A stretch of 64,000 bases of DNA, taken from an uncultured Roseburia sp. (GTDB taxonomy: Bacteria; Bacillota; Clostridia; Lachnospirales; Lachnospiraceae). The notes beneath the pieces are model-generated. The model saw only the letters and a list, made by a program, of their open reading frames with translations. It was not told the DNA's origin and ran no database searches. The position numbers and the translations under genes were made by a program. The stretch lies in assembly GCA_944380515.1 (NCBI GenBank), contig CALWHT010000041.1:1-64000 (forward strand), given 5' to 3'. Shown here in pieces: positions 1 to 64,000 of the stretch; position 1 is the stretch's first letter; each line of letters starts with the position of its first letter.

Positions 1-223
1 TCTCTTTCCGTTCTTCGGCAAGTTTTTCTTTGAGGTTTTCCTCACGCTTGTCATCGAACACAAGGAAAGCATTGTTAAGAAACTCTTTTTTCCAGTTCCG
101 CAACAGGTTTGGCTGGATGTTATTTTCTGCTGCAAGGGTATTGAGATCTTTCTCTCCCTTTAACAGCTCAATAACAAGATCTGATTTAAATTTGGCGCTA
201 AAACTTCTTCTTTGTCTGGACAT
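1..223 (-). CDS. IS3-family transposase OrfA, partial (runs off the window)
   Basis: The reading frame begins at the ATG complementary to 221-223 and stays open to the window edge, giving about 74 residues that start MSRQRRSFSAKFKSDLV. This is the N-terminal helix-turn-helix of IS3-type OrfA proteins, which bind the element's terminal repeats and are normally fused to the OrfB DDE integrase by programmed frameshifting. A GAGAGGA ribosome binding site lies 8-14 nt upstream. The remainder of OrfA and all of OrfB would lie outside the window. The element seems to have landed inside the neighbouring Fic-type gene. Confidence 0.8.
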   Translation of the reverse strand, partial: MSRQRRSFSAKFKSDLVIELLKGEKDLNTLAAENNIQPNLLRNWKKEFLNNAFLVFDDKREENLKEKLAEERKE

Positions 224-300
224 AGTAATGAATCCTCTCTTTCGTATTGATTTTAGTATATCAGATTCATTAAAAACTGTCCGAAAAAATGTCTTAATTT
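1..300 (-). mobile_element. 5' end of an IS3-type insertion sequence
   Basis: The segment between the transposase start (223) and the broken Fic frame (about 315) should contain the terminal inverted repeat of the element. The stretch reading CATTTTTTCGGACAG on the minus strand (about 278-292) is a plausible part of that end. The exact boundary and target duplication cannot be fixed because only one end is present. Confidence 0.5.
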
Positions 301-607
301 ATGAGACCATTATAGTCAGACGGTTTCCCTCAATATGGTTTGAGTTGTACGTTAAATCAATCTGTGTCTTATGGTAAATGCCGCCGGAGTATTTGCTTGC
401 TTTTTGTTCTTGCAAAATATCCAGCAATGTAATCGGATGTTCTTTCTTTTTGTTGGAGCGCTCCGGTTTTTCGGTGTTTTCCGGAATATTCCAAGTCTTT
501 CCGGTAAGAAAAGCACCCTGCACACGCCCGTGAGCACAATAATTTCTCACACTGCGTTCCGAGATATTCCATTTCTTTGCTATTTCATTAACTGAAAGGT
601 ATCGCAT
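299..607 (-). pseudogene. Fic-family protein, N-terminal remnant interrupted by an insertion sequence
   Basis: The 102-codon frame starts MRYLSVNEIAKKWNISERSV, a MerR/excisionase-like helix-turn-helix found at the N-terminus of some Fic proteins. It continues to IDLTYNSNHIEGNRLT, which is the conserved entry into the Fic domain (family members normally continue with HDQTR). After the codon for that T the sequence switches to IMVS and a stop, next to the IS end. The catalytic Fic motif (HPFxxGNGR) is therefore missing here. A GGAGGGAAG ribosome binding site precedes the ATG. The rest of the gene may lie beyond the IS or be deleted. Confidence 0.7.
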
Positions 608-722
608 CTGCTTCCCTCCGTTATAAATCGAATCAAAATACTACACTAATCTACGTTATAGTATATCACATTACCGGCAATAAATTAAATATTTCTCATT
701 TTCCTGTTTCATGTTTTTGCCG

Positions 723-975
723 TCAAACTGTCAATCGAAAGCTTTTCTTCTTTATAATTCTTTTCTCCGCTATCTCCTGCACTTCATACAGATGTGAAAA
801 AAGTTGTTTCGACAGTACAAGCTCATCATACATCATCGGATTATTTTCTTTTAAATATTCACGGTGCATACACCCGTATTTTCCGATGGCTTGTTCCTCA
901 TTGGGGAAGATCCGGGATGTAGTAATCTCCAACCAACACATATTCAATACCGTTTTTGTTCAATCCGTATTCCAT
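723..975 (-). pseudogene. TnpV-like transposon protein, frameshifted
   Basis: Starting from the ATG complementary to 973-975 the frame reads MEYGLNKNGIEYVLVGDYYI then PDLPQ and a stop. In the adjacent frame the sequence continues NEEQAIGKYGCMHREYLKEN and on to EIAEKRI. Joining the two gives the layout of TnpV proteins of Tn4451-type elements: GDYYIPDL, then IGxYGxxHxxYLKE. The break is a run of four C where three would keep the frame (about 900-915), that is, a single-base insertion. The C-terminus is also shorter than usual. The residue pattern is recognised by eye only. Confidence 0.6.
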
Positions 976-1049
976 AAACTTGACCTCGATTTTATGATTT
1001 TTGTCACATCAAGCTCATTAGTGTACTCCACCACAAATTCCTCTACATT

Positions 1050-1190
1050 CGTTATGTCTTTCTTTTCTAATCCCCATTCCTCAAAAAATAATGGGAATGG
1101 ATAAGTAGACAATGAAGATAACGTATGATTAGCACTGTTGAAGAGAAATTTTGCACCACAGGCAATGGAACAGAATTTTCCAATCTGTAA
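1050..1190 (-). pseudogene. Vat/XAT-type hexapeptide acetyltransferase fragment
   Basis: A minus-strand frame without a start codon reads LQIGKFCSIACGAKFLFNSA, NHTLSSLSTYPFPLFFEEWG. This resembles the left-handed beta-helix acetyltransferases that act on streptogramin A or chloramphenicol (VatA/CatB group), which carry IGKFCSIAxGxKF and a catalytic His in the NH motif. Only about 45 residues survive. Upstream sequence (1190-1330) holds no continuation, and downstream the frame drifts into the leader of the TnpV pseudogene, so it is a dead fragment. Confidence 0.55.
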
Positions 1191-1330
1191 ATTAAATAAT
1201 ATCTATTTAACTATTCCAGATAAAGCAATGCAGAACTTCACCCAAACCACCTCTCTTTTGATTCTTGCATATTCACTCTCTGACTCCTGCCATGGCAGAT
1301 AAATAAGATTATTTTTCCTTATATCGTATA

Positions 1331-1732
1331 TTACATATTGCCTCTAATTGTATCAACTAATGTAATATCTGCTGGTAACCATTCCACCGAGTCAAGTTGA
1401 TCCTTTGTTAACCACTTTGCCGCTTCATGCTCCTTTAGAACCAAATTACCCGACACAATCTCTGCCCAAAAACAATCCATAGAAAGATGGAAAGTTGGAT
1501 AATCATATTCAATCTTATCTATTAATTCTCCAACTGTTATTTCTGTATCTAATTCTTCCATAATCTCACGTTTAAGGGCTTTCTGTGGTGTTTCTCCTTC
1601 CTCTATCTTTCCTCCTGGAAACTCCCATCCTCCTTTAAAATCTCCATAACCTCTTTGTGTCGCAAATATAACAGGTTCACCATTTTCATTTTCTGCTTTC
1701 ATTATAGCTGCCACCACTCGTATTGTTTTCAT
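1331..1732 (-). CDS. Nudix (deoxy)nucleoside triphosphate pyrophosphohydrolase, MutT-like
   Basis: The product has 133 residues and carries a Nudix box at residues 41-60 (G41, E47, R55-E56, E59-E60), with Asp where the consensus has the final Gly. Family members hydrolyse nucleoside triphosphates, often oxidised or methylated ones, to monophosphate and pyrophosphate. The preceding WEFPGG and the overall size fit MutT/8-oxo-dGTP-type enzymes. It starts 9 nt after the helicase gene, and its AGGAG ribosome binding site overlaps that gene's stop codon. It is therefore the third gene of the HNH-helicase-Nudix operon. The substrate is unknown, and in this context it may process modified nucleotides or a nucleotide signal. 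Confidence 0.88.
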   Translation of the reverse strand: MKTIRVVAAIMKAENENGEPVIFATQRGYGDFKGGWEFPGGKIEEGETPQKALKREIMEELDTEITVGELIDKIEYDYPTFHLSMDCFWAEIVSGNLVLKEHEAAKWLTKDQLDSVEWLPADITLVDTIRGNM

Positions 1733-1741
1733 GTTGCACTC

Positions 1742-4738
1742 CTACTCATTTACAATATATTCATATAAATCTTCTCGTACCGGAACATCCAACAACCATT
1801 CAATTTCAACAGCTGTTTTGTTTGTATTTGGCATAATGAATTCTCTCACCTTGCCACTTGCTTGCATATGTCCGAGATAATAAAACTCTTTTGAAATTTT
1901 ATCGTCCTTATTTTTTCTTACAAACAAATGAACTTGTATTCCACGTTCCCCTGCGTGTAAAAAGTTCTGTACATCTTCAGAAGATATGGTTCTGCCGGAT
2001 TTTGATATTGCAATCAGACTACTGCTGCTCGTAAAGTGGTCTTCATATTTGGTAGTTTCACTAATATCCTCTGACTTGTCATAGTTTATAAACACAGGAA
2101 ACGTCTTTGTTTTCTTGTCAAACTTATATCCGCCAATATTTAACGGGACTTCGTTTGTTTCCCAATTCAACAGTCGGCAAGCGTCCTCATATGTATACTT
2201 CTGATACAATACAAAATCTGTTTCCTTATAAGTATCAGAAAAATCTCGTTCATATCGACTTATACCAAACTCAATAAGTTCCCTCAAAATCCCATAGAAA
2301 TTCCTATTAGCCAACATTTTCTCAAAAGATTTTGAAACATGGTAGTCTGTTCCGGCCCCTTCATCTTTTTCAATAAAAATGCACTCTGCATATGTATTTT
2401 TACTGGCGCCCGCCGGAAATTCATTTGTCATAATATTAATAATATTTTTCTTCTGGTCCTCACTCATCTGTATACCATAATCTGCTCTGAGTTCCTCCTT
2501 TAAACCAGCAAACAATAACAATCTATGTGCATATGTAAGCATTCTATTTAGAAGTTTTAGTTCTTGAATTCGTTTGCCACTGGCAAGCTTCTTAGATACA
2601 AACTCAATCACCTTTTCTTCTTCCGGTTCTAATCTTATTTCGTATTCCTTTTCATACTTCACAAGAAATTTATAATAGGAACCCAAGCTGTTGTTATCAA
2701 AAATACGGAGAACATCCATCTCACCATAATCATCAAAATCTTTTAGTCTTGGAATTCTTCCAAGCTTATTTTTAAGGTTTGTGTAATTTTCTTTAATAAG
2801 CTTAATATCACTAAAGTTTGCATTATCGACTGCCGCAAAAATACGCTTTTTACTTATTGCATCAAAGTGAATAGTACTTGCACCTGGAATTACGCGTCCA
2901 CCTTCCATAAGATATCTTCGAACATTATCTTTGTTATAACTACGATCTCCGGACAATGCAATCGGAATCATAAAGTTGTTCTTATAATTACCAATGAAAT
3001 CAAGAATTACAACATATTCTTTTTTCGCTGCTTTTCTAAGACCTCGCCCTAATTGCTGAATAAATACAATTGGCGACTGCGTTGGACGAAGCATGATAAC
3101 CTGATTCACTTCTACAATATCTGTTCCTTCTGAGAAAATATCGACCGTTATAATATAATCCAAATAATCATCTTTCTCAGACTGTACGTCCATTGTTAAT
3201 CGCTCAATTGCACCTGCTCTTACATCTTCGGAATCAGCACCGCTTAATGCAATTGTTCTCCAACCTTGCTCATTAAACTTCCTGGAAAGTTCTCTTGCTT
3301 CATTTATTCTGTTGCAGAAAATCAAGCCTTTTACACGCTTCCCCGAATATCCAAAGTATTCAGCCTGTTCCATAACATATTTCACACGGTCATCACTTGT
3401 CAGATATCTGAAATTTTCCAACTGTTCTTCTCTGGTGTTCCCTTCATCAGAAATCATTGCTAAATCTGTAATGCCAAAATAGTGAAATGGACACAGCAAA
3501 TCTTCTTCCATTGCCTGTTGTAATCGAATCTCGTATGCAATATTATGGTCAAAAATTTCATAAATATTGCGGCCTTCTATATTATCATCACACTTATCCG
3601 GTGTAGCTGTCATTCCTAACGTGAATTCTGGCGTAAAGTAGTCCATTATTCTTTTGTAACTTTCCGCACTTGTATGATGCGCCTCATCATAAATACACGC
3701 ATCAAAATAATCCTTTGGAAATCTCTCCAAATTTTCTTGCTTACTTAATGTCTGAACTGTTGCAAACACAAAGTCTGCCTCATAATCATGCTTTATTCCA
3801 GATACTAAACCTGTACTAATTCTGCTTCCGAATACTCTCTCAAAAGATTCCTTTGCCTGCTTTGCTATCTGATTTCGATGCACCAAAAACAAAACCCGTT
3901 TAAATCCAAGCTCTCTCATAGCAAAAGCAGAAGCATATGTTTTTCCTGTACCAGTTGCAGAAATCAATAATGCTTTATCTATCCCTTTTTTCCTAAGCTC
4001 TAACAGGTTATAAATAAAGGTTCTTTGCATCGAATTAGGCTGCAGCTTATATGCTTCCACCGATGGAATCGTCTCATTCTTTGCAATCCGTTTCTGTTCT
4101 AAAACCATTTTATGAAACAGCTGCTTCTCTTCATATTTTCTTCGATATTCCTCAATAAACTCTGCATAGCTCTTGGTATATTCAGTTGCATTCCAAAGCT
4201 TTTCAAATTCACCAAGAACTGAATTTACCATCTCTCCCCGACTTGTAGATACCAACTTCGTATTCCATTCCATATTTCGGGTTAATGCATCCTGCGTCAA
4301 ATTAGAACTACCGATAATAAACCTATATTCTTCACCCTTTTGAAAAATATATCCCTTCGTATGAAAGCCATTTCCAGCTCGTTCAGTCTGATACATACGA
4401 AGCTCAATGTTGGAAAGACTCGCAATTGTATCTAATGCTACCGGATCACTGAAGCTGAGATAATCTGTAGTTAATATTCTACCGTGCACGCCTTTTCTCT
4501 CTAACTCCTGTAAGGTTTGCAAAAGCGGTGTAATTCCGCCCCTTGTTATAAAAGCAACACTGATTGTAAAGCTATCGCATCTTAACAATTCATCTTCAAT
4601 CGCAGAAAATACTTTCTGACCATTCTTATTGTCATTGTACACAAATTGCGGTCTGTACGCTAAATTAGAGTTAAATGTACTATTGATAAAAGCCGTGTGA
4701 AATCCATCTTGCAATTCCACTATTTTCTCATCCGTCAT
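1742..4738 (-). CDS. PLD-like nuclease / SF2 DEAD-DEAH helicase / DUF3427 fusion protein
   Basis: This 998-residue protein has three parts. Residues about 45-160 form a phospholipase-D-like fold with the HxK signature (H126, K128) and GSSN (143-146), which usually forms half of a nuclease or binding active site. Residues about 235-600 are a superfamily 2 helicase with Walker A ATGTGKT (261-267), DEAH (351-354), TATP (377-380) and a motif VI region QQLGRGLRK. The C-terminal part (about 640-998) resembles DUF3427. Proteins of this architecture are found in variable, defence-rich loci; their biochemical job is not settled. The gene follows the HNH gene by 29 nt and precedes the Nudix gene by 9 nt, so co-translation is likely. 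Confidence 0.88.
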   Translation of the reverse strand: MTDEKIVELQDGFHTAFINSTFNSNLAYRPQFVYNDNKNGQKVFSAIEDELLRCDSFTISVAFITRGGITPLLQTLQELERKGVHGRILTTDYLSFSDPVALDTIASLSNIELRMYQTERAGNGFHTKGYIFQKGEEYRFIIGSSNLTQDALTRNMEWNTKLVSTSRGEMVNSVLGEFEKLWNATEYTKSYAEFIEEYRRKYEEKQLFHKMVLEQKRIAKNETIPSVEAYKLQPNSMQRTFIYNLLELRKKGIDKALLISATGTGKTYASAFAMRELGFKRVLFLVHRNQIAKQAKESFERVFGSRISTGLVSGIKHDYEADFVFATVQTLSKQENLERFPKDYFDACIYDEAHHTSAESYKRIMDYFTPEFTLGMTATPDKCDDNIEGRNIYEIFDHNIAYEIRLQQAMEEDLLCPFHYFGITDLAMISDEGNTREEQLENFRYLTSDDRVKYVMEQAEYFGYSGKRVKGLIFCNRINEARELSRKFNEQGWRTIALSGADSEDVRAGAIERLTMDVQSEKDDYLDYIITVDIFSEGTDIVEVNQVIMLRPTQSPIVFIQQLGRGLRKAAKKEYVVILDFIGNYKNNFMIPIALSGDRSYNKDNVRRYLMEGGRVIPGASTIHFDAISKKRIFAAVDNANFSDIKLIKENYTNLKNKLGRIPRLKDFDDYGEMDVLRIFDNNSLGSYYKFLVKYEKEYEIRLEPEEEKVIEFVSKKLASGKRIQELKLLNRMLTYAHRLLLFAGLKEELRADYGIQMSEDQKKNIINIMTNEFPAGASKNTYAECIFIEKDEGAGTDYHVSKSFEKMLANRNFYGILRELIEFGISRYERDFSDTYKETDFVLYQKYTYEDACRLLNWETNEVPLNIGGYKFDKKTKTFPVFINYDKSEDISETTKYEDHFTSSSSLIAISKSGRTISSEDVQNFLHAGERGIQVHLFVRKNKDDKISKEFYYLGHMQASGKVREFIMPNTNKTAVEIEWLLDVPVREDLYEYIVNE

Positions 4739-4767
4739 CCCAACTACCTCTTATCATTTAAAATACT

Positions 4768-5928
4768 TTATACTGCAAGCCTCTTATCCCACACATCATA
4801 GCCTTGTCTTCTTGCTGAATCATATATTGGACGCATATTCTTCTCCAAAATTCCATAAAACTCTATATCCGAATTACCTTTACAATATAATTCCTTGTTC
4901 GCCCAAATAGAATGTAAATTGTCTCTGTAACAGGCTTCGTATAACTTTCGGATACCTTCTATTTCATAAATCATTTCATACATTATATACTGATTCTTCG
5001 CAAACCGCATAAAAAAATCATTCCAGTCCGGCAATCTATTATTTTTAGAAGAATTCAATGACGAATCCATCGGCATCAAATTCCAAAGTTCATCATTCAT
5101 CACAAACGACCATGGAATAAAGTGATCCAAATCATACTTCATCTTATCAATAGGCTCATCTGTAAATACATCCACTACGCTGCGCATAGCTAATATCCCA
5201 TCCCACAACTTACGCACATGGGATAATTTACGCATCTTTTCATCCAACGGCGCAAGCTTATATATCAACCCCGGAACTTCCGGATTATTATTTTGCAGCC
5301 ATTTCACTTTTTCGCACTGAATCCAACCCAAAATCGACACAGTGTTGTCTTTAATCATCTGAATCCACGCATCACTAAATGAAAGTTTTCTATTTAAGCC
5401 ATTCTCGGTTCCAAATGTATAGGGCAGCAAAATATCATTTGCGCTTAATTTATTATAATAAGCTATCATTCTGCCCGCACTACTATCTAAACTAATTTTA
5501 TCGCCTGTCTTATTTGCAAACCCTGATAGTGCCTTGTATGGCACATTAAGGGTCATTGCCTGCTTTTCTGCATGGATCTGCTTATCATACTGTTTGATTA
5601 CATTTTTTATCTCCACTTTCGATGCATTTGCCGGTAAGTCACTTAATTCCTTAAGTTTAGTCACAGCTCTCTCCAGGTTATCTTTGATTCCTCCAGTACC
5701 CCAAACGCCGCTTAAATGAATATGAAATTCAAGAACCGAATACCACGCATTTGAAATCATTTCATCTATGATTTCATCATAAGTAGCTTCGGTTCTATTT
5801 TCAGAAATGAGCTGCACAATGGCTTCCAGCCAATAAAACTTATAGCAGTAAGAAGGATTCTTCATCATCTGTGAAAACCCTTCAATGTCCAATTTGTTAT
5901 AATAATGTGCATCAATTGTTAATTGCAT
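4768..5928 (-). CDS. HNH endonuclease domain protein, first gene of the helicase operon
   Basis: The 386-residue product has an HNH core at about residues 265-300: LDHFIPWSF (D268-H269), a central Asn in LWNLMPM, and a final SSKNNRLP. This His-Asn-Asn layout is also seen in the HNH domains of restriction enzymes and Cas9. The N-terminal 250 residues are alpha-helical with no recognised domain and may act in target recognition or protein contacts. Likely activity is Mg-dependent cleavage of DNA. The start ATG is preceded by GGAG about 12 nt upstream, slightly far. It opens the operon with the PLD-helicase and the Nudix hydrolase. Confidence 0.85.
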   Translation of the reverse strand: MQLTIDAHYYNKLDIEGFSQMMKNPSYCYKFYWLEAIVQLISENRTEATYDEIIDEMISNAWYSVLEFHIHLSGVWGTGGIKDNLERAVTKLKELSDLPANASKVEIKNVIKQYDKQIHAEKQAMTLNVPYKALSGFANKTGDKISLDSSAGRMIAYYNKLSANDILLPYTFGTENGLNRKLSFSDAWIQMIKDNTVSILGWIQCEKVKWLQNNNPEVPGLIYKLAPLDEKMRKLSHVRKLWDGILAMRSVVDVFTDEPIDKMKYDLDHFIPWSFVMNDELWNLMPMDSSLNSSKNNRLPDWNDFFMRFAKNQYIMYEMIYEIEGIRKLYEACYRDNLHSIWANKELYCKGNSDIEFYGILEKNMRPIYDSARRQGYDVWDKRLAV

Positions 5929-6031
5929 TATTCATTACCACTCCAAAAATCTTCTGTTCAAATCCACCACATTTCTCTCTTTGCACTGCAAAATCCTCCG
6001 CCCTGTCACTCGAGTCTGCAAGTACAACAAC

Positions 6032-6181
6032 CTATTTATAGTATACCGCCCATATTTCACTGAGACGGAAAATCTGCTCGGAATGGTTCAGGCCAAAGGC
6101 CTTTACCTGCACAAGCACCCAGTCGGAGCGAATCTTCGGCACAGGACAATCCGTCAGTTTTACATGTTCAGCCTGCCGCAT
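6032..6181 (-). pseudogene. Zinc-type/quinone oxidoreductase (MDR) alcohol dehydrogenase fragment
   Basis: A 49-codon minus-strand frame starting at the ATG complementary to 6179-6181 reads CPVPKIRSDWVLVQVKAFGL then NHSEQIFRLSE. This is the N-terminal GroES-like strand pattern of medium-chain dehydrogenases (VPxxxxDxVLVKVxAxGLNxxE). It ends at a TAG after WAVYYK, so about 270 residues of the enzyme, including the cofactor domain, are missing. It is a remnant lying just upstream of the HNH operon. Confidence 0.6.
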
Positions 6182-6340
6182 GTCTGACCTCGCTTATTCG
6201 TTCTACGGAAATGTGGTGAACAGAATATATAAAAAGCAGAAAATCATAAACGCCCTTAAAACAGTCTCTTTTATGTAAAACCATTGTATTCCAGTTGGTC
6301 AATGAATCTTAATCTCGTGAAATCAGACCCCCATCCCCCT
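6182..6340. other. Intergenic stretch with no recognisable gene
   Basis: AT-rich sequence between the dehydrogenase remnant and the repeat-disrupted gene. No convincing frame with a ribosome binding site, no tRNA and no strong terminator were seen. Confidence 0.4.
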
Positions 6341-6422
6341 TCACTCTCCGGTCACTTCCCGATACTCACTGCTTCCCATATCCGACCAGGCTTTTCTCCC
6401 GCTGTCAATCACCTCCCCGGTA

Positions 6423-6752
6423 TCATACACATAAGCATACATAAGCATACATAAGCATACATATCCAAAATGACTGCATCCCCCCCTGAGACCAGGAACC
6501 GTCCTCCGCCTTTTCTGACTCGGAATACACATAAATGGCACATGCACCATTTTGGGAATTGCGGTCATAAATCAGAAACCCGACGCTCTCATCATCCTCA
6601 TGCAACCGGACACACAAAGATCCTTTCGCATTATAATCGGGTTCAAAGCTGTCGCCCTGATTTTGAAAAACAGCTTCATAAATCGCCAGGTAACCGGGAT
6701 AGGTATCATCCGTGTCATAAGAATATTCTTCTTTTCTATACCCATCTATCAT
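6423..6752 (-). CDS. Hypothetical protein with a repeat-induced altered C-terminus
   Basis: A 109-residue frame beginning MIDGYRKEEYSYDTDDTYPG, acidic and rich in Tyr, ends prematurely in a low-complexity tail (CMLMYAYVCLCV). The tail is encoded by three tandem copies of a 10-bp unit at 6431-6460. Removing one unit joins the frame to a downstream stretch ending SDMGSSEYREVTGE at 6341, which would give a protein of about 133 residues. An AAGGAG lies only 2 nt before the ATG, so the real N-terminus may also have been lost. I do not recognise the family. Confidence 0.5.
   Translation of the reverse strand: MIDGYRKEEYSYDTDDTYPGYLAIYEAVFQNQGDSFEPDYNAKGSLCVRLHEDDESVGFLIYDRNSQNGACAIYVYSESEKAEDGSWSQGGMQSFWICMLMYAYVCLCV
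6431..6460. repeat. Three perfect tandem copies of a 10-bp unit (ATAAGCATAC)
   Basis: The unit ATAAGCATAC occurs at 6431-6440, 6441-6450 and 6451-6460, flanked by partial copies. Ten is not a multiple of three, so gain or loss of a unit by slipped-strand replication changes the reading frame of the gene at 6341-6752. With two copies the upstream and downstream frames are continuous. Confidence 0.9.
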
Positions 6753-6858
6753 GACTCCTTACCGGGATAATAACATCTTTTGTTTTTCGAAGCAATATGA
6801 GAGAATCGTATAAAACCGTGCCTGCCTGCACATCCTGTTTTTGAAAGGAAGGTACGCT

Positions 6859-7044
6859 ATGAATCTTGATAAAGTAGTATGTAATTGTATGAATGTAACA
6901 AATGGTATGATTAAAGATGCCGTCTATGCCGGTGCTTCTACGCTTAAGGAGGTTCAGGAGGCAACAGGAGCTGCCACTGTCTGCGGCGCCTGTACCGAAG
7001 ATGTAGAACATCTCATAGAGCAGTTTGTAAAGGAACGCGGATAA
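6859..7044 (+). CDS. BFD-like [2Fe-2S]-binding protein
   Basis: The 61-residue protein starts MNLDKVVCNCMNVTNGMIKD and contains the four cysteines of the bacterioferritin-associated ferredoxin fold: CxC near residue 10 and CGAC (VCGAC) near residue 46. Such small domains bind a [2Fe-2S] cluster and pass electrons or sense iron; free-standing copies are common in Clostridia. The ATG at 6859 is chosen because AAGGAAGG lies about 8 nt upstream; a longer TTG form from 6841 would include this site in the coding region. The gene stands alone on the plus strand and is closed by a strong hairpin. Confidence 0.85.
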   Translation: MNLDKVVCNCMNVTNGMIKDAVYAGASTLKEVQEATGAATVCGACTEDVEHLIEQFVKERG

Positions 7045-7045
7045 C

Positions 7046-7077
7046 AAAGGTGCTCACCGTTATCGGAGAGCACCTTT
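7046..7077. terminator. Hairpin terminator after the BFD-like gene
   Basis: A perfect 10-bp stem AAAGGTGCTC/GAGCACCTTT with a 12-nt loop starts one base after the stop codon. A-rich and T-rich stem ends allow it to work for both the plus-strand BFD gene and the convergent minus-strand gene. Confidence 0.75.
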
Positions 7078-7102
7078 ACCGTGAAATGGCACAATGATAA
7101 AA

Positions 7103-8053
7103 TCAGCCCAAACGCATTATCTGCTTCCAATAGCTGCTGATATGTGCAAATACTGCTTCTGACTTATTCTTCACATATTCAAGCAGCTCTGCATCATCAC
7201 TGTTTTTCGTTGCATATTTTGCAACGGTTTCCTTTACCAACGCCATGATGCTTTTTTGATTGGATTGCGTCATATTAAAAAATAAACTTCTCAGTGTCTT
7301 TTTGTAAATCTCCTGTTCCTCCTCTGAATGAACGATTCCGCCAATATATGCATTCTTCTTTCGTTCCGCTATCTGCGCATTACTTGCGCCTGCGGCCCTG
7401 AGTTCATCATCCGATACTTGTTTTCCGTTTGCAATCGCTGCATAAAGCCTCTCCTCCGCTGACTGATACCCATTGATAATACCTGATGTATAATCATAAT
7501 ATTTATGGATGAGATAATCAAACTGCTCTTTCTGTTCTCCGGACAAGTTCTTATTTGAAAAATACAGTAAAGCAGCGGCAGAAGACTCCAACTCCAATTG
7601 CGCTTCATACGAATACAATTCCTTTGATGGATCTCCGCCGGAGAAAAAGGAATACCCCTCAACTTTCCCGGTCGCAAAATCAATTCCGCAGGAACTCCGC
7701 AACAGCACATTTTCCATTGTATCTCTCAGATTGGATATCTCTGCCTCGCTTTTCCCCTCATAATATCCAACGGAAGAAAGATATTTGTCAAACACATTCC
7801 ACTTGTTCATGGATTCTACGGCAAACGCTTCCGATGAGACAGAGGAAAGTCCGGCGGCTCCCCAGTATGCCTTTCCCGCAGTGATATTGACATTCATTTC
7901 CGTAAACATCATATATTTACTTTTTCCAGATTCTGATATATCCGCTGTTACCGCATCCGCAGTGCTGCCGCTCCCTCCAGGGACAGCCTCCGAGGTGTGC
8001 TGTTTTTGCTTATTGCCTACCATGTATGTATCATTAAGAAGTATAGAAATCAT
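7103..8053 (-). CDS. Hypothetical protein (possible surface/flagellum-associated family), N-terminus probably frameshifted
   Basis: This 316-residue product has no recognised domain, signal peptide or membrane segment. It is Ser/Ala/Tyr-rich with a largely helical C-terminal half, in style like the DUF4885/DUF6033-type proteins at 21.7-25.2 kb. The ATG at 8053 has no ribosome binding site. The well-placed AAGGAGGAATT lies before another ATG at 8078 whose frame (MRTNHINMDDFYTS) stops after 14 codons; removal of one T near 8045-8050 would join the two. The gene is thus either a recent pseudogene or starts at an internal ATG (MVGNKQ). Confidence 0.6.
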   Translation of the reverse strand: MISILLNDTYMVGNKQKQHTSEAVPGGSGSTADAVTADISESGKSKYMMFTEMNVNITAGKAYWGAAGLSSVSSEAFAVESMNKWNVFDKYLSSVGYYEGKSEAEISNLRDTMENVLLRSSCGIDFATGKVEGYSFFSGGDPSKELYSYEAQLELESSAAALLYFSNKNLSGEQKEQFDYLIHKYYDYTSGIINGYQSAEERLYAAIANGKQVSDDELRAAGASNAQIAERKKNAYIGGIVHSEEEQEIYKKTLRSLFFNMTQSNQKSIMALVKETVAKYATKNSDDAELLEYVKNKSEAVFAHISSYWKQIMRLG

Positions 8054-8120
8054 CCATATTTATATGATTTGTTCTCATAATTCCTCCTTGCTTGCCTGGC
8101 AAAATATATCCAAATTCCGC

Positions 8121-8543
8121 TCACCGCTTCCGCAAAAGACGGATGATTTTGACCTCATAAAACACCGTAACCGCGACAATCAGTGCCACAGCAACCAGAC
8201 TGTAACCCCCGTTCAACTGAATACCCATCACATCACAGATACTGGTAAACAAAAGGCTGATGACAAAAATAAGCTTCACGGCCCTCACCATATGAATGGT
8301 ATATATTCTGACCTTCCCGGTACAGGCCTCCTTCGTCAGCCCGTTGACCTTTTCCGGGTAAAAGCACAGCAGCGTCAGTCCCACATAAACCAAAATCAGC
8401 ATAACTCCGTTCATCAGAATGGAAATCAGCTCTGCCCCGTATATAATCCCATAATAAATCTGCAGCCCGAGGTATACAAACGCAGCTACGATTCCCACCG
8501 CTTCCAGCAGCAGGTCTGTTGTCGTCATTTCATCTTTTCTCAT
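8121..8543 (-). CDS. Small integral membrane protein, four predicted helices
   Basis: The 140-residue protein has four hydrophobic segments (about residues 10-30, 35-60, 80-100 and 108-130) and a basic C-terminus (EVKIIRLLRKR). I recognise no family. It starts with GGAG 8 nt before the ATG and lies 22 nt downstream of the deoxyinosine glycosylase gene on the same strand, so the two are probably co-transcribed. Confidence 0.7.
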   Translation of the reverse strand: MRKDEMTTTDLLLEAVGIVAAFVYLGLQIYYGIIYGAELISILMNGVMLILVYVGLTLLCFYPEKVNGLTKEACTGKVRIYTIHMVRAVKLIFVISLLFTSICDVMGIQLNGGYSLVAVALIVAVTVFYEVKIIRLLRKR

Positions 8544-8565
8544 TCTCTATACTCCATTGGCCGTT

Positions 8566-9072
8566 CTATGATTCATTCAACTTCTGCCCGACAGACGTGC
8601 TCCACGCCTCCAAAAGCCGCTCCCACTTCCAGGCTGCGTTTGCCGGACTTGTGGATGGAAGACGAATCAGCGGAGGCTGCCCTTCCCCGGCGCAATATTT
8701 TTGATACAACCGATATGCTTTATCTCCGTTGGCAAAAACAGCCCTGATATCGGCCTTCTGAAAAATCACATCCATATTGTTTGCCGTCACGTTTTTGATT
8801 GAGCTATCAGAGGAGCCCGCAATATCACAGGATGCAATGACATCCCAGAGCGCGATGCGGTGCCTTTGCAGCAAACTCTTTTTTTCTTCCACCGTCTCCG
8901 GGAGCGTCTCATTGCAGATTGCAGCGATTACCCGCCAGAAACGATTCTGGGGATGTCCGTAGTAAAACTGATTTTCCCTTGACTTGACAGAGGGAAACGA
9001 ACCGAGTATCAATATTTTTGAATTTTTATCGTAAACAGGTCCAAAGGTATGAACCTCATGTGTAAATTCCAT
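8566..9072 (-). CDS. DNA-deoxyinosine glycosylase (uracil-DNA glycosylase superfamily)
   Basis: The 168-residue product carries LILGSFPSVKSRE followed by YYGHPQNRFW, the active-site signature of the mismatch-type/deoxyinosine branch of the UDG superfamily, and a C-terminal LPSTSPAN that matches the second UDG motif. Such enzymes remove deaminated adenine (hypoxanthine) from DNA to start base-excision repair. The start at 9072 is chosen because GGAGGAAC lies 5 nt upstream, and the usual family length of about 165 fits. An open frame reaches further upstream but lacks a ribosome binding site. Confidence 0.85.
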   Translation of the reverse strand: MEFTHEVHTFGPVYDKNSKILILGSFPSVKSRENQFYYGHPQNRFWRVIAAICNETLPETVEEKKSLLQRHRIALWDVIASCDIAGSSDSSIKNVTANNMDVIFQKADIRAVFANGDKAYRLYQKYCAGEGQPPLIRLPSTSPANAAWKWERLLEAWSTSVGQKLNES

Positions 9073-9219
9073 CTTGTTCCTCCACGGACGCGCGTCTTTG
9101 ATGCCGCTGCCTGCCGGACAATTCTTTTTTATTATACGTGCTCTCGATTTTTTCGTCAATATATCCTTCCCTGCGTCCCCCAAAATTGATTTTTGAAGCG
9201 CCAAAATCGTATTCTTTTC

Positions 9220-9247
9220 TTGAAAATGCACCGGCGTGTGCTATAAT
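9220..9247 (+). promoter_or_regulatory. Sigma-A promoter of asnA
   Basis: TTGAAA (9220-9225) and TATAAT (9242-9247) are separated by 16 bp, with a TGTGC extended -10 element. The promoter leads into a leader of about 60 nt before asnA. Confidence 0.75.
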
Positions 9248-9311
9248 AAAACAGATTGGTGTCAGGCGGCGGACAGAGGTTTTCCCGCTTACGCCAGAGA
9301 GGAGAACTACA

Positions 9312-10322
9312 ATGGACAATATCATGATTCCAAAAGATTATCATTCCGAATTGAATTTACATGACACGCAGATTGCCATTAAGACAGTCAAGGATTTTTT
9401 CCAGAATCTGCTTGCACTGCGCCTGAATTTATCACGTGTATCCGCACCTTTATTTGTGGATCCGACCTCGGGCCTTAACGACAATCTCAACGGTGTGGAG
9501 CGCCCGGTTACGTTTGATATCAAAGAGCAGAACGGCAGGGAGGCGGAGGTTGTACAGTCCCTTGCAAAATGGAAGCGCTACGCCCTGAAAAAATACGGCT
9601 TTTCCTACGACGAAGGGCTTTACACCGATATGAACGCCATCCGCCGCGACGAGACGACCGACAATATCCACTCCATTTTTGTAGACCAGTGGGATTGGGA
9701 AAAGATTATCCGCAAAGAGGAACGGACGCTCGATACCTTAAAGGAAACCGTGACAACGGTTTATAACTGTCTGCGCAAGACGGAAAAATACATGTCAATC
9801 CAATATGATTACATAGAAGAAATCCTGCCGCATGATATATTCTTTATCACCTCCCAGGAGCTTTTGGAAATGTTCCCGGATAATACGCCAAAGGAACGGG
9901 AATATTACATCGCCAAGGCAAAGGGAGCCGTATGTATCATGCAAATCGGAGATGTACTGGAAAACGGAGAACCGCACGACGGGCGCGCTCCGGACTACGA
10001 TGACTGGTCTTTAAACGCCGACATCGTCGTTTATTATCCGGTGCTCGACATTGCGCTTGAGATTTCCTCCATGGGAATCCGCGTCGACAAGGACGCCCTG
10101 CTTTCCCAGCTTAAAAAATCCGGCTGCGAGGAGCGTGCCGCCCTTCCTTTCCAGAAATCCATCATAAATGAGGAACTTCCGTATACCATCGGCGGCGGTA
10201 TCGGGCAGTCCAGAATCTGCATGTTTTTCCTGCGCAAGGCGCACATCGGCGAGGTACAGTCCTCCCTGTGGCCCGAGGAAACCGCAAATGTCTGCGCCGA
10301 ACACGGCATTTCACTTCTGTAA
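9312..10322 (+). CDS. asnA: Aspartate--ammonia ligase (asparagine synthetase A)
   Basis: The 336-residue protein begins MDNIMIPKDYHSELNLHDTQ and contains APLFVDPTSGLNDNLNGVER and GGGIGQSR, hallmarks of AsnA, a class II aminoacyl-tRNA-synthetase-like fold. It makes asparagine from aspartate, ammonia and ATP in the cytosol. Length matches E. coli AsnA (330). The ATG at 9312 is preceded by GAGAGGAG; upstream in-frame codons to 9138 overlap the promoter and are not used. It is a single-gene unit with its own promoter and terminator. Confidence 0.95.
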   Translation: MDNIMIPKDYHSELNLHDTQIAIKTVKDFFQNLLALRLNLSRVSAPLFVDPTSGLNDNLNGVERPVTFDIKEQNGREAEVVQSLAKWKRYALKKYGFSYDEGLYTDMNAIRRDETTDNIHSIFVDQWDWEKIIRKEERTLDTLKETVTTVYNCLRKTEKYMSIQYDYIEEILPHDIFFITSQELLEMFPDNTPKEREYYIAKAKGAVCIMQIGDVLENGEPHDGRAPDYDDWSLNADIVVYYPVLDIALEISSMGIRVDKDALLSQLKKSGCEERAALPFQKSIINEELPYTIGGGIGQSRICMFFLRKAHIGEVQSSLWPEETANVCAEHGISLL

Positions 10323-10329
10323 ATACATT

Positions 10330-10367
10330 CGCCCGGAACGGATGAACTCCTTCCGGGCGATTTTTTC
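10330..10367 (+). terminator. Intrinsic terminator of asnA
   Basis: Stem CGCCCGGAA / TTCCGGGCG with the loop CGGATGAACTCC is followed by six T residues, 8 nt after the asnA stop codon. Confidence 0.85.
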
Positions 10368-10392
10368 ATTTCATTATAAAAAATAAATCTTA

Positions 10393-11310
10393 TCATCCGG
10401 CGCTGCAAAACCGTCGGAAAAACGCGCACTCCTCGCGGTTGCACTCCTTTGCCTCCTCCAAATGCATGTTGACATGAAAGACATGTCCCATATATTTCTG
10501 GCCTTTCTCCCCGTAAAGGCGGTACTCCGCAGTCACGCCTCTTTGCTCTAACAGCTCCTTCATCGGCTCCGCCGCCTCCCGCAGAAAATCATACTGCGAC
10601 GTCATAATAAAGGAAGGCGGAAAATCGGAAGTAATCTGCGGTACAAACGCAAGCTGCTCCTCCAACGCCTCCTTATTTTTTCCGAGATAATCATCAAACA
10701 CAGGGGACGCGTCCATACCGACTTTTTCCTGAATCCGCAGCAGTTCTTTTCTTCCCTCCGCCGATATGTCATACATACCGCAGTTGAATGCCGCCGCCCG
10801 AATACGGATTCCCTTCGGCACGGAAAACGGAAACTTCACCGCAAACGCCGGATTGGAATAGATTGCGCAGTAATGCGCCGCAAGCTGCGCCCCCGCGGAA
10901 TCACCGACGAAAAATATCCGGTCAGGATCCAGCGGATAACGCCCCGCATTTTCTGCAATCCACTGAAGAACCATATTTATGTCCGTTAGCTGCGCCGGAA
11001 ATTTGGCTTCGGGCGCAAGCCGGTAATTAAAGTTCACGACCGCAAAGCCCTGCTCCGCAAGAAACATGCCGTAATACCGGTAAACCTTTTTGCTTCCGTA
11101 TACATATCCGCCGCCGTGAACACTGACGATGACCGGAAGCTTTCCCCCGGTGCCTTTCGGAACGTAAAGGTCCAGCTTATGGCTGCTTCCGCCCGGCGCG
11201 TAGGCAATATCGTCATACGCCGTCACAGAAGCCGAATCCGTCAAGCCCCTGTCCCGTTTCCGGTCCGTATGTGAGGCCGCCAGCCGAAATCCGATACTGA
11301 ATTTAGACAT
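10393..11310 (-). CDS. Alpha/beta hydrolase (HSL-type esterase)
   Basis: The 305-residue protein shows the oxyanion-hole motif HGGGYVYGS, the nucleophile elbow GDSAG and a C-terminal HVF for the catalytic His, typical of hormone-sensitive-lipase-like carboxylesterases. It lacks a signal peptide, so it acts in the cytosol. The start at 11310 follows GGGAGGAAG and overlaps the end of aguB by 8 bp, which indicates translational coupling. It is the last gene of the polyamine operon. A role there is not known; it might hydrolyse an acylated or carbamoylated intermediate, which is inference only. Confidence 0.85.
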   Translation of the reverse strand: MSKFSIGFRLAASHTDRKRDRGLTDSASVTAYDDIAYAPGGSSHKLDLYVPKGTGGKLPVIVSVHGGGYVYGSKKVYRYYGMFLAEQGFAVVNFNYRLAPEAKFPAQLTDINMVLQWIAENAGRYPLDPDRIFFVGDSAGAQLAAHYCAIYSNPAFAVKFPFSVPKGIRIRAAAFNCGMYDISAEGRKELLRIQEKVGMDASPVFDDYLGKNKEALEEQLAFVPQITSDFPPSFIMTSQYDFLREAAEPMKELLEQRGVTAEYRLYGEKGQKYMGHVFHVNMHLEEAKECNREECAFFRRFCSAG

Positions 11311-12193
11311 TCTGCTTCCTCCCCGCAATTACGCCATAACATTCCGGTCTCCGGTCACGGAACAGTCCCCACTCGAGACGCTTTTCCGAAAGCTCATCCA
11401 GATCATACTCCGCCGTCAAAAGCTCCTCGTTCTCCCGGGACGCCTCCGCAATCAGCCCTCCCGTCTCGTCTGTCAGAAAGGATGAACCGTAAAAGCAGAG
11501 ACTTGACTTCTGCCCTCCGTTCTCACTACACGGCTCCACGCACTCGACCCCGATGCGGTTAGCCGCGATGACCGGCATCAGATTCGCCGCGGCATGTCCC
11601 TGCATGCAGCGCCTCCAGTGAGGCATACTGTCGCACTCCAAAATCGGCTCCGAGCCGATGGCGGTCGGGTAAAATAATAACTCCGCTCCCAAAAGCGCCA
11701 TGCTCCGCGCCGTCTCGGGGAACCACTGATCCCAGCAGATGCCGACGCCGATGGTTCCGAAACGGGTGGAAAACACCCGAAATCCCGTGTCCCCCGGCGT
11801 AAAATAAAACTTTTCCTGATAATAGTGGTCGTCGGGAATATGCGTCTTGCGGTACACCCCAAGTATGCTTCCGTCAGCATCCACGCAGGCAATGGAATTA
11901 TATAAATTGTTCACGTCCTTTTCGTAAAAGCTGACCGGCAGGACTATGCCAAGTTCCGCCGCAAGGCGCTGCCCCAGCTGTACCGCCGGACTCTCCCGAA
12001 GCGTCTTTGCATAGGCATAATACTCATATCTGCGCTCCTGACAAAAATACACCCGCTCAAACAGCTCCGGCAGAAGAACGATATTCGCTCCCTCCGCCGC
12101 GGCTTTACGCACCAGCCGTTCCGCCGTACTTAAATTTTCCGCCGCGTCCGTACTGCACTGCATCTGGACTGCCGCCACCTTCACTTTTCGCAT
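11303..12193 (-). CDS. aguB: N-carbamoylputrescine amidase
   Basis: The 296-residue nitrilase-superfamily enzyme has the catalytic triad E43 (LLPELFE), K116 (YRKTHIP) and C153 (GICWDQWFPE). It hydrolyses N-carbamoylputrescine to putrescine, CO2 and ammonia. A perfect AGGAGGAG precedes the ATG. The gene overlaps the 3' end of aguA by 13 bp, as expected for the paired agmatine-to-putrescine route. Confidence 0.95.
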   Translation of the reverse strand: MRKVKVAAVQMQCSTDAAENLSTAERLVRKAAAEGANIVLLPELFERVYFCQERRYEYYAYAKTLRESPAVQLGQRLAAELGIVLPVSFYEKDVNNLYNSIACVDADGSILGVYRKTHIPDDHYYQEKFYFTPGDTGFRVFSTRFGTIGVGICWDQWFPETARSMALLGAELLFYPTAIGSEPILECDSMPHWRRCMQGHAAANLMPVIAANRIGVECVEPCSENGGQKSSLCFYGSSFLTDETGGLIAEASRENEELLTAEYDLDELSEKRLEWGLFRDRRPECYGVIAGRKQNV

Positions 12194-13377
12194 TGCGCTC
12201 CTCCTTTTTCCCTTTCTGTGTCCGTCTGCCGCCTTGCCCCCGCCGGAATCTGCTGTGTAATACAGTGGATATTCCCGCCGCCGGTTAAAATATCCCTTGC
12301 GTAAACCGGAATAATTTCCCGCTCGGGACAGAGACGTTTCATAATCTCCGCTGCACGCCGGTCACTCTCCTTATTTTCCCCGCCGAACGCCGGGAGAATC
12401 ACCGCTCCGTTGGAGAAATAAAAATTCACATAGGAGGCCGCAAGGCGCTCTCCCGCCTCCCGGACATCCTCTCCCTCCTCAAACACATAACCCGAAAGCT
12501 CCTCCCCGGTCACACAGACCGGAACCTTCGGAATCGGAAGCTTATGCACCGTAATTTTTCTGCCCTTCGCGTCACGCTCCGCTTCCAGATAATCCAGACA
12601 GGCTTTCGAGAGCGGATACTGCGGATCCGCCTCATTGTCCGTCCACGCAAGCACGACCTCACCGGGTCTTAGAAAAGCACAGACATTATCCACATGCTCA
12701 TTTGTCTCGTCCATATAAATCCCACGGGGCAGCCACAAAACCTTTTCGGCCCCCAGAAACGCCTTCAGCCGTTTCTCAATCTGCTCTCTGGTAAGCTTGG
12801 GATTTCTTCCTGCGCTGCACAGGCAGGACTCCGTGACAAGCAAAGTTCCTTCCCCGTCACTGTGGACGGAGCCTCCCTCCAGCACAAAAGGGGACGCGTC
12901 GTAGCAATCGTATCCATAATGCCCGGCAAACGCTTTGGCAAAGGCATTGTCCCTCTCCCAGGAAGCGTAAAGTCCATCCACCTCACCGCCCCAGGCATTA
13001 AATTCCCAGTTGACGGCACGCACAGTGCGCTCTGCCCCATCCTTCACAACAAAGGTCGGTGCAATATCTCTTGCCCAAGCGTCATCCGTTTCGATTTCAA
13101 AAATTTTAACAGAATTTAACTTTTCATCCTGTGCAAGCTGCTCGGACAGTTCCCGTGCATAACCGACAGATTTTTTCCCTGCCGCAAGAAATACCGGCTC
13201 ACTCTTTGCGATGGCACGGATGACCTCGCCAAACGCGGCCCGCGCCTCCCTTGCCCCGTTTCTCCAGGAACCGGGGCGCTCCGGCATAATCATGATACAG
13301 CCCGCGTGAGGCTCAAACTCTCCCGGCATGAAAAAGCCGTCCTCCGCCGGACAGCTTTTATCGTTACCATTTTTCAC
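12181..13377 (-). CDS. aguA: Agmatine deiminase
   Basis: The 398-residue product belongs to the guanidino-group-modifying superfamily, with the catalytic Cys at residue 372 in GGGNIHCITQQ and substrate residues in WARDIAPTFV. It converts agmatine to N-carbamoylputrescine. I place the start at GTG 13377, just after the nspC stop, because GGGAAGG lies about 10 nt upstream and the protein then begins near the conserved MPGEFEPHAG region. A longer ATG form from 13413 would overlap nspC by 35 bp. Confidence 0.92.
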   Translation of the reverse strand: MKNGNDKSCPAEDGFFMPGEFEPHAGCIMIMPERPGSWRNGAREARAAFGEVIRAIAKSEPVFLAAGKKSVGYARELSEQLAQDEKLNSVKIFEIETDDAWARDIAPTFVVKDGAERTVRAVNWEFNAWGGEVDGLYASWERDNAFAKAFAGHYGYDCYDASPFVLEGGSVHSDGEGTLLVTESCLCSAGRNPKLTREQIEKRLKAFLGAEKVLWLPRGIYMDETNEHVDNVCAFLRPGEVVLAWTDNEADPQYPLSKACLDYLEAERDAKGRKITVHKLPIPKVPVCVTGEELSGYVFEEGEDVREAGERLAASYVNFYFSNGAVILPAFGGENKESDRRAAEIMKRLCPEREIIPVYARDILTGGGNIHCITQQIPAGARRQTDTEREKGGAQCEK

Positions 13378-13378
13378 G

Positions 13379-14521
13379 CTAAGACAGCCTTCCCTTAAAA
13401 TCCTCATAGCCAAACTCCTTTATGATTTCCACGCGGCCGTCCTCCCGCAGCAGCGCAATCGCCGGAAGCGGCATCCCGTTAAAAGTATTGTTCTTCACCA
13501 TCGAATAAATCGCCATGTCCTCAAAGACCAGACGGTCGCCGATTTCCGGCATTTTCTCGAAGCTGTAATCTCCTATCACGTCCCCGGCCAGACAGGTCAT
13601 CGACGAGAGCCGGCAGGTAAAGGGCGCCTCACCCGCCGGATAACCGCCCTTAAGCGGAGGACGGTACGGCATTTCAAGCACGTCCGGCATATGGCACGCC
13701 GCCGAGGCATCCAGGATTAATATATCCATGCCGTTATGCACGATATCCATAACCTCCGTCACCAGATATCCGGCATTCAAAGCAATCGCCTCCCCCGGCT
13801 CCAGATACACCGTAAGGCCATAGGTCTTTCGGATATAGGAAATCAGCTCCTTTAATTCGTCCAGCCGGTAATCCTGTCTGGTGATGTGATGTCCGCCGCC
13901 GAGATTGAGCCATTTTAACGACGGCAGGTAGCTGCCGAACTTTTTCTCAAAGGCGCGAAACGTCGTGCACAAATCGTCCGCATTCTGCTCACAGAGCGTA
14001 TGAAAATGAAGTCCCTCGATGTCCCCGGGCAGTTCCTCCGGAAATTCGGAACGAATCACCCCGAGCCTCGAATAAGCGCCGCAGGGGTCATAGATTGCAT
14101 GCCCCTCCTGCGTGGAGCACTCGGGATTCACACGGATTCCCATACTCACACGGCCTCCGTCAGCCCTGCCCGGAAGGCAGGTCTTCCGGTGCTTCTCGTA
14201 CTGGGCAAAGGAATTGAACACGATATGGTCGCAGATTTCGACCAGTTCGCGCATGTCCGCCTCCTTATACGCCGGAGCGAACACGTGATTCTCCTTTCCC
14301 ATCTCCTCATGCCCAAGGCGCGCCTCATAGAGGCCGCTCGCCGTCGTCCCGCTGATATACTCTCCGATCAGCGGATAGAGCGAAAACATGGAAAACGCCT
14401 TCTGCGCCAGCAGAATATGACAACCCGTCTCACGCTCCAGGTTCTGTAAAATTATTAAGTTCTGTTTTAATTTTTTCTCATCCACCACATAGCAGGGCGT
14501 CGGAAGCTCGTCCCATGTCAT
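13379..14521 (-). CDS. nspC: Carboxynorspermidine/carboxyspermidine decarboxylase
   Basis: The 380-residue enzyme is an alanine-racemase-fold PLP decarboxylase with the lysine at K41 (LLAQKAFSM), the glycine-rich phosphate loop NLGGGHH and the C-terminal dimer-site region. It decarboxylates carboxyspermidine to spermidine. The ATG at 14521 follows AAGGAG; codons upstream belong to the 3' end of the dehydrogenase gene. It lies next to its partner dehydrogenase, which supplies the substrate. Confidence 0.93.
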   Translation of the reverse strand: MTWDELPTPCYVVDEKKLKQNLIILQNLERETGCHILLAQKAFSMFSLYPLIGEYISGTTASGLYEARLGHEEMGKENHVFAPAYKEADMRELVEICDHIVFNSFAQYEKHRKTCLPGRADGGRVSMGIRVNPECSTQEGHAIYDPCGAYSRLGVIRSEFPEELPGDIEGLHFHTLCEQNADDLCTTFRAFEKKFGSYLPSLKWLNLGGGHHITRQDYRLDELKELISYIRKTYGLTVYLEPGEAIALNAGYLVTEVMDIVHNGMDILILDASAACHMPDVLEMPYRPPLKGGYPAGEAPFTCRLSSMTCLAGDVIGDYSFEKMPEIGDRLVFEDMAIYSMVKNNTFNGMPLPAIALLREDGRVEIIKEFGYEDFKGRLS

Positions 14522-14534
14522 CTGTATACGCTCC

Positions 14535-15794
14535 TTATTCCACGGTCTTCGGGTTTTCGTCCACCACCCAGGGCAGACCGTACTCATTTAACATATCCAT
14601 AAACGGGTCTGGATCGAATTCCTCAACGTTAAACACACCGTCCTTATCCCACACCTTATCGACAACCAGCGCCGCGCCAATCATCGCAGGAACGCCCGTC
14701 GTATAGGAAATTGCCTGAGAGCCTACCTCCCGGTAACATTCCTGATGGTCGCAGACATTATAAATGTAAATCGTCTTTTCCTTTCCGTCCTTCTTTCCGG
14801 TAAAAATGCAGCCGATATTGGTCTTTCCGACCGTGCGCGGTCCCAGGGAAGCCGGGTCGGGCAGCAGCGCCTTTAAAAACTGAATCGGTACAATCTCCCT
14901 TCCCTCATACATAATCGGAGAGGTAGAAAGCATCCCGACATTTTCCAGACATTTCATGTGCGTCAGATAGCTCTGCCCGAAGGTCATAAAGAAACGGATA
15001 CGCTTCACGCCCGGCACATTTTTTGCCAGCGACTCAATCTCCTCGTGGTGAAGAAGATACATATCCTTTTTCCCAACCTGTGGAAAATCATATTCTCTTT
15101 TAATTTCCATCGGCTTTGTCTCCACCCAGTGGCCGTTCTCCCAGTAGGAGCCGTTCGCGGAAACCTCCCTTAAGTTAATTTCGGGATTAAAGTTCGTCGC
15201 AAACGGATAGCCGTGGTCGCCGCCGTTGCAGTCTAAAATATCAATCGTCTCAATCTCGTCAAAATAGTGCTTTAAGGCGTAGGCGGTAAATACGCTGGTA
15301 ACGCCCGGGTCAAAGCCGCTGCCGAGCAGAGCGGTCAGACCGGCCTTTTCAAATTTCTCCCGGTAAGCCCACTGCCAGGAATAATCAAAATAGGCGGTAA
15401 AGCCCTCCTCCTTACAGCGCTTCTCATAAATCGCCCGCCACTCCTTATCGTCCGTATCCTCCGGCTCGTAATTCGCGGTGTCAATATAATCTACGCCGCA
15501 GGCAAGGCAGGCATCCATGATCGTCAAATCCTGATACGGCAAAGCCACATTCAGCACGGCATCCGGCTTATACTCCCGGATTAAAGCCGTCAGCTCGTCC
15601 ACATTGTCAGCGTCCACCTTCGCCGTGGTAATGACGGTGTCCGTCGTGTTCTGAAGCTTTTCCTTCAACGCGTCGCATTTTTCTTTTGTCCGGCTTGCAA
15701 TGCAGATTTCCGAAAAGGTTTTGCTGTTCTGACAGCATTTATGAACCGCTACTCCCGCAACGCCGCCGCAGCCGATAATTAACAGTTTTCCCAT
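14535..15794 (-). CDS. Carboxyspermidine/carboxynorspermidine dehydrogenase (saccharopine dehydrogenase family)
   Basis: The 419-residue protein begins with the NAD(P)-binding motif LLIIGCGGVAGVA and has the saccharopine-dehydrogenase layout, including LLGSGFDPG. In polyamine operons this family reductively condenses putrescine (or diaminopropane) with aspartate semialdehyde to give carboxyspermidine (or carboxynorspermidine). CAGGAGG precedes the ATG at 15794. Operon partners nspC and aguAB, which make putrescine, argue for spermidine as the product. Confidence 0.92.
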   Translation of the reverse strand: MGKLLIIGCGGVAGVAVHKCCQNSKTFSEICIASRTKEKCDALKEKLQNTTDTVITTAKVDADNVDELTALIREYKPDAVLNVALPYQDLTIMDACLACGVDYIDTANYEPEDTDDKEWRAIYEKRCKEEGFTAYFDYSWQWAYREKFEKAGLTALLGSGFDPGVTSVFTAYALKHYFDEIETIDILDCNGGDHGYPFATNFNPEINLREVSANGSYWENGHWVETKPMEIKREYDFPQVGKKDMYLLHHEEIESLAKNVPGVKRIRFFMTFGQSYLTHMKCLENVGMLSTSPIMYEGREIVPIQFLKALLPDPASLGPRTVGKTNIGCIFTGKKDGKEKTIYIYNVCDHQECYREVGSQAISYTTGVPAMIGAALVVDKVWDKDGVFNVEEFDPDPFMDMLNEYGLPWVVDENPKTVE

Positions 15795-15813
15795 GATTTT
15801 TTCCTCCTGAACT

Positions 15814-16677
15814 TTATTTCTTGCGATCTTCTTCTTCCTCGAGCATGTCCTCCACATATTTCGGCAGCATGAACGCGCCCTTGTGAAGGTTCGTGGTGTA
15901 ATACCACGTCTTGATTCTGCGCTCCTTCCAGCGCTTCGGATTCAAATCCTCCAGCGGATGATATTTCTTGGAAGCAAATCCGAACAGCCAGTACCCCGAC
16001 GAGCAGGTCGGGATATGCGCCTGGTAGACACGGCTGATCGGAAAGCTGTGGCTGGCTTTCCGGTGCATGACACGGCAGGATTCCTCGTCCTCATCGTAAA
16101 ACGGACTGCCGTGCTGATACACCATAATACCGTCCTCCTTGAGCGCCCGAAAACAATTCCCGTAAAACTCCTTGGTAAACAGTCCGGCCGTATGCCCGAG
16201 CGGGTCGATGGCATCATTGATAATCAAATCGTATTCATCATGCTTCATCCGCAGAAACTTCAACCCGTCCTCATAGTAGACCGTCACCCGCTCATCACTT
16301 AAGCCCCTGGCGTTGTCCGGAAAAAATTCCCGGCATACCTCGACAAAAACACGGTCCGGCTCCACCACGTCAATCTGCTCTATCTCATCATAATAGCTCA
16401 GCTCTCTGGCAACGCCGCCGTCGCCGCCTCCGATGACAAGCACCTTTTTTACGTGCGGATGTACTGCCATCGGCACATGCACAATCATCTCGTCATAGAC
16501 AAACTCATCCTTTTCCGAAAATACAATACTGCCGTCCGAGCTTAAAAAACGTCCGAACTCATCCGAATCAAACACGTCAATCCGCTGATATTCCGTTTGC
16601 AGCCCGAATAACTGCTTCTGTACCTTGATGGAAACCTTCACCTTTTCCGTTTGATAGTCTGAAAACCAAAGTTCCAT
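15814..16677 (-). CDS. speE: Spermidine synthase-like aminopropyltransferase
   Basis: The 287-residue Rossmann-fold protein has the GGGDGGVAREL motif and the DVVEPD strand of SpeE. In canonical enzymes the gate loop reads DSTDPxGPAxxLF; here it is NDAIDPLGHTAGLF, so the two acidic residues remain but the S/T and P positions differ. SpeE normally transfers an aminopropyl group from decarboxylated AdoMet made by SpeD, yet no speD is present in this window and the operon already encodes the carboxyspermidine route. A changed substrate is possible. AGGAGG precedes the ATG. Confidence 0.88.
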   Translation of the reverse strand: MELWFSDYQTEKVKVSIKVQKQLFGLQTEYQRIDVFDSDEFGRFLSSDGSIVFSEKDEFVYDEMIVHVPMAVHPHVKKVLVIGGGDGGVARELSYYDEIEQIDVVEPDRVFVEVCREFFPDNARGLSDERVTVYYEDGLKFLRMKHDEYDLIINDAIDPLGHTAGLFTKEFYGNCFRALKEDGIMVYQHGSPFYDEDEESCRVMHRKASHSFPISRVYQAHIPTCSSGYWLFGFASKKYHPLEDLNPKRWKERRIKTWYYTTNLHKGAFMLPKYVEDMLEEEEDRKK

Positions 16678-16757
16678 ACCGCATCCTCCTGCCCATTCCC
16701 AGCCGCCCGCGTCCCCGCGGCGTTTTCTTCTTCCTCACCGGTGCCGCCTGATCTGTC

Positions 16758-18227
16758 TTATTTCCACACCTGGCGCTCATCCGAAAGCACATTCAGGCTC
16801 TCCACCGCCGGATCCTCCGTTCCCTGCATGGAGCAGCCCTTTTCCTTCGCATAAATAATATACTCAATAATCTGCGGCGTAATCATCTCACCCGGCGCCA
16901 GAATCGGAATCCCCGGCGGATAGCACATCACAAATTCCCCGCAGATTTTACCGGATGTCTCCCGAAGCGGCATCGCCTTCTTTTCCGCATAAAACGCGGC
17001 CTGCGGCGATACGAGCACCGTCGGGTTGATGTACTCGGTGTTCAGCATCTTCGCCGGATCCTGCGAGTACAGCCGCTTGATGTCGGCAAGCGCTCCCACC
17101 AGCCGCTCAATATCCTGCATCCGGTCGCCGATGGAAATATATGCCAGAATATTGGCGATATCCCCAAGCTCGATTTGAATATCATACTCGTCACGCAGCA
17201 GATCATAGACCTCAATGCCCGCCAGTCCGATATCCCTTGTGTACACCGAAAGCTTTGTCACGTCAAAATCATACACGCTGCCGCCGTTTATCATATCCTT
17301 CCCGTAGGCGTAATAGCCGCCGACGGAATTGATTTCCTCCCTGGCATACTCTGCCATGGCGCTGACCTTCGCAAACGATTCCCTTCCCCGCAGCGCCAGA
17401 TTTCTTCTGGAAATATCCAGACTTGACATCAAAAGATATGACGCGCTTGTCGTCTGCGTCAGATTGATAATCTGGCTGACATATTCCCAGTTGACATTTT
17501 TTCCGGTCAAAAGCAGCGAGCTCTGCGTCAGGCTGCCGCCCGACTTGTGCATGGAAACGGACGCCATATCCGCCCCCGCGTCCATCGCGCAGACGGGAAG
17601 GTTCTCCCCGAAATACAGGTGCGTCCCGTGCGCCTCGTCCACAAGCACAAGCATGTCATGCTCGTGAGCCAGCTTTACGATGCCGCGCAGATCCGAGCAG
17701 ATGCCGTAGTAGGTCGGGTTATTGACCAGCACGGCCACCGCGCCCGGATTCTCCACAATCGCCTTCTCCACCTCGGAGAGCTTCATTCCGAGCGAAATGC
17801 CGAGCCGTGTATCAACCTCCGGATTCACGTAAACCGGAATGGCGCCGCAGAGCACCAGCGCGTTGATCACACTCTTGTGAACGTTTCGCGGCAGGATAAT
17901 CTTATCTCCCGCCTTACAGCAGGAAAGCACCATGCCCTGCACCGACGAGGTCGTTCCTCCCACCATGAAAAACGCATGGTCCGCACGGAACGCCTCCGCC
18001 GCAAGCTCCTCCGCTTCTTTAATCACCGAAACCGGGTGACAGAGGTTGTCGAGCGGCTTCATGGAATTGACGTCGAGACTGACGCATTTCTCTCCCAGAA
18101 GTTCCACCAGCTCGGGATTCCCCCTGCCCCGTTTATGTCCCGGCACGTCAAAGGGAACCACCCTTCTTTTTTTCAGTTGCTCCAGTGCCTCGTATACCGG
18201 CGCGCGCATTTGTCTGTTTTCTTCCAT
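16758..18227 (-). CDS. speA: Arginine decarboxylase (Orn/Lys/Arg decarboxylase, fold I)
   Basis: The 489-residue PLP enzyme carries K228 in SVSMHKSGGS, the PLP-binding lysine, plus the DEAHG motif (197-201) and the C-terminal decarboxylase domain. It is of the short aspartate-aminotransferase-fold type common in Firmicutes. Because agmatine-using aguA and aguB lie in the same operon, arginine is the likely substrate. GGAG precedes the ATG by 7 nt. It is the first gene after a long regulated leader (18228-18656). Confidence 0.9.
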   Translation of the reverse strand: MEENRQMRAPVYEALEQLKKRRVVPFDVPGHKRGRGNPELVELLGEKCVSLDVNSMKPLDNLCHPVSVIKEAEELAAEAFRADHAFFMVGGTTSSVQGMVLSCCKAGDKIILPRNVHKSVINALVLCGAIPVYVNPEVDTRLGISLGMKLSEVEKAIVENPGAVAVLVNNPTYYGICSDLRGIVKLAHEHDMLVLVDEAHGTHLYFGENLPVCAMDAGADMASVSMHKSGGSLTQSSLLLTGKNVNWEYVSQIINLTQTTSASYLLMSSLDISRRNLALRGRESFAKVSAMAEYAREEINSVGGYYAYGKDMINGGSVYDFDVTKLSVYTRDIGLAGIEVYDLLRDEYDIQIELGDIANILAYISIGDRMQDIERLVGALADIKRLYSQDPAKMLNTEYINPTVLVSPQAAFYAEKKAMPLRETSGKICGEFVMCYPPGIPILAPGEMITPQIIEYIIYAKEKGCSMQGTEDPAVESLNVLSDERQVWK

Positions 18228-18302
18228 CTTCTTCTCCGTTCCGCCGATTGGGGCGTACTATAATCATTTTGCGGGAAAGCGGCAGGATGTCCCAGAGCAT
18301 AC

Positions 18303-18337
18303 AAAAAAGAACAGGCTGTTCTCATCACCTGTTCTTT
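18303..18337 (-). terminator. Intrinsic terminator inside the speA leader (possible attenuator)
   Basis: On the minus strand the stem AAAGAACAGG/CCTGTTCTTT encloses a 12-nt loop and is followed by a T tract. It lies about 75 nt before the speA start codon and downstream of the leader promoter, so it could halt transcription before the operon. Confidence 0.75.
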
Positions 18338-18429
18338 GTCATCGTCACAATATCATAGCCATACTTTATGTAATCCGTGTACATTCTGCAAAAACTATTT
18401 CTCCAGAGTCCGCATTGGCATCTTTGCCG

Positions 18430-18441
18430 GCAAATATTTGC
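18430..18441. repeat. 12-bp palindrome GCAAATATTTGC, copy 1
   Basis: A perfect inverted repeat within a 14-bp direct repeat (GGCAAATATTTGCA) whose second copy lies exactly 190 bp away at 18620-18631. The symmetry suggests a protein binding site. Confidence 0.6.
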
Positions 18442-18619
18442 AATTACTACTCTTTATTGACCGTTTCACAAGTGATATCTCTATCATGAGAGGCTTCCGG
18501 GTCCTCTTCCCGCAATCAACTTATAAAATTTGAGCTTCTAACTCAATCAATAACGCGGTCGAAACCGCAATCGGCAGCTGCCCCGCCTGTCCGTATGGGC
18601 TTAACCAATCACTTGGTGG

Positions 18620-18631
18620 GCAAATATTTGC
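18620..18631. repeat. 12-bp palindrome GCAAATATTTGC, copy 2
   Basis: Second copy of the same perfect palindrome, about 25-36 bp downstream of the predicted speA-operon transcription start. This position suits a repressor operator or a 5' RNA hairpin. Confidence 0.6.
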
Positions 18632-18663
18632 ATGAAAACAATTTTCGCATTCATGTGATTTGA

Positions 18664-18692
18664 AGTATAGCACACTGAAAACGGAAATGCAA
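18664..18692 (-). promoter_or_regulatory. Promoter of the speA (polyamine) operon leader
   Basis: On the minus strand TTGCAT (18687-18692) and TATACT (18664-18669) are 17 bp apart, with a TGTGC extended -10. Transcription would begin near 18656, about 430 nt before speA. Confidence 0.65.
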
Positions 18693-18751
18693 GTAAAGTT
18701 TTTGACCTTCCGTCCAGTTACGGATCATTCGGATTTCACGCGACATCCTTG

Positions 18752-19582
18752 TCAGCCTTCTGTCCAATCACGGATTAGGCGGATTTCGCGTGCGTAACCC
18801 TCATCATCATTCGGAGTTTCCAGGATAAACGGTTTTCCGGCAAGCAGCGGATGCGTCGCTATGCGGCGCATCGCTTCCTGCCCGATCTGCCCCTCTCCGA
18901 TTCTCGCATGGCGGTCCTTATGGGAGCCGCAGCCGTTCATGCTGTCGTTAAAGTGCACGGCATACAGCCTGTCTAATCCGATTACCCGGTCAAATTCCGC
19001 AAGCACCCCGTCAAGGTCATTTACAATATCATAGCCGGCATCCCAGACATGGCAGGTATCAAAGCAAACCCCCATTTTTTCCTGCAGACTCACCCGGTCT
19101 AAAATTTCCCGGAGCTCCTCAAAGCTGCGTCCGACCTCACTGCCCTTGCCCGCCATCGTCTCAAGCAGCACCGTCGTCGTCTGCTCCGGCGTCAGAGTCC
19201 CGTTCAACGCGTCCGCAATCAGAGAAATACCCTTCCCGGCGCCCTGTCCCACATGGGAGCCCGGATGGAAATTATAATAATTGCCCGGCGTGTATTCCAT
19301 CCGCCTTAAATCGTCGGCAAGCGCCTCCCGGGAAAAATTTCTGACCTCCTCCTTTGCCGCGCACAGATTCATCGTGTAGGACGCGTGCGCCACAAGCTTT
19401 CCGAAGCCGTGCTCAACTGCCAGTGAAAGCAGCTTTTCCACGTCCTTTTCATCGATTTCTTTTGCTTTTCCTCCTCTCGGATTTCTCGTAAAAAAAGCAA
19501 ATGTATTGGCACCCAGCGAAAGCGCCATCTTCCCCATGGCCTCATAGCCCTTTGACGAAGATAAATGATTTCCTATAAACAT
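18752..19582 (-). CDS. nfo: Endonuclease IV (AP endonuclease, class II)
   Basis: The 276-residue TIM-barrel enzyme shows [32 protein letters not shown] and LETPNDD, whose His, Asp and Glu residues bind the three zinc ions of EndoIV. It cleaves DNA 5' to abasic sites and complements the deoxyinosine glycosylase seen at 8566. The start at 19582 is preferred: GGAG lies 9 nt upstream and homologues begin with MxxIGxH. An ATG at 19597 is also possible. It follows fbp on the same strand. Confidence 0.92.
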
Positions 19583-19619
19583 TCTGTTCTTCTCCATTTC
19601 CGAAGCGTTGCCGCCCGTC

Positions 19620-21584
19620 CTATTCCGTACTGTTTTTTTCAACGATGGTTCCCGCCCGGTAAGCGGCAAGCAGCGCCTCCAGTTCCCGGATGGATTCCTT
19701 TAAGCTTTTTCCGATATCGGTATCCGCGACGGTCTTCCGCTTCATCACATGCTCTACCAGCACCGTGTGAGAGACAATATCGCTTCCGTCCTGCACCGCC
19801 TTTTCCACCGATTCAAACGGCTCATGCGCTGCAAGCACCAGCCCGTAGGAATTATAAATCAGCGTATAACCCGCAATCCCGGTTTTTGAATAGTATGCCC
19901 GGGAAAATCCGCCGTCAATGATCAAAAGCTTCCCGTTGCATTTTACCGGCGATTCCCCGCGTTTTGCCTCCACCGGGATATGTCCGTTGATGATGTGCGC
20001 CTCCGAACCGCCAAGACCGAATTCCTCCAGAATACGGTTGACTACCTCCTCCTTCTCCAGCAGGCGGTAATAAGGATTTTTCGGCTCCTCGTGCGTCTTT
20101 TTATCCGCGATAAAATAGCGCTCAAACGTCGTCATCTTTTCTTTGCCGAAAACCGGGGAATTCTTGTTTTCCCAGATGAACCACAGGATGTCCTGTCCCT
20201 TTTTCTTTTCCTCCGGGTCAATGGCATAATAGCCCTTGCGCGCATAGCTTTCCAGGACATCGTAAAGCTCCTTCCCGGCGTATTCTTTCCCGTAAATCGG
20301 AACCCTGGTGAAGCTGCCGTCCTCATTGAGCGGCACGCAGCCATGGTAAAGCAGATTGCCGTTGTATACCTTATACAGGCTTCCCTGCGTATATAAAAAG
20401 CGCACATGCCTCTGCAGCTTTTCACAGTTGGCAAACGCCGCCGTCAGCCGCTCCATCACATCCTGCTCATCCGGGGACAGCCTGTATGGGTCCTCCCAGT
20501 CGATGGTGGGGAAATTGGTGTCCTTTAAAGGATATTCTTTGCCCTCCACCCGTACGGTTCCTTTGTTTATGTCAATTTTATCGAGCAGCAGCCGTTCCTC
20601 CATCTGAAATTCGGGATGATTCCGGATAATCTGTCCCTCCAGCTTAAACTGCATGACAGTAATCGCCTTGTGCATTTTCTCATCCAAAAAGGCGTCCCTG
20701 ACATCATAATCCTCCTCCCGGTAATCCAGCTTAAAGCAGGCGCACGCATCCTTGTCATACCGGTTCATCGCCAGGCGCGCGAGCGGGACCAGATTGATGC
20801 CGTAGCCGTCCTCCAGTAAATCCAGATTGCCGTACTTTGCGGAAATGCGGATGGCGTTGCAGATGCACGCCTGATTGCCCGCCGCCGCGCCCATCCAGTA
20901 GATGTCGTGGTTCCCCCACTGAATATCCACGGAATGGTGGTTCATCAACGTATCCATCACCAGATTCGGATAAGGACCGCGGTCAAAAATATCTCCGACG
21001 ACATGCAGATGATCCACCACCAGCCGCCGGATTAAATTACAGAAGGCTATCACCAGCTCCGCCGCCCGCCCCGTGCGGATCACCGAATTGATAATCTCGT
21101 TATAATACGCCTCCTGGTCGGAAACCTCCTGCCTGCCGGTCAAAAGCTCCTCTATGACGTAGGCAAAATCCTTCGGCAGCGCCTTTCTCACCTTGGAGCG
21201 CGTATATTTGGAGGAAGCGCTTTTGCAGACACAGATAAGCCGGTATAAGGTGACCTTATACCAGTCCTCCATATTTTCTTCCGTCTTTAACACCTGCTCT
21301 AATTTCTGCTCCGGATAATAAATCAGCGTCGCGATTGCCTTTTTCTCCTGCGCGCTGATGGCGTTTCCGAATTCGTCCTCTATCTTGCGCTTAATCGCGC
21401 CGGAGCCGTTTTTGAGCACGTGCTGAAACTGGTCATATTCCCCGTGGATATCCGTGATAAAATGCTCCGTGCCCTTCGGTAGGCTTAAAATTGCCTGTAA
21501 ATTGATGATTTCCGTTGCCGCCGCCGCAACGGTCGGATATTGCTTCGATAAACTTTTCAGATACCGCAAATCGATTTCTTCCAT
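19620..21584 (-). CDS. fbp: Fructose-1,6-bisphosphatase, class III
   Basis: The 654-residue protein is a calcineurin-like metallophosphatase with [18 protein letters not shown] and [11 protein letters not shown] supplying metal ligands, and the long length typical of Firmicutes class III FBPase (B. subtilis Fbp is about 670). It converts fructose-1,6-bisphosphate to fructose-6-phosphate in gluconeogenesis. GGAGG lies before the ATG at 21584; another ATG 12 nt upstream lacks spacing. Confidence 0.95.
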
Positions 21585-21718
21585 TTTAGCCTCCATTCAG
21601 CTTCCATTCCGTTTCCCGTTCTGTGTTATCTTAGCATACCTCTCCGCATTCAGGCAATATAAGTTAATTTCTTATCAAAATCGGACAGCAACGCTCAAGT
21701 GTCCCTGGTTGCGTTATA

Positions 21719-22510
21719 TTAAATTTTAAGATCTAAATTATCCCCTACTCCAGAAAATTGTTTGGTTGCAGCCTTTTCTTCATTTTTAGCAGCCTCAATG
21801 ATTACCTGCATATCTTTATTGTCTAAATACACTTCTCCATCAGCCACATTTCTCAGTCTCTCTGAAAGCAACTTTTCTGCCCTATCCTTTGCCATATTAT
21901 TTTCATCCTGAGTGCCCTCGGATATTGCTATTTTTTCCTCTGCTTCTTCGACTTCCTCCGCTTTTTCTTCAAGTTTTTCTGCAATCTGTTCTGCTTTCTT
22001 ACGTGCATTTTCACGAGTTTTCTCAATCTGTTTTTCAGTATTTTCCTGTGCTTCTTTGCGGAGTTTTTCATTCAATTCATCTTTTCTTACTACAACGGCA
22101 AAACTAGAAAAATTACCATTTTCATCTACATAGCCATGCCTGCAAATTGCAGTATATCCCATTGATTTTTCAAAATTATCAACCCATTTTGTAGCAGCTT
22201 CCACGTCTCTCAATCGCTGTGTATATTCCTTTGCTGCCTTCGGATCATTCTGCATCTTCTCCAAAAGCTTAGGGTTAACATCCACAACATTCACTTTACC
22301 GTTATTATTTGTATTAAGCCCATATCCAGTCTGCAATTTGATATACGGTACCTGCTTCTGTAAATTTTTAAAATATTCTTCGTTGTTGCTTTTTTTTGTA
22401 GCTTCTGCCTTTGCCTCAGATGTCTCGCTAGTTTCACTTTTTTTAGTCTGATTAGAAGTATACAAGTTCTCGTAACTATTTGCATAACTTCCTACTCTAG
22501 AAATCGCCAT
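21719..22510 (-). CDS. DUF6033-family protein with coiled coil
   Basis: The 263-residue protein begins MAISRVGSYANSYENLYTSN, the start pattern of DUF6033 proteins of Clostridia, and has a charged coiled coil (about residues 145-200). It has no signal peptide or membrane segment and ends in NLDLKI, matching the C-terminal ending of two neighbouring proteins. The function of the family is unknown; its company here (FlxA- and FliD-like genes) suggests a flagellum-linked or surface role. GGGAGGG precedes the ATG. Confidence 0.7.
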   Translation of the reverse strand: MAISRVGSYANSYENLYTSNQTKKSETSETSEAKAEATKKSNNEEYFKNLQKQVPYIKLQTGYGLNTNNNGKVNVVDVNPKLLEKMQNDPKAAKEYTQRLRDVEAATKWVDNFEKSMGYTAICRHGYVDENGNFSSFAVVVRKDELNEKLRKEAQENTEKQIEKTRENARKKAEQIAEKLEEKAEEVEEAEEKIAISEGTQDENNMAKDRAEKLLSERLRNVADGEVYLDNKDMQVIIEAAKNEEKAATKQFSGVGDNLDLKI

Positions 22511-22543
22511 AAAAAATCCCTCCCTATATTATTATAATCTCTC

Positions 22544-22588
22544 GGAATCTTTAAGCCAGTAAATATAAGGCTTTCAGATTCCTTTTTT
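22544..22588 (+). terminator. Plus-strand hairpin with T tract
   Basis: GGAATCT...AGATTCC with an inner TTAAGCC/GGCTTTC pairing is followed by six T residues. It sits between the DUF6033 gene start and the truncated IS. No plus-strand gene ends here, so its role is unclear; it may insulate the divergent promoter region. Confidence 0.45.
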
Positions 22589-22631
22589 ATTACAATCCCC
22601 CACTTTTTTGTCTAAAACACTTGACAAATCC

Positions 22632-22682
22632 ATCGAAAAATGCGGCGCTCCGCGCCCTTGTTTATAAGGCATATTTTTCGAT
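22632..22682. repeat. Inverted repeat at the 5' end of the insertion sequence
   Basis: ATCGAAAAATGC and GCATATTTTTCGAT flank a G/C-rich centre just before the transposase start. It could fold in mRNA read in from outside or belong to the IS end. Confidence 0.5.
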
Positions 22683-22697
22683 TGGAGGCGATTTTAG

Positions 22698-23678
22698 TTG
22701 TTACCTGTTAATTCCGGCGGTCATACCGCCTACCAGAACTTTGTTGTTACAAATCTTCGTAAATACTATCCTGATCCGGATTCCATCCCGCGTGCCACAT
22801 GGGATATTATTGACCGCTTTTGGAATCTTGATCTTTCCTACACCGACGAAAAACTCAAAAATAAGTATTCCATTTTTGGTCCAAGACCGAGAACTCCTTC
22901 CTGCATGCACCGTTCCTACCTGCTGTCTATTGATTTCAAGGTTACTTCCATTACTGACTGGTCAGCTCAGCTTAAAATCAATCCCCTTTATGCCATTTTA
23001 AGCGGATTCGAGGTTGGTGACACTCCCGGTGTCGGTACTTTCTATGATTTCTTTGACCGCCTTTGGGATTCTGATGAAGATAACCTATCTACTCATATAC
23101 ATCCCATTAAGCCTTCTATTAAAAAGCCTTCTGCAAAAGGGGCTAAAGCAAAACCTGTTGAAAAAATCTCTGTTGAGCAGCTCTTACAGGAACTGGAAAA
23201 TACTTCTTTCTCCATTTCCGAACAGCCTTATGGTTCTCTGTTTGACCTTTTTCATCGGGAATTCCTACAGCAGTCTGTTTCGAAACAGCTTATTCATCCC
23301 GATTCATTGGCTCTTGCCGGTGACGGGACTCCTTTTGTTACTTCTGCCAGGGAACGGAAGCATCGTGTTTGTGATTGTGCCTCTAAAGGTATCAATGACT
23401 GTTCCTGTGACCGCTACTTTTCCCAGCCTGATTGTGACATCGGATGGGATTCCTCCCGTTCCTGTTTTTATCATGGATACGATTTATATATGCTGGTTGC
23501 TTCGGATTCAGAAAGCGACCTTCCGGTTTTCCCTTTACTGAATCCTGCCTCAAGACATGATTCTCACGGCTTTCTGCACACCTTTTTCAGAATGAAAAGC
23601 TTTTTACCCGAATTTAAAATATCCAAGCTGCTTCTTGATTCCGCACATGATGGGATCTGCCCTTTGAATCTACCCTGA
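22698..23678 (+). pseudogene. DDE transposase (IS4/IS1182-like), 3'-truncated
   Basis: The 326-codon frame starts at TTG with GGAGGCG upstream. It shows GDGTPFVTSARERK (first Asp), a CDC...CSCDR cysteine cluster and LLLDSAHD (second Asp), as in DDE transposases of the IS4/IS1182 type. Just after DSAHD it turns into GICPLNLP and a stop, so the last third with the catalytic Glu is absent. The copy cannot transpose by itself. Exact family assignment needs a search. Confidence 0.75.
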
Positions 23679-23981
23679 GAAAGTTGATTTTAGAAGTGGC
23701 ATAATCCTATGATTATTATACACCTTTTTAAGGCATAGCGACAGTTATGTCTGTTTCTCATGCTTATTTTTATTCTTTCCGGATAATATTCACTTTTCAA
23801 TGTCCATCACCAGTTGTACTGGATATAATCACTCTGGATTCCGAGAGATTATTATTAAAATTAATTCTATTGTATCGAACGGCGTGGATATTTAATTTCC
23901 GTCGATGTAAATTCATCTTCTACCGAAACATTGATATGCCCACTGCTGTCAATGGCATACTCTTTGCCATAAACAGAAAAG

Positions 23982-25199
23982 CTATCTCCTCATTGCTGTC
24001 ACGCTGTACCAGCTAGAGCCTATGCTCTCCTTTATCCATTCGCTCTCCTGTGCATAAACAATGGACTGCTTCGTGTCAATCAATCTGCCCGACTGGAAGA
24101 GTATGCTGAGTTTCATATCCGCCACATTGTTCCAGCCTTTCCCGGAAATCTCTGAAATCATCCCGCATATCCACTGCTTTACCTGTGCCTTGTAATCCCC
24201 CGGAACCGTGCCTGACTTATCCACTGCCGCACTGATCAGCTCCTTTATATCCTCTCCATCCTTTGTATAATAGGTTCCACCCCACTCCTCCAGTTCATTC
24301 AATTTCAGCCCAGTATATTCATACACCTGCCGGAATGCCTGAAACTTCAGCTTGGAATCCTCAGAAACCTGTGAACTGTTGCATCCGTCCTGTGTAGAAC
24401 AAGTGAAAATGTGCTTATACAGATTCTTCCCATTGCTCCCCTGATTAAGCGCCTGCTCCATTGACAGCTTTAACGAGTCATCCACGCCATCAACTGAAAT
24501 ATAATAGCTGTATGGGTCAACCGTGAAAGCACAGGTGTCCGGAATCCCGTCAATGCCAATCCCCGCACCCGACAGGATATTGGTTATCTGCCTGTTTACA
24601 GTCTGCCGTTTAAACATAATCCTGTCATTATCCACCACGTTCCCATCTATCTCAATCCCCCTGAAAAGGGAATCCTGATAATTTACGCCATTTATCCTTC
24701 CGCTCTTATACATCTGCATTTCATAGTTATAGGCAATCCGGCGCTCCGTATCTGTCAGGTTCGTTTCATAATACTGTGAACCTTTGTCATAATATTTCCC
24801 GTAGATATATACTTCAGGGTTGAAATGCGTCCTCGCCTCTGCCGCCAACCTGGAATATTTATCCGTCAACGCCGCCCGAAACGCTGTAGAATTGTCCGTG
24901 TATGGAACAGCATTGACATCTATCTCATTTCCAGCATTTTCCAACGCCACGCTGTTGCTTTCCCTGGCTGCATCCACGTACTTCTGCAAATCAATCATGC
25001 TGTCTATGCTTGTATTCCGCATCCTGCCCGATATGCTTGTCCTCATGGACAGTTCCTGTGCCTCGCTGCTTATCGTAACGGTGTCCCTTCTGCCGGACTG
25101 AACATTTTTATTTGTTTTTGCATTCTGTGCCTTCCTGCCAAACATGATGTCAAGCAGTGTCCGGTTACTTTGAATCTGATTGTTAAGAAAAATATTCAT
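23982..25199 (-). CDS. DUF4885-like protein, 3' end degenerate
   Basis: The 405-residue product starts MNIFLNNQIQSNRTLLDIMF, carries DTVTISSEAQEL (an anchor found in many flagellin-like and DUF4885 proteins), and a body with AYNYEMQMYKSGRINGVNYQ. I read it as DUF4885-like with moderate certainty. The end SSWYSVTAMRR seems artificial: in two other frames the sequence goes on as RDSNEEIA and FSVYGKEYAIDSSGHINVSV to a stop at 23867. This implies two single-base losses. The ATG directly follows a TAA (TAAATG). Confidence 0.6.
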   Translation of the reverse strand: MNIFLNNQIQSNRTLLDIMFGRKAQNAKTNKNVQSGRRDTVTISSEAQELSMRTSISGRMRNTSIDSMIDLQKYVDAARESNSVALENAGNEIDVNAVPYTDNSTAFRAALTDKYSRLAAEARTHFNPEVYIYGKYYDKGSQYYETNLTDTERRIAYNYEMQMYKSGRINGVNYQDSLFRGIEIDGNVVDNDRIMFKRQTVNRQITNILSGAGIGIDGIPDTCAFTVDPYSYYISVDGVDDSLKLSMEQALNQGSNGKNLYKHIFTCSTQDGCNSSQVSEDSKLKFQAFRQVYEYTGLKLNELEEWGGTYYTKDGEDIKELISAAVDKSGTVPGDYKAQVKQWICGMISEISGKGWNNVADMKLSILFQSGRLIDTKQSIVYAQESEWIKESIGSSWYSVTAMRR

Positions 25200-25307
25200 T
25201 TATACCTCTGCCCTTGTTTTTTGCTCCTCAATATAAGTCCCGCCAAAGTTGACCTTGATGTGATATTTGAGATTTTTTCCCACAGCTATTGCAGAATTGG
25301 AAATGAT
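25200..25307 (-). pseudogene. C-terminal fragment of an unknown gene, or short leader ORF
   Basis: A 35-codon open stretch without ATG or ribosome binding site ends exactly one base before the next gene's ATG and reads LKYHIKVNFGGTYIEEQKTR near its end. Composition and the TAAATG junction suggest coding origin, perhaps the tail of a deleted operon gene. I do not recognise it. Confidence 0.35.
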
Positions 25308-25387
25308 CTATAATTTATATTGGCATTTTCTCTGTTGAAATTCAAAATACCCCAAAATTATTATCTTTCCTTTTCGCATAAGTACCA

Positions 25388-25996
25388 TTAAATTCTGATA
25401 TCTATCGGCACATATTTTTTATTCGCTTCTGTCTGCATCATCTCTGTTACATCCGCACCGGCTGCCACAATTTTCTCCTGCAGGGTTTCTTCCGAAAATT
25501 CATCCAGATTTCCCACAGTACCTTCTATAATCTGCTCTGTCAAATCTTCCGTCATTTCTTCTGTCAACTCCGAAAGTTCATTCATGATTTCTGACATCAT
25601 ACCCTTGTTTTCATCCGTTCCAAGAGCTTCATCTATCATTTCTTCTTTTCTTTCTTCTTCTGTCTTAGGCTTATTCTTTTCAGCAGCTTCTGCAATCTTT
25701 TCTCCCTGTTCCTGTGCCTCATCCATAACATGGTACATTTGCGAACTATTATACTCCTGCTTTGCGGCTGCGATTTCATCCTCACAGGTATGAAACATCT
25801 CTAATTTTTCTGCAATTTCTTCCAGAGTTTCAGCCTTTCGGTTTTTAAGATTCTCTTTCTGTGCTTCAAAGAAAGCTATCTTATTATCCCGTTCCTGTTG
25901 CCGCTGCAATTTTTCCTGTGTGCTATTCAGCATACCAGAGCTGTTTAATCTGCCCATCAGCAGACCGCCGCCGGATAAATTAACCGTAAAACTCAT
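25388..25996 (-). CDS. Coiled-coil hypothetical protein ending PIDIRI
   Basis: The 202-residue acidic protein is almost wholly helical, with coiled coils at about residues 25-85 and 100-180, and has no signal peptide or membrane helix. The start MSFTVNLSGGGLLMGRLNSS and the ending YVPIDIRI are set off from the helical centre. The ending is shared with the FlxA-like (SIDIRL) and DUF6033 (NLDLKI) neighbours. Its start overlaps the stop of the FliD-like gene by one base (25996). I do not recognise the family; an extended, exported or assembly protein is an inference. Confidence 0.7.
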   Translation of the reverse strand: MSFTVNLSGGGLLMGRLNSSGMLNSTQEKLQRQQERDNKIAFFEAQKENLKNRKAETLEEIAEKLEMFHTCEDEIAAAKQEYNSSQMYHVMDEAQEQGEKIAEAAEKNKPKTEEERKEEMIDEALGTDENKGMMSEIMNELSELTEEMTEDLTEQIIEGTVGNLDEFSEETLQEKIVAAGADVTEMMQTEANKKYVPIDIRI

Positions 25997-26736
25997 TATA
26001 CTTCCTCATCTATCTTGCTTGATGCCAGAGAAGAAACTGTCTTAGAATATGTACCATTACTTGTATAGGCAGCACTTGCTCTATTTGCGGCATTGGATAT
26101 GCTTGTCGCCTTCTGTGATATTTTGCCTGCAAAGGAATTGTAGCCCGTAAAAACAGTTTTCAATGAACTGATATCTGCTTTCTTTAAAGCATCTTCGTCT
26201 AACTCCAGCTTATTTCCTTTCCCTATGGTAATTCCGATTTTTGCAAGCATATTGCTGTTTTTATCCGTCATACCCGTCATCCATGCCGCATTACGCAGAA
26301 CATCTTTTGTATTAGATTCTCCTGCATCTTCAACCACACTGTTATAATCCTCAATAAATGATTTAACCGCTTTTGTGATTGCGTCCCAATCATAATCTTC
26401 TACTTCGGTTTCTTCTCCCGTCGTTTCGTCTTTTTTCTTAATCTTTTTCTTTTCCCAAAGCGAAGTATCGTTCAGGGCATCTGCCGATTTTTTTAAAGAA
26501 TCTGCACCGGACTTCATCAGTGTCAGCTTTTGTGAAGAATCTCCTGTGCCAGATAATTTTTCAGCATCTTGCTGTGCATAGTATGCTTTCAGCAGTTTTC
26601 CATAGCTTCCATTTTTAATAGATGCATAATCGGAAAGCAGATTGCCGGAAGAATTGGCAGTTCCACCCAAAAGAGCAGAAAAATCATAACCCGTATCATA
26701 ATAATTTGTATAATCATTAAAACTAACCTTTGACAT
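25996..26736 (-). CDS. FliD/flagellar-hook-associated-like protein
   Basis: The 246-residue product contains LLSDYASIKNGSYGKLLKAY followed by a helical segment, SLWEKK and a C-terminal half like the D0/D1 portion of FliD (SFIEDYNSVVEDAG, LGI-like IGITIGKGNKLELDEDALKK, then a closing coiled coil). Compared with a true hook cap (400-600 aa) it is short. It starts 12 nt after the FlxA-like gene, with GGAGG. It may be a secreted partner of the flagellar export apparatus rather than the cap itself; function not established. Confidence 0.65.
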   Translation of the reverse strand: MSKVSFNDYTNYYDTGYDFSALLGGTANSSGNLLSDYASIKNGSYGKLLKAYYAQQDAEKLSGTGDSSQKLTLMKSGADSLKKSADALNDTSLWEKKKIKKKDETTGEETEVEDYDWDAITKAVKSFIEDYNSVVEDAGESNTKDVLRNAAWMTGMTDKNSNMLAKIGITIGKGNKLELDEDALKKADISSLKTVFTGYNSFAGKISQKATSISNAANRASAAYTSNGTYSKTVSSLASSKIDEEV

Positions 26737-26748
26737 ATGATTTACCTC

Positions 26749-27477
26749 CTACAAACGAATATCGATTGATGTATGTACTGTATTCACGCTTTCTGCTTCT
26801 TTTCCGTTGATATTCATATCGCCGTTTTCTGCATCCTTATCTGATTTGTTATTCTTGCTTGCAGTAGTTTCTGCCTTACTGTCTGCCTTTGCAGCCTCCT
26901 CCATAACCTTCCCTGCATCTGCAAGTGTTGACACCTGTGCTGCTGTGGCAGCCTGCGCCTTTGCCTGCAAATCAGCCAGTTCTTCCTCTTTCTTCTCTGT
27001 ACTTGCTCCTCTGCCCTTATCCATCTTTATCTCAGACTCCAGCACACCTGTTCTGCCCTCCATCTGTGCAGCCATACTGCCCTGCGCCTTCGCCTGCTTC
27101 ATGGAAGAATCTGCGGAAATCATCGCTGTCATAGTCGCCTGCGACAGCCCGCTTTCCTTGTTTCCTGTCTTTGCCGCCGTTCTGCTTCCTCCAAGCATAT
27201 CATCCATCGACATGCCTTCCTGCTGCTGTTCTTTTCTCTGCTCTATCTGATGCTGCCTAAGCTGCTGGTTCAAATTTGCAATCTCCTGCTGTATTTCCTG
27301 CCTTTTTTTCATTTTTTCTTCCAGTGTCATATCTTCATTAGAAGAAATCTCCTGCAGGGCTTTCTGCGCATTTGCAATCTGTTTCTGAATATTCCTGCTG
27401 TAAGAATCCGTTGCCTGCCCGATTCTACACATTGATTGTGAATTTTTATCCACTCCGTTCATGCCACTAATGATCAT
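26749..27477 (-). CDS. FlxA-like family protein
   Basis: The 242-residue protein begins MIISGMNGVDKNSQSMCRIG and has a 60-residue Gln/Lys/Glu-rich coiled coil (QKQIANAQKALQEI to NLNQQLRQHQIEQRK), the layout of FlxA, a flagellar-regulon protein of unclear role. The C-terminal half is Ala/Lys-rich and ends TSIDIRL. GGAGG lies before the ATG at 27477; a longer in-frame stretch to 27579 covers the promoter. It heads the cluster that runs to 23982 and sits downstream of LytTR-type repeats. Confidence 0.7.
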   Translation of the reverse strand: MIISGMNGVDKNSQSMCRIGQATDSYSRNIQKQIANAQKALQEISSNEDMTLEEKMKKRQEIQQEIANLNQQLRQHQIEQRKEQQQEGMSMDDMLGGSRTAAKTGNKESGLSQATMTAMISADSSMKQAKAQGSMAAQMEGRTGVLESEIKMDKGRGASTEKKEEELADLQAKAQAATAAQVSTLADAGKVMEEAAKADSKAETTASKNNKSDKDAENGDMNINGKEAESVNTVHTSIDIRL

Positions 27478-27590
27478 TTTACATTCCTCCTTGAGCTTGT
27501 TGCCGAAATCCGTTTCCCGAAAAATCAACATGATACAATATATTTTATATCTGATTTTTCGGCAATTTGACCTTTGCAATAAATCAAGAT

Positions 27591-27619
27591 GTTGTGAACC
27601 GACCTTTTTTGGTTGTGAA
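27591..27619 (-). promoter_or_regulatory. Paired LytTR-type direct repeats upstream of the FlxA-like gene
   Basis: TTCACAAC occurs twice on the minus strand (27612-27619 and 27591-27598), exactly 21 bp apart, i.e. two helical turns. Paired repeats with 20-22 bp spacing upstream of a promoter are how LytTR response regulators such as AgrA and VirR bind. A weak promoter (GGTCAA, 17 bp, TATAAA, or TTGCCG, 17 bp, TATATT) lies just downstream. The LytTR regulator encoded at 29050-29772 is the natural candidate. Confidence 0.55.
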
Positions 27620-27629
27620 GCAAAAATAA

Positions 27630-27671
27630 AAAGGCTCGGAAATACGAAAGTTGTGTATTTTCCGTGCCTTT
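27630..27671 (-). terminator. Terminator of the LytTR two-component operon
   Basis: On the minus strand AAAGGCACGGAAAATAC pairs with GTATTTCCGAGCCTTT across a short loop and runs into a T-rich tail, 5 nt after the histidine kinase stop. Confidence 0.75.
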
Positions 27672-27676
27672 CCTTT

Positions 27677-29053
27677 TTATTCTTCTACCTGCAGCATGGC
27701 AGTCAATACGATTCTGCCCTTCTCCTGTTCAAAAGCAATATCTCCAAGATACATCTGCGCTACTCTTCGGATATTTGCAATGCCCAGCCCATGCCCAATG
27801 CCTTTTTTCGTAGAAATCGGGAGCTGTGTATCCATATCCAGCTCCACAGTCCCTTCAAAGCTGTTTTCTACCATAATCATAAAAATATTGTTTTTACGGT
27901 AGGATGAGATGCTGATATATGGACTGTCCCCATTTGCACACTCCAGGCTGTTATCCAGTGCATTGTTTAAAATCACGCTGATATCAAACGCACTGATATT
28001 TGCACCCTCCGGATAATGAAAGTCTGATACAAACCGTATGCCGCGCTCCTCCGCTTCTTTTTTCTTCTCCAACAAAATCACGTCTGTGACCGGATTGCCC
28101 GATTTTATTTCGGGGGTTCTGTCCTGCCACTCCCGCCGCAGCCTTGCCGTATACGCGACCGCTTCTCTTTTATCGCCGCAGCCGAGCAAGTGCTCTATCG
28201 TCTGTATATGGTTTCCCATGTCATGGCGCAACAGGCGTATATCCTGATACAGCTTTTCCACCTCCGCAATATGTTTTTTCATATCTGAAATCTGGCTCTG
28301 CATCAGCTTCTGTCCGGCGTTCTCCTCCTGTCTCGCTTTCAGATTTTGAAATACAAGTACCATGACCAAAATGGAAATAACAGAAATGAGATAATGCAGG
28401 AAACCGAGGCCCCCGTAAATTCCATGAATGGAAGCCAGGCTTTTCCCCGTATCCTGCTCGTATATCTCCTGATAAAACTGTAAAACAGCATACCCTGACA
28501 TCGCAGACAGAGATGGCATCAGCAGCATAAGAAGTTCCCTCTTAGTCATATTTGCCTTTTTGTATGCAAACGCTTTATTCAAAAAGTAAATTGATACTGC
28601 AATAAACAGAACACTAATGCCGACATTTAAGATTCTCATGCAGACATAGACTGCATACTGCAGCCACGGTCTTTCCGCCATGCCCTGCCGCATGATAAGC
28701 ACCGAAAATAATGCGGAATCGATTTTACCCGCCATGGCAATGGACAGCCAGCGGAGTGAAAAGAATGTGACCGCAAGAAATATTTTCTGTTCTACATTCC
28801 TGCGGTCCATGGCATACATCACAAGGAATGCTGCCAGTATGCCGATTGCATAGGCTGTAAAGTTATCAAGGCGCGGCGGGATCAGATACAGCGCAAGCAT
28901 TACCACAAAATACACGCCTCCTGCATATGCCGCTGCTCTTTTCCTCCTCAGATAAGGGCGGACAAAGCAGGAAAAACAGATTCCTGTAATCAACATAACC
29001 GTTATGATAGAAACATAGGACGTAATTGCCCAGCCAAGCTCAACCGCATTCAT
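27677..29053 (-). CDS. GHKL sensor histidine kinase of the AgrC/LytS type
   Basis: The 458-residue protein has about six N-terminal membrane helices (residues 10-225), a linker coiled coil, the H-box LLRHDMGNHIQ with the phospho-accepting His, the N-box ILNNALDNSLE and the G-box GHGLGIANI. It belongs to the HATPase_c_5 group that works with LytTR regulators, often sensing peptides or membrane state. It overlaps the regulator gene by 4 bp (ATGA), so the two are co-translated. Confidence 0.9.
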   Translation of the reverse strand: MNAVELGWAITSYVSIITVMLITGICFSCFVRPYLRRKRAAAYAGGVYFVVMLALYLIPPRLDNFTAYAIGILAAFLVMYAMDRRNVEQKIFLAVTFFSLRWLSIAMAGKIDSALFSVLIMRQGMAERPWLQYAVYVCMRILNVGISVLFIAVSIYFLNKAFAYKKANMTKRELLMLLMPSLSAMSGYAVLQFYQEIYEQDTGKSLASIHGIYGGLGFLHYLISVISILVMVLVFQNLKARQEENAGQKLMQSQISDMKKHIAEVEKLYQDIRLLRHDMGNHIQTIEHLLGCGDKREAVAYTARLRREWQDRTPEIKSGNPVTDVILLEKKKEAEERGIRFVSDFHYPEGANISAFDISVILNNALDNSLECANGDSPYISISSYRKNNIFMIMVENSFEGTVELDMDTQLPISTKKGIGHGLGIANIRRVAQMYLGDIAFEQEKGRIVLTAMLQVEE

Positions 29054-29772
29054 TGAATTTCTTTTCCTTTCCGCTGGTTATATTTCAGATATTTCCGCAC
29101 AAATTCGGGAAAATTTGCTTTTGCCATAAGTACGGTTCCCTTTGTCATGGTAATGGAAGATGCGTCATATTTCACAACATATTTAAAATGAATCAGGTAC
29201 GCCCGATGCGGACGGAAAAAATCTTCCCCCAGCGTCTTCTCCAGCTCGGAAAGCTTCCCATAGTATTCCACATCCCCATCCTGCATGTGAAGCATCACTT
29301 TCCGGTTAAAAATCTCCGCATACACAATGTCATCCAATAAAATCCTGATATGGCTGCCTCCAGAATGAATCATCATGTAACGCTGCGATTTCTCTTCTCT
29401 GCCCTTTTCCTCCAGCCGGTTTACCGCATTTGTAAGAACCTCATAAAACTTTTCATCGGTAAAAGGCTTTACCAGATAGTGAAATGCCCCCACATCAAAT
29501 GCCTGAAAAACATACTCTTCCATGGCTGTCACAAAAATGAGAATAGCTCCTTTATTGTTTTTCCGAAATTCCCGGGCGGTTTCCATTCCATCCCTCCCCT
29601 GCATCTGGATATCCAAAAACAAAATATCGGGATGACGCCCGGCAGCCAGAAAATTTTCTCCTGTCTCATAAGCGTAAATTTCCGCTTCGGGATAAGCTTT
29701 TCGCACTTTATCTCTGAGCAGTTCCCTGATTTCCCTTTCATCATCGCATATTGCTATCTGCATTTTCGTCAT
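29050..29772 (-). CDS. LytTR-family response regulator
   Basis: The 240-residue protein has a receiver domain (acidic ICDDE, phospho-acceptor Asp in ILFLDIQM, T/S in FVTAMEE, K in LVKPF) and a C-terminal LytTR DNA-binding domain (from about residue 140: DDIVYAEIFNRKVMLHM, FFRPHRAYLIH). It likely controls genes carrying paired direct repeats, including those at 27591-27619. The start at 29772 has GAGAGGA upstream; a longer frame to 29892 includes the dapB terminator. Confidence 0.9.
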   Translation of the reverse strand: MTKMQIAICDDEREIRELLRDKVRKAYPEAEIYAYETGENFLAAGRHPDILFLDIQMQGRDGMETAREFRKNNKGAILIFVTAMEEYVFQAFDVGAFHYLVKPFTDEKFYEVLTNAVNRLEEKGREEKSQRYMMIHSGGSHIRILLDDIVYAEIFNRKVMLHMQDGDVEYYGKLSELEKTLGEDFFRPHRAYLIHFKYVVKYDASSITMTKGTVLMAKANFPEFVRKYLKYNQRKGKEIQ

Positions 29773-29819
29773 CACATCCTCTCTGCTTTTATATCGGAAT
29801 GTGTCAAAATTTACTGTAG

Positions 29820-29852
29820 TAAAAAAGACAGACGGAACATACTCCATCTGCC
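29820..29852 (-). terminator. Terminator of the dapA-dapB operon
   Basis: A 10-bp stem (GGCAGATGGA with TCCGTCTGTC, including G-U pairs) and six following T residues on the minus strand, 26 nt after the dapB stop. Confidence 0.8.
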
Positions 29853-29878
29853 TTAATACTGCCATTTTCCCGCAGCGC

Positions 29879-30643
29879 TTACCGCGCCGCACGGATCACG
29901 TCGCTCATATCATAAAGTCCCGCGGGCTTTCCGGCCAGGAATTTCGCCGCCTCCACCGCGCCCTTGCCGAATACGCTCCTGGAATACGCCGTGTGGCGGA
30001 ACTCGATGACCTCGTCAAGTCCGGCGAAAATCACCTCGTGTTCCCCGACGATACTGCCCCCGCGGACCGCGGAAATGCCAATCTCGTATTTGTCTCTTTT
30101 TTTGCGCTCCCTGGTGCGGTCATATTGATACGTGTAGGCATTGCCGAGCGCCCCGTTCATCGAATCCGCAAGCGCGAGTGCCGTCCCGCTGGGCGCATCC
30201 ACCTTCTGATTGTGGTGCTTCTCCACGATTTCCATATCAAAGCCGGCCGGTGCAAGCGTTGCCGCCGCCTGCTTCAACAGCTCCATAAGCATATTGATGC
30301 CAAGCGACATATTCGCGGACTTCAGCACCGCCGTTTTTTCGGAGACCTGCTTTACCTGTGCTAACTGCGCTTCCGAAAGTCCCGTCGTACACAGTACCAC
30401 CGGTATCTGCTTGTCCGCGCTGTACACAAGCAGATCATCCACCGCCTTCGCATTGGAAAAATCTATGATAACATCCGCCTTGACGTCGCATACCGAAATA
30501 TTCGGAAACACCGGATAGTCATTTGGGATTCCGTCATACACATCAACGCCCGCCGCAATCTCAATTCCGTCATCCTCCCTGCAAATCTCCGTGATGACCC
30601 TTCCCATTTTCCCGTTGCACCCGTGCATAATCGCTTTTATCAT
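29879..30643 (-). CDS. dapB: 4-hydroxy-tetrahydrodipicolinate reductase
   Basis: The 254-residue protein starts MIKAIMHGCNGKMGR (nucleotide-binding loop) and has EIVEKHHNQKVDAPSGTA, the DapB signature that holds the catalytic His and Lys. It reduces the DapA product with NAD(P)H in lysine/diaminopimelate synthesis. It lies 61 nt downstream of dapA and shares its riboswitch-controlled transcript. Confidence 0.95.
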   Translation of the reverse strand: MIKAIMHGCNGKMGRVITEICREDDGIEIAAGVDVYDGIPNDYPVFPNISVCDVKADVIIDFSNAKAVDDLLVYSADKQIPVVLCTTGLSEAQLAQVKQVSEKTAVLKSANMSLGINMLMELLKQAAATLAPAGFDMEIVEKHHNQKVDAPSGTALALADSMNGALGNAYTYQYDRTRERKKRDKYEIGISAVRGGSIVGEHEVIFAGLDEVIEFRHTAYSRSVFGKGAVEAAKFLAGKPAGLYDMSDVIRAAR

Positions 30644-30704
30644 ATCGTTCTTCCCTTTCTTTCTGCGGAGGGACGTTTCTTACTCCCTCCGCGTTTTTCT
30701 GCTG

Positions 30705-31598
30705 TCACTCTGCCAGTTTCAATCCGTACTCTTTCATTGCCTCAGCAAGCTTCGCGGCATTTGCCTCCGTCATTTCCGTCAGCGGGGAACGGAGCGTTCC
30801 CACATCCATGCCCATCAGATTGAGCGCCTTTTTCACCGGAATCGGATTCACCTCCGAAAACAGTGCCTGAATCAGAGGCTGCGCCTTTAACTGCATCTCG
30901 GCAGCCTTTTTCACGTCGCCGTTTAAAAATGCCATACACATATCATGCACATCCTTCGGCGCAATATTCGACCACACGGAAATCACGCCGATGCCCCCGA
31001 TGGCCATAAGCGGAACCACGATCCCGTCCTCGCCCGAATACAAATCCAGCTTTCCGTCCGTCAGATACATGGTTCTGGCCGCCTGCGCAACGTTGCCCGT
31101 CGCTTCCTTGATACCGACAATGTTTTCCACATCGCGAAACAGCGTCGCCGCCGTCTCCGGCAGGATATTACAGCCGGTACGTCCCGGCACGTTATACATG
31201 ATGATCGGCAGCTTTACCGACTCCGCAATCTCCGTATAATAACGAATCAGCCCGCCCTGCGTCGCCTTATTATAATAAGGTGTTACGGCAAGAAGTCCGT
31301 CAACTCCGGCAGCCTCTGCCTCCTGTGAGAGGTGTACCGCCTCCCTGGTGCAGTTGGAACCGGTTCCCGCCACCACGGGCACCCGGTGCTTCACAAAGTC
31401 TACCGCCGCCTTAATCACCGCGGAGTGTTCTTCGGTCGTAAGCGTAGAGCTCTCACCGGTTGTCCCCACGATAACGATACAATCCGTTCCCTGGTCAATC
31501 TGAAACTCAATCAGCTCCTCTAATTTGTCATAATTTACTTCCCCGTTGCTTTTCATCGGTGTCACAATCGCTACACCGGCTCCTTTAAAAATAGACAT
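30705..31598 (-). CDS. dapA: 4-hydroxy-tetrahydrodipicolinate synthase
   Basis: The 297-residue TIM-barrel aldolase has GTTGESSTLT, YNVPGRTG (catalytic Tyr) and VGIKEATGN (Schiff-base Lys). It condenses pyruvate with aspartate semialdehyde. The start at 31598 follows TAGGAGG. Aspartate semialdehyde is also consumed by the carboxyspermidine dehydrogenase at 14535, so the two pathways compete for one precursor. Confidence 0.95.
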   Translation of the reverse strand: MSIFKGAGVAIVTPMKSNGEVNYDKLEELIEFQIDQGTDCIVIVGTTGESSTLTTEEHSAVIKAAVDFVKHRVPVVAGTGSNCTREAVHLSQEAEAAGVDGLLAVTPYYNKATQGGLIRYYTEIAESVKLPIIMYNVPGRTGCNILPETAATLFRDVENIVGIKEATGNVAQAARTMYLTDGKLDLYSGEDGIVVPLMAIGGIGVISVWSNIAPKDVHDMCMAFLNGDVKKAAEMQLKAQPLIQALFSEVNPIPVKKALNLMGMDVGTLRSPLTEMTEANAAKLAEAMKEYGLKLAE

Positions 31599-31674
31599 AG
31601 CCATTCCTCCTAAAATTATCATACGCTGCCGGGTTCCGTTTGTGCACCACGAGATAGTTTTCCTGTAAAATAAA

Positions 31675-31706
31675 GAAGAACCGGCTCAAGACGAGCCGGT
31701 TCGAAA
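31675..31706 (-). terminator. Expression-platform terminator of the lysine riboswitch
   Basis: GAACCGGCTC/GAGCCGGTTC stem with a 5-nt loop and a T-rich 3' side on the minus strand, between the aptamer and dapA. Confidence 0.8.
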
Positions 31707-31742
31707 ATTCTAACCACAAATATCCGTATTGTATGTAGAATC

Positions 31743-31926
31743 CGATAGCGCCCCATCTTCTCCGCCGTAAACGAAACCCAAGATGACAGTCGTAAGATTC
31801 TTCACCTTACGCCCAAAGGCATAACCGCAGGAATTATACCCTTTCGGCGCGCTTTCCTTTGATTTCCCTTCTTTTGTGCCTGCCACATCCGGGAAACTAC
31901 TCTTAAAGTACGCAACCTCTATCAAG
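31743..31926 (-). promoter_or_regulatory. Lysine riboswitch (L-box) aptamer
   Basis: The minus strand reads GATAGAGGTTGCG then CTTTAAGAGTAG at the 5' side, GAAAGCGCGCCGAAAG in the middle and GACTGTCATC...GGGGCGCTATC at the 3' side. This is the order of conserved blocks in L-boxes such as B. subtilis lysC. The aptamer is followed by a terminator and then dapA, so excess lysine should shut off dapAB by premature termination. An 89-codon frame across this region is a by-product of the RNA. Confidence 0.88.
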
Positions 31927-31950
31927 CAATATGTACTTATATTTTTAAAA

Positions 31951-31979
31951 ATCATAGCACTATCTATTTCTACTGTCAA
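31951..31979 (-). promoter_or_regulatory. Promoter of the dapA-dapB operon
   Basis: TTGACA (31974-31979) and TATGAT (31951-31956) with a 17-bp spacer on the minus strand, overlapping the last codon of the upstream OB-fold gene. Confidence 0.85.
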
Positions 31980-32611
31980 TCCATATCCTCTAAAAAATCA
32001 ATTTTGCTGACCGAAACCTCGTAGGCGATTCTTTTTTCCGTCTCTGTCTCCGACAGCTTTTTGACGTATTCACGGCTCTGGATCCGTCCCCAAATCTGCA
32101 CATGCCCTCCCACATCAAAACCGGACGCAAACCTGGCGTTTCTTCCCCAGCAGATACATGGGATGTAATCGGATTTGCCGTAGGAGCGGTTCACCGCGAT
32201 TAAAAGGTCAGCGATTTCACGTCCCAGCGGGGTTTTCCGGTAAATCGGCTCTTTGCAGACATAGCCGTCCAGAAAAATCTGGTTACTCTTTATCTCCTGG
32301 TCGATTTCGTCCAGAAACTCCAGTTCCCGCACAAACACGGAGAGTACCAGCCGGTTCTTTTTTTCCTCGTGCCTGTTGAAGGAGCGGAACTGTCCCGTCA
32401 CGTAAATGCTCTGGCCAATCAGATTCGCGCTCACATCAATCAACCGTTCCGATATCATAAGCGGTATGTAGTCCATATAATTGCTCAGGCGGTTGACCGC
32501 CACATCCACAATATAGAAGCCCTCTCCATATACCTCGTGGCTGAATCTGAATTCAGAAACAATTTCTCCTACGATAGACACCTGGTTGTTTTCAAAAATT
32601 TTATCTGCCAT
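31976..32611 (-). CDS. Single-stranded DNA-binding protein with two OB-fold halves
   Basis: The 211-residue protein has two related OB-fold segments (about 8-98 and 108-205). The second contains DLLIAVNRSYGKSDYIPCIC WGRNA, close to the SSB/PriB strand pattern. It lacks the acidic C-terminal tip (DDDIPF) of the main SSB; it ends FLEDMD. It is therefore a divergent SSB paralogue, probably for a special replication or repair role. GGAAGGGAG precedes the ATG. Confidence 0.75.
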   Translation of the reverse strand: MADKIFENNQVSIVGEIVSEFRFSHEVYGEGFYIVDVAVNRLSNYMDYIPLMISERLIDVSANLIGQSIYVTGQFRSFNRHEEKKNRLVLSVFVRELEFLDEIDQEIKSNQIFLDGYVCKEPIYRKTPLGREIADLLIAVNRSYGKSDYIPCICWGRNARFASGFDVGGHVQIWGRIQSREYVKKLSETETEKRIAYEVSVSKIDFLEDMD

Positions 32612-32797
32612 GAATTTTCTCCCTTCCTTACGACCGCATGCATCTTTCTGCTGTTTTTTTCTTAATTTCAGTTTATTTGATGCGGCCTGCCTGACATACT
32701 ATTTTTACCATGCCGCCCTCTCAAAATTTCGTGCAACCTGTCGATAAGAAAAATAATGTATTGCGAGAAATTGTCGGATTTTCTGGCCGCAAAACGC

Positions 32798-32825
32798 TTG
32801 TGTTTTCAAAAAAATATGCTAGAAT
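32798..32825 (+). promoter_or_regulatory. Promoter of typA
   Basis: TTGTGT (32798-32803) and TAGAAT (32820-32825) with a 16-bp spacer and a TATGC extended -10. The remainder of the 32612-32903 gap shows only divergent regulatory sequence. Confidence 0.6.
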
Positions 32826-32903
32826 ATATAAGTTAGTTTTTTCATTATAACCTGTTTCCGGCATAAGTCCGGGATATTCACAGAGGAAAGAGAGATTTAA
32901 AAT

Positions 32904-34742
32904 ATGAAAATGAAACGTGAAGATGTCCGTAACATTGCCATCATCGCCCACGTTGACCACGGCAAAACAACGCTGGTTGACGAGCTTTTAAAGCAGAGCG
33001 GCGTATTCCGCGAAAATCAGGCGGTGCAGGAGCGCGTCATGGACTCTAATGATATTGAAAGGGAGCGCGGTATTACCATCCTCTCCAAAAATACAGCCAT
33101 TACCTACAAGGGAGTGAAAATCAATGTCATCGACACGCCCGGCCACGCGGATTTCGGCGGAGAGGTAGAGCGTGTATTAAAAATGGTCAACGGCGTCATC
33201 CTCGTGGTAGATGCCTTTGAGGGTGTTATGCCGCAGACGAAATTCGTACTGATGAAGGCGCTGGAGCTCTCACTGCCGGTTATCGTTTGCTTAAATAAGG
33301 TTGACCGTCCCGAGGCACGTCCGAACGAGGTCGTGGACGAGGTATTGGAGCTGTTCATGGATTTGGATGCCTCCGACGAGCAGTTAGACTGCCCGTTCCT
33401 CTTTGCCTCCGCCAGAAACGGCTATGCGGTCCGTGAAATCGGCGACCTGATTAATAATAAGAAGGATATGACTCCGCTGTTTGAGACGATTATCGACTAT
33501 ATTCCCGCCCCCGAAGGCGACCCGGATGCCAGCACGCAGGTTTTAATCAGCACCATTGATTATAACGAATACGTCGGACGAATCGGAATCGGCAAGGTGG
33601 ATAACGGCTGCCTTAAGGTCAACCAGGAGGCGGTTGTCGTCAACCATCATGAGCCGGACAAGCAGAAAAAGGTCCGGATCAGTAAATTATATGAATTTGA
33701 CGGATTGAATAAGGTCGATGTAACCGAGGCAAAAATCGGATCCATCGTGGCGATTTCCGGAATTGCGGACATCCACATCGGCGACACCATCTGCGCGCCG
33801 GAAAATCCCTGTGCGATTCCCTTCCAGAAGATTTCCGAGCCGACGCTTTCCATGAATTTTATGGTAAATGACAGCCCGCTCGCCGGACAGGAGGGCAAGT
33901 TTATTACCTCCCGCCATTTAAGGGACCGTCTGTTCCGCGAATTGAACACCGATGTTTCCCTGCGTGTAGAGGAAACTGATAGCCCGGACTGCTACAAGGT
34001 TTCCGGACGCGGAGAGCTTCACTTATCCGTCCTCGTGGAAAATATGCGGCGCGAGGGCTATGAATTTGCGGTCAGCAAAGCAGAGGTACTCTACCACACC
34101 GATGAGAACGGCAAAAAGCTGGAGCCTATGGAAATGGCTTATGTAGACGTACCGGATGAATTTACCGGCTCAGTCATTGAAAAATTAAGCCAGCGCAAGG
34201 GCGAGCTCTTAAACATGAAGCCGATTACCGGCGGCTATACGCGCCTGGAGTTTAATATTCCTTCCCGCGGACTCATCGGCTACCGCGGTGAATTTATGAC
34301 GGACACAAAGGGCAACGGCATTATCAATACGATTTTCAACGGCTACGCGCCCTACCGCGGCGAAATTGCCTACCGTAAGCTTGGCTCCCTGATTGCCTTT
34401 GAATCAGGCGAATCCGTTACCTACGGCCTGTTTTCCGCACAGGACCGCGGCACGCTGTTCATCGGCCCGGGACAAAAGGTATATGCCGGCATGGTCATCG
34501 GCTCCTGCTCCCGCGCCGAGGATATTGAGCTGAACGTATGCAAGAAAAAGCATCTGACCAACACCCGTTCCTCCTCCGCCGACGAAGCGCTGACGCTGGT
34601 TCCGCCCAAAATTTTAAGTCTGGAACAGGCGCTTGATTTTATCGACGTGGACGAGCTTTTGGAGGTTACCCCTCAGAGCCTTCGCATCCGCAAGCGTATT
34701 TTGGATCCGACGCTGCGCAAACGGGCGGCAATGAAAAAATAG
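32904..34742 (+). CDS. typA: Translational GTPase TypA/BipA
   Basis: The 612-residue protein has G1 [11 protein letters not shown]2 RGITI, G3 [11 protein letters not shown] and G4 NKVDRP, then EF-G-like domains II, III and V and the BipA C-terminal domain. It binds the ribosome and helps 50S assembly and stress adaptation, notably at low temperature. It is monocistronic with a promoter and a strong terminator. Confidence 0.96.
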
Positions 34743-34745
34743 CAA

Positions 34746-34792
34746 AAAACACCGGGTACAGAGCAAAAATCACTCTGTACCCGGTGTTTTTT
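34746..34792. terminator. Strong bidirectional terminator between typA and the chemoreceptor gene
   Basis: An 18-bp stem AAAACACCGGGTACAGAG / CTCTGTACCCGGTGTTTT with a 9-nt loop and T tracts on both strands. Confidence 0.92.
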
Positions 34793-34805
34793 CAACGCTG
34801 TGCGG

Positions 34806-36203
34806 CTATGCAGCCAGGCTGCGCAGCACATTTTCCAAATCCGCGATTAACTCCTCCGAGTCTTTCTCCGCCTCCTTGTACAGCGACTCCGCTCTCTCAT
34901 AATCCTCAGAAAACAGCGCATTCGTCACAGAGGAAGCATAGCCGTGGAATTTTTTATGCTTCTCTCCAATCACATTCCACAGCTCTTTCAGCTTTGGATT
35001 CTCCGGTCTTACCGCATAATAAAAATGTCCGAACCCGCATTTTCTATCGTCAATTTGCAGCGGCAGAACCGTCCGTTCATCCACCATCTGTTTCAGCTTA
35101 CCAATCCAGGTCCTGTGCGCCACAATGGCATTCTCAATATATTTCTGAAATTCCTCCGGCTTCAGGCGGAAAAAGGCGTCGTCCGCCATCACTCCCATCA
35201 GTTTGACCGCCTCATCCAGCCCGGTCTCGATTCCGGCCATCGGCTTTACAATCTCGCCAAGCCTGCCGCCGACCGCATTCATTTCCGCCGCGTGCTCCTT
35301 TAGCTCCTCGCATTGCTGATGAATGCAGTTCGCCTGTTCATCCATCTCCGTCATGGAATCGCTGATTTTTTCACTGACCTGCGCCATGGCCGCAAACGAA
35401 TCGTTGATTTTAGAAACATTTTTCTGGTTCTCATCGTTAATCTCCCATACGTTTCCAATCTTTTCCGTCATTGCGTCAAGTGCCTCAATGGTATCCTTCG
35501 CGCTTACAGCGCTCTTCTCGGAAGCGCCCCGGATTCCCTCCACAAATTCTCCCATGCTGCCGGTAAGCTTCTGTGTCTGCTCCGCAAGCTGGCGGATTTC
35601 ATCCGCCACGACCGCAAATCCTCTCCCCGCTTCCCCTGCTCTGGCCGCCTCGATGGAAGCGTTAAGCGCCAGCAAATTCGTCTGGGCGGAAATAGCGTTG
35701 ATTCCGGCAATAACTTCGTTCATATGGTTGATCACCTCAAACAGGTCATCCATATCCTTCTGCATTTTCTTCGACACGTCAATCGTCCGGTCCGACAAAT
35801 CACGGATTTCCGTCAGCTCCCGCTGCCCCGCCTCGATTTTTCCATATACTTCGCTCGTCTCCTCGGACGCCTGCACAATCGTATTCGTCAATTCCTCGTG
35901 CTCGGATACCACGCTGCCCGTCGCCTTCGTCGTCTCCGTTGCCGCGTGATAGATAACCTCGCTCGCCTCCGCTACCCGGCGTGAAAGCTCCGTCATCTCC
36001 TTCGTATAATTTTCCAACGCCAAATCAAGCGAGCTTACCTGCATTACCGCGTTGATATCCTTCTCGAACACTTCCGCAAACTGCTTTCTGTTCTTCACCA
36101 GACGCATATAGATGTCGCCGAGCACCGGCTCCCTGGAATAATCATTCTCCTTAAGGCTGGCAACCGACTCTGCCAGCTTTCCTCTTGTTTTCCCCAATGC
36201 CAT
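34806..36203 (-). CDS. Cytosolic methyl-accepting chemotaxis protein with C-terminal CZB domain
   Basis: The 465-residue protein has no membrane helix. The signalling hairpin tip lies in [20 protein letters not shown]. The C-terminal 110 residues carry the zinc pattern of CZB domains: His in AHRTWIGKL, Cys in [10 protein letters not shown] and two His in KHKKFHGYA. Known CZB receptors sense zinc, hypochlorous acid or redox state. A soluble receptor would sense the cytoplasm. Presence of two chemoreceptors in the window supports a motile host. Confidence 0.9.
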
Positions 36204-36420
36204 CGTTATCTCTCCTGTTTCTTTCTTTTTTTATCAAACCGTCAAATCTGCGAACTATCTAAATTATCCTCCAATTTTCACCAAAAAGCAATACCCGTTC
36301 CCAAACTTTTCCCCGATGCCGCGTCACAGATGAAGCTTGTCTGAAAAAAATACTTGACCGACGCGGCAAATGTGATAGTGTGTTATCAGATACGGCTTTT
36401 TTCAGCCACAGGAGGATTCC

Positions 36421-37782
36421 ATGAAAGCTATCGGTATTATCGCAGAATACAATCCATTCCACAACGGACATGCCTACCAGATCCGTGAAATCAAAAAAAG
36501 AACTGGCGCCGCCTACGTGGTAGCGGCGATGAGCGGGAATTTTGTGCAGAGAGGCGCGCCTGCCATCGTGGATAAATATGCCAGAGCGGACATGGCGCTG
36601 CGCTGCGGCGCGGATCTCGTTATCGAGCTGCCCGTCACCTGGGCAGTCTCGTCGGCAGAAGCCTTTGCCTGGGCCGGCATCACTCTGTTTGAGAAAATGG
36701 GCTGTGTGGACGGTGTCTGCTTCGGAGCAGAAACGGACGACCTCGCCCTGCTTGCCCGGATTGCCGATATCCTTGCGGAAGAACCAAAATCATACCGGGA
36801 AGCGTTTGCCTCCCATATCCGGGCAGGCGTTCCCTTCCCTGCCGCCCGCATGCGTGCGCTCCGCGGTGTCGCCGCCCGGAGGGAAACCGATGCATTTACG
36901 GACGGCCGGGATAATTCTGCACCGCATGCGCAGTCCGTTTTTTCCGAGGACGAGCTGACCCTGGCGCTCGGCTCTCCGAATAACATTCTCGCAATCGAAT
37001 ATTTAAAGGCAATGAAACGCAGAAAATCCCCCTTAAAGCCGCTGCTCTTAAAAAGAGAGGGCGCCGGCTATCACGACACCGCCCTCTCCCCGCTCGCGTC
37101 TGCGACTGCCATCCGCCATGCCCTGTCTCCATCGGACGGTACAGTTTCCCCGAAAGCTTCCTTTGCGCACCTGGACAATGCCATGCCAAAGCCCGCTCTT
37201 GCCGTGCTTCGGGACTGTCTTTTGAATGCCCCCGCTCTTAGGTCCGATGATTTTTCCTCCGTACTCGGCTGGCGGCTTCTTTCCCTTGGCCGTACAGAGC
37301 TGGCACACATTTATGACATGACGCCGGAAATTGCTGCGCGCCTCTCCAAAAACAGCTCCCGTTTCTGCTCGTTTTCCCAGTTCTGTGCCCTGATGAAAAG
37401 CCGGGACATCACTTACACCAGAATGAGCCGGATTCTGACGCACCTGCTTTTGGATATTACCGATGAGACCGTGGCGCTGGGGCGTTCCCTCGACGCGGTT
37501 CCCTATCTGCGGATACTCGGGTTTCGCGAAAGTTCCACGCCCCTGCTCACCGCCTTAAAGGCTTCCGCCACGGTTCCGGTCATCTCCAAGCTCGCGGACG
37601 CCGGTTCCCTGCTGGAGAAATCGGCATACCGTTTTCTGGAAAAGGACATTTTTGCCGCGGAGCTCTATGCCCAGACGCAGGCGGTAAAGGCGGGCAGACC
37701 GCTTCCCGTCAGCGAATTTAAACGTCAGATTGTGCGGGTGAAAAATACCGTCACGCCTGCAACGAAAAAAAGCGCCGATTAA
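36421..37782 (+). CDS. tmcAL: tRNA(Met) cytidine acetate ligase
   Basis: The 453-residue nucleotidyltransferase begins MKAIGIIAEYNPFHNGHAYQ, with the HxGH active site, and continues with AMSGNFVQRGAPAI typical of TmcAL (formerly YlbM). It makes N4-acetylcytidine at the wobble position of elongator tRNA-Met using acetate and ATP. ACAGGAGG precedes the ATG. It is read away from the chemoreceptor gene. Confidence 0.93.
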   Translation: MKAIGIIAEYNPFHNGHAYQIREIKKRTGAAYVVAAMSGNFVQRGAPAIVDKYARADMALRCGADLVIELPVTWAVSSAEAFAWAGITLFEKMGCVDGVCFGAETDDLALLARIADILAEEPKSYREAFASHIRAGVPFPAARMRALRGVAARRETDAFTDGRDNSAPHAQSVFSEDELTLALGSPNNILAIEYLKAMKRRKSPLKPLLLKREGAGYHDTALSPLASATAIRHALSPSDGTVSPKASFAHLDNAMPKPALAVLRDCLLNAPALRSDDFSSVLGWRLLSLGRTELAHIYDMTPEIAARLSKNSSRFCSFSQFCALMKSRDITYTRMSRILTHLLLDITDETVALGRSLDAVPYLRILGFRESSTPLLTALKASATVPVISKLADAGSLLEKSAYRFLEKDIFAAELYAQTQAVKAGRPLPVSEFKRQIVRVKNTVTPATKKSAD

Positions 37783-37795
37783 CGGCGCTTTTTTT
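37765..37795. terminator. Bidirectional terminator between tmcAL and the AICAR transformylase gene
   Basis: AAAAAGCGCCG-ATTAA-CGGCGCTTTTT overlapping the tmcAL stop; T tracts on both strands serve the two convergent genes. Confidence 0.88.
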
Positions 37796-37798
37796 CTT

Positions 37799-38977
37799 TT
37801 AATGATGGAACAACCGGATTCCGGTAAATGCCATCGCCATATGATATTTATTGCAGGTCTCAATGACATTGTCATCACGAATCGAGCCGCCCGGCTGCGC
37901 TACATAGCATACGCCGCTTCTGTGCGCCCGCTCGATATTGTCGCCGAACGGGAAAAACGCGTCGGAGCCGAGGGAAACGCCGGTATTTTTATCCAGCCAC
38001 GCACGCTTTTCTTCAGCGGTAAACACCTCCGGCTTTTCCGTAAACGTCTTTTCCCATGCGCCGTCCGCCAGCACATCCATATAATCCTCTCCGATATACA
38101 AATCAATCGCATTGTCCCTGTCGGCACGGCCGATGTGCTCCAAAAACGGAAGCTCCAGCACCTTCGGGCACTGGCGAAGCCACCAGTTATCGGCCTTTTG
38201 TCCCGCCAGTCTGGTGCAGTGGATTCTGGACTGCTGTCCCGCGCCGATACCGATTGCCTGTCCGCCCTTGACATAGCACACAGAGTTGGACTGCGTGTAT
38301 TTTAAGGTAATCATTGCAACAGCAAGATCCCTCTTTGCCTCCTCCGGGATTTCCTTGTTTTCCGTCACCACATTATCAAAGAAATGCTCGTCGATGACCA
38401 ATTCATTTCTTCCCTGCTCAAACGTAATGCCGAACACTTCCTTGCGCTCAATCGGAGCCGGCACATAAGAGGCATCTATCTCGATGATGTTATAATTTCC
38501 TTTTTTCTTCGCCTTTAAGATTTCCAGTGCCTCCGGCGTATAGCCCGGAGCAATCACGCCGTCGGAAACCTCACGCTTGATGATCAGGGCCGTCGCCTTA
38601 TCACAGACATCGGAAAGTGAAATAAAATCACCGAAGGAGGACATACGATCCGCGCCCCTCGCCCTCGCATAGGCATTTGCCAGCGGTGTAAACTCCACAT
38701 CCATGTCATCTACCCAGTAAATCCTGCGCTCCACCTCCGATAAGGGAATCCCTACCGCCGCGCCCGCCGGAGAAACATGCTTAAAGGAAGCCGCCGCGGG
38801 AAGCCCCGTTGCCTTTTTTAATTCGGAAACCAGCTGCCATCCATTGAAGGCATCCAGAAAATTGATATATCCCGGCTTGCCGTTGAGCACTTTAATCGGC
38901 AGCTCGCCGTTCTCCATATAGATTCTGGAGGGTTTTTGATTCGGGTTACAGCCATATTTTAATTCTAATTCTTTCAT
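37799..38977 (-). CDS. Stand-alone AICAR transformylase (PurH C-terminal-domain homologue)
   Basis: The 392-residue protein corresponds only to the transformylase half of PurH, with SFKHVSPAGAAVG (catalytic Lys-His) and NVVTEN/KYTQSNSVCYVKGGQ. It transfers a formyl group from 10-formyl-tetrahydrofolate to AICAR. The IMP cyclohydrolase half is missing and is replaced by the PurO-type gene 19 nt upstream. The start at 38977 follows GGAAAGGA. Confidence 0.9.
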   Translation of the reverse strand: MKELELKYGCNPNQKPSRIYMENGELPIKVLNGKPGYINFLDAFNGWQLVSELKKATGLPAAASFKHVSPAGAAVGIPLSEVERRIYWVDDMDVEFTPLANAYARARGADRMSSFGDFISLSDVCDKATALIIKREVSDGVIAPGYTPEALEILKAKKKGNYNIIEIDASYVPAPIERKEVFGITFEQGRNELVIDEHFFDNVVTENKEIPEEAKRDLAVAMITLKYTQSNSVCYVKGGQAIGIGAGQQSRIHCTRLAGQKADNWWLRQCPKVLELPFLEHIGRADRDNAIDLYIGEDYMDVLADGAWEKTFTEKPEVFTAEEKRAWLDKNTGVSLGSDAFFPFGDNIERAHRSGVCYVAQPGGSIRDDNVIETCNKYHMAMAFTGIRLFHH

Positions 38978-38996
38978 GATTTTCCTTTCCGCCTTT

Positions 38997-39710
38997 CTAT
39001 GCGTTTTTATTGACGATTCTGCTCTCCCATGTTCCGTCCGCAATGTTGATATAGCGCACGAACAGGGAAACCTTATTTTCCTCGTTCAGGCTTTCCCATA
39101 CAAGCTTTGTAAAGCTGTCGATATCTCCGTCAAGCCCTACCAGCTTCGGCTCTCCCTCAAAGCTCGGAAGCGGATTGCCGTCTCCCATGTAGGTATGAAT
39201 AAAATGCGCCTCCCCTGCCAGCGGATTTTCGTAGGCAAAGGTGTAGCGGCAGCAGGATCCGGGATCCCCGTTGCTGCTCTTTAAAATAGACATTGCATAG
39301 TTAAAGCCGCCGTTCTCAATATGCATAATACCTGAAATACGCGGGGTATAATTGGGGGCATCCGGCTCAAATTCCCTGGTGCGCAGCGCCTGCTCAAAGG
39401 TCTGCTGCTTGTCCATCAGTTCATAGATAGTATCCGTCTGATCCCCGTTGGTTACAATAGTTTTATTGCCGAGCACACGCACAGGCGCATAGATAATCAG
39501 GCTCGGATCGGTCAGCTTGGACGGGTCAAACGCCTGCGTGCGGATGCCGCTGCCGTCCTCCACAAATACACGGTTCCTGCTGTTTTCGCTTCTTCCCATA
39601 ATAAAGTAAGCGGTCACGGCATATTTTCCATCTGCCGATTTTCCGATGATGATTCCCCTTCCGGGATAGGAATTTCCCGAAAGCTCCTGCTTTAATGACA
39701 ATTTTTCCAT
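38997..39710 (-). CDS. IMP cyclohydrolase (PurO-type)
   Basis: The 237-residue protein matches the IMP_cyclohyd (PurO) fold, seen in NSYPGRGIIIGKSADGKYAV, the motif GRSENSRNRVF and RISGIMHIENGGFNYAMSIL. It closes the ring of formyl-AICAR to give IMP, the last step of purine synthesis. AAGGAGG precedes the ATG. PurO was first known from archaea; some Clostridia use it with a stand-alone transformylase as here. Confidence 0.88.
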   Translation of the reverse strand: MEKLSLKQELSGNSYPGRGIIIGKSADGKYAVTAYFIMGRSENSRNRVFVEDGSGIRTQAFDPSKLTDPSLIIYAPVRVLGNKTIVTNGDQTDTIYELMDKQQTFEQALRTREFEPDAPNYTPRISGIMHIENGGFNYAMSILKSSNGDPGSCCRYTFAYENPLAGEAHFIHTYMGDGNPLPSFEGEPKLVGLDGDIDSFTKLVWESLNEENKVSLFVRYINIADGTWESRIVNKNA

Positions 39711-39751
39711 GATTTCCTCCTTCATGTGTGCTGCCTTCGCTTTCTTCTTTC

Positions 39752-39780
39752 ATCTTATCATGTTGGCTTTTGATTTACAA
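39752..39780 (-). promoter_or_regulatory. Promoter of the IMP cyclohydrolase-transformylase operon
   Basis: TTGTAA (39775-39780) and TAAGAT (39752-39757) with a 17-bp spacer on the minus strand, about 40 bp before the start codon. Confidence 0.6.
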
Positions 39781-39851
39781 TAAAGTCATTGTTATTAGCA
39801 TTATGAATTTATTTTCTTAAATTTATAAGTTTTTCTAATATTTTACAATTC

Positions 39852-40649
39852 CTATCGAACCGTATCTGCGGCAAATCCCCTATGCCCTTTTTCAAACGCC
39901 TCTTTCAGTGCCGGGATTCCGCCGCGGCTCCACAGCTCTGAAAGATACAGCATCCCGCACATACAGGCAAACTTTTCGTCATATTTGCCGCAAAATGCCT
40001 CCGAAAGATTCCGTTTCTGCCTTTGCGGATCTGTTTCCGCAAGTGCCTCCTTCATTCTGACTTTACTTTGCTCCCGGATTTTACACATTTTTTCTTCCTG
40101 CCAGTCAACCATATCTCTATCTCTGCTCTGATAAGACAAAAGATGCGCAAATGCCTCATCAAAGGAGAGCGCATCCAACTGCGTCAGATAATCCTCGCTC
40201 TCCTCATCCGCGGCCAGATTTTTAATGTAATGATGGTTCAAAACATGACATATTTCATGTGTCAGAAGATTCTGCACTACTTCCGAAAGATTGCAGTGTC
40301 CCACATACCTGGCCCAGCAAACCAGGTCAAAGATAATATGGCATGTGCCGTCTTCGTGATACTTTACAGTCGCATCGTAAGGCTCCGGAAAGCCGACAAT
40401 GAGATCTACCGAGATATCATTCAGCATTTCCCTCCACTCCGGAAACAACTCATCCCAAATCCGATAGTTTGTGGGCACAAAATCCGCAATCTTCCCACAG
40501 AGCGCATCATATACGATTCTGACTCTTTGTTTTGTCTGTGCATCCGCCTTTGGCTCCACAAAAAAATCCCGATAAAACCATTCCCCGGAAAAACTGCGAA
40601 TCTCATGATTTTTCAGATATTCTGCCACAATCCTGTCATATATCTTCAT
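39852..40649 (-). CDS. Putative zinc metallopeptidase-like protein (HExxH)
   Basis: The 265-residue cytosolic protein has a single HEICH motif (LTHEICHVLNHHY) in a helix, and a downstream Glu (FDEAFAHLL) that could be the third ligand, as in gluzincin/zincin folds. Nothing else is recognised; there is no signal peptide. It stands between purine genes and a glycosyltransferase and is preceded by GGAAGGG. Protease activity is an inference from the motif. Confidence 0.65.
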   Translation of the reverse strand: MKIYDRIVAEYLKNHEIRSFSGEWFYRDFFVEPKADAQTKQRVRIVYDALCGKIADFVPTNYRIWDELFPEWREMLNDISVDLIVGFPEPYDATVKYHEDGTCHIIFDLVCWARYVGHCNLSEVVQNLLTHEICHVLNHHYIKNLAADEESEDYLTQLDALSFDEAFAHLLSYQSRDRDMVDWQEEKMCKIREQSKVRMKEALAETDPQRQKRNLSEAFCGKYDEKFACMCGMLYLSELWSRGGIPALKEAFEKGHRGFAADTVR

Positions 40650-40676
40650 GTTTCCCTTCCCCTTTAATCTCTTTAT

Positions 40677-40782
40677 TTATTTGAGCAATTCCATTTCAAT
40701 GCAATTCCATACTTCACCCATACACCGGTAACTTTCCACATTTTCTGATTCCACTGCTTTAAAACCGCAAGATTCATAACAT
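40677..40782 (-). pseudogene. GNAT acetyltransferase C-terminal fragment
   Basis: A start-less minus-strand frame reads CYESCGFKAVESENVESYRC then MGEVWNCIEMELLK and stops. The LYExxGF motif and the closing strand are typical of GNAT acetyltransferases. About 100 upstream residues are missing. Confidence 0.55.
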
Positions 40783-40801
40783 TTTCAGTATCATCAAACT
40801 T

Positions 40802-41995
40802 TCAAAAATATTCCGCCAGTGCCGCCGCCCGCTGCTGCCAGGTATGCTCCCGTACCGCAGCTTCATATCCGGCCGCTGCAAGTCTCTGTGCCCGCTCTGG
40901 CTCCGCAAGCAGTCCGCGTACGATTTCTGGAAGTTCCCTCCACGCTGCCAGGTCATAAAAGGCAATATTCTTTCCGTCCGTAAAACGTTCTTCCAGAAAA
41001 AGGCTCTTGTCCGTGAGCGGCACGGCTCTCTGCAGCATTGCGGTAAATACCCTGTCGTGTACGCCGTCCTTAAACCACGGCATAATATTCAACGCGATCC
41101 GCGCGTCGGAAACAGCCTCCACGCAGGCCGCAGAATCCACGACTTTGCCGCTGCTTATCAGATTTTCCGGTTTTTTGCAGGGAAGCTTGTCCCAATCCGC
41201 GCCGAATACATGAACTTTGATACCGCTCTCCGCCAAGTGACTGATAATTTTCCCCCGAAAACAGCTTCTGACACATATGTCCGCAAGTACCATCCCGGCG
41301 ATGGCTCCCCGCATCTCCTCCGGGGATACCTCACCCAGCTCCCGCAGAATATGGCGCTCCGCCACTGCTTCTACCGTCTCCGACGGATGCTTTGTCAAAT
41401 CATCTATCACGCCCCGATAAAAGCTCCGGTAATCCGGCTCCAACTCATCCAGCCTGCGGTAAAACTGCTCGGTGGGCGTATAATTCCCTGTGAACACCAA
41501 ATCATATTTCCGTTTTTCATACGGAATCAGGGTTTCGTCTCCCTCCTGCCCATGCAGTCTTACATTTCCCGCCAGAGGAAGAAAATCCACCCGAATGTCC
41601 GGATAAAACCGCTTTACATAGTCCCTGTGGCCGCGGTCAATGCAGAACACATACAACTTGGCCGCCGGAGGATCTGCGAGCCTTGCATGGTAATACAAGG
41701 GATGGTCCACCATGATATTAAAGCATGTCATCCCGTATCTCTCCCAGACGGAAACCCCGTTTTCGTCCAGGAATATCTCCTCCCCCGAAAGCCCGATAAA
41801 ATTAAAGGTGCAAAGCGCCGTCCTCCCCGGCGCCGCAAAGCGGCCGATGCCGTCCACCGTATCGGCCAGACGCGCAAAATCCACAAAATAAACGGCCAGG
41901 CCCATCCGCCGGAATTCCGACGCAAGCTGCATGGAAAAATATCCGAGCGTCTCCACCGCGTGGCGTATCATAATGATTCTGTCAATGCCTCCCAT
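40802..41995 (-). CDS. Glycosyltransferase, CgeB/spore-coat-like (GT family 1 C-domain)
   Basis: The 397-residue protein has two Rossmann-like halves; the C-terminal half (KVHVFGADWDKL to ARIALNIMPWFKDGVHDRVFTAM) resembles the Glyco_trans_1_2 domain of CgeB-type enzymes that decorate spore coats or surface layers and flagellin. The start at 41995 follows AGAGGAAGG; codons upstream to 42268 lie over the end of the PFL gene. It may glycosylate a surface or flagellar protein, which is inference. Confidence 0.75.
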   Translation of the reverse strand: MGGIDRIIMIRHAVETLGYFSMQLASEFRRMGLAVYFVDFARLADTVDGIGRFAAPGRTALCTFNFIGLSGEEIFLDENGVSVWERYGMTCFNIMVDHPLYYHARLADPPAAKLYVFCIDRGHRDYVKRFYPDIRVDFLPLAGNVRLHGQEGDETLIPYEKRKYDLVFTGNYTPTEQFYRRLDELEPDYRSFYRGVIDDLTKHPSETVEAVAERHILRELGEVSPEEMRGAIAGMVLADICVRSCFRGKIISHLAESGIKVHVFGADWDKLPCKKPENLISSGKVVDSAACVEAVSDARIALNIMPWFKDGVHDRVFTAMLQRAVPLTDKSLFLEERFTDGKNIAFYDLAAWRELPEIVRGLLAEPERAQRLAAAGYEAAVREHTWQQRAAALAEYF

Positions 41996-42125
41996 AGCCT
42001 TCCTCTTCTTCCTTTCCCAAGATACATTTGACGAAATATTTCCCGAAAATGAAACGAGAGTGCCCTCCGCCGCAAAAGCAGAAAAACACTCCCTTACCTC
42101 TGTTAAATTATAAGAAGCACAGCCT

Positions 42126-43490
42126 CTAATTCTTAAAGCTGTGAATCGGAGCCGGAATCCTTCCGGTACGATTAATGAAATCATCGCAGGAATAGCGGTT
42201 GACCGGCATAATCGGCGCGTATCCGAACAGCCCGCCGAACTCCACCGTATCGCCGACACCTTTTCCAATTACCGGAATCAGCCGCGCTGCCGTCGTCTTC
42301 TGATTTACCATTCCGAGCGCCATCTCATCCGCGATCATACCGGAAATCGTCGTCGCCTTCGTATCGCCCGGAATTGCAATCATATCCAGCCCGACCGAGC
42401 ATACACAGGTCATCGCTTCGAGCTTCTCCAGCGTAATCGCCCCCGCCTTCACGGAATCAATCATACCCTGGTCCTCGCTGACGGGAATAAACGCACCGCT
42501 TAAACCCCCGACATAGGAAGATGCCATGACGCCGCCCTTTTTGACCTGGTCGTTTAACATGGCAAGCGCCGCCGTCGTTCCCGGCGCTCCGGCATATTCC
42601 AGACCGATTTCACGCAGAATATCCGCCACGGAATCTCCAATCGCCGGTGTCGGCGCCAGTGATAAATCAATAATGCCGAACGGAATGCCAAGACGCCTCG
42701 ACGCCTCCTGTGCAACAAGCTGTCCGACCCTCGTGACCTTAAACGCCGTCCGTTTAATCGTCTCGCACAGCACTTCAAAATTCTCTCCGCGCACCTTTTC
42801 AAGCGCCGTCTTTACCACGCCCGGACCGCTGACACCCACATTAATTACGGCATCCGCCTCGGTCACGCCGTGAAAAGCTCCCGCCATAAAAGGATTGTCA
42901 TCCGGAGCATTACAGAATACCACGAGCTTCATACAATCCACAGAATCACGGTCCTTTGAGCGCTCCGCCACCTCAAGCAGAATCTCACCCATCAGCCGCA
43001 CGGCATCCATATTGATTCCGGTTTTGGTGGAGGCAAGATTCACGGAGCTGCACACTCTTTTGGTCCTGCACAGCGCAATGGGAATCGAACGGATCAAAAG
43101 CTCATCCGCCTTTGTCATCCCCTTGGATACCAATGCGGAATAGCCTCCGATCAAATCCGCGCCCACTGCCTCGGCCGCACGATCCATCGTGTCCGCAATT
43201 GTCGCAAAATCCTCCGGTGTTTTGCACGCCGCGCCGCCGATGAGCGCAATCGGCGTTACGGAGATACGTTTATTTACAATCGGAATACCGTACTCGGCTT
43301 CAATCTCCTTCGCCACTCTTGCCAAATCCTTCGCCACGCCGGTAATGCACTCATAAATGTTCTGATTGAGCTTTTTCAGATCGGAATCAATGCATGAAAG
43401 CAGGCTGATGCCGATGGTAATCGTGCGGACATCCAGATTTTCATGCTCCACCATGTTATTGGTCTCATTTACTTCAAATATGTTAATCAT
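42126..43490 (-). CDS. PFL-family (UPF0210) protein
   Basis: The 454-residue protein matches the UPF0210/PFL-like family ([44 protein letters not shown]). Members have a glycyl-radical-like barrel, but no radical enzyme activity is established. The gene follows the ACT-domain gene by 14 nt; this two-gene pair is conserved across Firmicutes, and the ACT protein may act as its regulatory subunit. Confidence 0.9.
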
Positions 43491-43504
43491 TACCTGCTCC
43501 CTCT

Positions 43505-43789
43505 CTAAATACGATGCATTTTCTCAAAAATCTCGGCTTTCTGGCACTTGATGGAAACACCAATCTGTTCGCCGATGGCATCCAAATCCTTCTGGCACTC
43601 CACAAAGGATTTCGCCGCCCGATTCATATCCACAATCATCATCATATTAAAATAGCCGGAAACAATCGTCTGGGAAATGTCGAGCACATTAATGCCGTTC
43701 TCCGAAAGATAGGTACATACCTTCGCGATAATGCCCACGGTATCCTTTCCCACCACTGTAATAATTGTCTTGTCTGCCGTATTCTCCAT
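43505..43789 (-). CDS. ACT-domain protein (UPF0237)
   Basis: The 94-residue protein is a single ACT domain ([20 protein letters not shown]) of the glycine-cleavage-repressor type. It is predicted to bind an amino acid or small ligand and regulate the PFL protein encoded directly downstream. The start at 43789 follows AGGAG. Confidence 0.92.
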
Positions 43790-43868
43790 TCCTGCTCTCC
43801 TCATTTCTTTCTCAGGTCACACCCGTTTTGGATTCATCATAACACATCCGCGCCGTCATTTCCAGCCG

Positions 43869-44666
43869 TTAAAATACAATACGTTCCGACGGCTCGTCTC
43901 TTTTGGCCACGTAAATCGGGAAATCATCCCCCTTATAGGGATTCTCGCCCAGGGTCACCTCCAGCCGTACCGCCTCATACGCAAGCTCCGCATAATTATT
44001 TTCCTTGCTCAAATGCCCCAGCATCACCGTTTTAAAATTATCGTGGAGCACCTCGCCCAAAAGCTGGCCGGAATGCTCATTGGATAAATGACCGCGTTCT
44101 CCCAGAATCCGCTGCTTGAGCGGATAGGGATAGCTGCCCGCCTGCAGCATATGTACATCATGGTTCGCCTCCAGAAGCAATACGTCCAGATTTCTGATTT
44201 TTTCTATAATTTTTTCGTCATAGGTCCCAAGGTCGGTCACAACGGCCGCCGTCCTGTCCTCATGTCTGATTTTATAAGCCACCGGGTCTGCCGCATCATG
44301 GGAAATCGGAATCGGCTCTATCTCCAAATCTCCTATCGTAAATTCCGTACCGGGCGTAACCTCGCAGAACAGCGCCTCATCAACCTTTCCGACCGACTTT
44401 GTATGTAAAATCGCGTCAATCGTGCCGCGCGTGGCATAGATGGGGATGCCGTACCGTCTCGCCACGACCCCGAGCCCCGCAATATGGTCGGTATGCTCGT
44501 GGGTTACGAGAATCCCCTTCATCTCCTCCGTTTTCATGCCCAGCGAATTTAATCCCGCTTCCACCTTTTTCCCGCTGATTCCCGCGTCAATCAGCACATG
44601 GCAGTCATCGGAACCGACACAGATACAGTTTCCGCTGCTGCCGCTGGCTATGCTGCATAATTCCAT
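43869..44666 (-). CDS. MBL-fold metallo-hydrolase, WalJ/YycJ-like
   Basis: The 265-residue metallo-beta-lactamase-fold protein contains HEHTDHIAGLG and later His/Asp ligands (PISHDAADP, LSNEHSGQL). It is closest to YycJ/WalJ, a putative exonuclease linked with DNA replication and cell-wall regulation. It starts 4 nt after the FtsA-like gene and is the last gene of the polA-coaE-FtsA-like run. Confidence 0.85.
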   Translation of the reverse strand: MELCSIASGSSGNCICVGSDDCHVLIDAGISGKKVEAGLNSLGMKTEEMKGILVTHEHTDHIAGLGVVARRYGIPIYATRGTIDAILHTKSVGKVDEALFCEVTPGTEFTIGDLEIEPIPISHDAADPVAYKIRHEDRTAAVVTDLGTYDEKIIEKIRNLDVLLLEANHDVHMLQAGSYPYPLKQRILGERGHLSNEHSGQLLGEVLHDNFKTVMLGHLSKENNYAELAYEAVRLEVTLGENPYKGDDFPIYVAKRDEPSERIVF

Positions 44667-44670
44667 AACT

Positions 44671-46842
44671 TTAATTCTCTTTCCATTTCAGTTCTATCGT
44701 ATCTCCTGATTTCAGCACTGCCGAATACGAAGCATTCTCGCCATTTAACGTCGTAATAATGGCCCTTCCGTTTGACGCGCTCAAATCAAATTCATAAAAG
44801 TTAAAAATATCCACGAAAATATACTGCGGCTTTCCGGTCAGCCGGACGGGCTGCCCGTTGATATAAACCAGCAGGGAACCGTCGTCCTCCGGTTCTTTTG
44901 CACCGGCCGCCGAAGCCGTTTCCTCCGGGTTTTGTTCTGCCTGCCCTAACGCTTCCTCCTCTGCGGGCGCAGCCGTCTCCTGCTCTTTCCCGATATCCTC
45001 CGGTGTTTCCTCCCGGTATTCCCCTACCTCGGGAGTCTCCATTGCCTCGCCCTCGGCAGGCACAAAAGCAGCGGAACCGTAAGAATGTACCGTCCACTCA
45101 ATGGTAAAATTCTCATAAATGAGCGTATCAAACGTAGCCCTGCGGTTATTGACCAAAATCACATGCTCCTGATTCACATCCACATCCATAAATTCCGCAA
45201 GCTGTCCAACCGTATAAAAGCTTCTCGTCTCAATCTCATCGCCCTCCTGTATCTCATAGGACGGCAGCCTGAGACTTCCGTTGACCTCCAGGAACTTCGG
45301 ACAGCGGACAATGCTTCCGTTGACCACGAACGCTACCGAGTCTGAAGTGTACTCCTCCAACTGCTCAAGCGTACACTCCGCAGCCCGCCCCGCCGTGGAC
45401 GGCTCCACAATAATCTCGCAGTTCGGTTCCAGCGGCGTATTGATGCTCACAATCCTTCCGTTCATATATACGGTCGCGGACTCTCCTGCCTCACCCCGCA
45501 CAATCCTTCTGGCCCCGTTTACCACAAAAGCAAGCTCCCTTCCCCGCTTCGGGAATAAATCCTCATTGGGAAAGCCTGCCTCGATCGCCGCGTCGGCTAT
45601 GGTGAGATTATCATTATCGTACAGCTTTAAGCGCTGGCCGTTAAAACGCACCATAATAAAACCGTTCCGCTGCTCATAATAATTCAGGCAGATGCCGATC
45701 GGCGTCACCAGAAGAGGATCCTTTTCAATTCCCTCCTGCTCGAAGATAACCTCCTGCAGCACCTCCTCGCCGCGCAGTGCGACACGTTCCTCGGGCAAAT
45801 CAAGCTTTTCCGCAAGCATCTTTGTATAGCCGTGAATCTTTCCTCCGCCTCCGACGATGAAAGCCGCGCTGACGCTGGAATCTCCGTTCAGTTCCCTGAT
45901 TTTTGCGGCAACCTCCGTCGTCATCTTATCGACCACCGGCTCTGTCAGTTCCCAGATTTCCTCCGCCGGAACCGTATGCTCAATCAGCATAATATCCTTG
46001 TAGGTAATCTCATCCTCCGTCGTGCTGTGCAGCTTAATATATTCCGCCGTTTTAAAATCGACCAGATACCGCTGCACAATCAGCTCCGTCAATTCATCCC
46101 CTGCCAGCGGAATCATACCGTAGGCGATAATGCTGCCGTCTCTTGTAATGGAAATATCGGACGTTCCGGCCCCGATATCTACCAGCGCGATATTCAAAAG
46201 CCGAAAATTCTCCGGAATCGCGACGTTAATCGCCGCAATCGGCTCTAACGTCAGATTGGCAACGGTCAGCCCGGCCTGCCCGACCGCCGCGTAAAGCCCG
46301 TCCACAACGTCCTCCGGAAGGAAGGTTACGATAATATCCTCGCTGATCCGCTCCGCCTTGTGAGACTCGATATTGGAAAAGGGCTCGTCATTCAGAAAAT
46401 ATTTGACCACGGAATAGCCGACACAATAAAACTTATAAGTGGTATCGTTCATCTCCTGAAGGATATTCTGCGCCTTCTCGATGCCGAGCAGATCCAACGT
46501 GTGTATATCCTCCCCGCTCACCACGGTCTCCTCCGGAAACACATACTCTACATTGCAGGTAACCGTCTTTAACACACGTCCCGCGGCAGCGATACAGACC
46601 TCATTTAACGGCTGCCCAATCTGCCGCTCGAGCTGTTCCTTCATTTTCCTTATGGTTTCCGCCACACGGCCGATATCATGAATCTGCCCGTCAAGCATCG
46701 CCCTCGTCTCATGCTCCATGATATACTGTGCCACCACGATAAACGCGTCCTCCGTGCGGTAACCCACGGTACCGACCACGTTTCTCGTTCCGATGTCAAG
46801 TCCAAATACCAACGGTTGTTCGTATACTTTCGCGTCACTCAT
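44671..46842 (-). CDS. FtsA-like actin-fold cell-division/morphogenesis protein with C-terminal extension
   Basis: The 723-residue protein has an actin/Hsp70 ATPase core (GLDIGTRNVVGTV; DIGAGTSDISI; IVGGGGKIHG) with the FtsA SHS2-like insertion in the first 380 residues. About 330 extra residues follow: two beta-rich, ubiquitin-like segments (about 400-600), an acidic Glu/Ala linker and a last small beta domain (residues about 650-723). No FtsZ-type membrane amphipathic helix ends the protein. It is longer than FtsA (about 420). A scaffold joining division or shape proteins is inference. Confidence 0.75.
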   Translation of the reverse strand: MSDAKVYEQPLVFGLDIGTRNVVGTVGYRTEDAFIVVAQYIMEHETRAMLDGQIHDIGRVAETIRKMKEQLERQIGQPLNEVCIAAAGRVLKTVTCNVEYVFPEETVVSGEDIHTLDLLGIEKAQNILQEMNDTTYKFYCVGYSVVKYFLNDEPFSNIESHKAERISEDIIVTFLPEDVVDGLYAAVGQAGLTVANLTLEPIAAINVAIPENFRLLNIALVDIGAGTSDISITRDGSIIAYGMIPLAGDELTELIVQRYLVDFKTAEYIKLHSTTEDEITYKDIMLIEHTVPAEEIWELTEPVVDKMTTEVAAKIRELNGDSSVSAAFIVGGGGKIHGYTKMLAEKLDLPEERVALRGEEVLQEVIFEQEGIEKDPLLVTPIGICLNYYEQRNGFIMVRFNGQRLKLYDNDNLTIADAAIEAGFPNEDLFPKRGRELAFVVNGARRIVRGEAGESATVYMNGRIVSINTPLEPNCEIIVEPSTAGRAAECTLEQLEEYTSDSVAFVVNGSIVRCPKFLEVNGSLRLPSYEIQEGDEIETRSFYTVGQLAEFMDVDVNQEHVILVNNRRATFDTLIYENFTIEWTVHSYGSAAFVPAEGEAMETPEVGEYREETPEDIGKEQETAAPAEEEALGQAEQNPEETASAAGAKEPEDDGSLLVYINGQPVRLTGKPQYIFVDIFNFYEFDLSASNGRAIITTLNGENASYSAVLKSGDTIELKWKEN

Positions 46843-46854
46843 TTACAGCGTCTC

Positions 46855-47460
46855 CTACTCACTTTCCATGTTCTTTAGCTCCCGCTCCAGCTGGGAAAAG
46901 GTTTCCTCCGCCGTTCCGTTATTATCTATCACGACCCGGCAGTGCCTGCGGTAATCCTCCTCCCCAAGCTGGCTGGCAAAAATCTGATGTACCTTCTCCC
47001 TGGAATAACCCCTGGAAGCCATCAGACGCCTCTCTCTGATTTCCTCTCTCGTATAAATATACCAGATTTCATCGCAAATTTCATCATAATGTTCTTCAAT
47101 CAGCAAAGCCGCCTCCAAAAACAGCACCTTAAGGCTTCCCTTCTGCCGTTCTTCCCTTACGGCATCGACAACATATTCCCGCACCGCCGGATGCACGATT
47201 CCATTCAGCCTTATGCGCTTTTCCCCGTCGGAAAAGATAACCGCCGCCAGCTTCCCCCGGTCGAGCCTCCCGTCCTCACAAAAAACATCCTCTCCGGCAA
47301 ATTGTTTTTTGATTTCCTCATAGCAGGAAGTGCCCGGATTCATCAAATCATGCGCAATTTCGTCCGCAAGCATGACGCGCACGCCGTCTCTTTCCTTAAG
47401 ATACGCAAGCACCGCGGATTTGCCGGCGCCCACGCCGCCCGTGATTCCAATAAACTTCAT
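46855..47460 (-). CDS. coaE: Dephospho-CoA kinase
   Basis: The 201-residue P-loop kinase begins MKFIGITGGVGAGKS, has the CoA-binding DEIAHDL and the lid region (EIRERRLMASRGYS). It catalyses the last step of coenzyme A synthesis. It lies 18 nt downstream of polA, a common arrangement in Firmicutes. Confidence 0.95.
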   Translation of the reverse strand: MKFIGITGGVGAGKSAVLAYLKERDGVRVMLADEIAHDLMNPGTSCYEEIKKQFAGEDVFCEDGRLDRGKLAAVIFSDGEKRIRLNGIVHPAVREYVVDAVREERQKGSLKVLFLEAALLIEEHYDEICDEIWYIYTREEIRERRLMASRGYSREKVHQIFASQLGEEDYRRHCRVVIDNNGTAEETFSQLERELKNMESE

Positions 47461-47478
47461 TTGTTTTCCCCGTTTCCA

Positions 47479-50223
47479 CTATTTCGCTTCATACCAGTCA
47501 TGACCCGAACTGGCGGAAATTTCCAGAGCCACGTCAAGCTTCGCCGCCCCGTGCATCTCCTCTTCCACAATCTTTTGTACCCGCTCCAGCTCATCCTCCG
47601 CCGTCTCCACGAGAAGCTCGTCATGCACGGTCAGAATCAGCCGGGAGCGCAGTCCCTCATCCAGCAGACGGTCATGCACACGAATCATCGCAATCTTGAT
47701 AATGTCGGCCGCCGTCCCCTGAATCGGAGAATTCATCGCGACGCGCTCTCCAAAGGAGCGCTGCATAAAGTTGCTGCTGGAAAGCTCCGGCACCGGACGC
47801 CGTCTTCCGAACATCGTCGTCACATAGCCCTTCTCCTTTGCCTCCTCCACAAGCCCGTCCAGAAACGTTTTGATTTTCGGATAGGTCTCAAAATAGCGCT
47901 CAATATATTCCGCCGCCTCTTTTTTGCTGATACTCAAATCCTGACTGAGTCCAAAGGAGCTGATGCCATAGACAATCCCGAAATTGACGGCCTTTGCGTT
48001 GCGCCGCTGCAAATCCGTGACCTCGTCAAACGGGATATGGAATACCTGGGAGGCGGTAATCCGATGAATATCCTGTGCCTCGCGGTACGCTTCAATCAGC
48101 TTTTCATCCCCCGACATGTGGGCGAGCACCCTAAGCTCAATCTGGGAATAATCCGCGTCGAGGAAAACAAAGCCCTCCTTCGGCACGAACGCCTTGCGGA
48201 TTAACCGTCCGAGCTCGATGCGCATCGGAATGTTCTGCAAATTCGGCTCCGTGCTGCTCAACCTGCCGGTTGCCGTAATCGTCTGGTTAAAGCTGGTATG
48301 GATTCTCCCGTCCTTTGCAATATAATTCACCAGACCGTCCGCGTAGGTCGACTTTAGCTTGGCAAGCTGTCGGTACTCCAGGATATCCGCCACCAGCGGA
48401 TATTCGGGGGCAAGGCGTTCCAGCACCTCCGCCGCCGTCGAATATCCGGTCTTTGTCTTTTTTCCGTAGGGCATTTTTAATTTTTCAAACAAAATCACAC
48501 CGAGCTGCTTTGGGGAATTAATATTAAACTCCTCGCCCGCCTGCTCATAAATCTGCTGCTCGAGCTCCGAAATCCGCACCGCAAGCTTATCCCCATACTC
48601 CGTCAGGGCCTCCCGGCAGGCGATAATCCCCTCTTTTTCCATATCCGCAAGCGTAAACACCAGCGGCATCTCAATTTCCGTAAAAAGCCGCTCCATCTCC
48701 TCCTCCCGCAGCTTTTCCGACAGCGGACGCTTCGACGCGCACGCCACATACGCCATGTAGCAGACACACTTTAAAAAGTTCTCCGGCTGCTCCTGCACTG
48801 CTGCGTCGAAGGTCCGCTTTCCGAGCAAATCCGCCCGCGACGGAATCATCTGCCCGAGATAATCCTTTGCGATGTCCTCATACGGATATTGATTTTTCAG
48901 AGGGTTCAAAAGATATGCCGCGATGACGCCGTCAAACAGGTTGAAAAGCCCGACGGAACCGTTGCTCTTTTTCTCCAGCAGGCCAAGCGCCGCAAGCTGC
49001 GGCTTTAAGTCCAATGTGGAAAAGGAAGCCGCACCGCAATTTACAAACCCCGTAAGCAATTCCTCCGCCGTCAGCTCCTTTCCTGCACTGAGAAAGCAGG
49101 TATCCGCCTCCCCCGTGGAGACCGCGATTCCCATGCAGCCCTCCCGCGCGGCTGCCTGCGCCGAAGCTTCCTCCGTTCCAAACAGGCATAACTGGCCGTC
49201 TGCTTCCTGGCGTCCGCTGTCCGTTTCCTCATACGGCACGACAAAAAAGCCGCATTCCTTTCCCTTCAGTCCCGCGAAAAATGCAGCCGCCGCCTTTTTG
49301 TCCGTAATTAGCCGGAAGTGCTCTTCCGCCTGATTTTTCGGAGCCTCCACCTGAAACCGGCTTAAAATATTTTTTAATTCCAGCTTTTTGCACAGCAGAT
49401 AGGCTTCCTCTGTATACAGGCTCGCAATCCCGTTCAGTTTTGCGTCCTCTAACCGATAATCAATTTTTGCGTGGGTATCAATCGTTGCGAGCGTCTTGCT
49501 CATCTGAGCCATGTCATAATGCTCCTTAAGGTTTTTGCTCGCGCGGGGCGGCCGTATCTCATCCACATGCGCATAGGCATTTTCGATACTGCCGTATTGG
49601 ACGATAATTGCCGTCGCTGTCTTCTCACCGATGCCCGGCACGCCCGGAATATTGTCAGAGGCGTCACCCATAAGCGCCTTCACGTCGATAAACTGTGTAG
49701 GCGTCACCTGGTATTTTTCTTCTACCTCCTTTGCGTTGTAATCCTCAATCTCCGTCCCTGTCTGCTTTGTTTTGGGAATGCGGATTTTGATGTGCCCGGT
49801 GGCAAGCTGAAGCAAATCCCGGTCTCCGGATACCACGGAAACCGTAAGCCCCGCCGCCTCGCTCTGTTTTGCGATGGTTCCGAGCAAATCGTCCGCCTCG
49901 TAGCCGCCCTTTTCTATCACGGTGACCCCCATCGCCCTTAACATTTCTTTCATAACGGGAACCTGCTGGCGCAGCTCATCGGCCATCGGCTTTCTGGTTC
50001 CCTTGTAATCTGCGAACATCTTATGGCGGAAAGTCGGCTCTGACACGTCAAACGCGACCGTCAGGTAATCGGGCTGCTCCTCCTCCAAAATCTTGAACAT
50101 AATATTTAAAAATCCATAGACTGCATTGGTGTGAAACCCTTCGGAATTGGTCAAATCCCGTATTCCGAAAAATGCCCGGTTCAAAATACTGTGTCCGTCT
50201 ATCAATACCAGCTTTTCGCTCAT
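47479..50223 (-). CDS. polA: DNA polymerase I
   Basis: The 914-residue enzyme has an N-terminal 5'-3' flap nuclease (residues 1-290), a middle 3'-5' exonuclease-like domain without the DxE catalytic pattern I would expect, and a family A polymerase (DADYSQIELRVLAHMSG, RRNAKAVNFGIVYGIS, VHDELLVE). It fills gaps in repair and replaces RNA primers. Loss of proofreading is common in Firmicutes Pol I. Downstream neighbour is coaE. Confidence 0.96.
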   Translation of the reverse strand: MSEKLVLIDGHSILNRAFFGIRDLTNSEGFHTNAVYGFLNIMFKILEEEQPDYLTVAFDVSEPTFRHKMFADYKGTRKPMADELRQQVPVMKEMLRAMGVTVIEKGGYEADDLLGTIAKQSEAAGLTVSVVSGDRDLLQLATGHIKIRIPKTKQTGTEIEDYNAKEVEEKYQVTPTQFIDVKALMGDASDNIPGVPGIGEKTATAIIVQYGSIENAYAHVDEIRPPRASKNLKEHYDMAQMSKTLATIDTHAKIDYRLEDAKLNGIASLYTEEAYLLCKKLELKNILSRFQVEAPKNQAEEHFRLITDKKAAAAFFAGLKGKECGFFVVPYEETDSGRQEADGQLCLFGTEEASAQAAAREGCMGIAVSTGEADTCFLSAGKELTAEELLTGFVNCGAASFSTLDLKPQLAALGLLEKKSNGSVGLFNLFDGVIAAYLLNPLKNQYPYEDIAKDYLGQMIPSRADLLGKRTFDAAVQEQPENFLKCVCYMAYVACASKRPLSEKLREEEMERLFTEIEMPLVFTLADMEKEGIIACREALTEYGDKLAVRISELEQQIYEQAGEEFNINSPKQLGVILFEKLKMPYGKKTKTGYSTAAEVLERLAPEYPLVADILEYRQLAKLKSTYADGLVNYIAKDGRIHTSFNQTITATGRLSSTEPNLQNIPMRIELGRLIRKAFVPKEGFVFLDADYSQIELRVLAHMSGDEKLIEAYREAQDIHRITASQVFHIPFDEVTDLQRRNAKAVNFGIVYGISSFGLSQDLSISKKEAAEYIERYFETYPKIKTFLDGLVEEAKEKGYVTTMFGRRRPVPELSSSNFMQRSFGERVAMNSPIQGTAADIIKIAMIRVHDRLLDEGLRSRLILTVHDELLVETAEDELERVQKIVEEEMHGAAKLDVALEISASSGHDWYEAK

Positions 50224-50326
50224 TTCCTACCTCATGCCCGCACTGTATTTTGCATTTTCCGGTGCTGCGCGGGCACAGCGCCGTGACCGGGGCCGCGTTT
50301 TACTGCTCCCCGGTCTTTCTTTGCGT

Positions 50327-52117
50327 TTAGATTTCTCTCGTGTAAACCTTAAGCCACTCGTTTTCCTCCGCCGTCATATACGGGGAAAGCGTCTCATATA
50401 CCATTTTATGGTAATCGTTCAGCATTTTTTTCTCGCGTCCGCTCATCAGTGCGGGCTCAATGGCATCCAGATCGATCGGCGCGTACGTGATGTTTTCAAA
50501 CTCCATAAACTGTCCGTATTCATTCTTCTCCGCTTTGCGGCAGACCAACTCGTTTTCGGTACGGATGCCGTATTTTCCTTCCAGATATACGCCAGGCTCG
50601 TCGGTCGTAATCATGCCTTCCTCAAGCACGCCGTTGTCATGGCGCTCCTGCACGACTCTCCAGCGAAAGCCGTTGGGGCCCTCGTGCACGTTTAATACAT
50701 AGCCCACACCGTGCCCGGTCCCGCACTTATAGTCAAGTCCCAGCTCCCAGAGCGGTCCTCTCGCCAGAATATCGAGATTCAGTCCCGTACAGCCATATAA
50801 AAACTTCGCATGGGCAAGATTCAGATTGGAACGGCACACCGTCGTAAAATGGAGCTTCATCTCATCAGTCACCGGTCCGAGCGCCATCGTTCTTGTAATA
50901 TCCGTGGTTCCCTCGAGATAATGTCCCCCGGAATCCACAAGCAAAAAGCCCTCCGGCTTTAGCTCCGTGTCGGTTTCCGGCGTCGCCGCGTAATGCATCA
51001 TCGCCGCGTTCGGCCCGTAAGCGCAGATGGTGTCAAAGCTCAGCTCGATAAAATGCTCCTGCTCTCTCCTTTTTTCTTCCAGATAATCGGAAGCCGAAAT
51101 CTCGGTCATCGGAATTTTCCCGATATTCGTCTTCAGCCAGTACATAAACTTTGTAAACGCGACGCCGTCCTTAACGTGCGCTTTTCTGGTGTTGTCCACC
51201 TCTATCGGATTCTTGACCGCCTTCATCCACTCGGTCGGATTCGGCCTGTCAATTACCTTTATTTCCGGTCTTAAACTGCTCACAATGCGGTAATTGACCG
51301 TGTTCTTATCCAGCAGCACCGCCGCGTCCGCCGGAAGCCCTGCCACGTGTTCATATATCCCCTGATAGGGCTTTGTCGTAATATCGTTTTCATCAAGGTA
51401 CGCGCGGATTTTTCCGTCCACGACTTCCTCCTGCAAAAACCAGATGCACTCCCGCTCCGTTAATACCAGGTAAGACAGCACAACCGGGACATAATCGATA
51501 TCACCGCCGCGGATATTTAAAAGCCACGCTATATCATACAGAGAGGTCAGAATATGCACATTCGCCCCCTCTTTTTTCATAGCTTCCCTCACGTCGGCAA
51601 TTTTATCCGCCGTCGATTTGCCGGAATAGATTTCCTCCAGTAAAAACAGCGGTTCTTTCGGAAGCGCCGGACGATCCTCCCAAATCAGATCAATTAAATC
51701 CTCGTCCACATGAAGGGAGGCATGTTTTTCGGACGCGAGACGATTCAGCCTGCCGCCCCAGGCGCCGTTTACCACGCGCCCGTCAAAGCCGAGGCAGCCG
51801 CCCTCCGGCAGTTTTTCCGCGATAAATTCATCCACCTTCGGTACGCCTTCCTCTCCCATGCGGTAGAGCGTCACGGTGCTTCCCGCAAGCTGCTTTTCCG
51901 CCTGCACGAAATAACGCCCGTCCGTCCAAAGCCCGGCCTCCGTAAGCGTAATCACCGCGGTTCCAGCAGACCCGGTAAAGCCTGTGATAAACCTTCTTGT
52001 CTTAAAATGTTCCCCGACATATTCCGATTCGTGAAAATCCGACGTCGGTACCACATAAATATCAATCTTTCTTTTCTGCATCTGGCGGCGCAATGCCTCC
52101 AACCGTTCCTGTATCAT
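50327..52117 (-). CDS. Aminopeptidase P family (M24B) protein
   Basis: The 596-residue protein has two creatinase-like N-terminal domains and a C-terminal pita-bread metallopeptidase with metal ligands in LLVDSGGHYLEGTTDITRT (two Asp), GTGHGVGYVLNVHEG (His) and ITTDEPGVYLEG/RTENEL (two Glu). It removes an N-terminal residue before proline. The long two-domain N-terminus is like eukaryotic XPNPEP1-type proteins. The start at 52117 follows AGAGGAAAAG. Confidence 0.92.
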   Translation of the reverse strand: MIQERLEALRRQMQKRKIDIYVVPTSDFHESEYVGEHFKTRRFITGFTGSAGTAVITLTEAGLWTDGRYFVQAEKQLAGSTVTLYRMGEEGVPKVDEFIAEKLPEGGCLGFDGRVVNGAWGGRLNRLASEKHASLHVDEDLIDLIWEDRPALPKEPLFLLEEIYSGKSTADKIADVREAMKKEGANVHILTSLYDIAWLLNIRGGDIDYVPVVLSYLVLTERECIWFLQEEVVDGKIRAYLDENDITTKPYQGIYEHVAGLPADAAVLLDKNTVNYRIVSSLRPEIKVIDRPNPTEWMKAVKNPIEVDNTRKAHVKDGVAFTKFMYWLKTNIGKIPMTEISASDYLEEKRREQEHFIELSFDTICAYGPNAAMMHYAATPETDTELKPEGFLLVDSGGHYLEGTTDITRTMALGPVTDEMKLHFTTVCRSNLNLAHAKFLYGCTGLNLDILARGPLWELGLDYKCGTGHGVGYVLNVHEGPNGFRWRVVQERHDNGVLEEGMITTDEPGVYLEGKYGIRTENELVCRKAEKNEYGQFMEFENITYAPIDLDAIEPALMSGREKKMLNDYHKMVYETLSPYMTAEENEWLKVYTREI

Positions 52118-52180
52118 GTCGCTTTTCCTCTTTTTCCTGTCTCTTTTTTCCCATTTCATATTTGAAAGCCGCACACGGCC

Positions 52181-52645
52181 TTAAGCATCCGCGAACTCGA
52201 AAAACTTCGTATCCAGCTCCGGATACGAGCGTTTGAGTGAAATCGGCCTGCCGGAACGGTTCAAAAAGCAGTGGGAGCTTTTTGCGGTCGTTCGCAGTTC
52301 GCCCGTCTCCTTATCCGTCATACGGTATTCCACTTCCATCTTGATACCGTTATATTTGATAATTTTTGTCTCGATCACAACTACATCGTCAAAATGTACC
52401 ATGCTGTGATATTCGCAGGACACCGAGAGCACGGGGCTGATAATCTCCATCGCTTCCATCTGCTTATAGCTCAAGCCGATTTGCTCCATCAAATCCATCC
52501 GGGCTTCTTCCATCCATTTAATGTAATTCGAATGATGGATGATTCCCATCTGGTCCGTCTCGTAGTACTTTGCATGGTGCTCATACGGGCGGATTTTGAT
52601 TTCACCGGCATTTTCTCTGTAAATGTCAATCTCTTTGCCTGTCAT
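52181..52645 (-). CDS. Hot-dog-fold acyl-CoA thioesterase
   Basis: The 154-residue protein has the 4-hydroxybenzoyl-CoA-thioesterase pattern YYETDQMGIIHHSNYIKWME with its catalytic Asp. It hydrolyses acyl-CoA esters in the cytosol; the true substrate is not known. The ATG at 52645 follows AAAGGTAG. It lies downstream of the 35-aa gene on the same strand. Confidence 0.88.
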   Translation of the reverse strand: MTGKEIDIYRENAGEIKIRPYEHHAKYYETDQMGIIHHSNYIKWMEEARMDLMEQIGLSYKQMEAMEIISPVLSVSCEYHSMVHFDDVVVIETKIIKYNGIKMEVEYRMTDKETGELRTTAKSSHCFLNRSGRPISLKRSYPELDTKFFEFADA

Positions 52646-52706
52646 AAAAATCACTACCTTTCTCAAACTCCTCCAAACTATAGTATCGCACATGCCGACT
52701 TCAATT

Positions 52707-52814
52707 TCAATGGGACTCTTGAAAATATTCGCGATAATCCGCCTCGTCCGCAAATAGCATATAGCTCCCGTTCACATAGCCCATATAACCTGCTTCCACT
52801 ACATATCCTTTCAT
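52707..52814 (-). CDS. Micro-protein, 35 aa, tyrosine-rich
   Basis: A 35-codon frame from the ATG at 52814, preceded by a perfect AAAGGAGTG ribosome binding site 8 nt upstream, encodes MKGYVVEAGYMGYVNGSYML then FADEADYREYFQESH. The repeated GY-x-GYV pattern and acidic tail look like a real small protein, and I recall similar short products in Lachnospiraceae, but cannot confirm a family. It lies between a chemoreceptor gene and a thioesterase gene. Confidence 0.65.
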   Translation of the reverse strand: MKGYVVEAGYMGYVNGSYMLFADEADYREYFQESH

Positions 52815-52898
52815 AAAAAATACACTCCTTTACCGTTTTCTGATATAAGGAGTGTAACAGTTTAGGTGTCCGTTAAACGGGACATTGTTTCACTGATT

Positions 52899-54581
52899 TT
52901 ATTTAATTTGAAATTCGCTCATCTTTTCGGACATTTCCTCCACGCACATTTTCAGACTGTTCGCATGTCCCTCCATGTGATCGGCAAGCCTGGAATCATT
53001 CTGAACCACCTTTGCCATATCGTCAATCCCCTCCTGAAAGGTCTTCATTTCCTCAAGCTGCCCGGCCGCATAGCCCGACGCCGTCTCCACCATACTGCGG
53101 ATCCGGCGCATTCGCTCCGTAATCATAAGAACCTGTTCTCCGGTACTCATAACCTCCTGCATACCCTTCTTCACCGCTTCCGAGCAATTGACAATATATT
53201 CCTTCGCGTTTGCGCTCACACGCTCCGTCTGCCCGGAAAGCTTGCGGATCTGTTCCGCGACCACGGCAAAGCTTTTGCCCTGCTCCCCAGCCTTTGCCGC
53301 CTCAATGGACGCATTTAAGGACAGCAGTCCGATTTCCTCGGAAATGTCCTGCATCCCATTCATCAGTGTCTCCAGATACCGCGTGGAAGCAACGACATGC
53401 TCCATGACCTGCTGCAGGTCTTTCGTCCGCTCACAGCAATTCTCCGCCCAGTCCGTAACCTCCTTTTCGGCCCTGTCTACCTCCTGCATTTTCTCCAGCG
53501 TTCCGCCGACATGTCCTACCACCGTCCCGAGCGCTTCCGTCATCCGCTCCACGGTCTTTGCATTTTCCCCGGTATTCTCCGCAAGCACCGCGGCAAGCTT
53601 CTCCACCTGGACTCCCGCACCCCGGACCACCTCCACGTCTCTTGAAATTTCTCCGATTGTACTTTTCAGTTCCTCCATAATGCCGTTCATGGCATCCGAT
53701 ATCTGGACAAAATCACCGGCGTACACGTAATCGTTTCGTATATTGTACTGCTTGCACGCCAGGGCTTTGAGCGTTTTTTCCACATTTCCGATATATCCGC
53801 TTAAAATCCCGGTCGTCCTTCGTATCGCATCCATAAGGACTCCCATCTCATTTCCGGAATGATAGCTGCTCTCATACTTTAAATTTCCTTTTTCCAGCTC
53901 CTGCATCGCGGTAATAATTTCCCGGATCGGGATCTTTAACATCTGTTCCAGCTTTGTATTCTGCCGTTTTGCATCAAGCAGCTCCAGCCAAATGATGACA
54001 ACCAAAAGAACGGCAACCGACGCCATCATCAGCGCCGCCACGCGCTGGTTCTGCGCGCTGCTCTCCTGTGCCGCCTTCTGTGACAGCTCGGTACAAATCT
54101 CCGCAATCTCCTGCATTTTCGGCGCATAATCCTGCTCTAAAATCTGCAGCGCCGCCTCCCCGTCATCCTGCGCGCTGGCATTGATAATCATGCGCTGCCG
54201 CTCCTGGAACGCGCTCTGCAAAAGCTCCTGAATCCTTCCCAGGCGCTCCGATTCTTCCGGCATGAGGCCCCGCAGCAGCTTTACCTGCTCCTGAATTTCC
54301 ATATCATAGCCATCCCCCTGCGCACTGTATTTTTCCCTGCTTTCCTCATTCTGCGCAAGACAGAGCTGCATCACGCAAAGCTGGCTATTCCGATTCGACA
54401 GCTCCAGCCCGTAAACAGCCTCTCTCACCTGTGTATTTTGGGCTTGTATCCCATTGAGCGTCCACAGAAAATATCCGATGATCAATACAAACAAAAAAGA
54501 CATTGCCATAAAATTACGCTGGTTTTTCCGCAATGTCTTTTTGACGATATAAAGAATAGAATCATTCTCTTTCTTTTTCAT
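52899..54581 (-). CDS. Membrane methyl-accepting chemotaxis protein
   Basis: The 560-residue receptor has one N-terminal membrane helix (about 23-42), an extracellular four-helix-bundle sensor (about 45-185), a second membrane helix (about 187-205), a HAMP-like region and a signalling domain with [20 protein letters not shown] at the tip. AAAGGAG precedes the ATG. The sensor is all-helical with many Gln/Glu residues; the ligand is unknown. Confidence 0.92.
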   Translation of the reverse strand: MKKKENDSILYIVKKTLRKNQRNFMAMSFLFVLIIGYFLWTLNGIQAQNTQVREAVYGLELSNRNSQLCVMQLCLAQNEESREKYSAQGDGYDMEIQEQVKLLRGLMPEESERLGRIQELLQSAFQERQRMIINASAQDDGEAALQILEQDYAPKMQEIAEICTELSQKAAQESSAQNQRVAALMMASVAVLLVVIIWLELLDAKRQNTKLEQMLKIPIREIITAMQELEKGNLKYESSYHSGNEMGVLMDAIRRTTGILSGYIGNVEKTLKALACKQYNIRNDYVYAGDFVQISDAMNGIMEELKSTIGEISRDVEVVRGAGVQVEKLAAVLAENTGENAKTVERMTEALGTVVGHVGGTLEKMQEVDRAEKEVTDWAENCCERTKDLQQVMEHVVASTRYLETLMNGMQDISEEIGLLSLNASIEAAKAGEQGKSFAVVAEQIRKLSGQTERVSANAKEYIVNCSEAVKKGMQEVMSTGEQVLMITERMRRIRSMVETASGYAAGQLEEMKTFQEGIDDMAKVVQNDSRLADHMEGHANSLKMCVEEMSEKMSEFQIK

Positions 54582-54709
54582 GGGTTTCTCCTTTGACGGT
54601 TATTCCCCTATAATTTAGAACCTATTTCCTATTCCCTCTATCATTTTATGTAATTTTTTTGTAAAATCCCTGTATATTCCACCTGGACTTTTGGAACGCT
54701 CAAAATGTT

Positions 54710-57274
54710 TCAGCGCTCCCCGGCAGACCTCCGGCGCCGTTTGATGCAGATTACAAGCACGAAGATTCCCACACAGCCGTAGGAAATCGCCAGTCCCACA
54801 AAAAATCCGGGGGTCTGGTAGCGCAGCTCGATTTCATGACGGCCCTCCTCCAGATATGTACTGATGAATGCTCCGCCGAAGGCTTCCGGTTCCACTTCTT
54901 CTCCGTCTACATACAGCGTCCAGCCGTCCTCCTTTGCAATGGAAAAAATCAGCCTTCCCGCCTGCTTTACCTCAATCGTGCCGGTGATTTCGGTGTCGGA
55001 AAACGAGGTCATATCCATCGTCTGGGCATTGAGCGTCTGAAATGCTGCGTCCACCGCATCTAAATTCAGGCGATACGCCGTAATATCGACTCTTGTCTCC
55101 TTCGCGTTTTTCAGCTTAATCTCCGTCCCCGCGGTACAGTAGCCCAAATCCAGCGTATAGCCGTGTGAAACCTTCGTAAAGGATTTTGTCCTGCCGTCAC
55201 TGATTTCCTCGGTGAGGTTATCCACCGATGTCTTTTCATAAGTCGCAAAAATATAGGCATCCTCATCCACCAGGATTGTGGATTCCCCCACAGCGGATTC
55301 GGAGGGGATTTCCGTCAGCATAGGCTCCTTAGCGCCGAGCAAAAATGCAAGCTGATTCTGCGCCTCTATGTCTCCGAGATTTTCATAATCCCATGCCTTC
55401 ACCGCCGCCTCATCCATCATAAATCCGAGCGGCAGCACATATTTATTCTCATACAGCCAGGTTTCCCCGCTGTTTGAAACGAGCGTGCGGATGGGATTCG
55501 CCTCCAGCCCGTTGTCCGCAATCACATACTTAATGGAAAGCATGGCCGAAAGCAGCGGCGTCGCGCCATTGACGCAATAAAAATTTTTGCCGCCCTCCAT
55601 GCCTACCGCCTGATAGAAATGGCTGACCTCCAGATTCATAAGGGAGGAAAACTGCGTCGCGGAGCGGTAGCCCGAAAGTGCCGCGTCATTTTTTGTCTTC
55701 CGCTCCAGCTCCTCCGTCCGGTAAAACAAAAGCCCCTCGTCGTCCGCCTGCTGCTCCCCGTCCGCAAGCACATTCTGATAGTCCTGCAAGTCTTCGACAT
55801 ACGCCGTCCTGCTGGTCGTCCCGAAGCCCGTGACATTATAATTCAGAAAAAGCTCCACAAGCATGGCAACACAGCCAATCCCAAGCATCAGGCTTTTCAC
55901 GTCCTGCCTGCCGAACCGCAAGCTTTTTGAACCGTCTGCCGGCTCCCGCACACACTCCTCGGCGTAGTAGTAAATCAGCAAAATTACCACATAGCAGCCA
56001 AGCAGTACAAACGTCACGTTCCTCGCCTGCTCCCCCAAAAGCTCCTCGTCCGAAATATGGTATGCCGCCGCAAACAGCACCGCAGAGGCAACTCCCGCCG
56101 CAATGACGTCCAGCAGCCGGTTTCCCTTCAAATGCAGGAACGCCTCGTACCCAATGACAAGCAGTAAAAATGCGTAGAGAAATGTCTGGCGCCCCGGCAG
56201 GGAATCCGGAAAATGAAAACCGTGCCAGATAAAATCCAGAACGTTATTTGCAAAGCTGACCACAAAAAACGCCGCGAACAACGCACGCCCCAGTTTCTTT
56301 TTCCATGAAATTTCACGGTTCAAAAGATACATCACAAACAGTACGAGCGAAAACACCCCGCAGTATATATTCGGCCAGTGATCCCCGCTGGTATATGCCT
56401 CCGTCATCGCGGAATGTCTTCCAAGCTCCGCAACGATATTAAAATACCACTCCAGCGAATCGGGAAACGAAATGTTCTGCGAGCCGCTCATGCCAAGAAT
56501 GATTGCCTCGGGAATAATCAGCACCGCCCCGGTTCCGCCCGCAAGCAGCGAATAGCCCGCAAAACGCAGCCAGGCGCCGATCCCCGTCTCCCTGTGCTCC
56601 AGCCAGGTAATAAAAAACCAGATTACAAGAAAAATGCAAATCATTATGGATATGTAATAATTGCTTAAAATACTTAAAGACAGGGCCACATAATAAAGCA
56701 CCGGCCTTCCCTCTTTTACCAGCCGCTCCAGGCCGAGAATAATCAACGGAGCCAGCGTCATGCAGTCCAGCCACATGATGTCCCACGCATAGGCCGCGGA
56801 AAACCCGCAAAGCGCATAAGCCGTCGCAAAAATACTGATTGCAAAATGATTCCTGTGGAAATGCTCCTTTAAATAGTACCCGAAAAACAGACCTGCCAAT
56901 GCAATTTTAAGCACCACAAGAATCGTCATAAATTCAATGACATACTCCCCCGGGCAGAGAATCAAAAGCCAGTTGAGCGGGCTGGCAAGATAATAGGCAT
57001 ACAGGGAGATAAAATCCGCTCCAAGGCCGATATTCCAGGAATAAAACAGGCTTCCGCCGCTTTTTAATTTATCCATCAGCTCCGTAAAAAACGGACAGTA
57101 CTGATGATACATATCAATATGCAGAATACACTGTTCCCCAAACGGATATACCTCATGATTGATACAGATGAGCAAAAGCAGCAAAAACGGTAGCAAAAAA
57201 GATGCCAGAAGCGGAATCCGCTTCTCCCAGGCCCTGCCGTTTATACGTCCCCCTTTATTTTTTTCGGCTGTCAT
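54710..57274 (-). CDS. YfhO-family multi-spanning membrane protein
   Basis: The 854-residue protein has about 12 membrane helices in its first 470 residues, an extracellular beta-rich part (about 480-820) and a last membrane helix with a basic tail. It matches YfhO, a GT-C-like glycosyltransferase family that glycosylates lipoteichoic or other wall polymers. The ATG at 57274 is preferred over the TTG just upstream. The neighbour LtaS-like gene lies 61 nt upstream on the same strand and may provide the acceptor polymer. Confidence 0.9.
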   Translation of the reverse strand: MTAEKNKGGRINGRAWEKRIPLLASFLLPFLLLLLICINHEVYPFGEQCILHIDMYHQYCPFFTELMDKLKSGGSLFYSWNIGLGADFISLYAYYLASPLNWLLILCPGEYVIEFMTILVVLKIALAGLFFGYYLKEHFHRNHFAISIFATAYALCGFSAAYAWDIMWLDCMTLAPLIILGLERLVKEGRPVLYYVALSLSILSNYYISIMICIFLVIWFFITWLEHRETGIGAWLRFAGYSLLAGGTGAVLIIPEAIILGMSGSQNISFPDSLEWYFNIVAELGRHSAMTEAYTSGDHWPNIYCGVFSLVLFVMYLLNREISWKKKLGRALFAAFFVVSFANNVLDFIWHGFHFPDSLPGRQTFLYAFLLLVIGYEAFLHLKGNRLLDVIAAGVASAVLFAAAYHISDEELLGEQARNVTFVLLGCYVVILLIYYYAEECVREPADGSKSLRFGRQDVKSLMLGIGCVAMLVELFLNYNVTGFGTTSRTAYVEDLQDYQNVLADGEQQADDEGLLFYRTEELERKTKNDAALSGYRSATQFSSLMNLEVSHFYQAVGMEGGKNFYCVNGATPLLSAMLSIKYVIADNGLEANPIRTLVSNSGETWLYENKYVLPLGFMMDEAAVKAWDYENLGDIEAQNQLAFLLGAKEPMLTEIPSESAVGESTILVDEDAYIFATYEKTSVDNLTEEISDGRTKSFTKVSHGYTLDLGYCTAGTEIKLKNAKETRVDITAYRLNLDAVDAAFQTLNAQTMDMTSFSDTEITGTIEVKQAGRLIFSIAKEDGWTLYVDGEEVEPEAFGGAFISTYLEEGRHEIELRYQTPGFFVGLAISYGCVGIFVLVICIKRRRRSAGER

Positions 57275-57335
57275 CAAAATAAACCCTCACTTTTCCATTC
57301 ATTTAAAAACATGATGCGCGCTGTTATCCCGGGCG

Positions 57336-59198
57336 CTAATCTGTTCCGGTGTTATCAAACAATTCATAATATTGCAGCTTGCGGTAATCATCCATTGCGC
57401 CGCTCTCCTCCGACGCCTGCGTCTCCGTCCCGTCCGCCTTCACCGTCCGCACGGCGGAGATAATCGGATATTCCTCCTTTAAATCCATAAGGTATGAGCG
57501 GTACGCGTCCAACGGCACGCCGATGCGGCTTAACACCTCAGCCGCAAGATAATTTACGCTCGTATCCGCCCCCGTCTCCTCCTCGATATCATAATTTGCC
57601 CAGATAACATAAGGCACCTGATAACGAAGCTTTAGCTCCTCCTCATTAAGATTATTCCACGCCATCCCGTTCTTTGCCAAAATCGTATAGGCAGCCGTAT
57701 CGCTGGGCTGATGGTCTCCGAAAAAGACAACGGCCGTTTTCTCGTCGACACCGGAAAAATAAGTGATGAGCTGCTCAAGCGCCGCATCCGAAAGCTTGAT
57801 CAAAGACAGGTACTGATCCAAAGAAAAATTATCCGAATCCGCCACCTCGATATCCGGCGTAAAGTTACTGTAGGAATCCGCGTAGCCGCCATGATTCTGC
57901 ATCGTCACCGCAAACGCGAACAGCGGCTTGTCCTCGTCCTTATTTTCATAAAATTCAATGATTTTGTCAACGCAGCTCTTATCGCTGACATACTGCCTGA
58001 CATATTCGGGGGAAATGTAGCCCTCCCGAAATACGCTTTCGGAAAAGCCGAGCAGCGGATATACCGTGTTGCGCTCCCAGCCCGTAGCGTTGTAAGGGTG
58101 CGTGGCGATTGTCTGGTAGCCCAGTCCCTCCAGATATGCCGGAAGGGCGTCCAAAGCACCCGTAATATACTGCTGGTAGGGTATGCTTCCCTGCGGCAGG
58201 AACGCCATCGTATTCCCGGTCAGAAATTCAAATTCGGTATTTGCGGTATTTCCGCCGCACACAGACACATTCAAAAGACCGGTCACCGTATTTTCGGCTC
58301 CCTCCTGCAGACTGTGCAGATAAGGCATATAGTCCTCGTTCGTCTCAAAATCGCCCAGCACCGACAAATCGGAAAACGCCTCATCCATCACGACAATGAT
58401 GTTTGGCAGCTCCCCGTCTGCCTCAGTCTCCGCTTCCTCCTGCGATTCGTAATCCGCAAGAATTTCCCGCGCCTCCTCCGCGTCGTAGCCCTCCGGTCTG
58501 TCAATCGACATGTAGGCGAGATTCATTACAAAAGTAACCGCCAGCCCGTCCACATCCGTCATATAGACCGGCGTAAAAAGCTTATTGTACAGCCTGTGGC
58601 TGTTCTGAAAGCTCTCCTGCTGCAATGTATTTGCAAAAACGCATAATACCACCATCACCGCGGTCGCGGGAATCAGGCGTTTCCAGAAAACAAGCCCCGT
58701 CAGCCGTACCTTTACAAAACGAAGCAGGACAATGGCAGCGATAAACAAAAGCGTGACCACGACCATCCGCACATTCGGCGTAAAATCATAATTGTCCGCC
58801 ACGCTTGCCGCCGTTTTCCAGGAAAAAATATCCCAGGGCACAATCGGGTTTGTGCGGAACCTGACCACATAGGCGTTGGCAATCCCGTAGAGCATGGAGA
58901 CTGTAAACACAATGCGGTGCGCCGTTTTCAGCCTGCCGGTCAGGCAGAAAAGAAAAAGCGCCGCAAGCTCAAACAGAACAATATTAAAAAGCTGGGCCCA
59001 CGGGCGCACCTCCGCAAATGGATTATGGGTATAAAATTCCGTCAGGTAAAAGCACACAGCCGGAGGAACCACAGTCAAAACCACCGCGGCCATCACCTCC
59101 GCCAGCCGCTTTCCATTTATGTGAACCGTACCGAACACGTCGTTTTTCCACGAAAACCTCTTTTTTTCCGGTTTTTTCTTTTTTCTGCTTGCATTCAT
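57336..59198 (-). CDS. LTA synthase family sulfatase-fold membrane protein
   Basis: The 620-residue protein has five N-terminal membrane helices (about 30-225) and an extracellular alkaline-phosphatase/sulfatase domain: VVMDEAFSDL, GGNTANTEFEFLTGN with the nucleophile Thr, and VVFFGDHQPSD for metal binding. It is predicted to transfer glycerol phosphate from phosphatidylglycerol in lipoteichoic acid synthesis, or to modify another surface polymer. The ATG at 59198 lies 11 nt after AAGGAG; a TTG three codons earlier is too close. Confidence 0.92.
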   Translation of the reverse strand: MNASRKKKKPEKKRFSWKNDVFGTVHINGKRLAEVMAAVVLTVVPPAVCFYLTEFYTHNPFAEVRPWAQLFNIVLFELAALFLFCLTGRLKTAHRIVFTVSMLYGIANAYVVRFRTNPIVPWDIFSWKTAASVADNYDFTPNVRMVVVTLLFIAAIVLLRFVKVRLTGLVFWKRLIPATAVMVVLCVFANTLQQESFQNSHRLYNKLFTPVYMTDVDGLAVTFVMNLAYMSIDRPEGYDAEEAREILADYESQEEAETEADGELPNIIVVMDEAFSDLSVLGDFETNEDYMPYLHSLQEGAENTVTGLLNVSVCGGNTANTEFEFLTGNTMAFLPQGSIPYQQYITGALDALPAYLEGLGYQTIATHPYNATGWERNTVYPLLGFSESVFREGYISPEYVRQYVSDKSCVDKIIEFYENKDEDKPLFAFAVTMQNHGGYADSYSNFTPDIEVADSDNFSLDQYLSLIKLSDAALEQLITYFSGVDEKTAVVFFGDHQPSDTAAYTILAKNGMAWNNLNEEELKLRYQVPYVIWANYDIEEETGADTSVNYLAAEVLSRIGVPLDAYRSYLMDLKEEYPIISAVRTVKADGTETQASEESGAMDDYRKLQYYELFDNTGTD

Positions 59199-59307
59199 TT
59201 TTGTCAATACTCCTTTTTACCGTATGCTATTTTAACACATTTGTTTTCTGTTTGAAACGAGTTCTCCAAAAATTCACATTTTCTTTCCTGTAAAATATTC
59301 CTCCCTA

Positions 59308-59336
59308 TTGACATTCCCGCTTTATTAAACTACAAT
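59308..59336 (+). promoter_or_regulatory. Near-consensus promoter for the 46-aa micro-protein gene
   Basis: TTGACA (59308-59313), 17-bp spacer, TACAAT (59331-59336). Confidence 0.85.
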
Positions 59337-59373
59337 TATAGTATCAAATAATTGCTTCGAAATGAGGAAGAAA

Positions 59374-59514
59374 ATGAACATTGAAACCGAACTCACCCGT
59401 ATTAAGAAAGAAAATGATACTTTAAGAAAAATCATTGAGACACAGCAGAAAACCATTCAAAGGCTCGTGGATTATTTTATCCTGGAAAAAACAGACACCA
59501 CATCGGACTCATGA
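59374..59514 (+). CDS. Micro-protein, 46 aa, coiled coil
   Basis: The frame MNIETELTRIKKENDTLRKI then IETQQKTIQRLVDYFILEKT ends DTTSDS. Heptads of I/L with charged flanks predict one coiled-coil helix that could dimerise. A near-consensus promoter, GAGGAAG ribosome binding site and an intrinsic terminator frame the gene, which makes it a well-supported single-gene unit despite its size. Function unknown; a small regulator or structural helix is possible. Confidence 0.75.
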   Translation: MNIETELTRIKKENDTLRKIIETQQKTIQRLVDYFILEKTDTTSDS

Positions 59515-59530
59515 GCGCAGCTTATGCAAA

Positions 59531-59569
59531 AAAAATAACCGCATCTCATTTTGAGAGATGCGGCTTTTT
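59531..59569 (+). terminator. Terminator of the 46-aa gene
   Basis: CCGCATCTC/GAGATGCGG stem with a 7-nt loop followed by CTTTTT, about 25 nt after the stop. Confidence 0.85.
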
Positions 59570-59615
59570 CTGCCCCCACGATTCCTTATGTATCAGTTTC
59601 CTCAGTCTGTACAAC

Positions 59616-59643
59616 AAAAAAGTTCTCCGAATCCGGAGAACTT
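59616..59643 (-). terminator. Terminator of tRNA-Leu
   Basis: AAGTTCTCCG/CGGAGAACTT stem with a 4-nt loop and a T tract on the minus strand, about 30 nt after the tRNA 3' end. Confidence 0.85.
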
Positions 59644-59674
59644 CTCTTCTCTGCAATCTGCACTTTGATATGAA

Positions 59675-59757
59675 TGCCGGCAGCGGGACTTGAACCCGCA
59701 CGTGGTTGCCCACAACAGATTTTGAGTCTGCCTCGTCTGCCATTCCGACACGCCGGC
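59675..59757 (-). tRNA. tRNA-Leu (anticodon CAA)
   Basis: The minus strand folds as a class II tRNA: acceptor GCCGGCG/TGCCGGC (one G-U), D-arm AATGGCAGACGAG, anticodon arm CAGA-CTCAAAA-TCTG with anticodon CAA, long variable arm (TTGTGGGCAACCACGT region), T-arm GCGGG-TTCAAGT-CCCGC and discriminator A. CCA is not encoded. It reads UUG codons. Confidence 0.95.
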
Positions 59758-59792
59758 CTGTCTGCTGGTCATCACACGACCAAGCAAAAATT

Positions 59793-59821
59793 ATTCTAAC
59801 ACACCCTTCCAAAAATTGCAA
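59793..59821 (-). promoter_or_regulatory. Promoter of tRNA-Leu
   Basis: TTGCAA (59816-59821), 17-bp spacer and TAGAAT (59793-59798) on the minus strand. Confidence 0.75.
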
Positions 59822-59830
59822 GGAAAATCT

Positions 59831-59862
59831 TTTGTTTGACGAAAGTTATCATATATGATAAC
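59831..59862 (+). promoter_or_regulatory. Promoter with an 18-bp perfect palindrome (XRE operator candidate)
   Basis: GTTATCATATATGATAAC at 59845-59862 is a perfect palindrome overlapping the -10 region (TATGAT at 59854-59859, 17 bp after TTTGTT). Binding of the XRE protein encoded next would block its own promoter. Confidence 0.6.
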
Positions 59863-59937
59863 TTATTAATAAAAGCGTCCGCAATCGACGCTTCCTATCA
59901 GAAAAATGCCGCGCTTGCGGCGGAATTGAGGGAATCC

Positions 59938-60162
59938 ATGAATCAAGACAGTAATCGGACGGCTCCCCGCCGGGAAGTGGCGGAACAGCTCAAAAAGGCC
60001 CGCAAAGCCCAGAATGTGACACAGGAGGTTCTGGCAGAGCGCGTGGGCACTAAAAAATCAAATATATCCCGGCTGGAAAGCGGCAGATATAACCCGAGCC
60101 TCGACTTTCTGACCCGGGTAGCGGAAGGACTCGGCAAACAGGTTTCCGTTAAAATCCATTGA
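59938..60162 (+). CDS. XRE-family helix-turn-helix protein (antitoxin-like)
   Basis: The 74-residue product has a Cro/C1-type HTH (LKKARKAQNVTQEVLAERVG, KKSNISRLESGRYNPSLDFL), like HigA-type antitoxins. I choose the ATG at 59938 because GAGGGAATCC precedes it. The frame is open upstream to 59836, and those codons (KASAIDASYQKNAALAAELR) look protein-like, so a longer form is possible, but they overlap the promoter and lack a start with a ribosome binding site. The likely operator is the palindrome at 59845. It precedes the 97-aa gene by 51 nt. Confidence 0.75.
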   Translation: MNQDSNRTAPRREVAEQLKKARKAQNVTQEVLAERVGTKKSNISRLESGRYNPSLDFLTRVAEGLGKQVSVKIH

Positions 60163-60213
60163 TGCCGGTGCCGTCTGAAACAGAAATAAAACGTACAGAA
60201 AGGATAAACTACC

Positions 60214-60507
60214 ATGGGAAAACCACTGATACTCGGAAAAGATATCCGTCAGCTTGATAAGGATGTAGAATTGTGCCGCACCACCAATGAACGCATCAGC
60301 AACCAGGCAGCGCAGCTATTAATCCGCAACCAGATTCCGTTCACGCGCAACTGGATCCGGATTCCGTTTTTTCTGCGGGAAAAATACCGCGGGGCGGAAC
60401 AGTTTTATGTAATCAGCACAAACCGCAACCGGTATGCGCAGGCCCGGCGGGCGTTGGATGAAATGGATTCCGTATTCCGGCGCAGGCTTATCGTAAGCAA
60501 CTATTAA
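60214..60507 (+). CDS. Hypothetical basic protein, 97 aa
   Basis: The product is rich in Arg and Asn (NQIPFTRNWIRIPFFLREKY), without signal peptide or membrane helix. I recognise no domain. It starts 51 nt after the XRE gene with AAAGGA upstream, so it is probably in the same transcript. A toxin partner is one possibility suggested only by gene order. Confidence 0.6.
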   Translation: MGKPLILGKDIRQLDKDVELCRTTNERISNQAAQLLIRNQIPFTRNWIRIPFFLREKYRGAEQFYVISTNRNRYAQARRALDEMDSVFRRRLIVSNY

Positions 60508-60543
60508 GCCGCGCCGCACGGACAGACAAGGGGAAGCGCCCGT

Positions 60544-61290
60544 TTAAAGCTCGCGGACCCGGTACAGATAGCCGCGTCCCTGCTTCCCGATGCGCTCCAC
60601 CAGAGAAAGGTCGTTTAAAATCAAAAGAACGGTCTGCGCCAGGCGCACCGGGATTTTGGCGCCTGCTGCAAAATCCTTTGCCGTAAAAGGCTCCTTTAGC
60701 CCAAACGGAATGAACTGCATATAGTCCTCCCGGCGCTCGATGCAGACCTCTTCGGCAAACCGCACCGGGATTCTGTCATAGCGCTCGCTTCCGCGCTTTT
60801 TATCCCTGCTCCATCCGTTTAACAGCCGGTATTCCTCCATATCTATGAGTGCAAACCGAAACCTGAGATTTTCATTCGCAAGGAAGGGACGTATTTTGTA
60901 AAGCTCGATAAACGCCTGATAAGGACTGCCTTTTTTCGGCGACTTCCGTTTCGGGGAAGCCGCCCCGCTCTCCTCGTCAATCCAGCTCACCCATTTTATA
61001 TTCGGAATCGGATAGACCACGGTCACAGGATAAAGTGCTAAAAACGCGGCAAGCTTTTTGCGCATGGCGTTAAAAGCCCTCGTCTGGATTTCAATGATTT
61101 CCGTACCGGTAAAAATATCCGCCACGAAGCCCTCCAGCGGTATCTCATGCATATCGGCGTCAGGCGCGTAATAATTCTTGAGCACGGCATGTATTGTCTT
61201 CTCCGACAACGTCCCGATTCCCTGCCGCACCCTGTCGGCTCCCATAATTTTATTTCTCGCCGCTTCAAATCTTCTCTCGTCGATATACAT
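60544..61290 (-). CDS. Uncharacterised protein, possible PD-(D/E)xK nuclease fold with winged helix
   Basis: The 248-residue protein contains GFVADIFTGTEIIEIQTRAF near residue 55, which has the Asp...ExQ spacing of the PD-(D/E)xK core followed by a long helix. It ends in a winged-helix-like segment (FAAGAKIPVRLAQTVLLILN, GRGYLYRV). I recall similar proteins (DUF8091-like) beside lysA in Lachnospiraceae but cannot confirm. GGGAG precedes the ATG; it starts 14 nt after lysA, so it may be co-expressed. Confidence 0.6.
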   Translation of the reverse strand: MYIDERRFEAARNKIMGADRVRQGIGTLSEKTIHAVLKNYYAPDADMHEIPLEGFVADIFTGTEIIEIQTRAFNAMRKKLAAFLALYPVTVVYPIPNIKWVSWIDEESGAASPKRKSPKKGSPYQAFIELYKIRPFLANENLRFRFALIDMEEYRLLNGWSRDKKRGSERYDRIPVRFAEEVCIERREDYMQFIPFGLKEPFTAKDFAAGAKIPVRLAQTVLLILNDLSLVERIGKQGRGYLYRVREL

Positions 61291-61304
61291 AACGCGCTCC
61301 CGTA

Positions 61305-62591
61305 TTATTTCTTCTTTTCCGGATGCTTCATATCCTTTAAAATATCGAAGCAGTCAAATGTCCGGAAATAATCGTCCGGCGTTTCCGCACGGCGGATCAG
61401 CTGTGTGGAGCCGTCCTCCTTTAAGAGAACCTCAGCGGAACGGAGTTTCCCGTTGTAATTGTAGCCCATAGAAAAGCCATGCGCCCCGGTGTCGTGAATC
61501 ACCAGCAAATCCCCCACCTCGATTTCGGGGAGCATCCTGTCAACGGCAAATTTATCGCAGTTCTCGCACAGAGAACCCGTCACGTCATATTTGTGGTCGC
61601 AGGGCGCATCTTCCTTGCCCATGACAGTAATATGATGGTAAGCCCCGTAAATCGCCGGACGCATCAGATTGACCGCGCAGGCGTCCACACCGATATACTC
61701 CTTGTACGTGTGCTTCTCGTGTATTGCCGTCGTAACCAGACAGCCGTAGGGCGCCAGCATAAAACGTCCCATTTCCGTGTAAATCGACACATCCCCGAGT
61801 CCTGCCGGAACAAGGATTTCCTCAAACGCCTGACGGACGCCCTCTCCGATTACCCGGATGTCGTTCGGCGTCTGATCCGGACTGTAAGGTACGCCGACGC
61901 CGCCTGATAAATTGATAAACCGGATATCACAGCCCGTCTTCTCCTTTAACTCCACCACCAGCTCAAACAACTGTCTCGCCAGCTTCGGATAATATTCATT
62001 CGTGACAGTATTGCTCGCCAAAAACGCGTGCACACCGAAATATTTTGCCCCCTTTTCCTTTAAGATGCGGAAGCCCTCGATGATCTGCTCATGGGTAAAG
62101 CCGTATTTCGCATCCCCCGGATTGTCCATAATCCCGTTGCTCATCTTAAACACGCCGCCCGGATTGTACCGGCAGCTTATGGTTTCCGGAATTTTCCCGA
62201 TGGTTTTTTCCAGGAAATCAATATGGGTAAAATCATCCAGATTGATGATTGCGCCAAGCTCGTCCGCAAACTGAAACTCCTCCGCAGGCGTATCGTTGGA
62301 GGAAAACATGATATGCTCCCCGTCAAAGCCCTGGGAATCCGCAAGCATCAGCTCCGTTAAGGAAGCGCAGTCACACCCGCAGTCATATTCCTTTAAAATA
62401 TTTAAAATAAACGGGTTCGGCGTGGCCTTCACCGCAAAATATTCCCGAAATCCCGGATTCCACGAAAATGCCTCTTTTACGGCCTTCGCATTCTCACGGA
62501 TTCCCTTTTCATCGTAAAGATGAAAAGGCGTCGGATATGTTTTTACAATTTCCTCAAGCTGTTCTTTCGTTACAAATGGTTGTTTTTTCAT
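61305..62591 (-). CDS. lysA: Diaminopimelate decarboxylase-like enzyme
   Basis: The 428-residue alanine-racemase-fold PLP enzyme has K55 in YFAVKATPNP, the Gly-rich loop NLSGGVGVPY, and CENCDKFAVDR with the Cys of the partner active site. It converts meso-diaminopimelate to lysine. The sequence differs from ordinary LysA in several loops, so another D-amino-acid or related substrate cannot be excluded. The start at 62591 follows TAGGAGG. dapA and dapB lie 30 kb away in this window. Confidence 0.88.
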   Translation of the reverse strand: MKKQPFVTKEQLEEIVKTYPTPFHLYDEKGIRENAKAVKEAFSWNPGFREYFAVKATPNPFILNILKEYDCGCDCASLTELMLADSQGFDGEHIMFSSNDTPAEEFQFADELGAIINLDDFTHIDFLEKTIGKIPETISCRYNPGGVFKMSNGIMDNPGDAKYGFTHEQIIEGFRILKEKGAKYFGVHAFLASNTVTNEYYPKLARQLFELVVELKEKTGCDIRFINLSGGVGVPYSPDQTPNDIRVIGEGVRQAFEEILVPAGLGDVSIYTEMGRFMLAPYGCLVTTAIHEKHTYKEYIGVDACAVNLMRPAIYGAYHHITVMGKEDAPCDHKYDVTGSLCENCDKFAVDRMLPEIEVGDLLVIHDTGAHGFSMGYNYNGKLRSAEVLLKEDGSTQLIRRAETPDDYFRTFDCFDILKDMKHPEKKK

Positions 62592-62604
62592 TATCATCTT
62601 CCTC

Positions 62605-62937
62605 CTAAAATACATTCTGTATCAAAAACATATATAACACGGTACCCACCCCGATGCTCAGCAGGTTATTCCGTTTCCACACATGAAGCGCGATGACCAC
62701 CGCCGCTGCAATCAGCTCCGGCAGCCCAAACGGACTTTTGGTGATTACGACATCCTGAAAGCAGTATATCACCAGCATCCCTATGACCGCGGGCGGCAGC
62801 ACTCTGCCGAGATAGCGAATCGCCGGCGGAATTTCTTTCCCGGGCGGAAAAAACAAAAACGGCAGCAGCCTTGTAAAAAAAATCGTTCCCGCCACCGCCG
62901 CGATAATCGCCAGGGAACGTCCTGTGCTAACCGGCAT
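62605..62937 (-). CDS. azlD: AzlD-type branched-chain amino acid export subunit
   Basis: The 110-residue protein has four membrane helices with the AzlD motif FFTRLLPFLFF. With AzlC it forms an exporter for branched-chain amino acids. The start at 62937 overlaps the azlC stop by 11 bp; the longer open frame upstream lies within azlC. Confidence 0.92.
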   Translation of the reverse strand: MPVSTGRSLAIIAAVAGTIFFTRLLPFLFFPPGKEIPPAIRYLGRVLPPAVIGMLVIYCFQDVVITKSPFGLPELIAAAVVIALHVWKRNNLLSIGVGTVLYMFLIQNVF

Positions 62938-63709
62938 GATGCTCCACCTCCTCCGACTGCTCTTTCTTTTCATTCATCTCCTCACCGGCATTGCCCTGCC
63001 AGTGGGAAGCCCTGCCCACCGGGAGCAAAATCAGCAGGATACAAAGCATTGTGGGCAAAATAAAATTGTCCGCCCCGAACAGCAGCAGACAGACAAGGCC
63101 GCAGCCCAGTCCGACGACCGCACCGAAACGGTTCCTCCGCTCCATCCACTGCTCCGTCATAATGACAAGAAACAGCGCCGTCATGGCAAACTCAATCCCC
63201 GTCGCATCGAACGGCAGCACGGAGCCCAAAAACGCCCCGATTCCCGAACCGATGATCCAATAGGACTGGTCCAAAAGCGCTATGGCAAACAGAAACTGAC
63301 TCTCATCCACATCCTTTGGCGTCTTCGTGACAAAAAAGAGCGAATATGTCTCATCTGTCAGTGAAAAAATCATATACAGACGTTTTTTCCCCATTTTGGC
63401 AAACCGCTCAAGCAGGGAAAGCCCGTAAAAAATATGGCGGATATTCAGCATAAATTCCATAAAGATTACATGAATCAGACTGACTCCCGGAGTAAAAAAA
63501 TTCACGGCGAGATACTGCCCGCTGCCGGCATAGCATACCAGGCTCATCAGCATGGCCCATAAAAAATGATACCCCTTTTCCTCTATCATTACCCCAAATG
63601 CCATACCGATAAACAGGTATCCCGTCAAAACCGGTATGGTACAGGGAAACGCGGCCCGAAACGCTCTGCCGCCGCTTTTTAATTTCTCCCTGACGCTCGC
63701 TTTCATCAT
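62927..63709 (-). CDS. azlC: AzlC-type branched-chain amino acid permease
   Basis: The 260-residue protein has about seven membrane helices and AzlC signatures (GMAFGVMIEEKGY, YAGSGQYLAVNFF, LNIRHIFYGLSL). It exports branched-chain amino acids and their analogues with AzlD. AGAGGAAAG precedes the ATG at 63709. Confidence 0.92.
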   Translation of the reverse strand: MMKASVREKLKSGGRAFRAAFPCTIPVLTGYLFIGMAFGVMIEEKGYHFLWAMLMSLVCYAGSGQYLAVNFFTPGVSLIHVIFMEFMLNIRHIFYGLSLLERFAKMGKKRLYMIFSLTDETYSLFFVTKTPKDVDESQFLFAIALLDQSYWIIGSGIGAFLGSVLPFDATGIEFAMTALFLVIMTEQWMERRNRFGAVVGLGCGLVCLLLFGADNFILPTMLCILLILLPVGRASHWQGNAGEEMNEKKEQSEEVEHHAG

Positions 63710-63806
63710 CAATATCTTTCCTCTGCGGCTTCCATACGTTTGTCCGCCGCTCCTTGTACTCTACAACAATTTCTCCCCTACATCAAGACAATTTTCAACA
63801 AAACCT

Positions 63807-63835
63807 TTCCCATTCGCCACAATCTGTGCTATAAT
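63807..63835 (+). promoter_or_regulatory. Promoter of the gene at the right edge
   Basis: TTCCCA (63807-63812), 17-bp spacer and TATAAT (63830-63835) with a TGTGC extended -10. Confidence 0.7.
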
Positions 63836-63891
63836 GTCGACAGACGTTTGATTGTGTCGAAGTTTTGTTTTTTGTTTACAAGGAGTTATGA

Positions 63892-64000
63892 ATGAGTATT
63901 ACTATTATCAATTCCCTGGATCATGAGCTTGTCCGTCGTGTGACGGAACAGGCTTCCGCCCGTGCGAGAGCTGCCGAAGCCGCTGCAGAAGCCGCTGAAT
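63892..64000 (+). CDS. Hypothetical protein, N-terminal part (runs off the window)
   Basis: The frame starts MSITIINSLDHELVRRVTEQ and continues ASARARAAEAAAEAAE, an Ala/Glu-rich helix. AAGGAG lies 6 nt before the ATG at 63892. Another ATG at 63888 gives only 12 codons. Too little is present for a family call. Confidence 0.6.
   Translation, partial: MSITIINSLDHELVRRVTEQASARARAAEAAAEAAE

Follow-up and report, generated by a model that had tools for sequence, protein, structure and literature searches.

The operon described here pairs a full-length homologue of the type IV restriction enzyme SauUSI with a small Nudix hydrolase, and this pair, rather than a set of three genes including the neighboring HNH nuclease, is the unit conserved across genomes. 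The Nudix protein lies close to enzymes with measured activity on 5-methyl-dCTP. On balance we think it probable, with modest confidence, that this is a type IV restriction module of the SauUSI type in which the Nudix protein guards the nucleotide pool, so that the target base does not enter host DNA.

The operon and its SauUSI-type enzyme

The window, the whole 64,000-nt stretch of DNA analyzed, carries three intact minus-strand open reading frames in the order HNH, PLD/SF2/DUF3427, Nudix, separated by gaps of 29 and 9 nt. The central gene (1742..4738, minus strand) encodes 998 aa with Pfam matches to PLDc_2 (49 bits), ResIII (133), Helicase_C (43) and DUF3427 (309), all over their cut-offs. 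Its PLD-like nuclease domain (4193..4528, residues 71-182) contains H126, K128, N146 and E157, which we take to be the catalytic residues and which are invariant in a 12-row alignment. The SF2 translocase/ATPase (2996..4045, residues ~232-581) contains SATGTGKT at 260-267 and DEAHH at 351-355, presumably the Walker A and DEAH motifs. Both sets are intact in sequence and alignment. DUF3427 (1754..2602, by Pfam), with its SRA-like target-recognition domain, follows at the C terminus; the SRA fold is as described in the available text of the SauUSI mechanism paper (PMC7913695).

This protein aligned with SauUSI (7clg) at 705.6 bits (E 9.2e-211, residues 10-997 on 9-953), the sole full-length match among the nine solved sequences found. 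The PADLOC model mREase_IV (PDLC03658), for type IV methyl-directed restriction, matched nearly the whole protein (E 1.7e-221). A single chain thus holds an N-terminal PLD nuclease, an SF2 ATPase and a C-terminal DUF3427/SRA domain in the order seen in SauUSI, and by this homology the protein is a full-length homologue of SauUSI, an ATP-dependent type IV restriction enzyme. SauUSI is described, in the portions of the two reports available, as a PLD nuclease with an SF2 translocase and an SRA-fold target domain that cuts DNA carrying 5mC or 5hmC in S5mCNGS and needs ATP (PMC7913695, PMC3874153). We infer a similar dependence on 5mC for the nuclease in the window. SauUSI has the same Nudix neighbor, although its Nudix gene lies upstream rather than downstream, and the window has an HNH gene in addition.

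The initial annotation, made from the letters of the sequence, had described three packed genes with intact key motifs, and the reading frames, Pfam matches and alignments agree on both counts (including the Nudix box discussed below). It had also known of no named system with exactly this set, but the central protein does belong to a named family, that of SauUSI, which has been studied both biochemically and structurally. A match of the trio to a described system, which that annotation had listed as a result that would refute it, is thus half present, through the SauUSI-like enzyme. The known multi-gene PLD-helicase systems DISARM and Mokosh were dropped on score; DISARM DrmC reached 20 of 133 bits and the PLD anti-phage protein model NF042964 24.8 of 1100 bits, both under the curated cut-offs. 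PHROGs returned helicase and Nudix families, plus a few others with unknown function.

Two related loci delimit the block. In one (L057), the alignment covers window positions 1330-5891 with 80% DNA identity and stops there; its contig continues 3.2 kb past the HNH side and just 0.3 kb past the Nudix side. The other (L056) aligns over 1367-4705 only, with 7.6 kb of its contig lying beyond the Nudix side. These limits suggest that the operon is more than a chance assembly. Between the window and L057, dN is 0.075 for the 998-aa gene, 0.092 for the Nudix gene and 0.092 for the HNH gene; dS reaches 1.39 in the 998-aa gene, giving a ratio of 0.05, and is saturated in the Nudix and HNH genes. Most changes in all three genes have thus been silent. 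G+C content is 36-37% over positions 1-5928 vs 49.5% over 14000-64000, and the low-G+C block therefore looks imported. The earlier picture of an intact cassette that is under selection and probably defensive has been borne out, and the cassette lies in DNA of unusual composition. Of the decayed mobile surroundings proposed with it, TnpV and a transposase HTH frame are indeed present: positions 1-1330, within the same low-G+C block, hold a transposase HTH open reading frame, a weak HTH frame and a TnpV fragment. The proposed fic gene could not be confirmed, since a profile search with the frame at 299-607 gave only weak HTH matches under cut-off.

Conservation of the SauUSI-like/Nudix pair

We assembled 145 loci: 26 around DUF3427 genes of relatives, 80 named loci from a contig scan, and 39 of the 44 DUF3427 places found in an even draw of 299 genomes from the phylum. 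Profile models sorted these into 103 core loci, with a full-length SauUSI-like gene, and 23 divergent loci, leaving out 19 with no SauUSI-like frame of at least 800 aa. Loci were treated as uninformative when they had no Nudix gene and the contig ended less than 1.5 kb from the SauUSI-like gene on a side (6 core, 2 divergent). Of the 97 informative core loci, 93 had a Nudix gene no more than 6 kb from the SauUSI-like gene, and 85 of these had it within 300 bp; for a divergent DUF3427 branch of ~1050 aa, one was nearby in 9 of 21 informative loci. Neighbor clustering of 106 loci, with no preset query, also ranked Nudix top, with 95 loci (90 of them within 2 kb), ahead of HNH (21) and the next family (15). 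That Nudix cluster includes nine unlabeled members and one labeled HNH, and the profile-model count is the cleaner of the two. The divergent ~1050-aa proteins (e.g. L152, L156) have PLD and SF2 domains and may read another modification. Near DUF3427 genes we also observed a 338-aa protein with two Nudix stretches (L053:8127-9143) and a Nudix-GNAT fusion (L055:3135-4124).

Three of the four core loci without a nearby Nudix gene (L086, L110, L145, L147) have one elsewhere in the genome (G445, G447, and G371, at 14 kb distance); in the fourth genome, G301, none was found among at most 14 candidates scored per genome, a depth at which misses are possible. A genome-wide check of 11 genomes, ten with named Nudix-less loci plus one control (L117), found for the ten a strong match elsewhere in six, a weak or cut match in two and none in two.

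The Nudix gene is downstream on the same strand in 71 core loci, upstream on the same strand in 15, and downstream on the opposite strand in 7. On a FastTree tree of the SauUSI-like proteins these three arrangements need six switches, and well-supported branches alone force 4, 5 and 4 switches for the single arrangements. The tree held 104 full-length core rows including the window, 102 of them different, so a few loci are duplicated; L041 and L063 look like one contig, and L033 and L133 come from one genome. The pairing has been kept through repeated rearrangement, which argues for selection on the pair.

At the genome level, the Nudix subfamily (at least 100 bits) occurs in 26 of 27 DUF3427-positive relatives vs 19 of 118 other relatives. 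In the phylum draw it is present in 13 of 14 genomes with a core-type gene, 17 of 27 with a divergent one, and 61 of 258 others. Neither comparison corrects for kinship, and a genome whose DUF3427 match fell under cut-off (one per draw) was scored as lacking the gene. With the family model, the partner Nudix of seven genomes reached 144-196 bits, whereas the other Nudix proteins listed scored at most 50; by these scores the partner is a specific Nudix subfamily and not any Nudix. Among 198 Bacteroidales genomes, 13 have the Nudix (3gwy query, E ≤ 1e-20) and six have DUF3427; the Nudix is present in both genomes with a core-type gene (adjacent in G483) and absent from all four that have a divergent gene.

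The pairing extends to SauUSI itself. Next to a 953-aa protein nearly identical to 7clg, a Nudix gene ends 1 nt before the restriction gene, in a record labeled Staphylococcus phage and UNVERIFIED that we take for S. aureus DNA. A protein of solved structure, 5x1x, which was deposited under the name Mutator mutT protein, is nearly identical to this Nudix protein; nothing relevant appeared among the literature matches listed for it. The word Nudix does not appear in the available text of the SauUSI mechanism paper (PMC7913695). In Streptococcus suis, all 23 occurrences of the PADLOC candidate family PDC-S07, which our Nudix protein matches, were co-localized with RM type IV, according to a report whose available text also lacks the word Nudix (PMC12813430, 2026). 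The nuclease family and this anonymous co-localization in S. suis are thus already known. Among the literature matches listed, for a search mostly within open-access journals, we found no paper proposing a Nudix-SauUSI pool mechanism.

Plasmid and phage collections contained 28 records with a match (18 + 10), of which 12 were examined. A Nudix gene sat beside the SauUSI-like gene in seven: six of the seven core loci (L299, L300, L302, L303, L307, L308) and the intermediate L309. None was found within 4 kb in the remaining core locus, from Fusobacterium (L301), or beside the gene in the divergent L304, L305, L306 and L310. In Latilactobacillus curvatus, Lactiplantibacillus plantarum and Hymenobacter canadensis the pair is carried by mobilizable plasmids, where a gene annotated as (deoxy)nucleoside triphosphate pyrophosphohydrolase immediately precedes the SauUSI-like gene. 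On the L. plantarum plasmid, a MazG-like pyrophosphohydrolase directly follows the pair (L303:6880-7200), perhaps as a second pool-cleaning enzyme.

The same subfamily also occurs unlinked to SauUSI-like genes, in 22 loci, with neighbors annotated in ten. Four of these ten (L182, L185, L187, L193) lie in restriction or HNH contexts, one (L186) is beside ABC-3C and PLD genes, and five showed no restriction gene among their annotated neighbors. The neighbor at L185 is an HNH protein that a type IV model matches in part. At L187 (7602-11315), a 5mC context, the Nudix gene has as neighbors a C5-methylase, a type II restriction enzyme resembling MutH, and Vsr.

Predicted substrate and role of the Nudix protein

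The Nudix gene (1331..1732, minus strand) encodes 133 aa with a Pfam NUDIX match of 67 bits, over cut-off, and a match to PADLOC PDC-S07 of 161 bits (E 2.6e-48, residues 1-130 of 133 on 3-129 of 135). PADLOC lists PDC-S07 as a separate phage defense candidate with unnamed function. The Nudix box (1544..1612, residues 41-63) fits the pattern G x5 E x7 RE u x EE, as given in a published abstract, and its G41, E47, R55, E56, E59 and E60 are invariant in all 36 aligned sequences. At the site of Asp122 (codon 1367..1369, minus strand), E. coli MutT has an Asn (Asn119), and E. coli NudG, like the window protein, has Asp. The site is Asp in 36 of 36 aligned sequences. In a larger set, excluding linked proteins of more than 160 aa and unlinked proteins of more than 175 aa, 95 of the 96 linked rows have Asp and the other has a gap; the 21 unlinked rows, E. 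coli NudG and MutT among them, divide into 16 with Asp and 5 with Asn. On a Nudix tree, linked and unlinked rows intermix with 16 changes, the alignment having too few columns to resolve them.

The best solved match to the window Nudix, by both sequence and predicted fold (model pLDDT 96), is 3gwy (Q5LBB1_BACFN), at 42% identity; the second fold match is mycobacterial MutT2 in complex with 5mdCTP. In sequence score 3gwy leads with 88.5 bits, and NudG (57.9) and MutT (57.7) tie behind it. With its Nudix box, its nearest homology and Asp at the MutT Asn site, the protein falls within the group of 3gwy, NudG and MutT2. E. coli NudG (Orf135) and MutT2 are 5-methyl-dCTP hydrolases of the same fold; NudG shares the Asp, although it is only 33.6% identical to the window Nudix, and the 6 kb read around nudG in E. 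coli K-12 contained no restriction gene. The 3gwy protein is the closest solved relative, but it was characterized alone. Its own nearest relative found (G463, 54% identity) is beside a PLD-SF2 protein cut by a contig end.

According to the available text of its characterization, the 3gwy protein is a pyrophosphohydrolase with kcat/Km values (M-1 s-1) of 6.7x10^6 for 5-Me-CTP, 4.8x10^6 for 5-Me-dCTP, 4.4x10^6 for 5-hydroxymethyl-dCTP and 8.5x10^4 for 5-OH-dCTP, with canonical NTPs hydrolyzed far less (PMC5158307). Comparing the two characterized proteins, its favored substrates are nucleotides of exactly the two bases recognized by SauUSI. By analogy, we predict that the window Nudix is a 5-methyl/5-hydroxymethyl-dCTP pyrophosphohydrolase. 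The activity also occurs outside this group, as E. coli MutT is reported to hydrolyze 5-methyl-dCTP weakly (PMC3744803). The suggestion of the initial annotation that the Nudix enzyme is a real partner able to handle modified nucleotides is consistent with both the locus counts and this kinship.

These observations suggest a mechanism in which protection acts on the pool rather than on the DNA. The SRA-like C-terminal domain would recognize 5mC or 5hmC in incoming DNA, the SF2 motor would translocate and the PLD domain would cut. Since the enzyme has neither a cognate methylase nor a modification that protects the host, the cell would be safe only as long as the target base is absent from the recognized context of its own DNA. 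Shredded methylated DNA, or a modifying phage, could feed 5-methyl- or 5-hydroxymethyl-dCMP into the pool, and the Nudix protein would remove the modified triphosphates before a polymerase could use them, as an antidote. We give about an even chance to the broader proposal that SauUSI-type enzymes, S. aureus SauUSI included, are two-gene systems of self/non-self discrimination, in which a 5mC/5hmC nuclease is joined by a dedicated pool pyrophosphohydrolase as the counterpart of a cognate methylase. If true, modification-dependent restriction would have a new self-protection arm, cleaning nucleotides instead of marking DNA, and the PDC-S07 candidate family would gain a concrete substrate and role. 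The proposal would bear on an enzyme reported to be a major barrier against gene transfer into S. aureus (PMC7913695) and described as sufficient as a single polypeptide (PMC3874153), as far as the available texts of these papers go.

Two of the unlinked Nudix genes, in 5mC (L187) and type IV (L185) contexts, speak for an antidote. Several observations speak against it: the subfamily is also present in the genomes counted above that lack a DUF3427 gene, Asp122 is common in unlinked rows too, the divergent branch is paired in fewer than half of its informative loci, and no Nudix gene was found near the SauUSI-like gene of the Fusobacterium locus or in G301. Furthermore, SauUSI is described as working alone in vitro and when cloned in E. 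coli (PMC3874153, available text); E. coli, however, has NudG. Mutual exclusion of C5-methylases and SauUSI-like genes was not found: a C5-methylase is present in 17 of 27 DUF3427-positive vs 80 of 118 other relatives. C5-methylases being equally common in DUF3427-positive genomes, hosts appear to tolerate some 5mC. The genome that holds the window yielded no C5-methylase.

The Nudix protein could instead belong to the attack, destroying the hydroxymethyl- or methyl-dCTP of base-modifying phages and so starving their replication, with the SauUSI-like enzyme cutting modified DNA. The 3gwy protein does hydrolyze 5-hydroxymethyl-dCTP as well as 5-methyl-dCTP (PMC5158307, available text), and PADLOC places the family among its phage defense candidates (the meaning of PDC is given in the accessible part of PMC11514479). 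We nevertheless consider this unlikely: removing the modified nucleotide would favor unmodified phage DNA, which SauUSI leaves uncut, setting the two activities against each other, and the same subfamily is found without a DUF3427 gene. Still less probable, in our estimation, is general house-cleaning of the MutT kind, directed at 8-oxo-dGTP, with the gene linked to a restriction gene merely by hitchhiking in an island. Nudix genes are common, and 5x1x bears a mutT name. Yet the MutT model TIGR00586 gives the window Nudix 88.6 bits, under its cut-off of 97.9; Asp replaces the MutT Asn throughout the 36-sequence alignment; a single partner copy stood far above the other listed Nudix proteins in each of the seven genomes scored; and the pairing stays while the arrangement changes. 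A guard on the nucleotide pool remains the reading we prefer.

The HNH nuclease as a facultative accessory

The HNH gene (4768..5928, minus strand) encodes 386 aa with a Pfam HNH_4 match of 38.7 bits, over cut-off; the nuclease motif (5029..5169, residues 254-300) includes D268-H269 and N292. An obligate three-part defense complex of HNH, SauUSI-like enzyme and Nudix would fit the intact operon with its 29- and 9-nt gaps, the same gene order in four further loci (L057, L058, L067, L092), and the enrichment of HNH in DUF3427-positive relatives (17 of 27, vs 19 of 118 others; hand count). We reject it as very improbable, as an HNH gene lies within 2 kb in only 17 of 106 loci, and none is present in L056, the nearest relative at 88% protein identity, for which 8 kb of sequence is available on either side. 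HNH genes also occur apart from SauUSI-like genes: of 36 HNH-positive genomes among the 145 relatives, eight have the gene at most ~7 kb away from DUF3427, and G020 adds a ninth, where it is beside a SauUSI-like gene cut by a contig end. Co-occurrence of the three genes, which the initial annotation had named in advance as a check, accordingly stands for the SauUSI-like/Nudix pair and not for HNH, which is a facultative, interchangeable accessory nuclease.

A fold search with the HNH model (pLDDT 88) gave no match at E ≤ 0.001, only weak Cas9-HNH-like ones, and the N-terminal ~240 residues gave no clear structural match. PHROGs returned no family for this protein. In a Roseburia hominis MAG, HNH homology is found in two parts ~5.5 kb apart (L133:1133-2185 and 7710-7904), the second immediately ahead of the SauUSI-like gene, a pattern that resembles a gene interrupted by an insertion. 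Elsewhere, HNH genes are found beside a small SAM methyltransferase of ~200 aa, identified by Pfam in L182, L193, L258 and L269 and by clustering only in L251, L253 and L256, possibly as a separate defense module. In one further locus (L043:3342-4355), the HNH gene is beside a Nudix-methyltransferase fusion, its methyltransferase part identified by Pfam.
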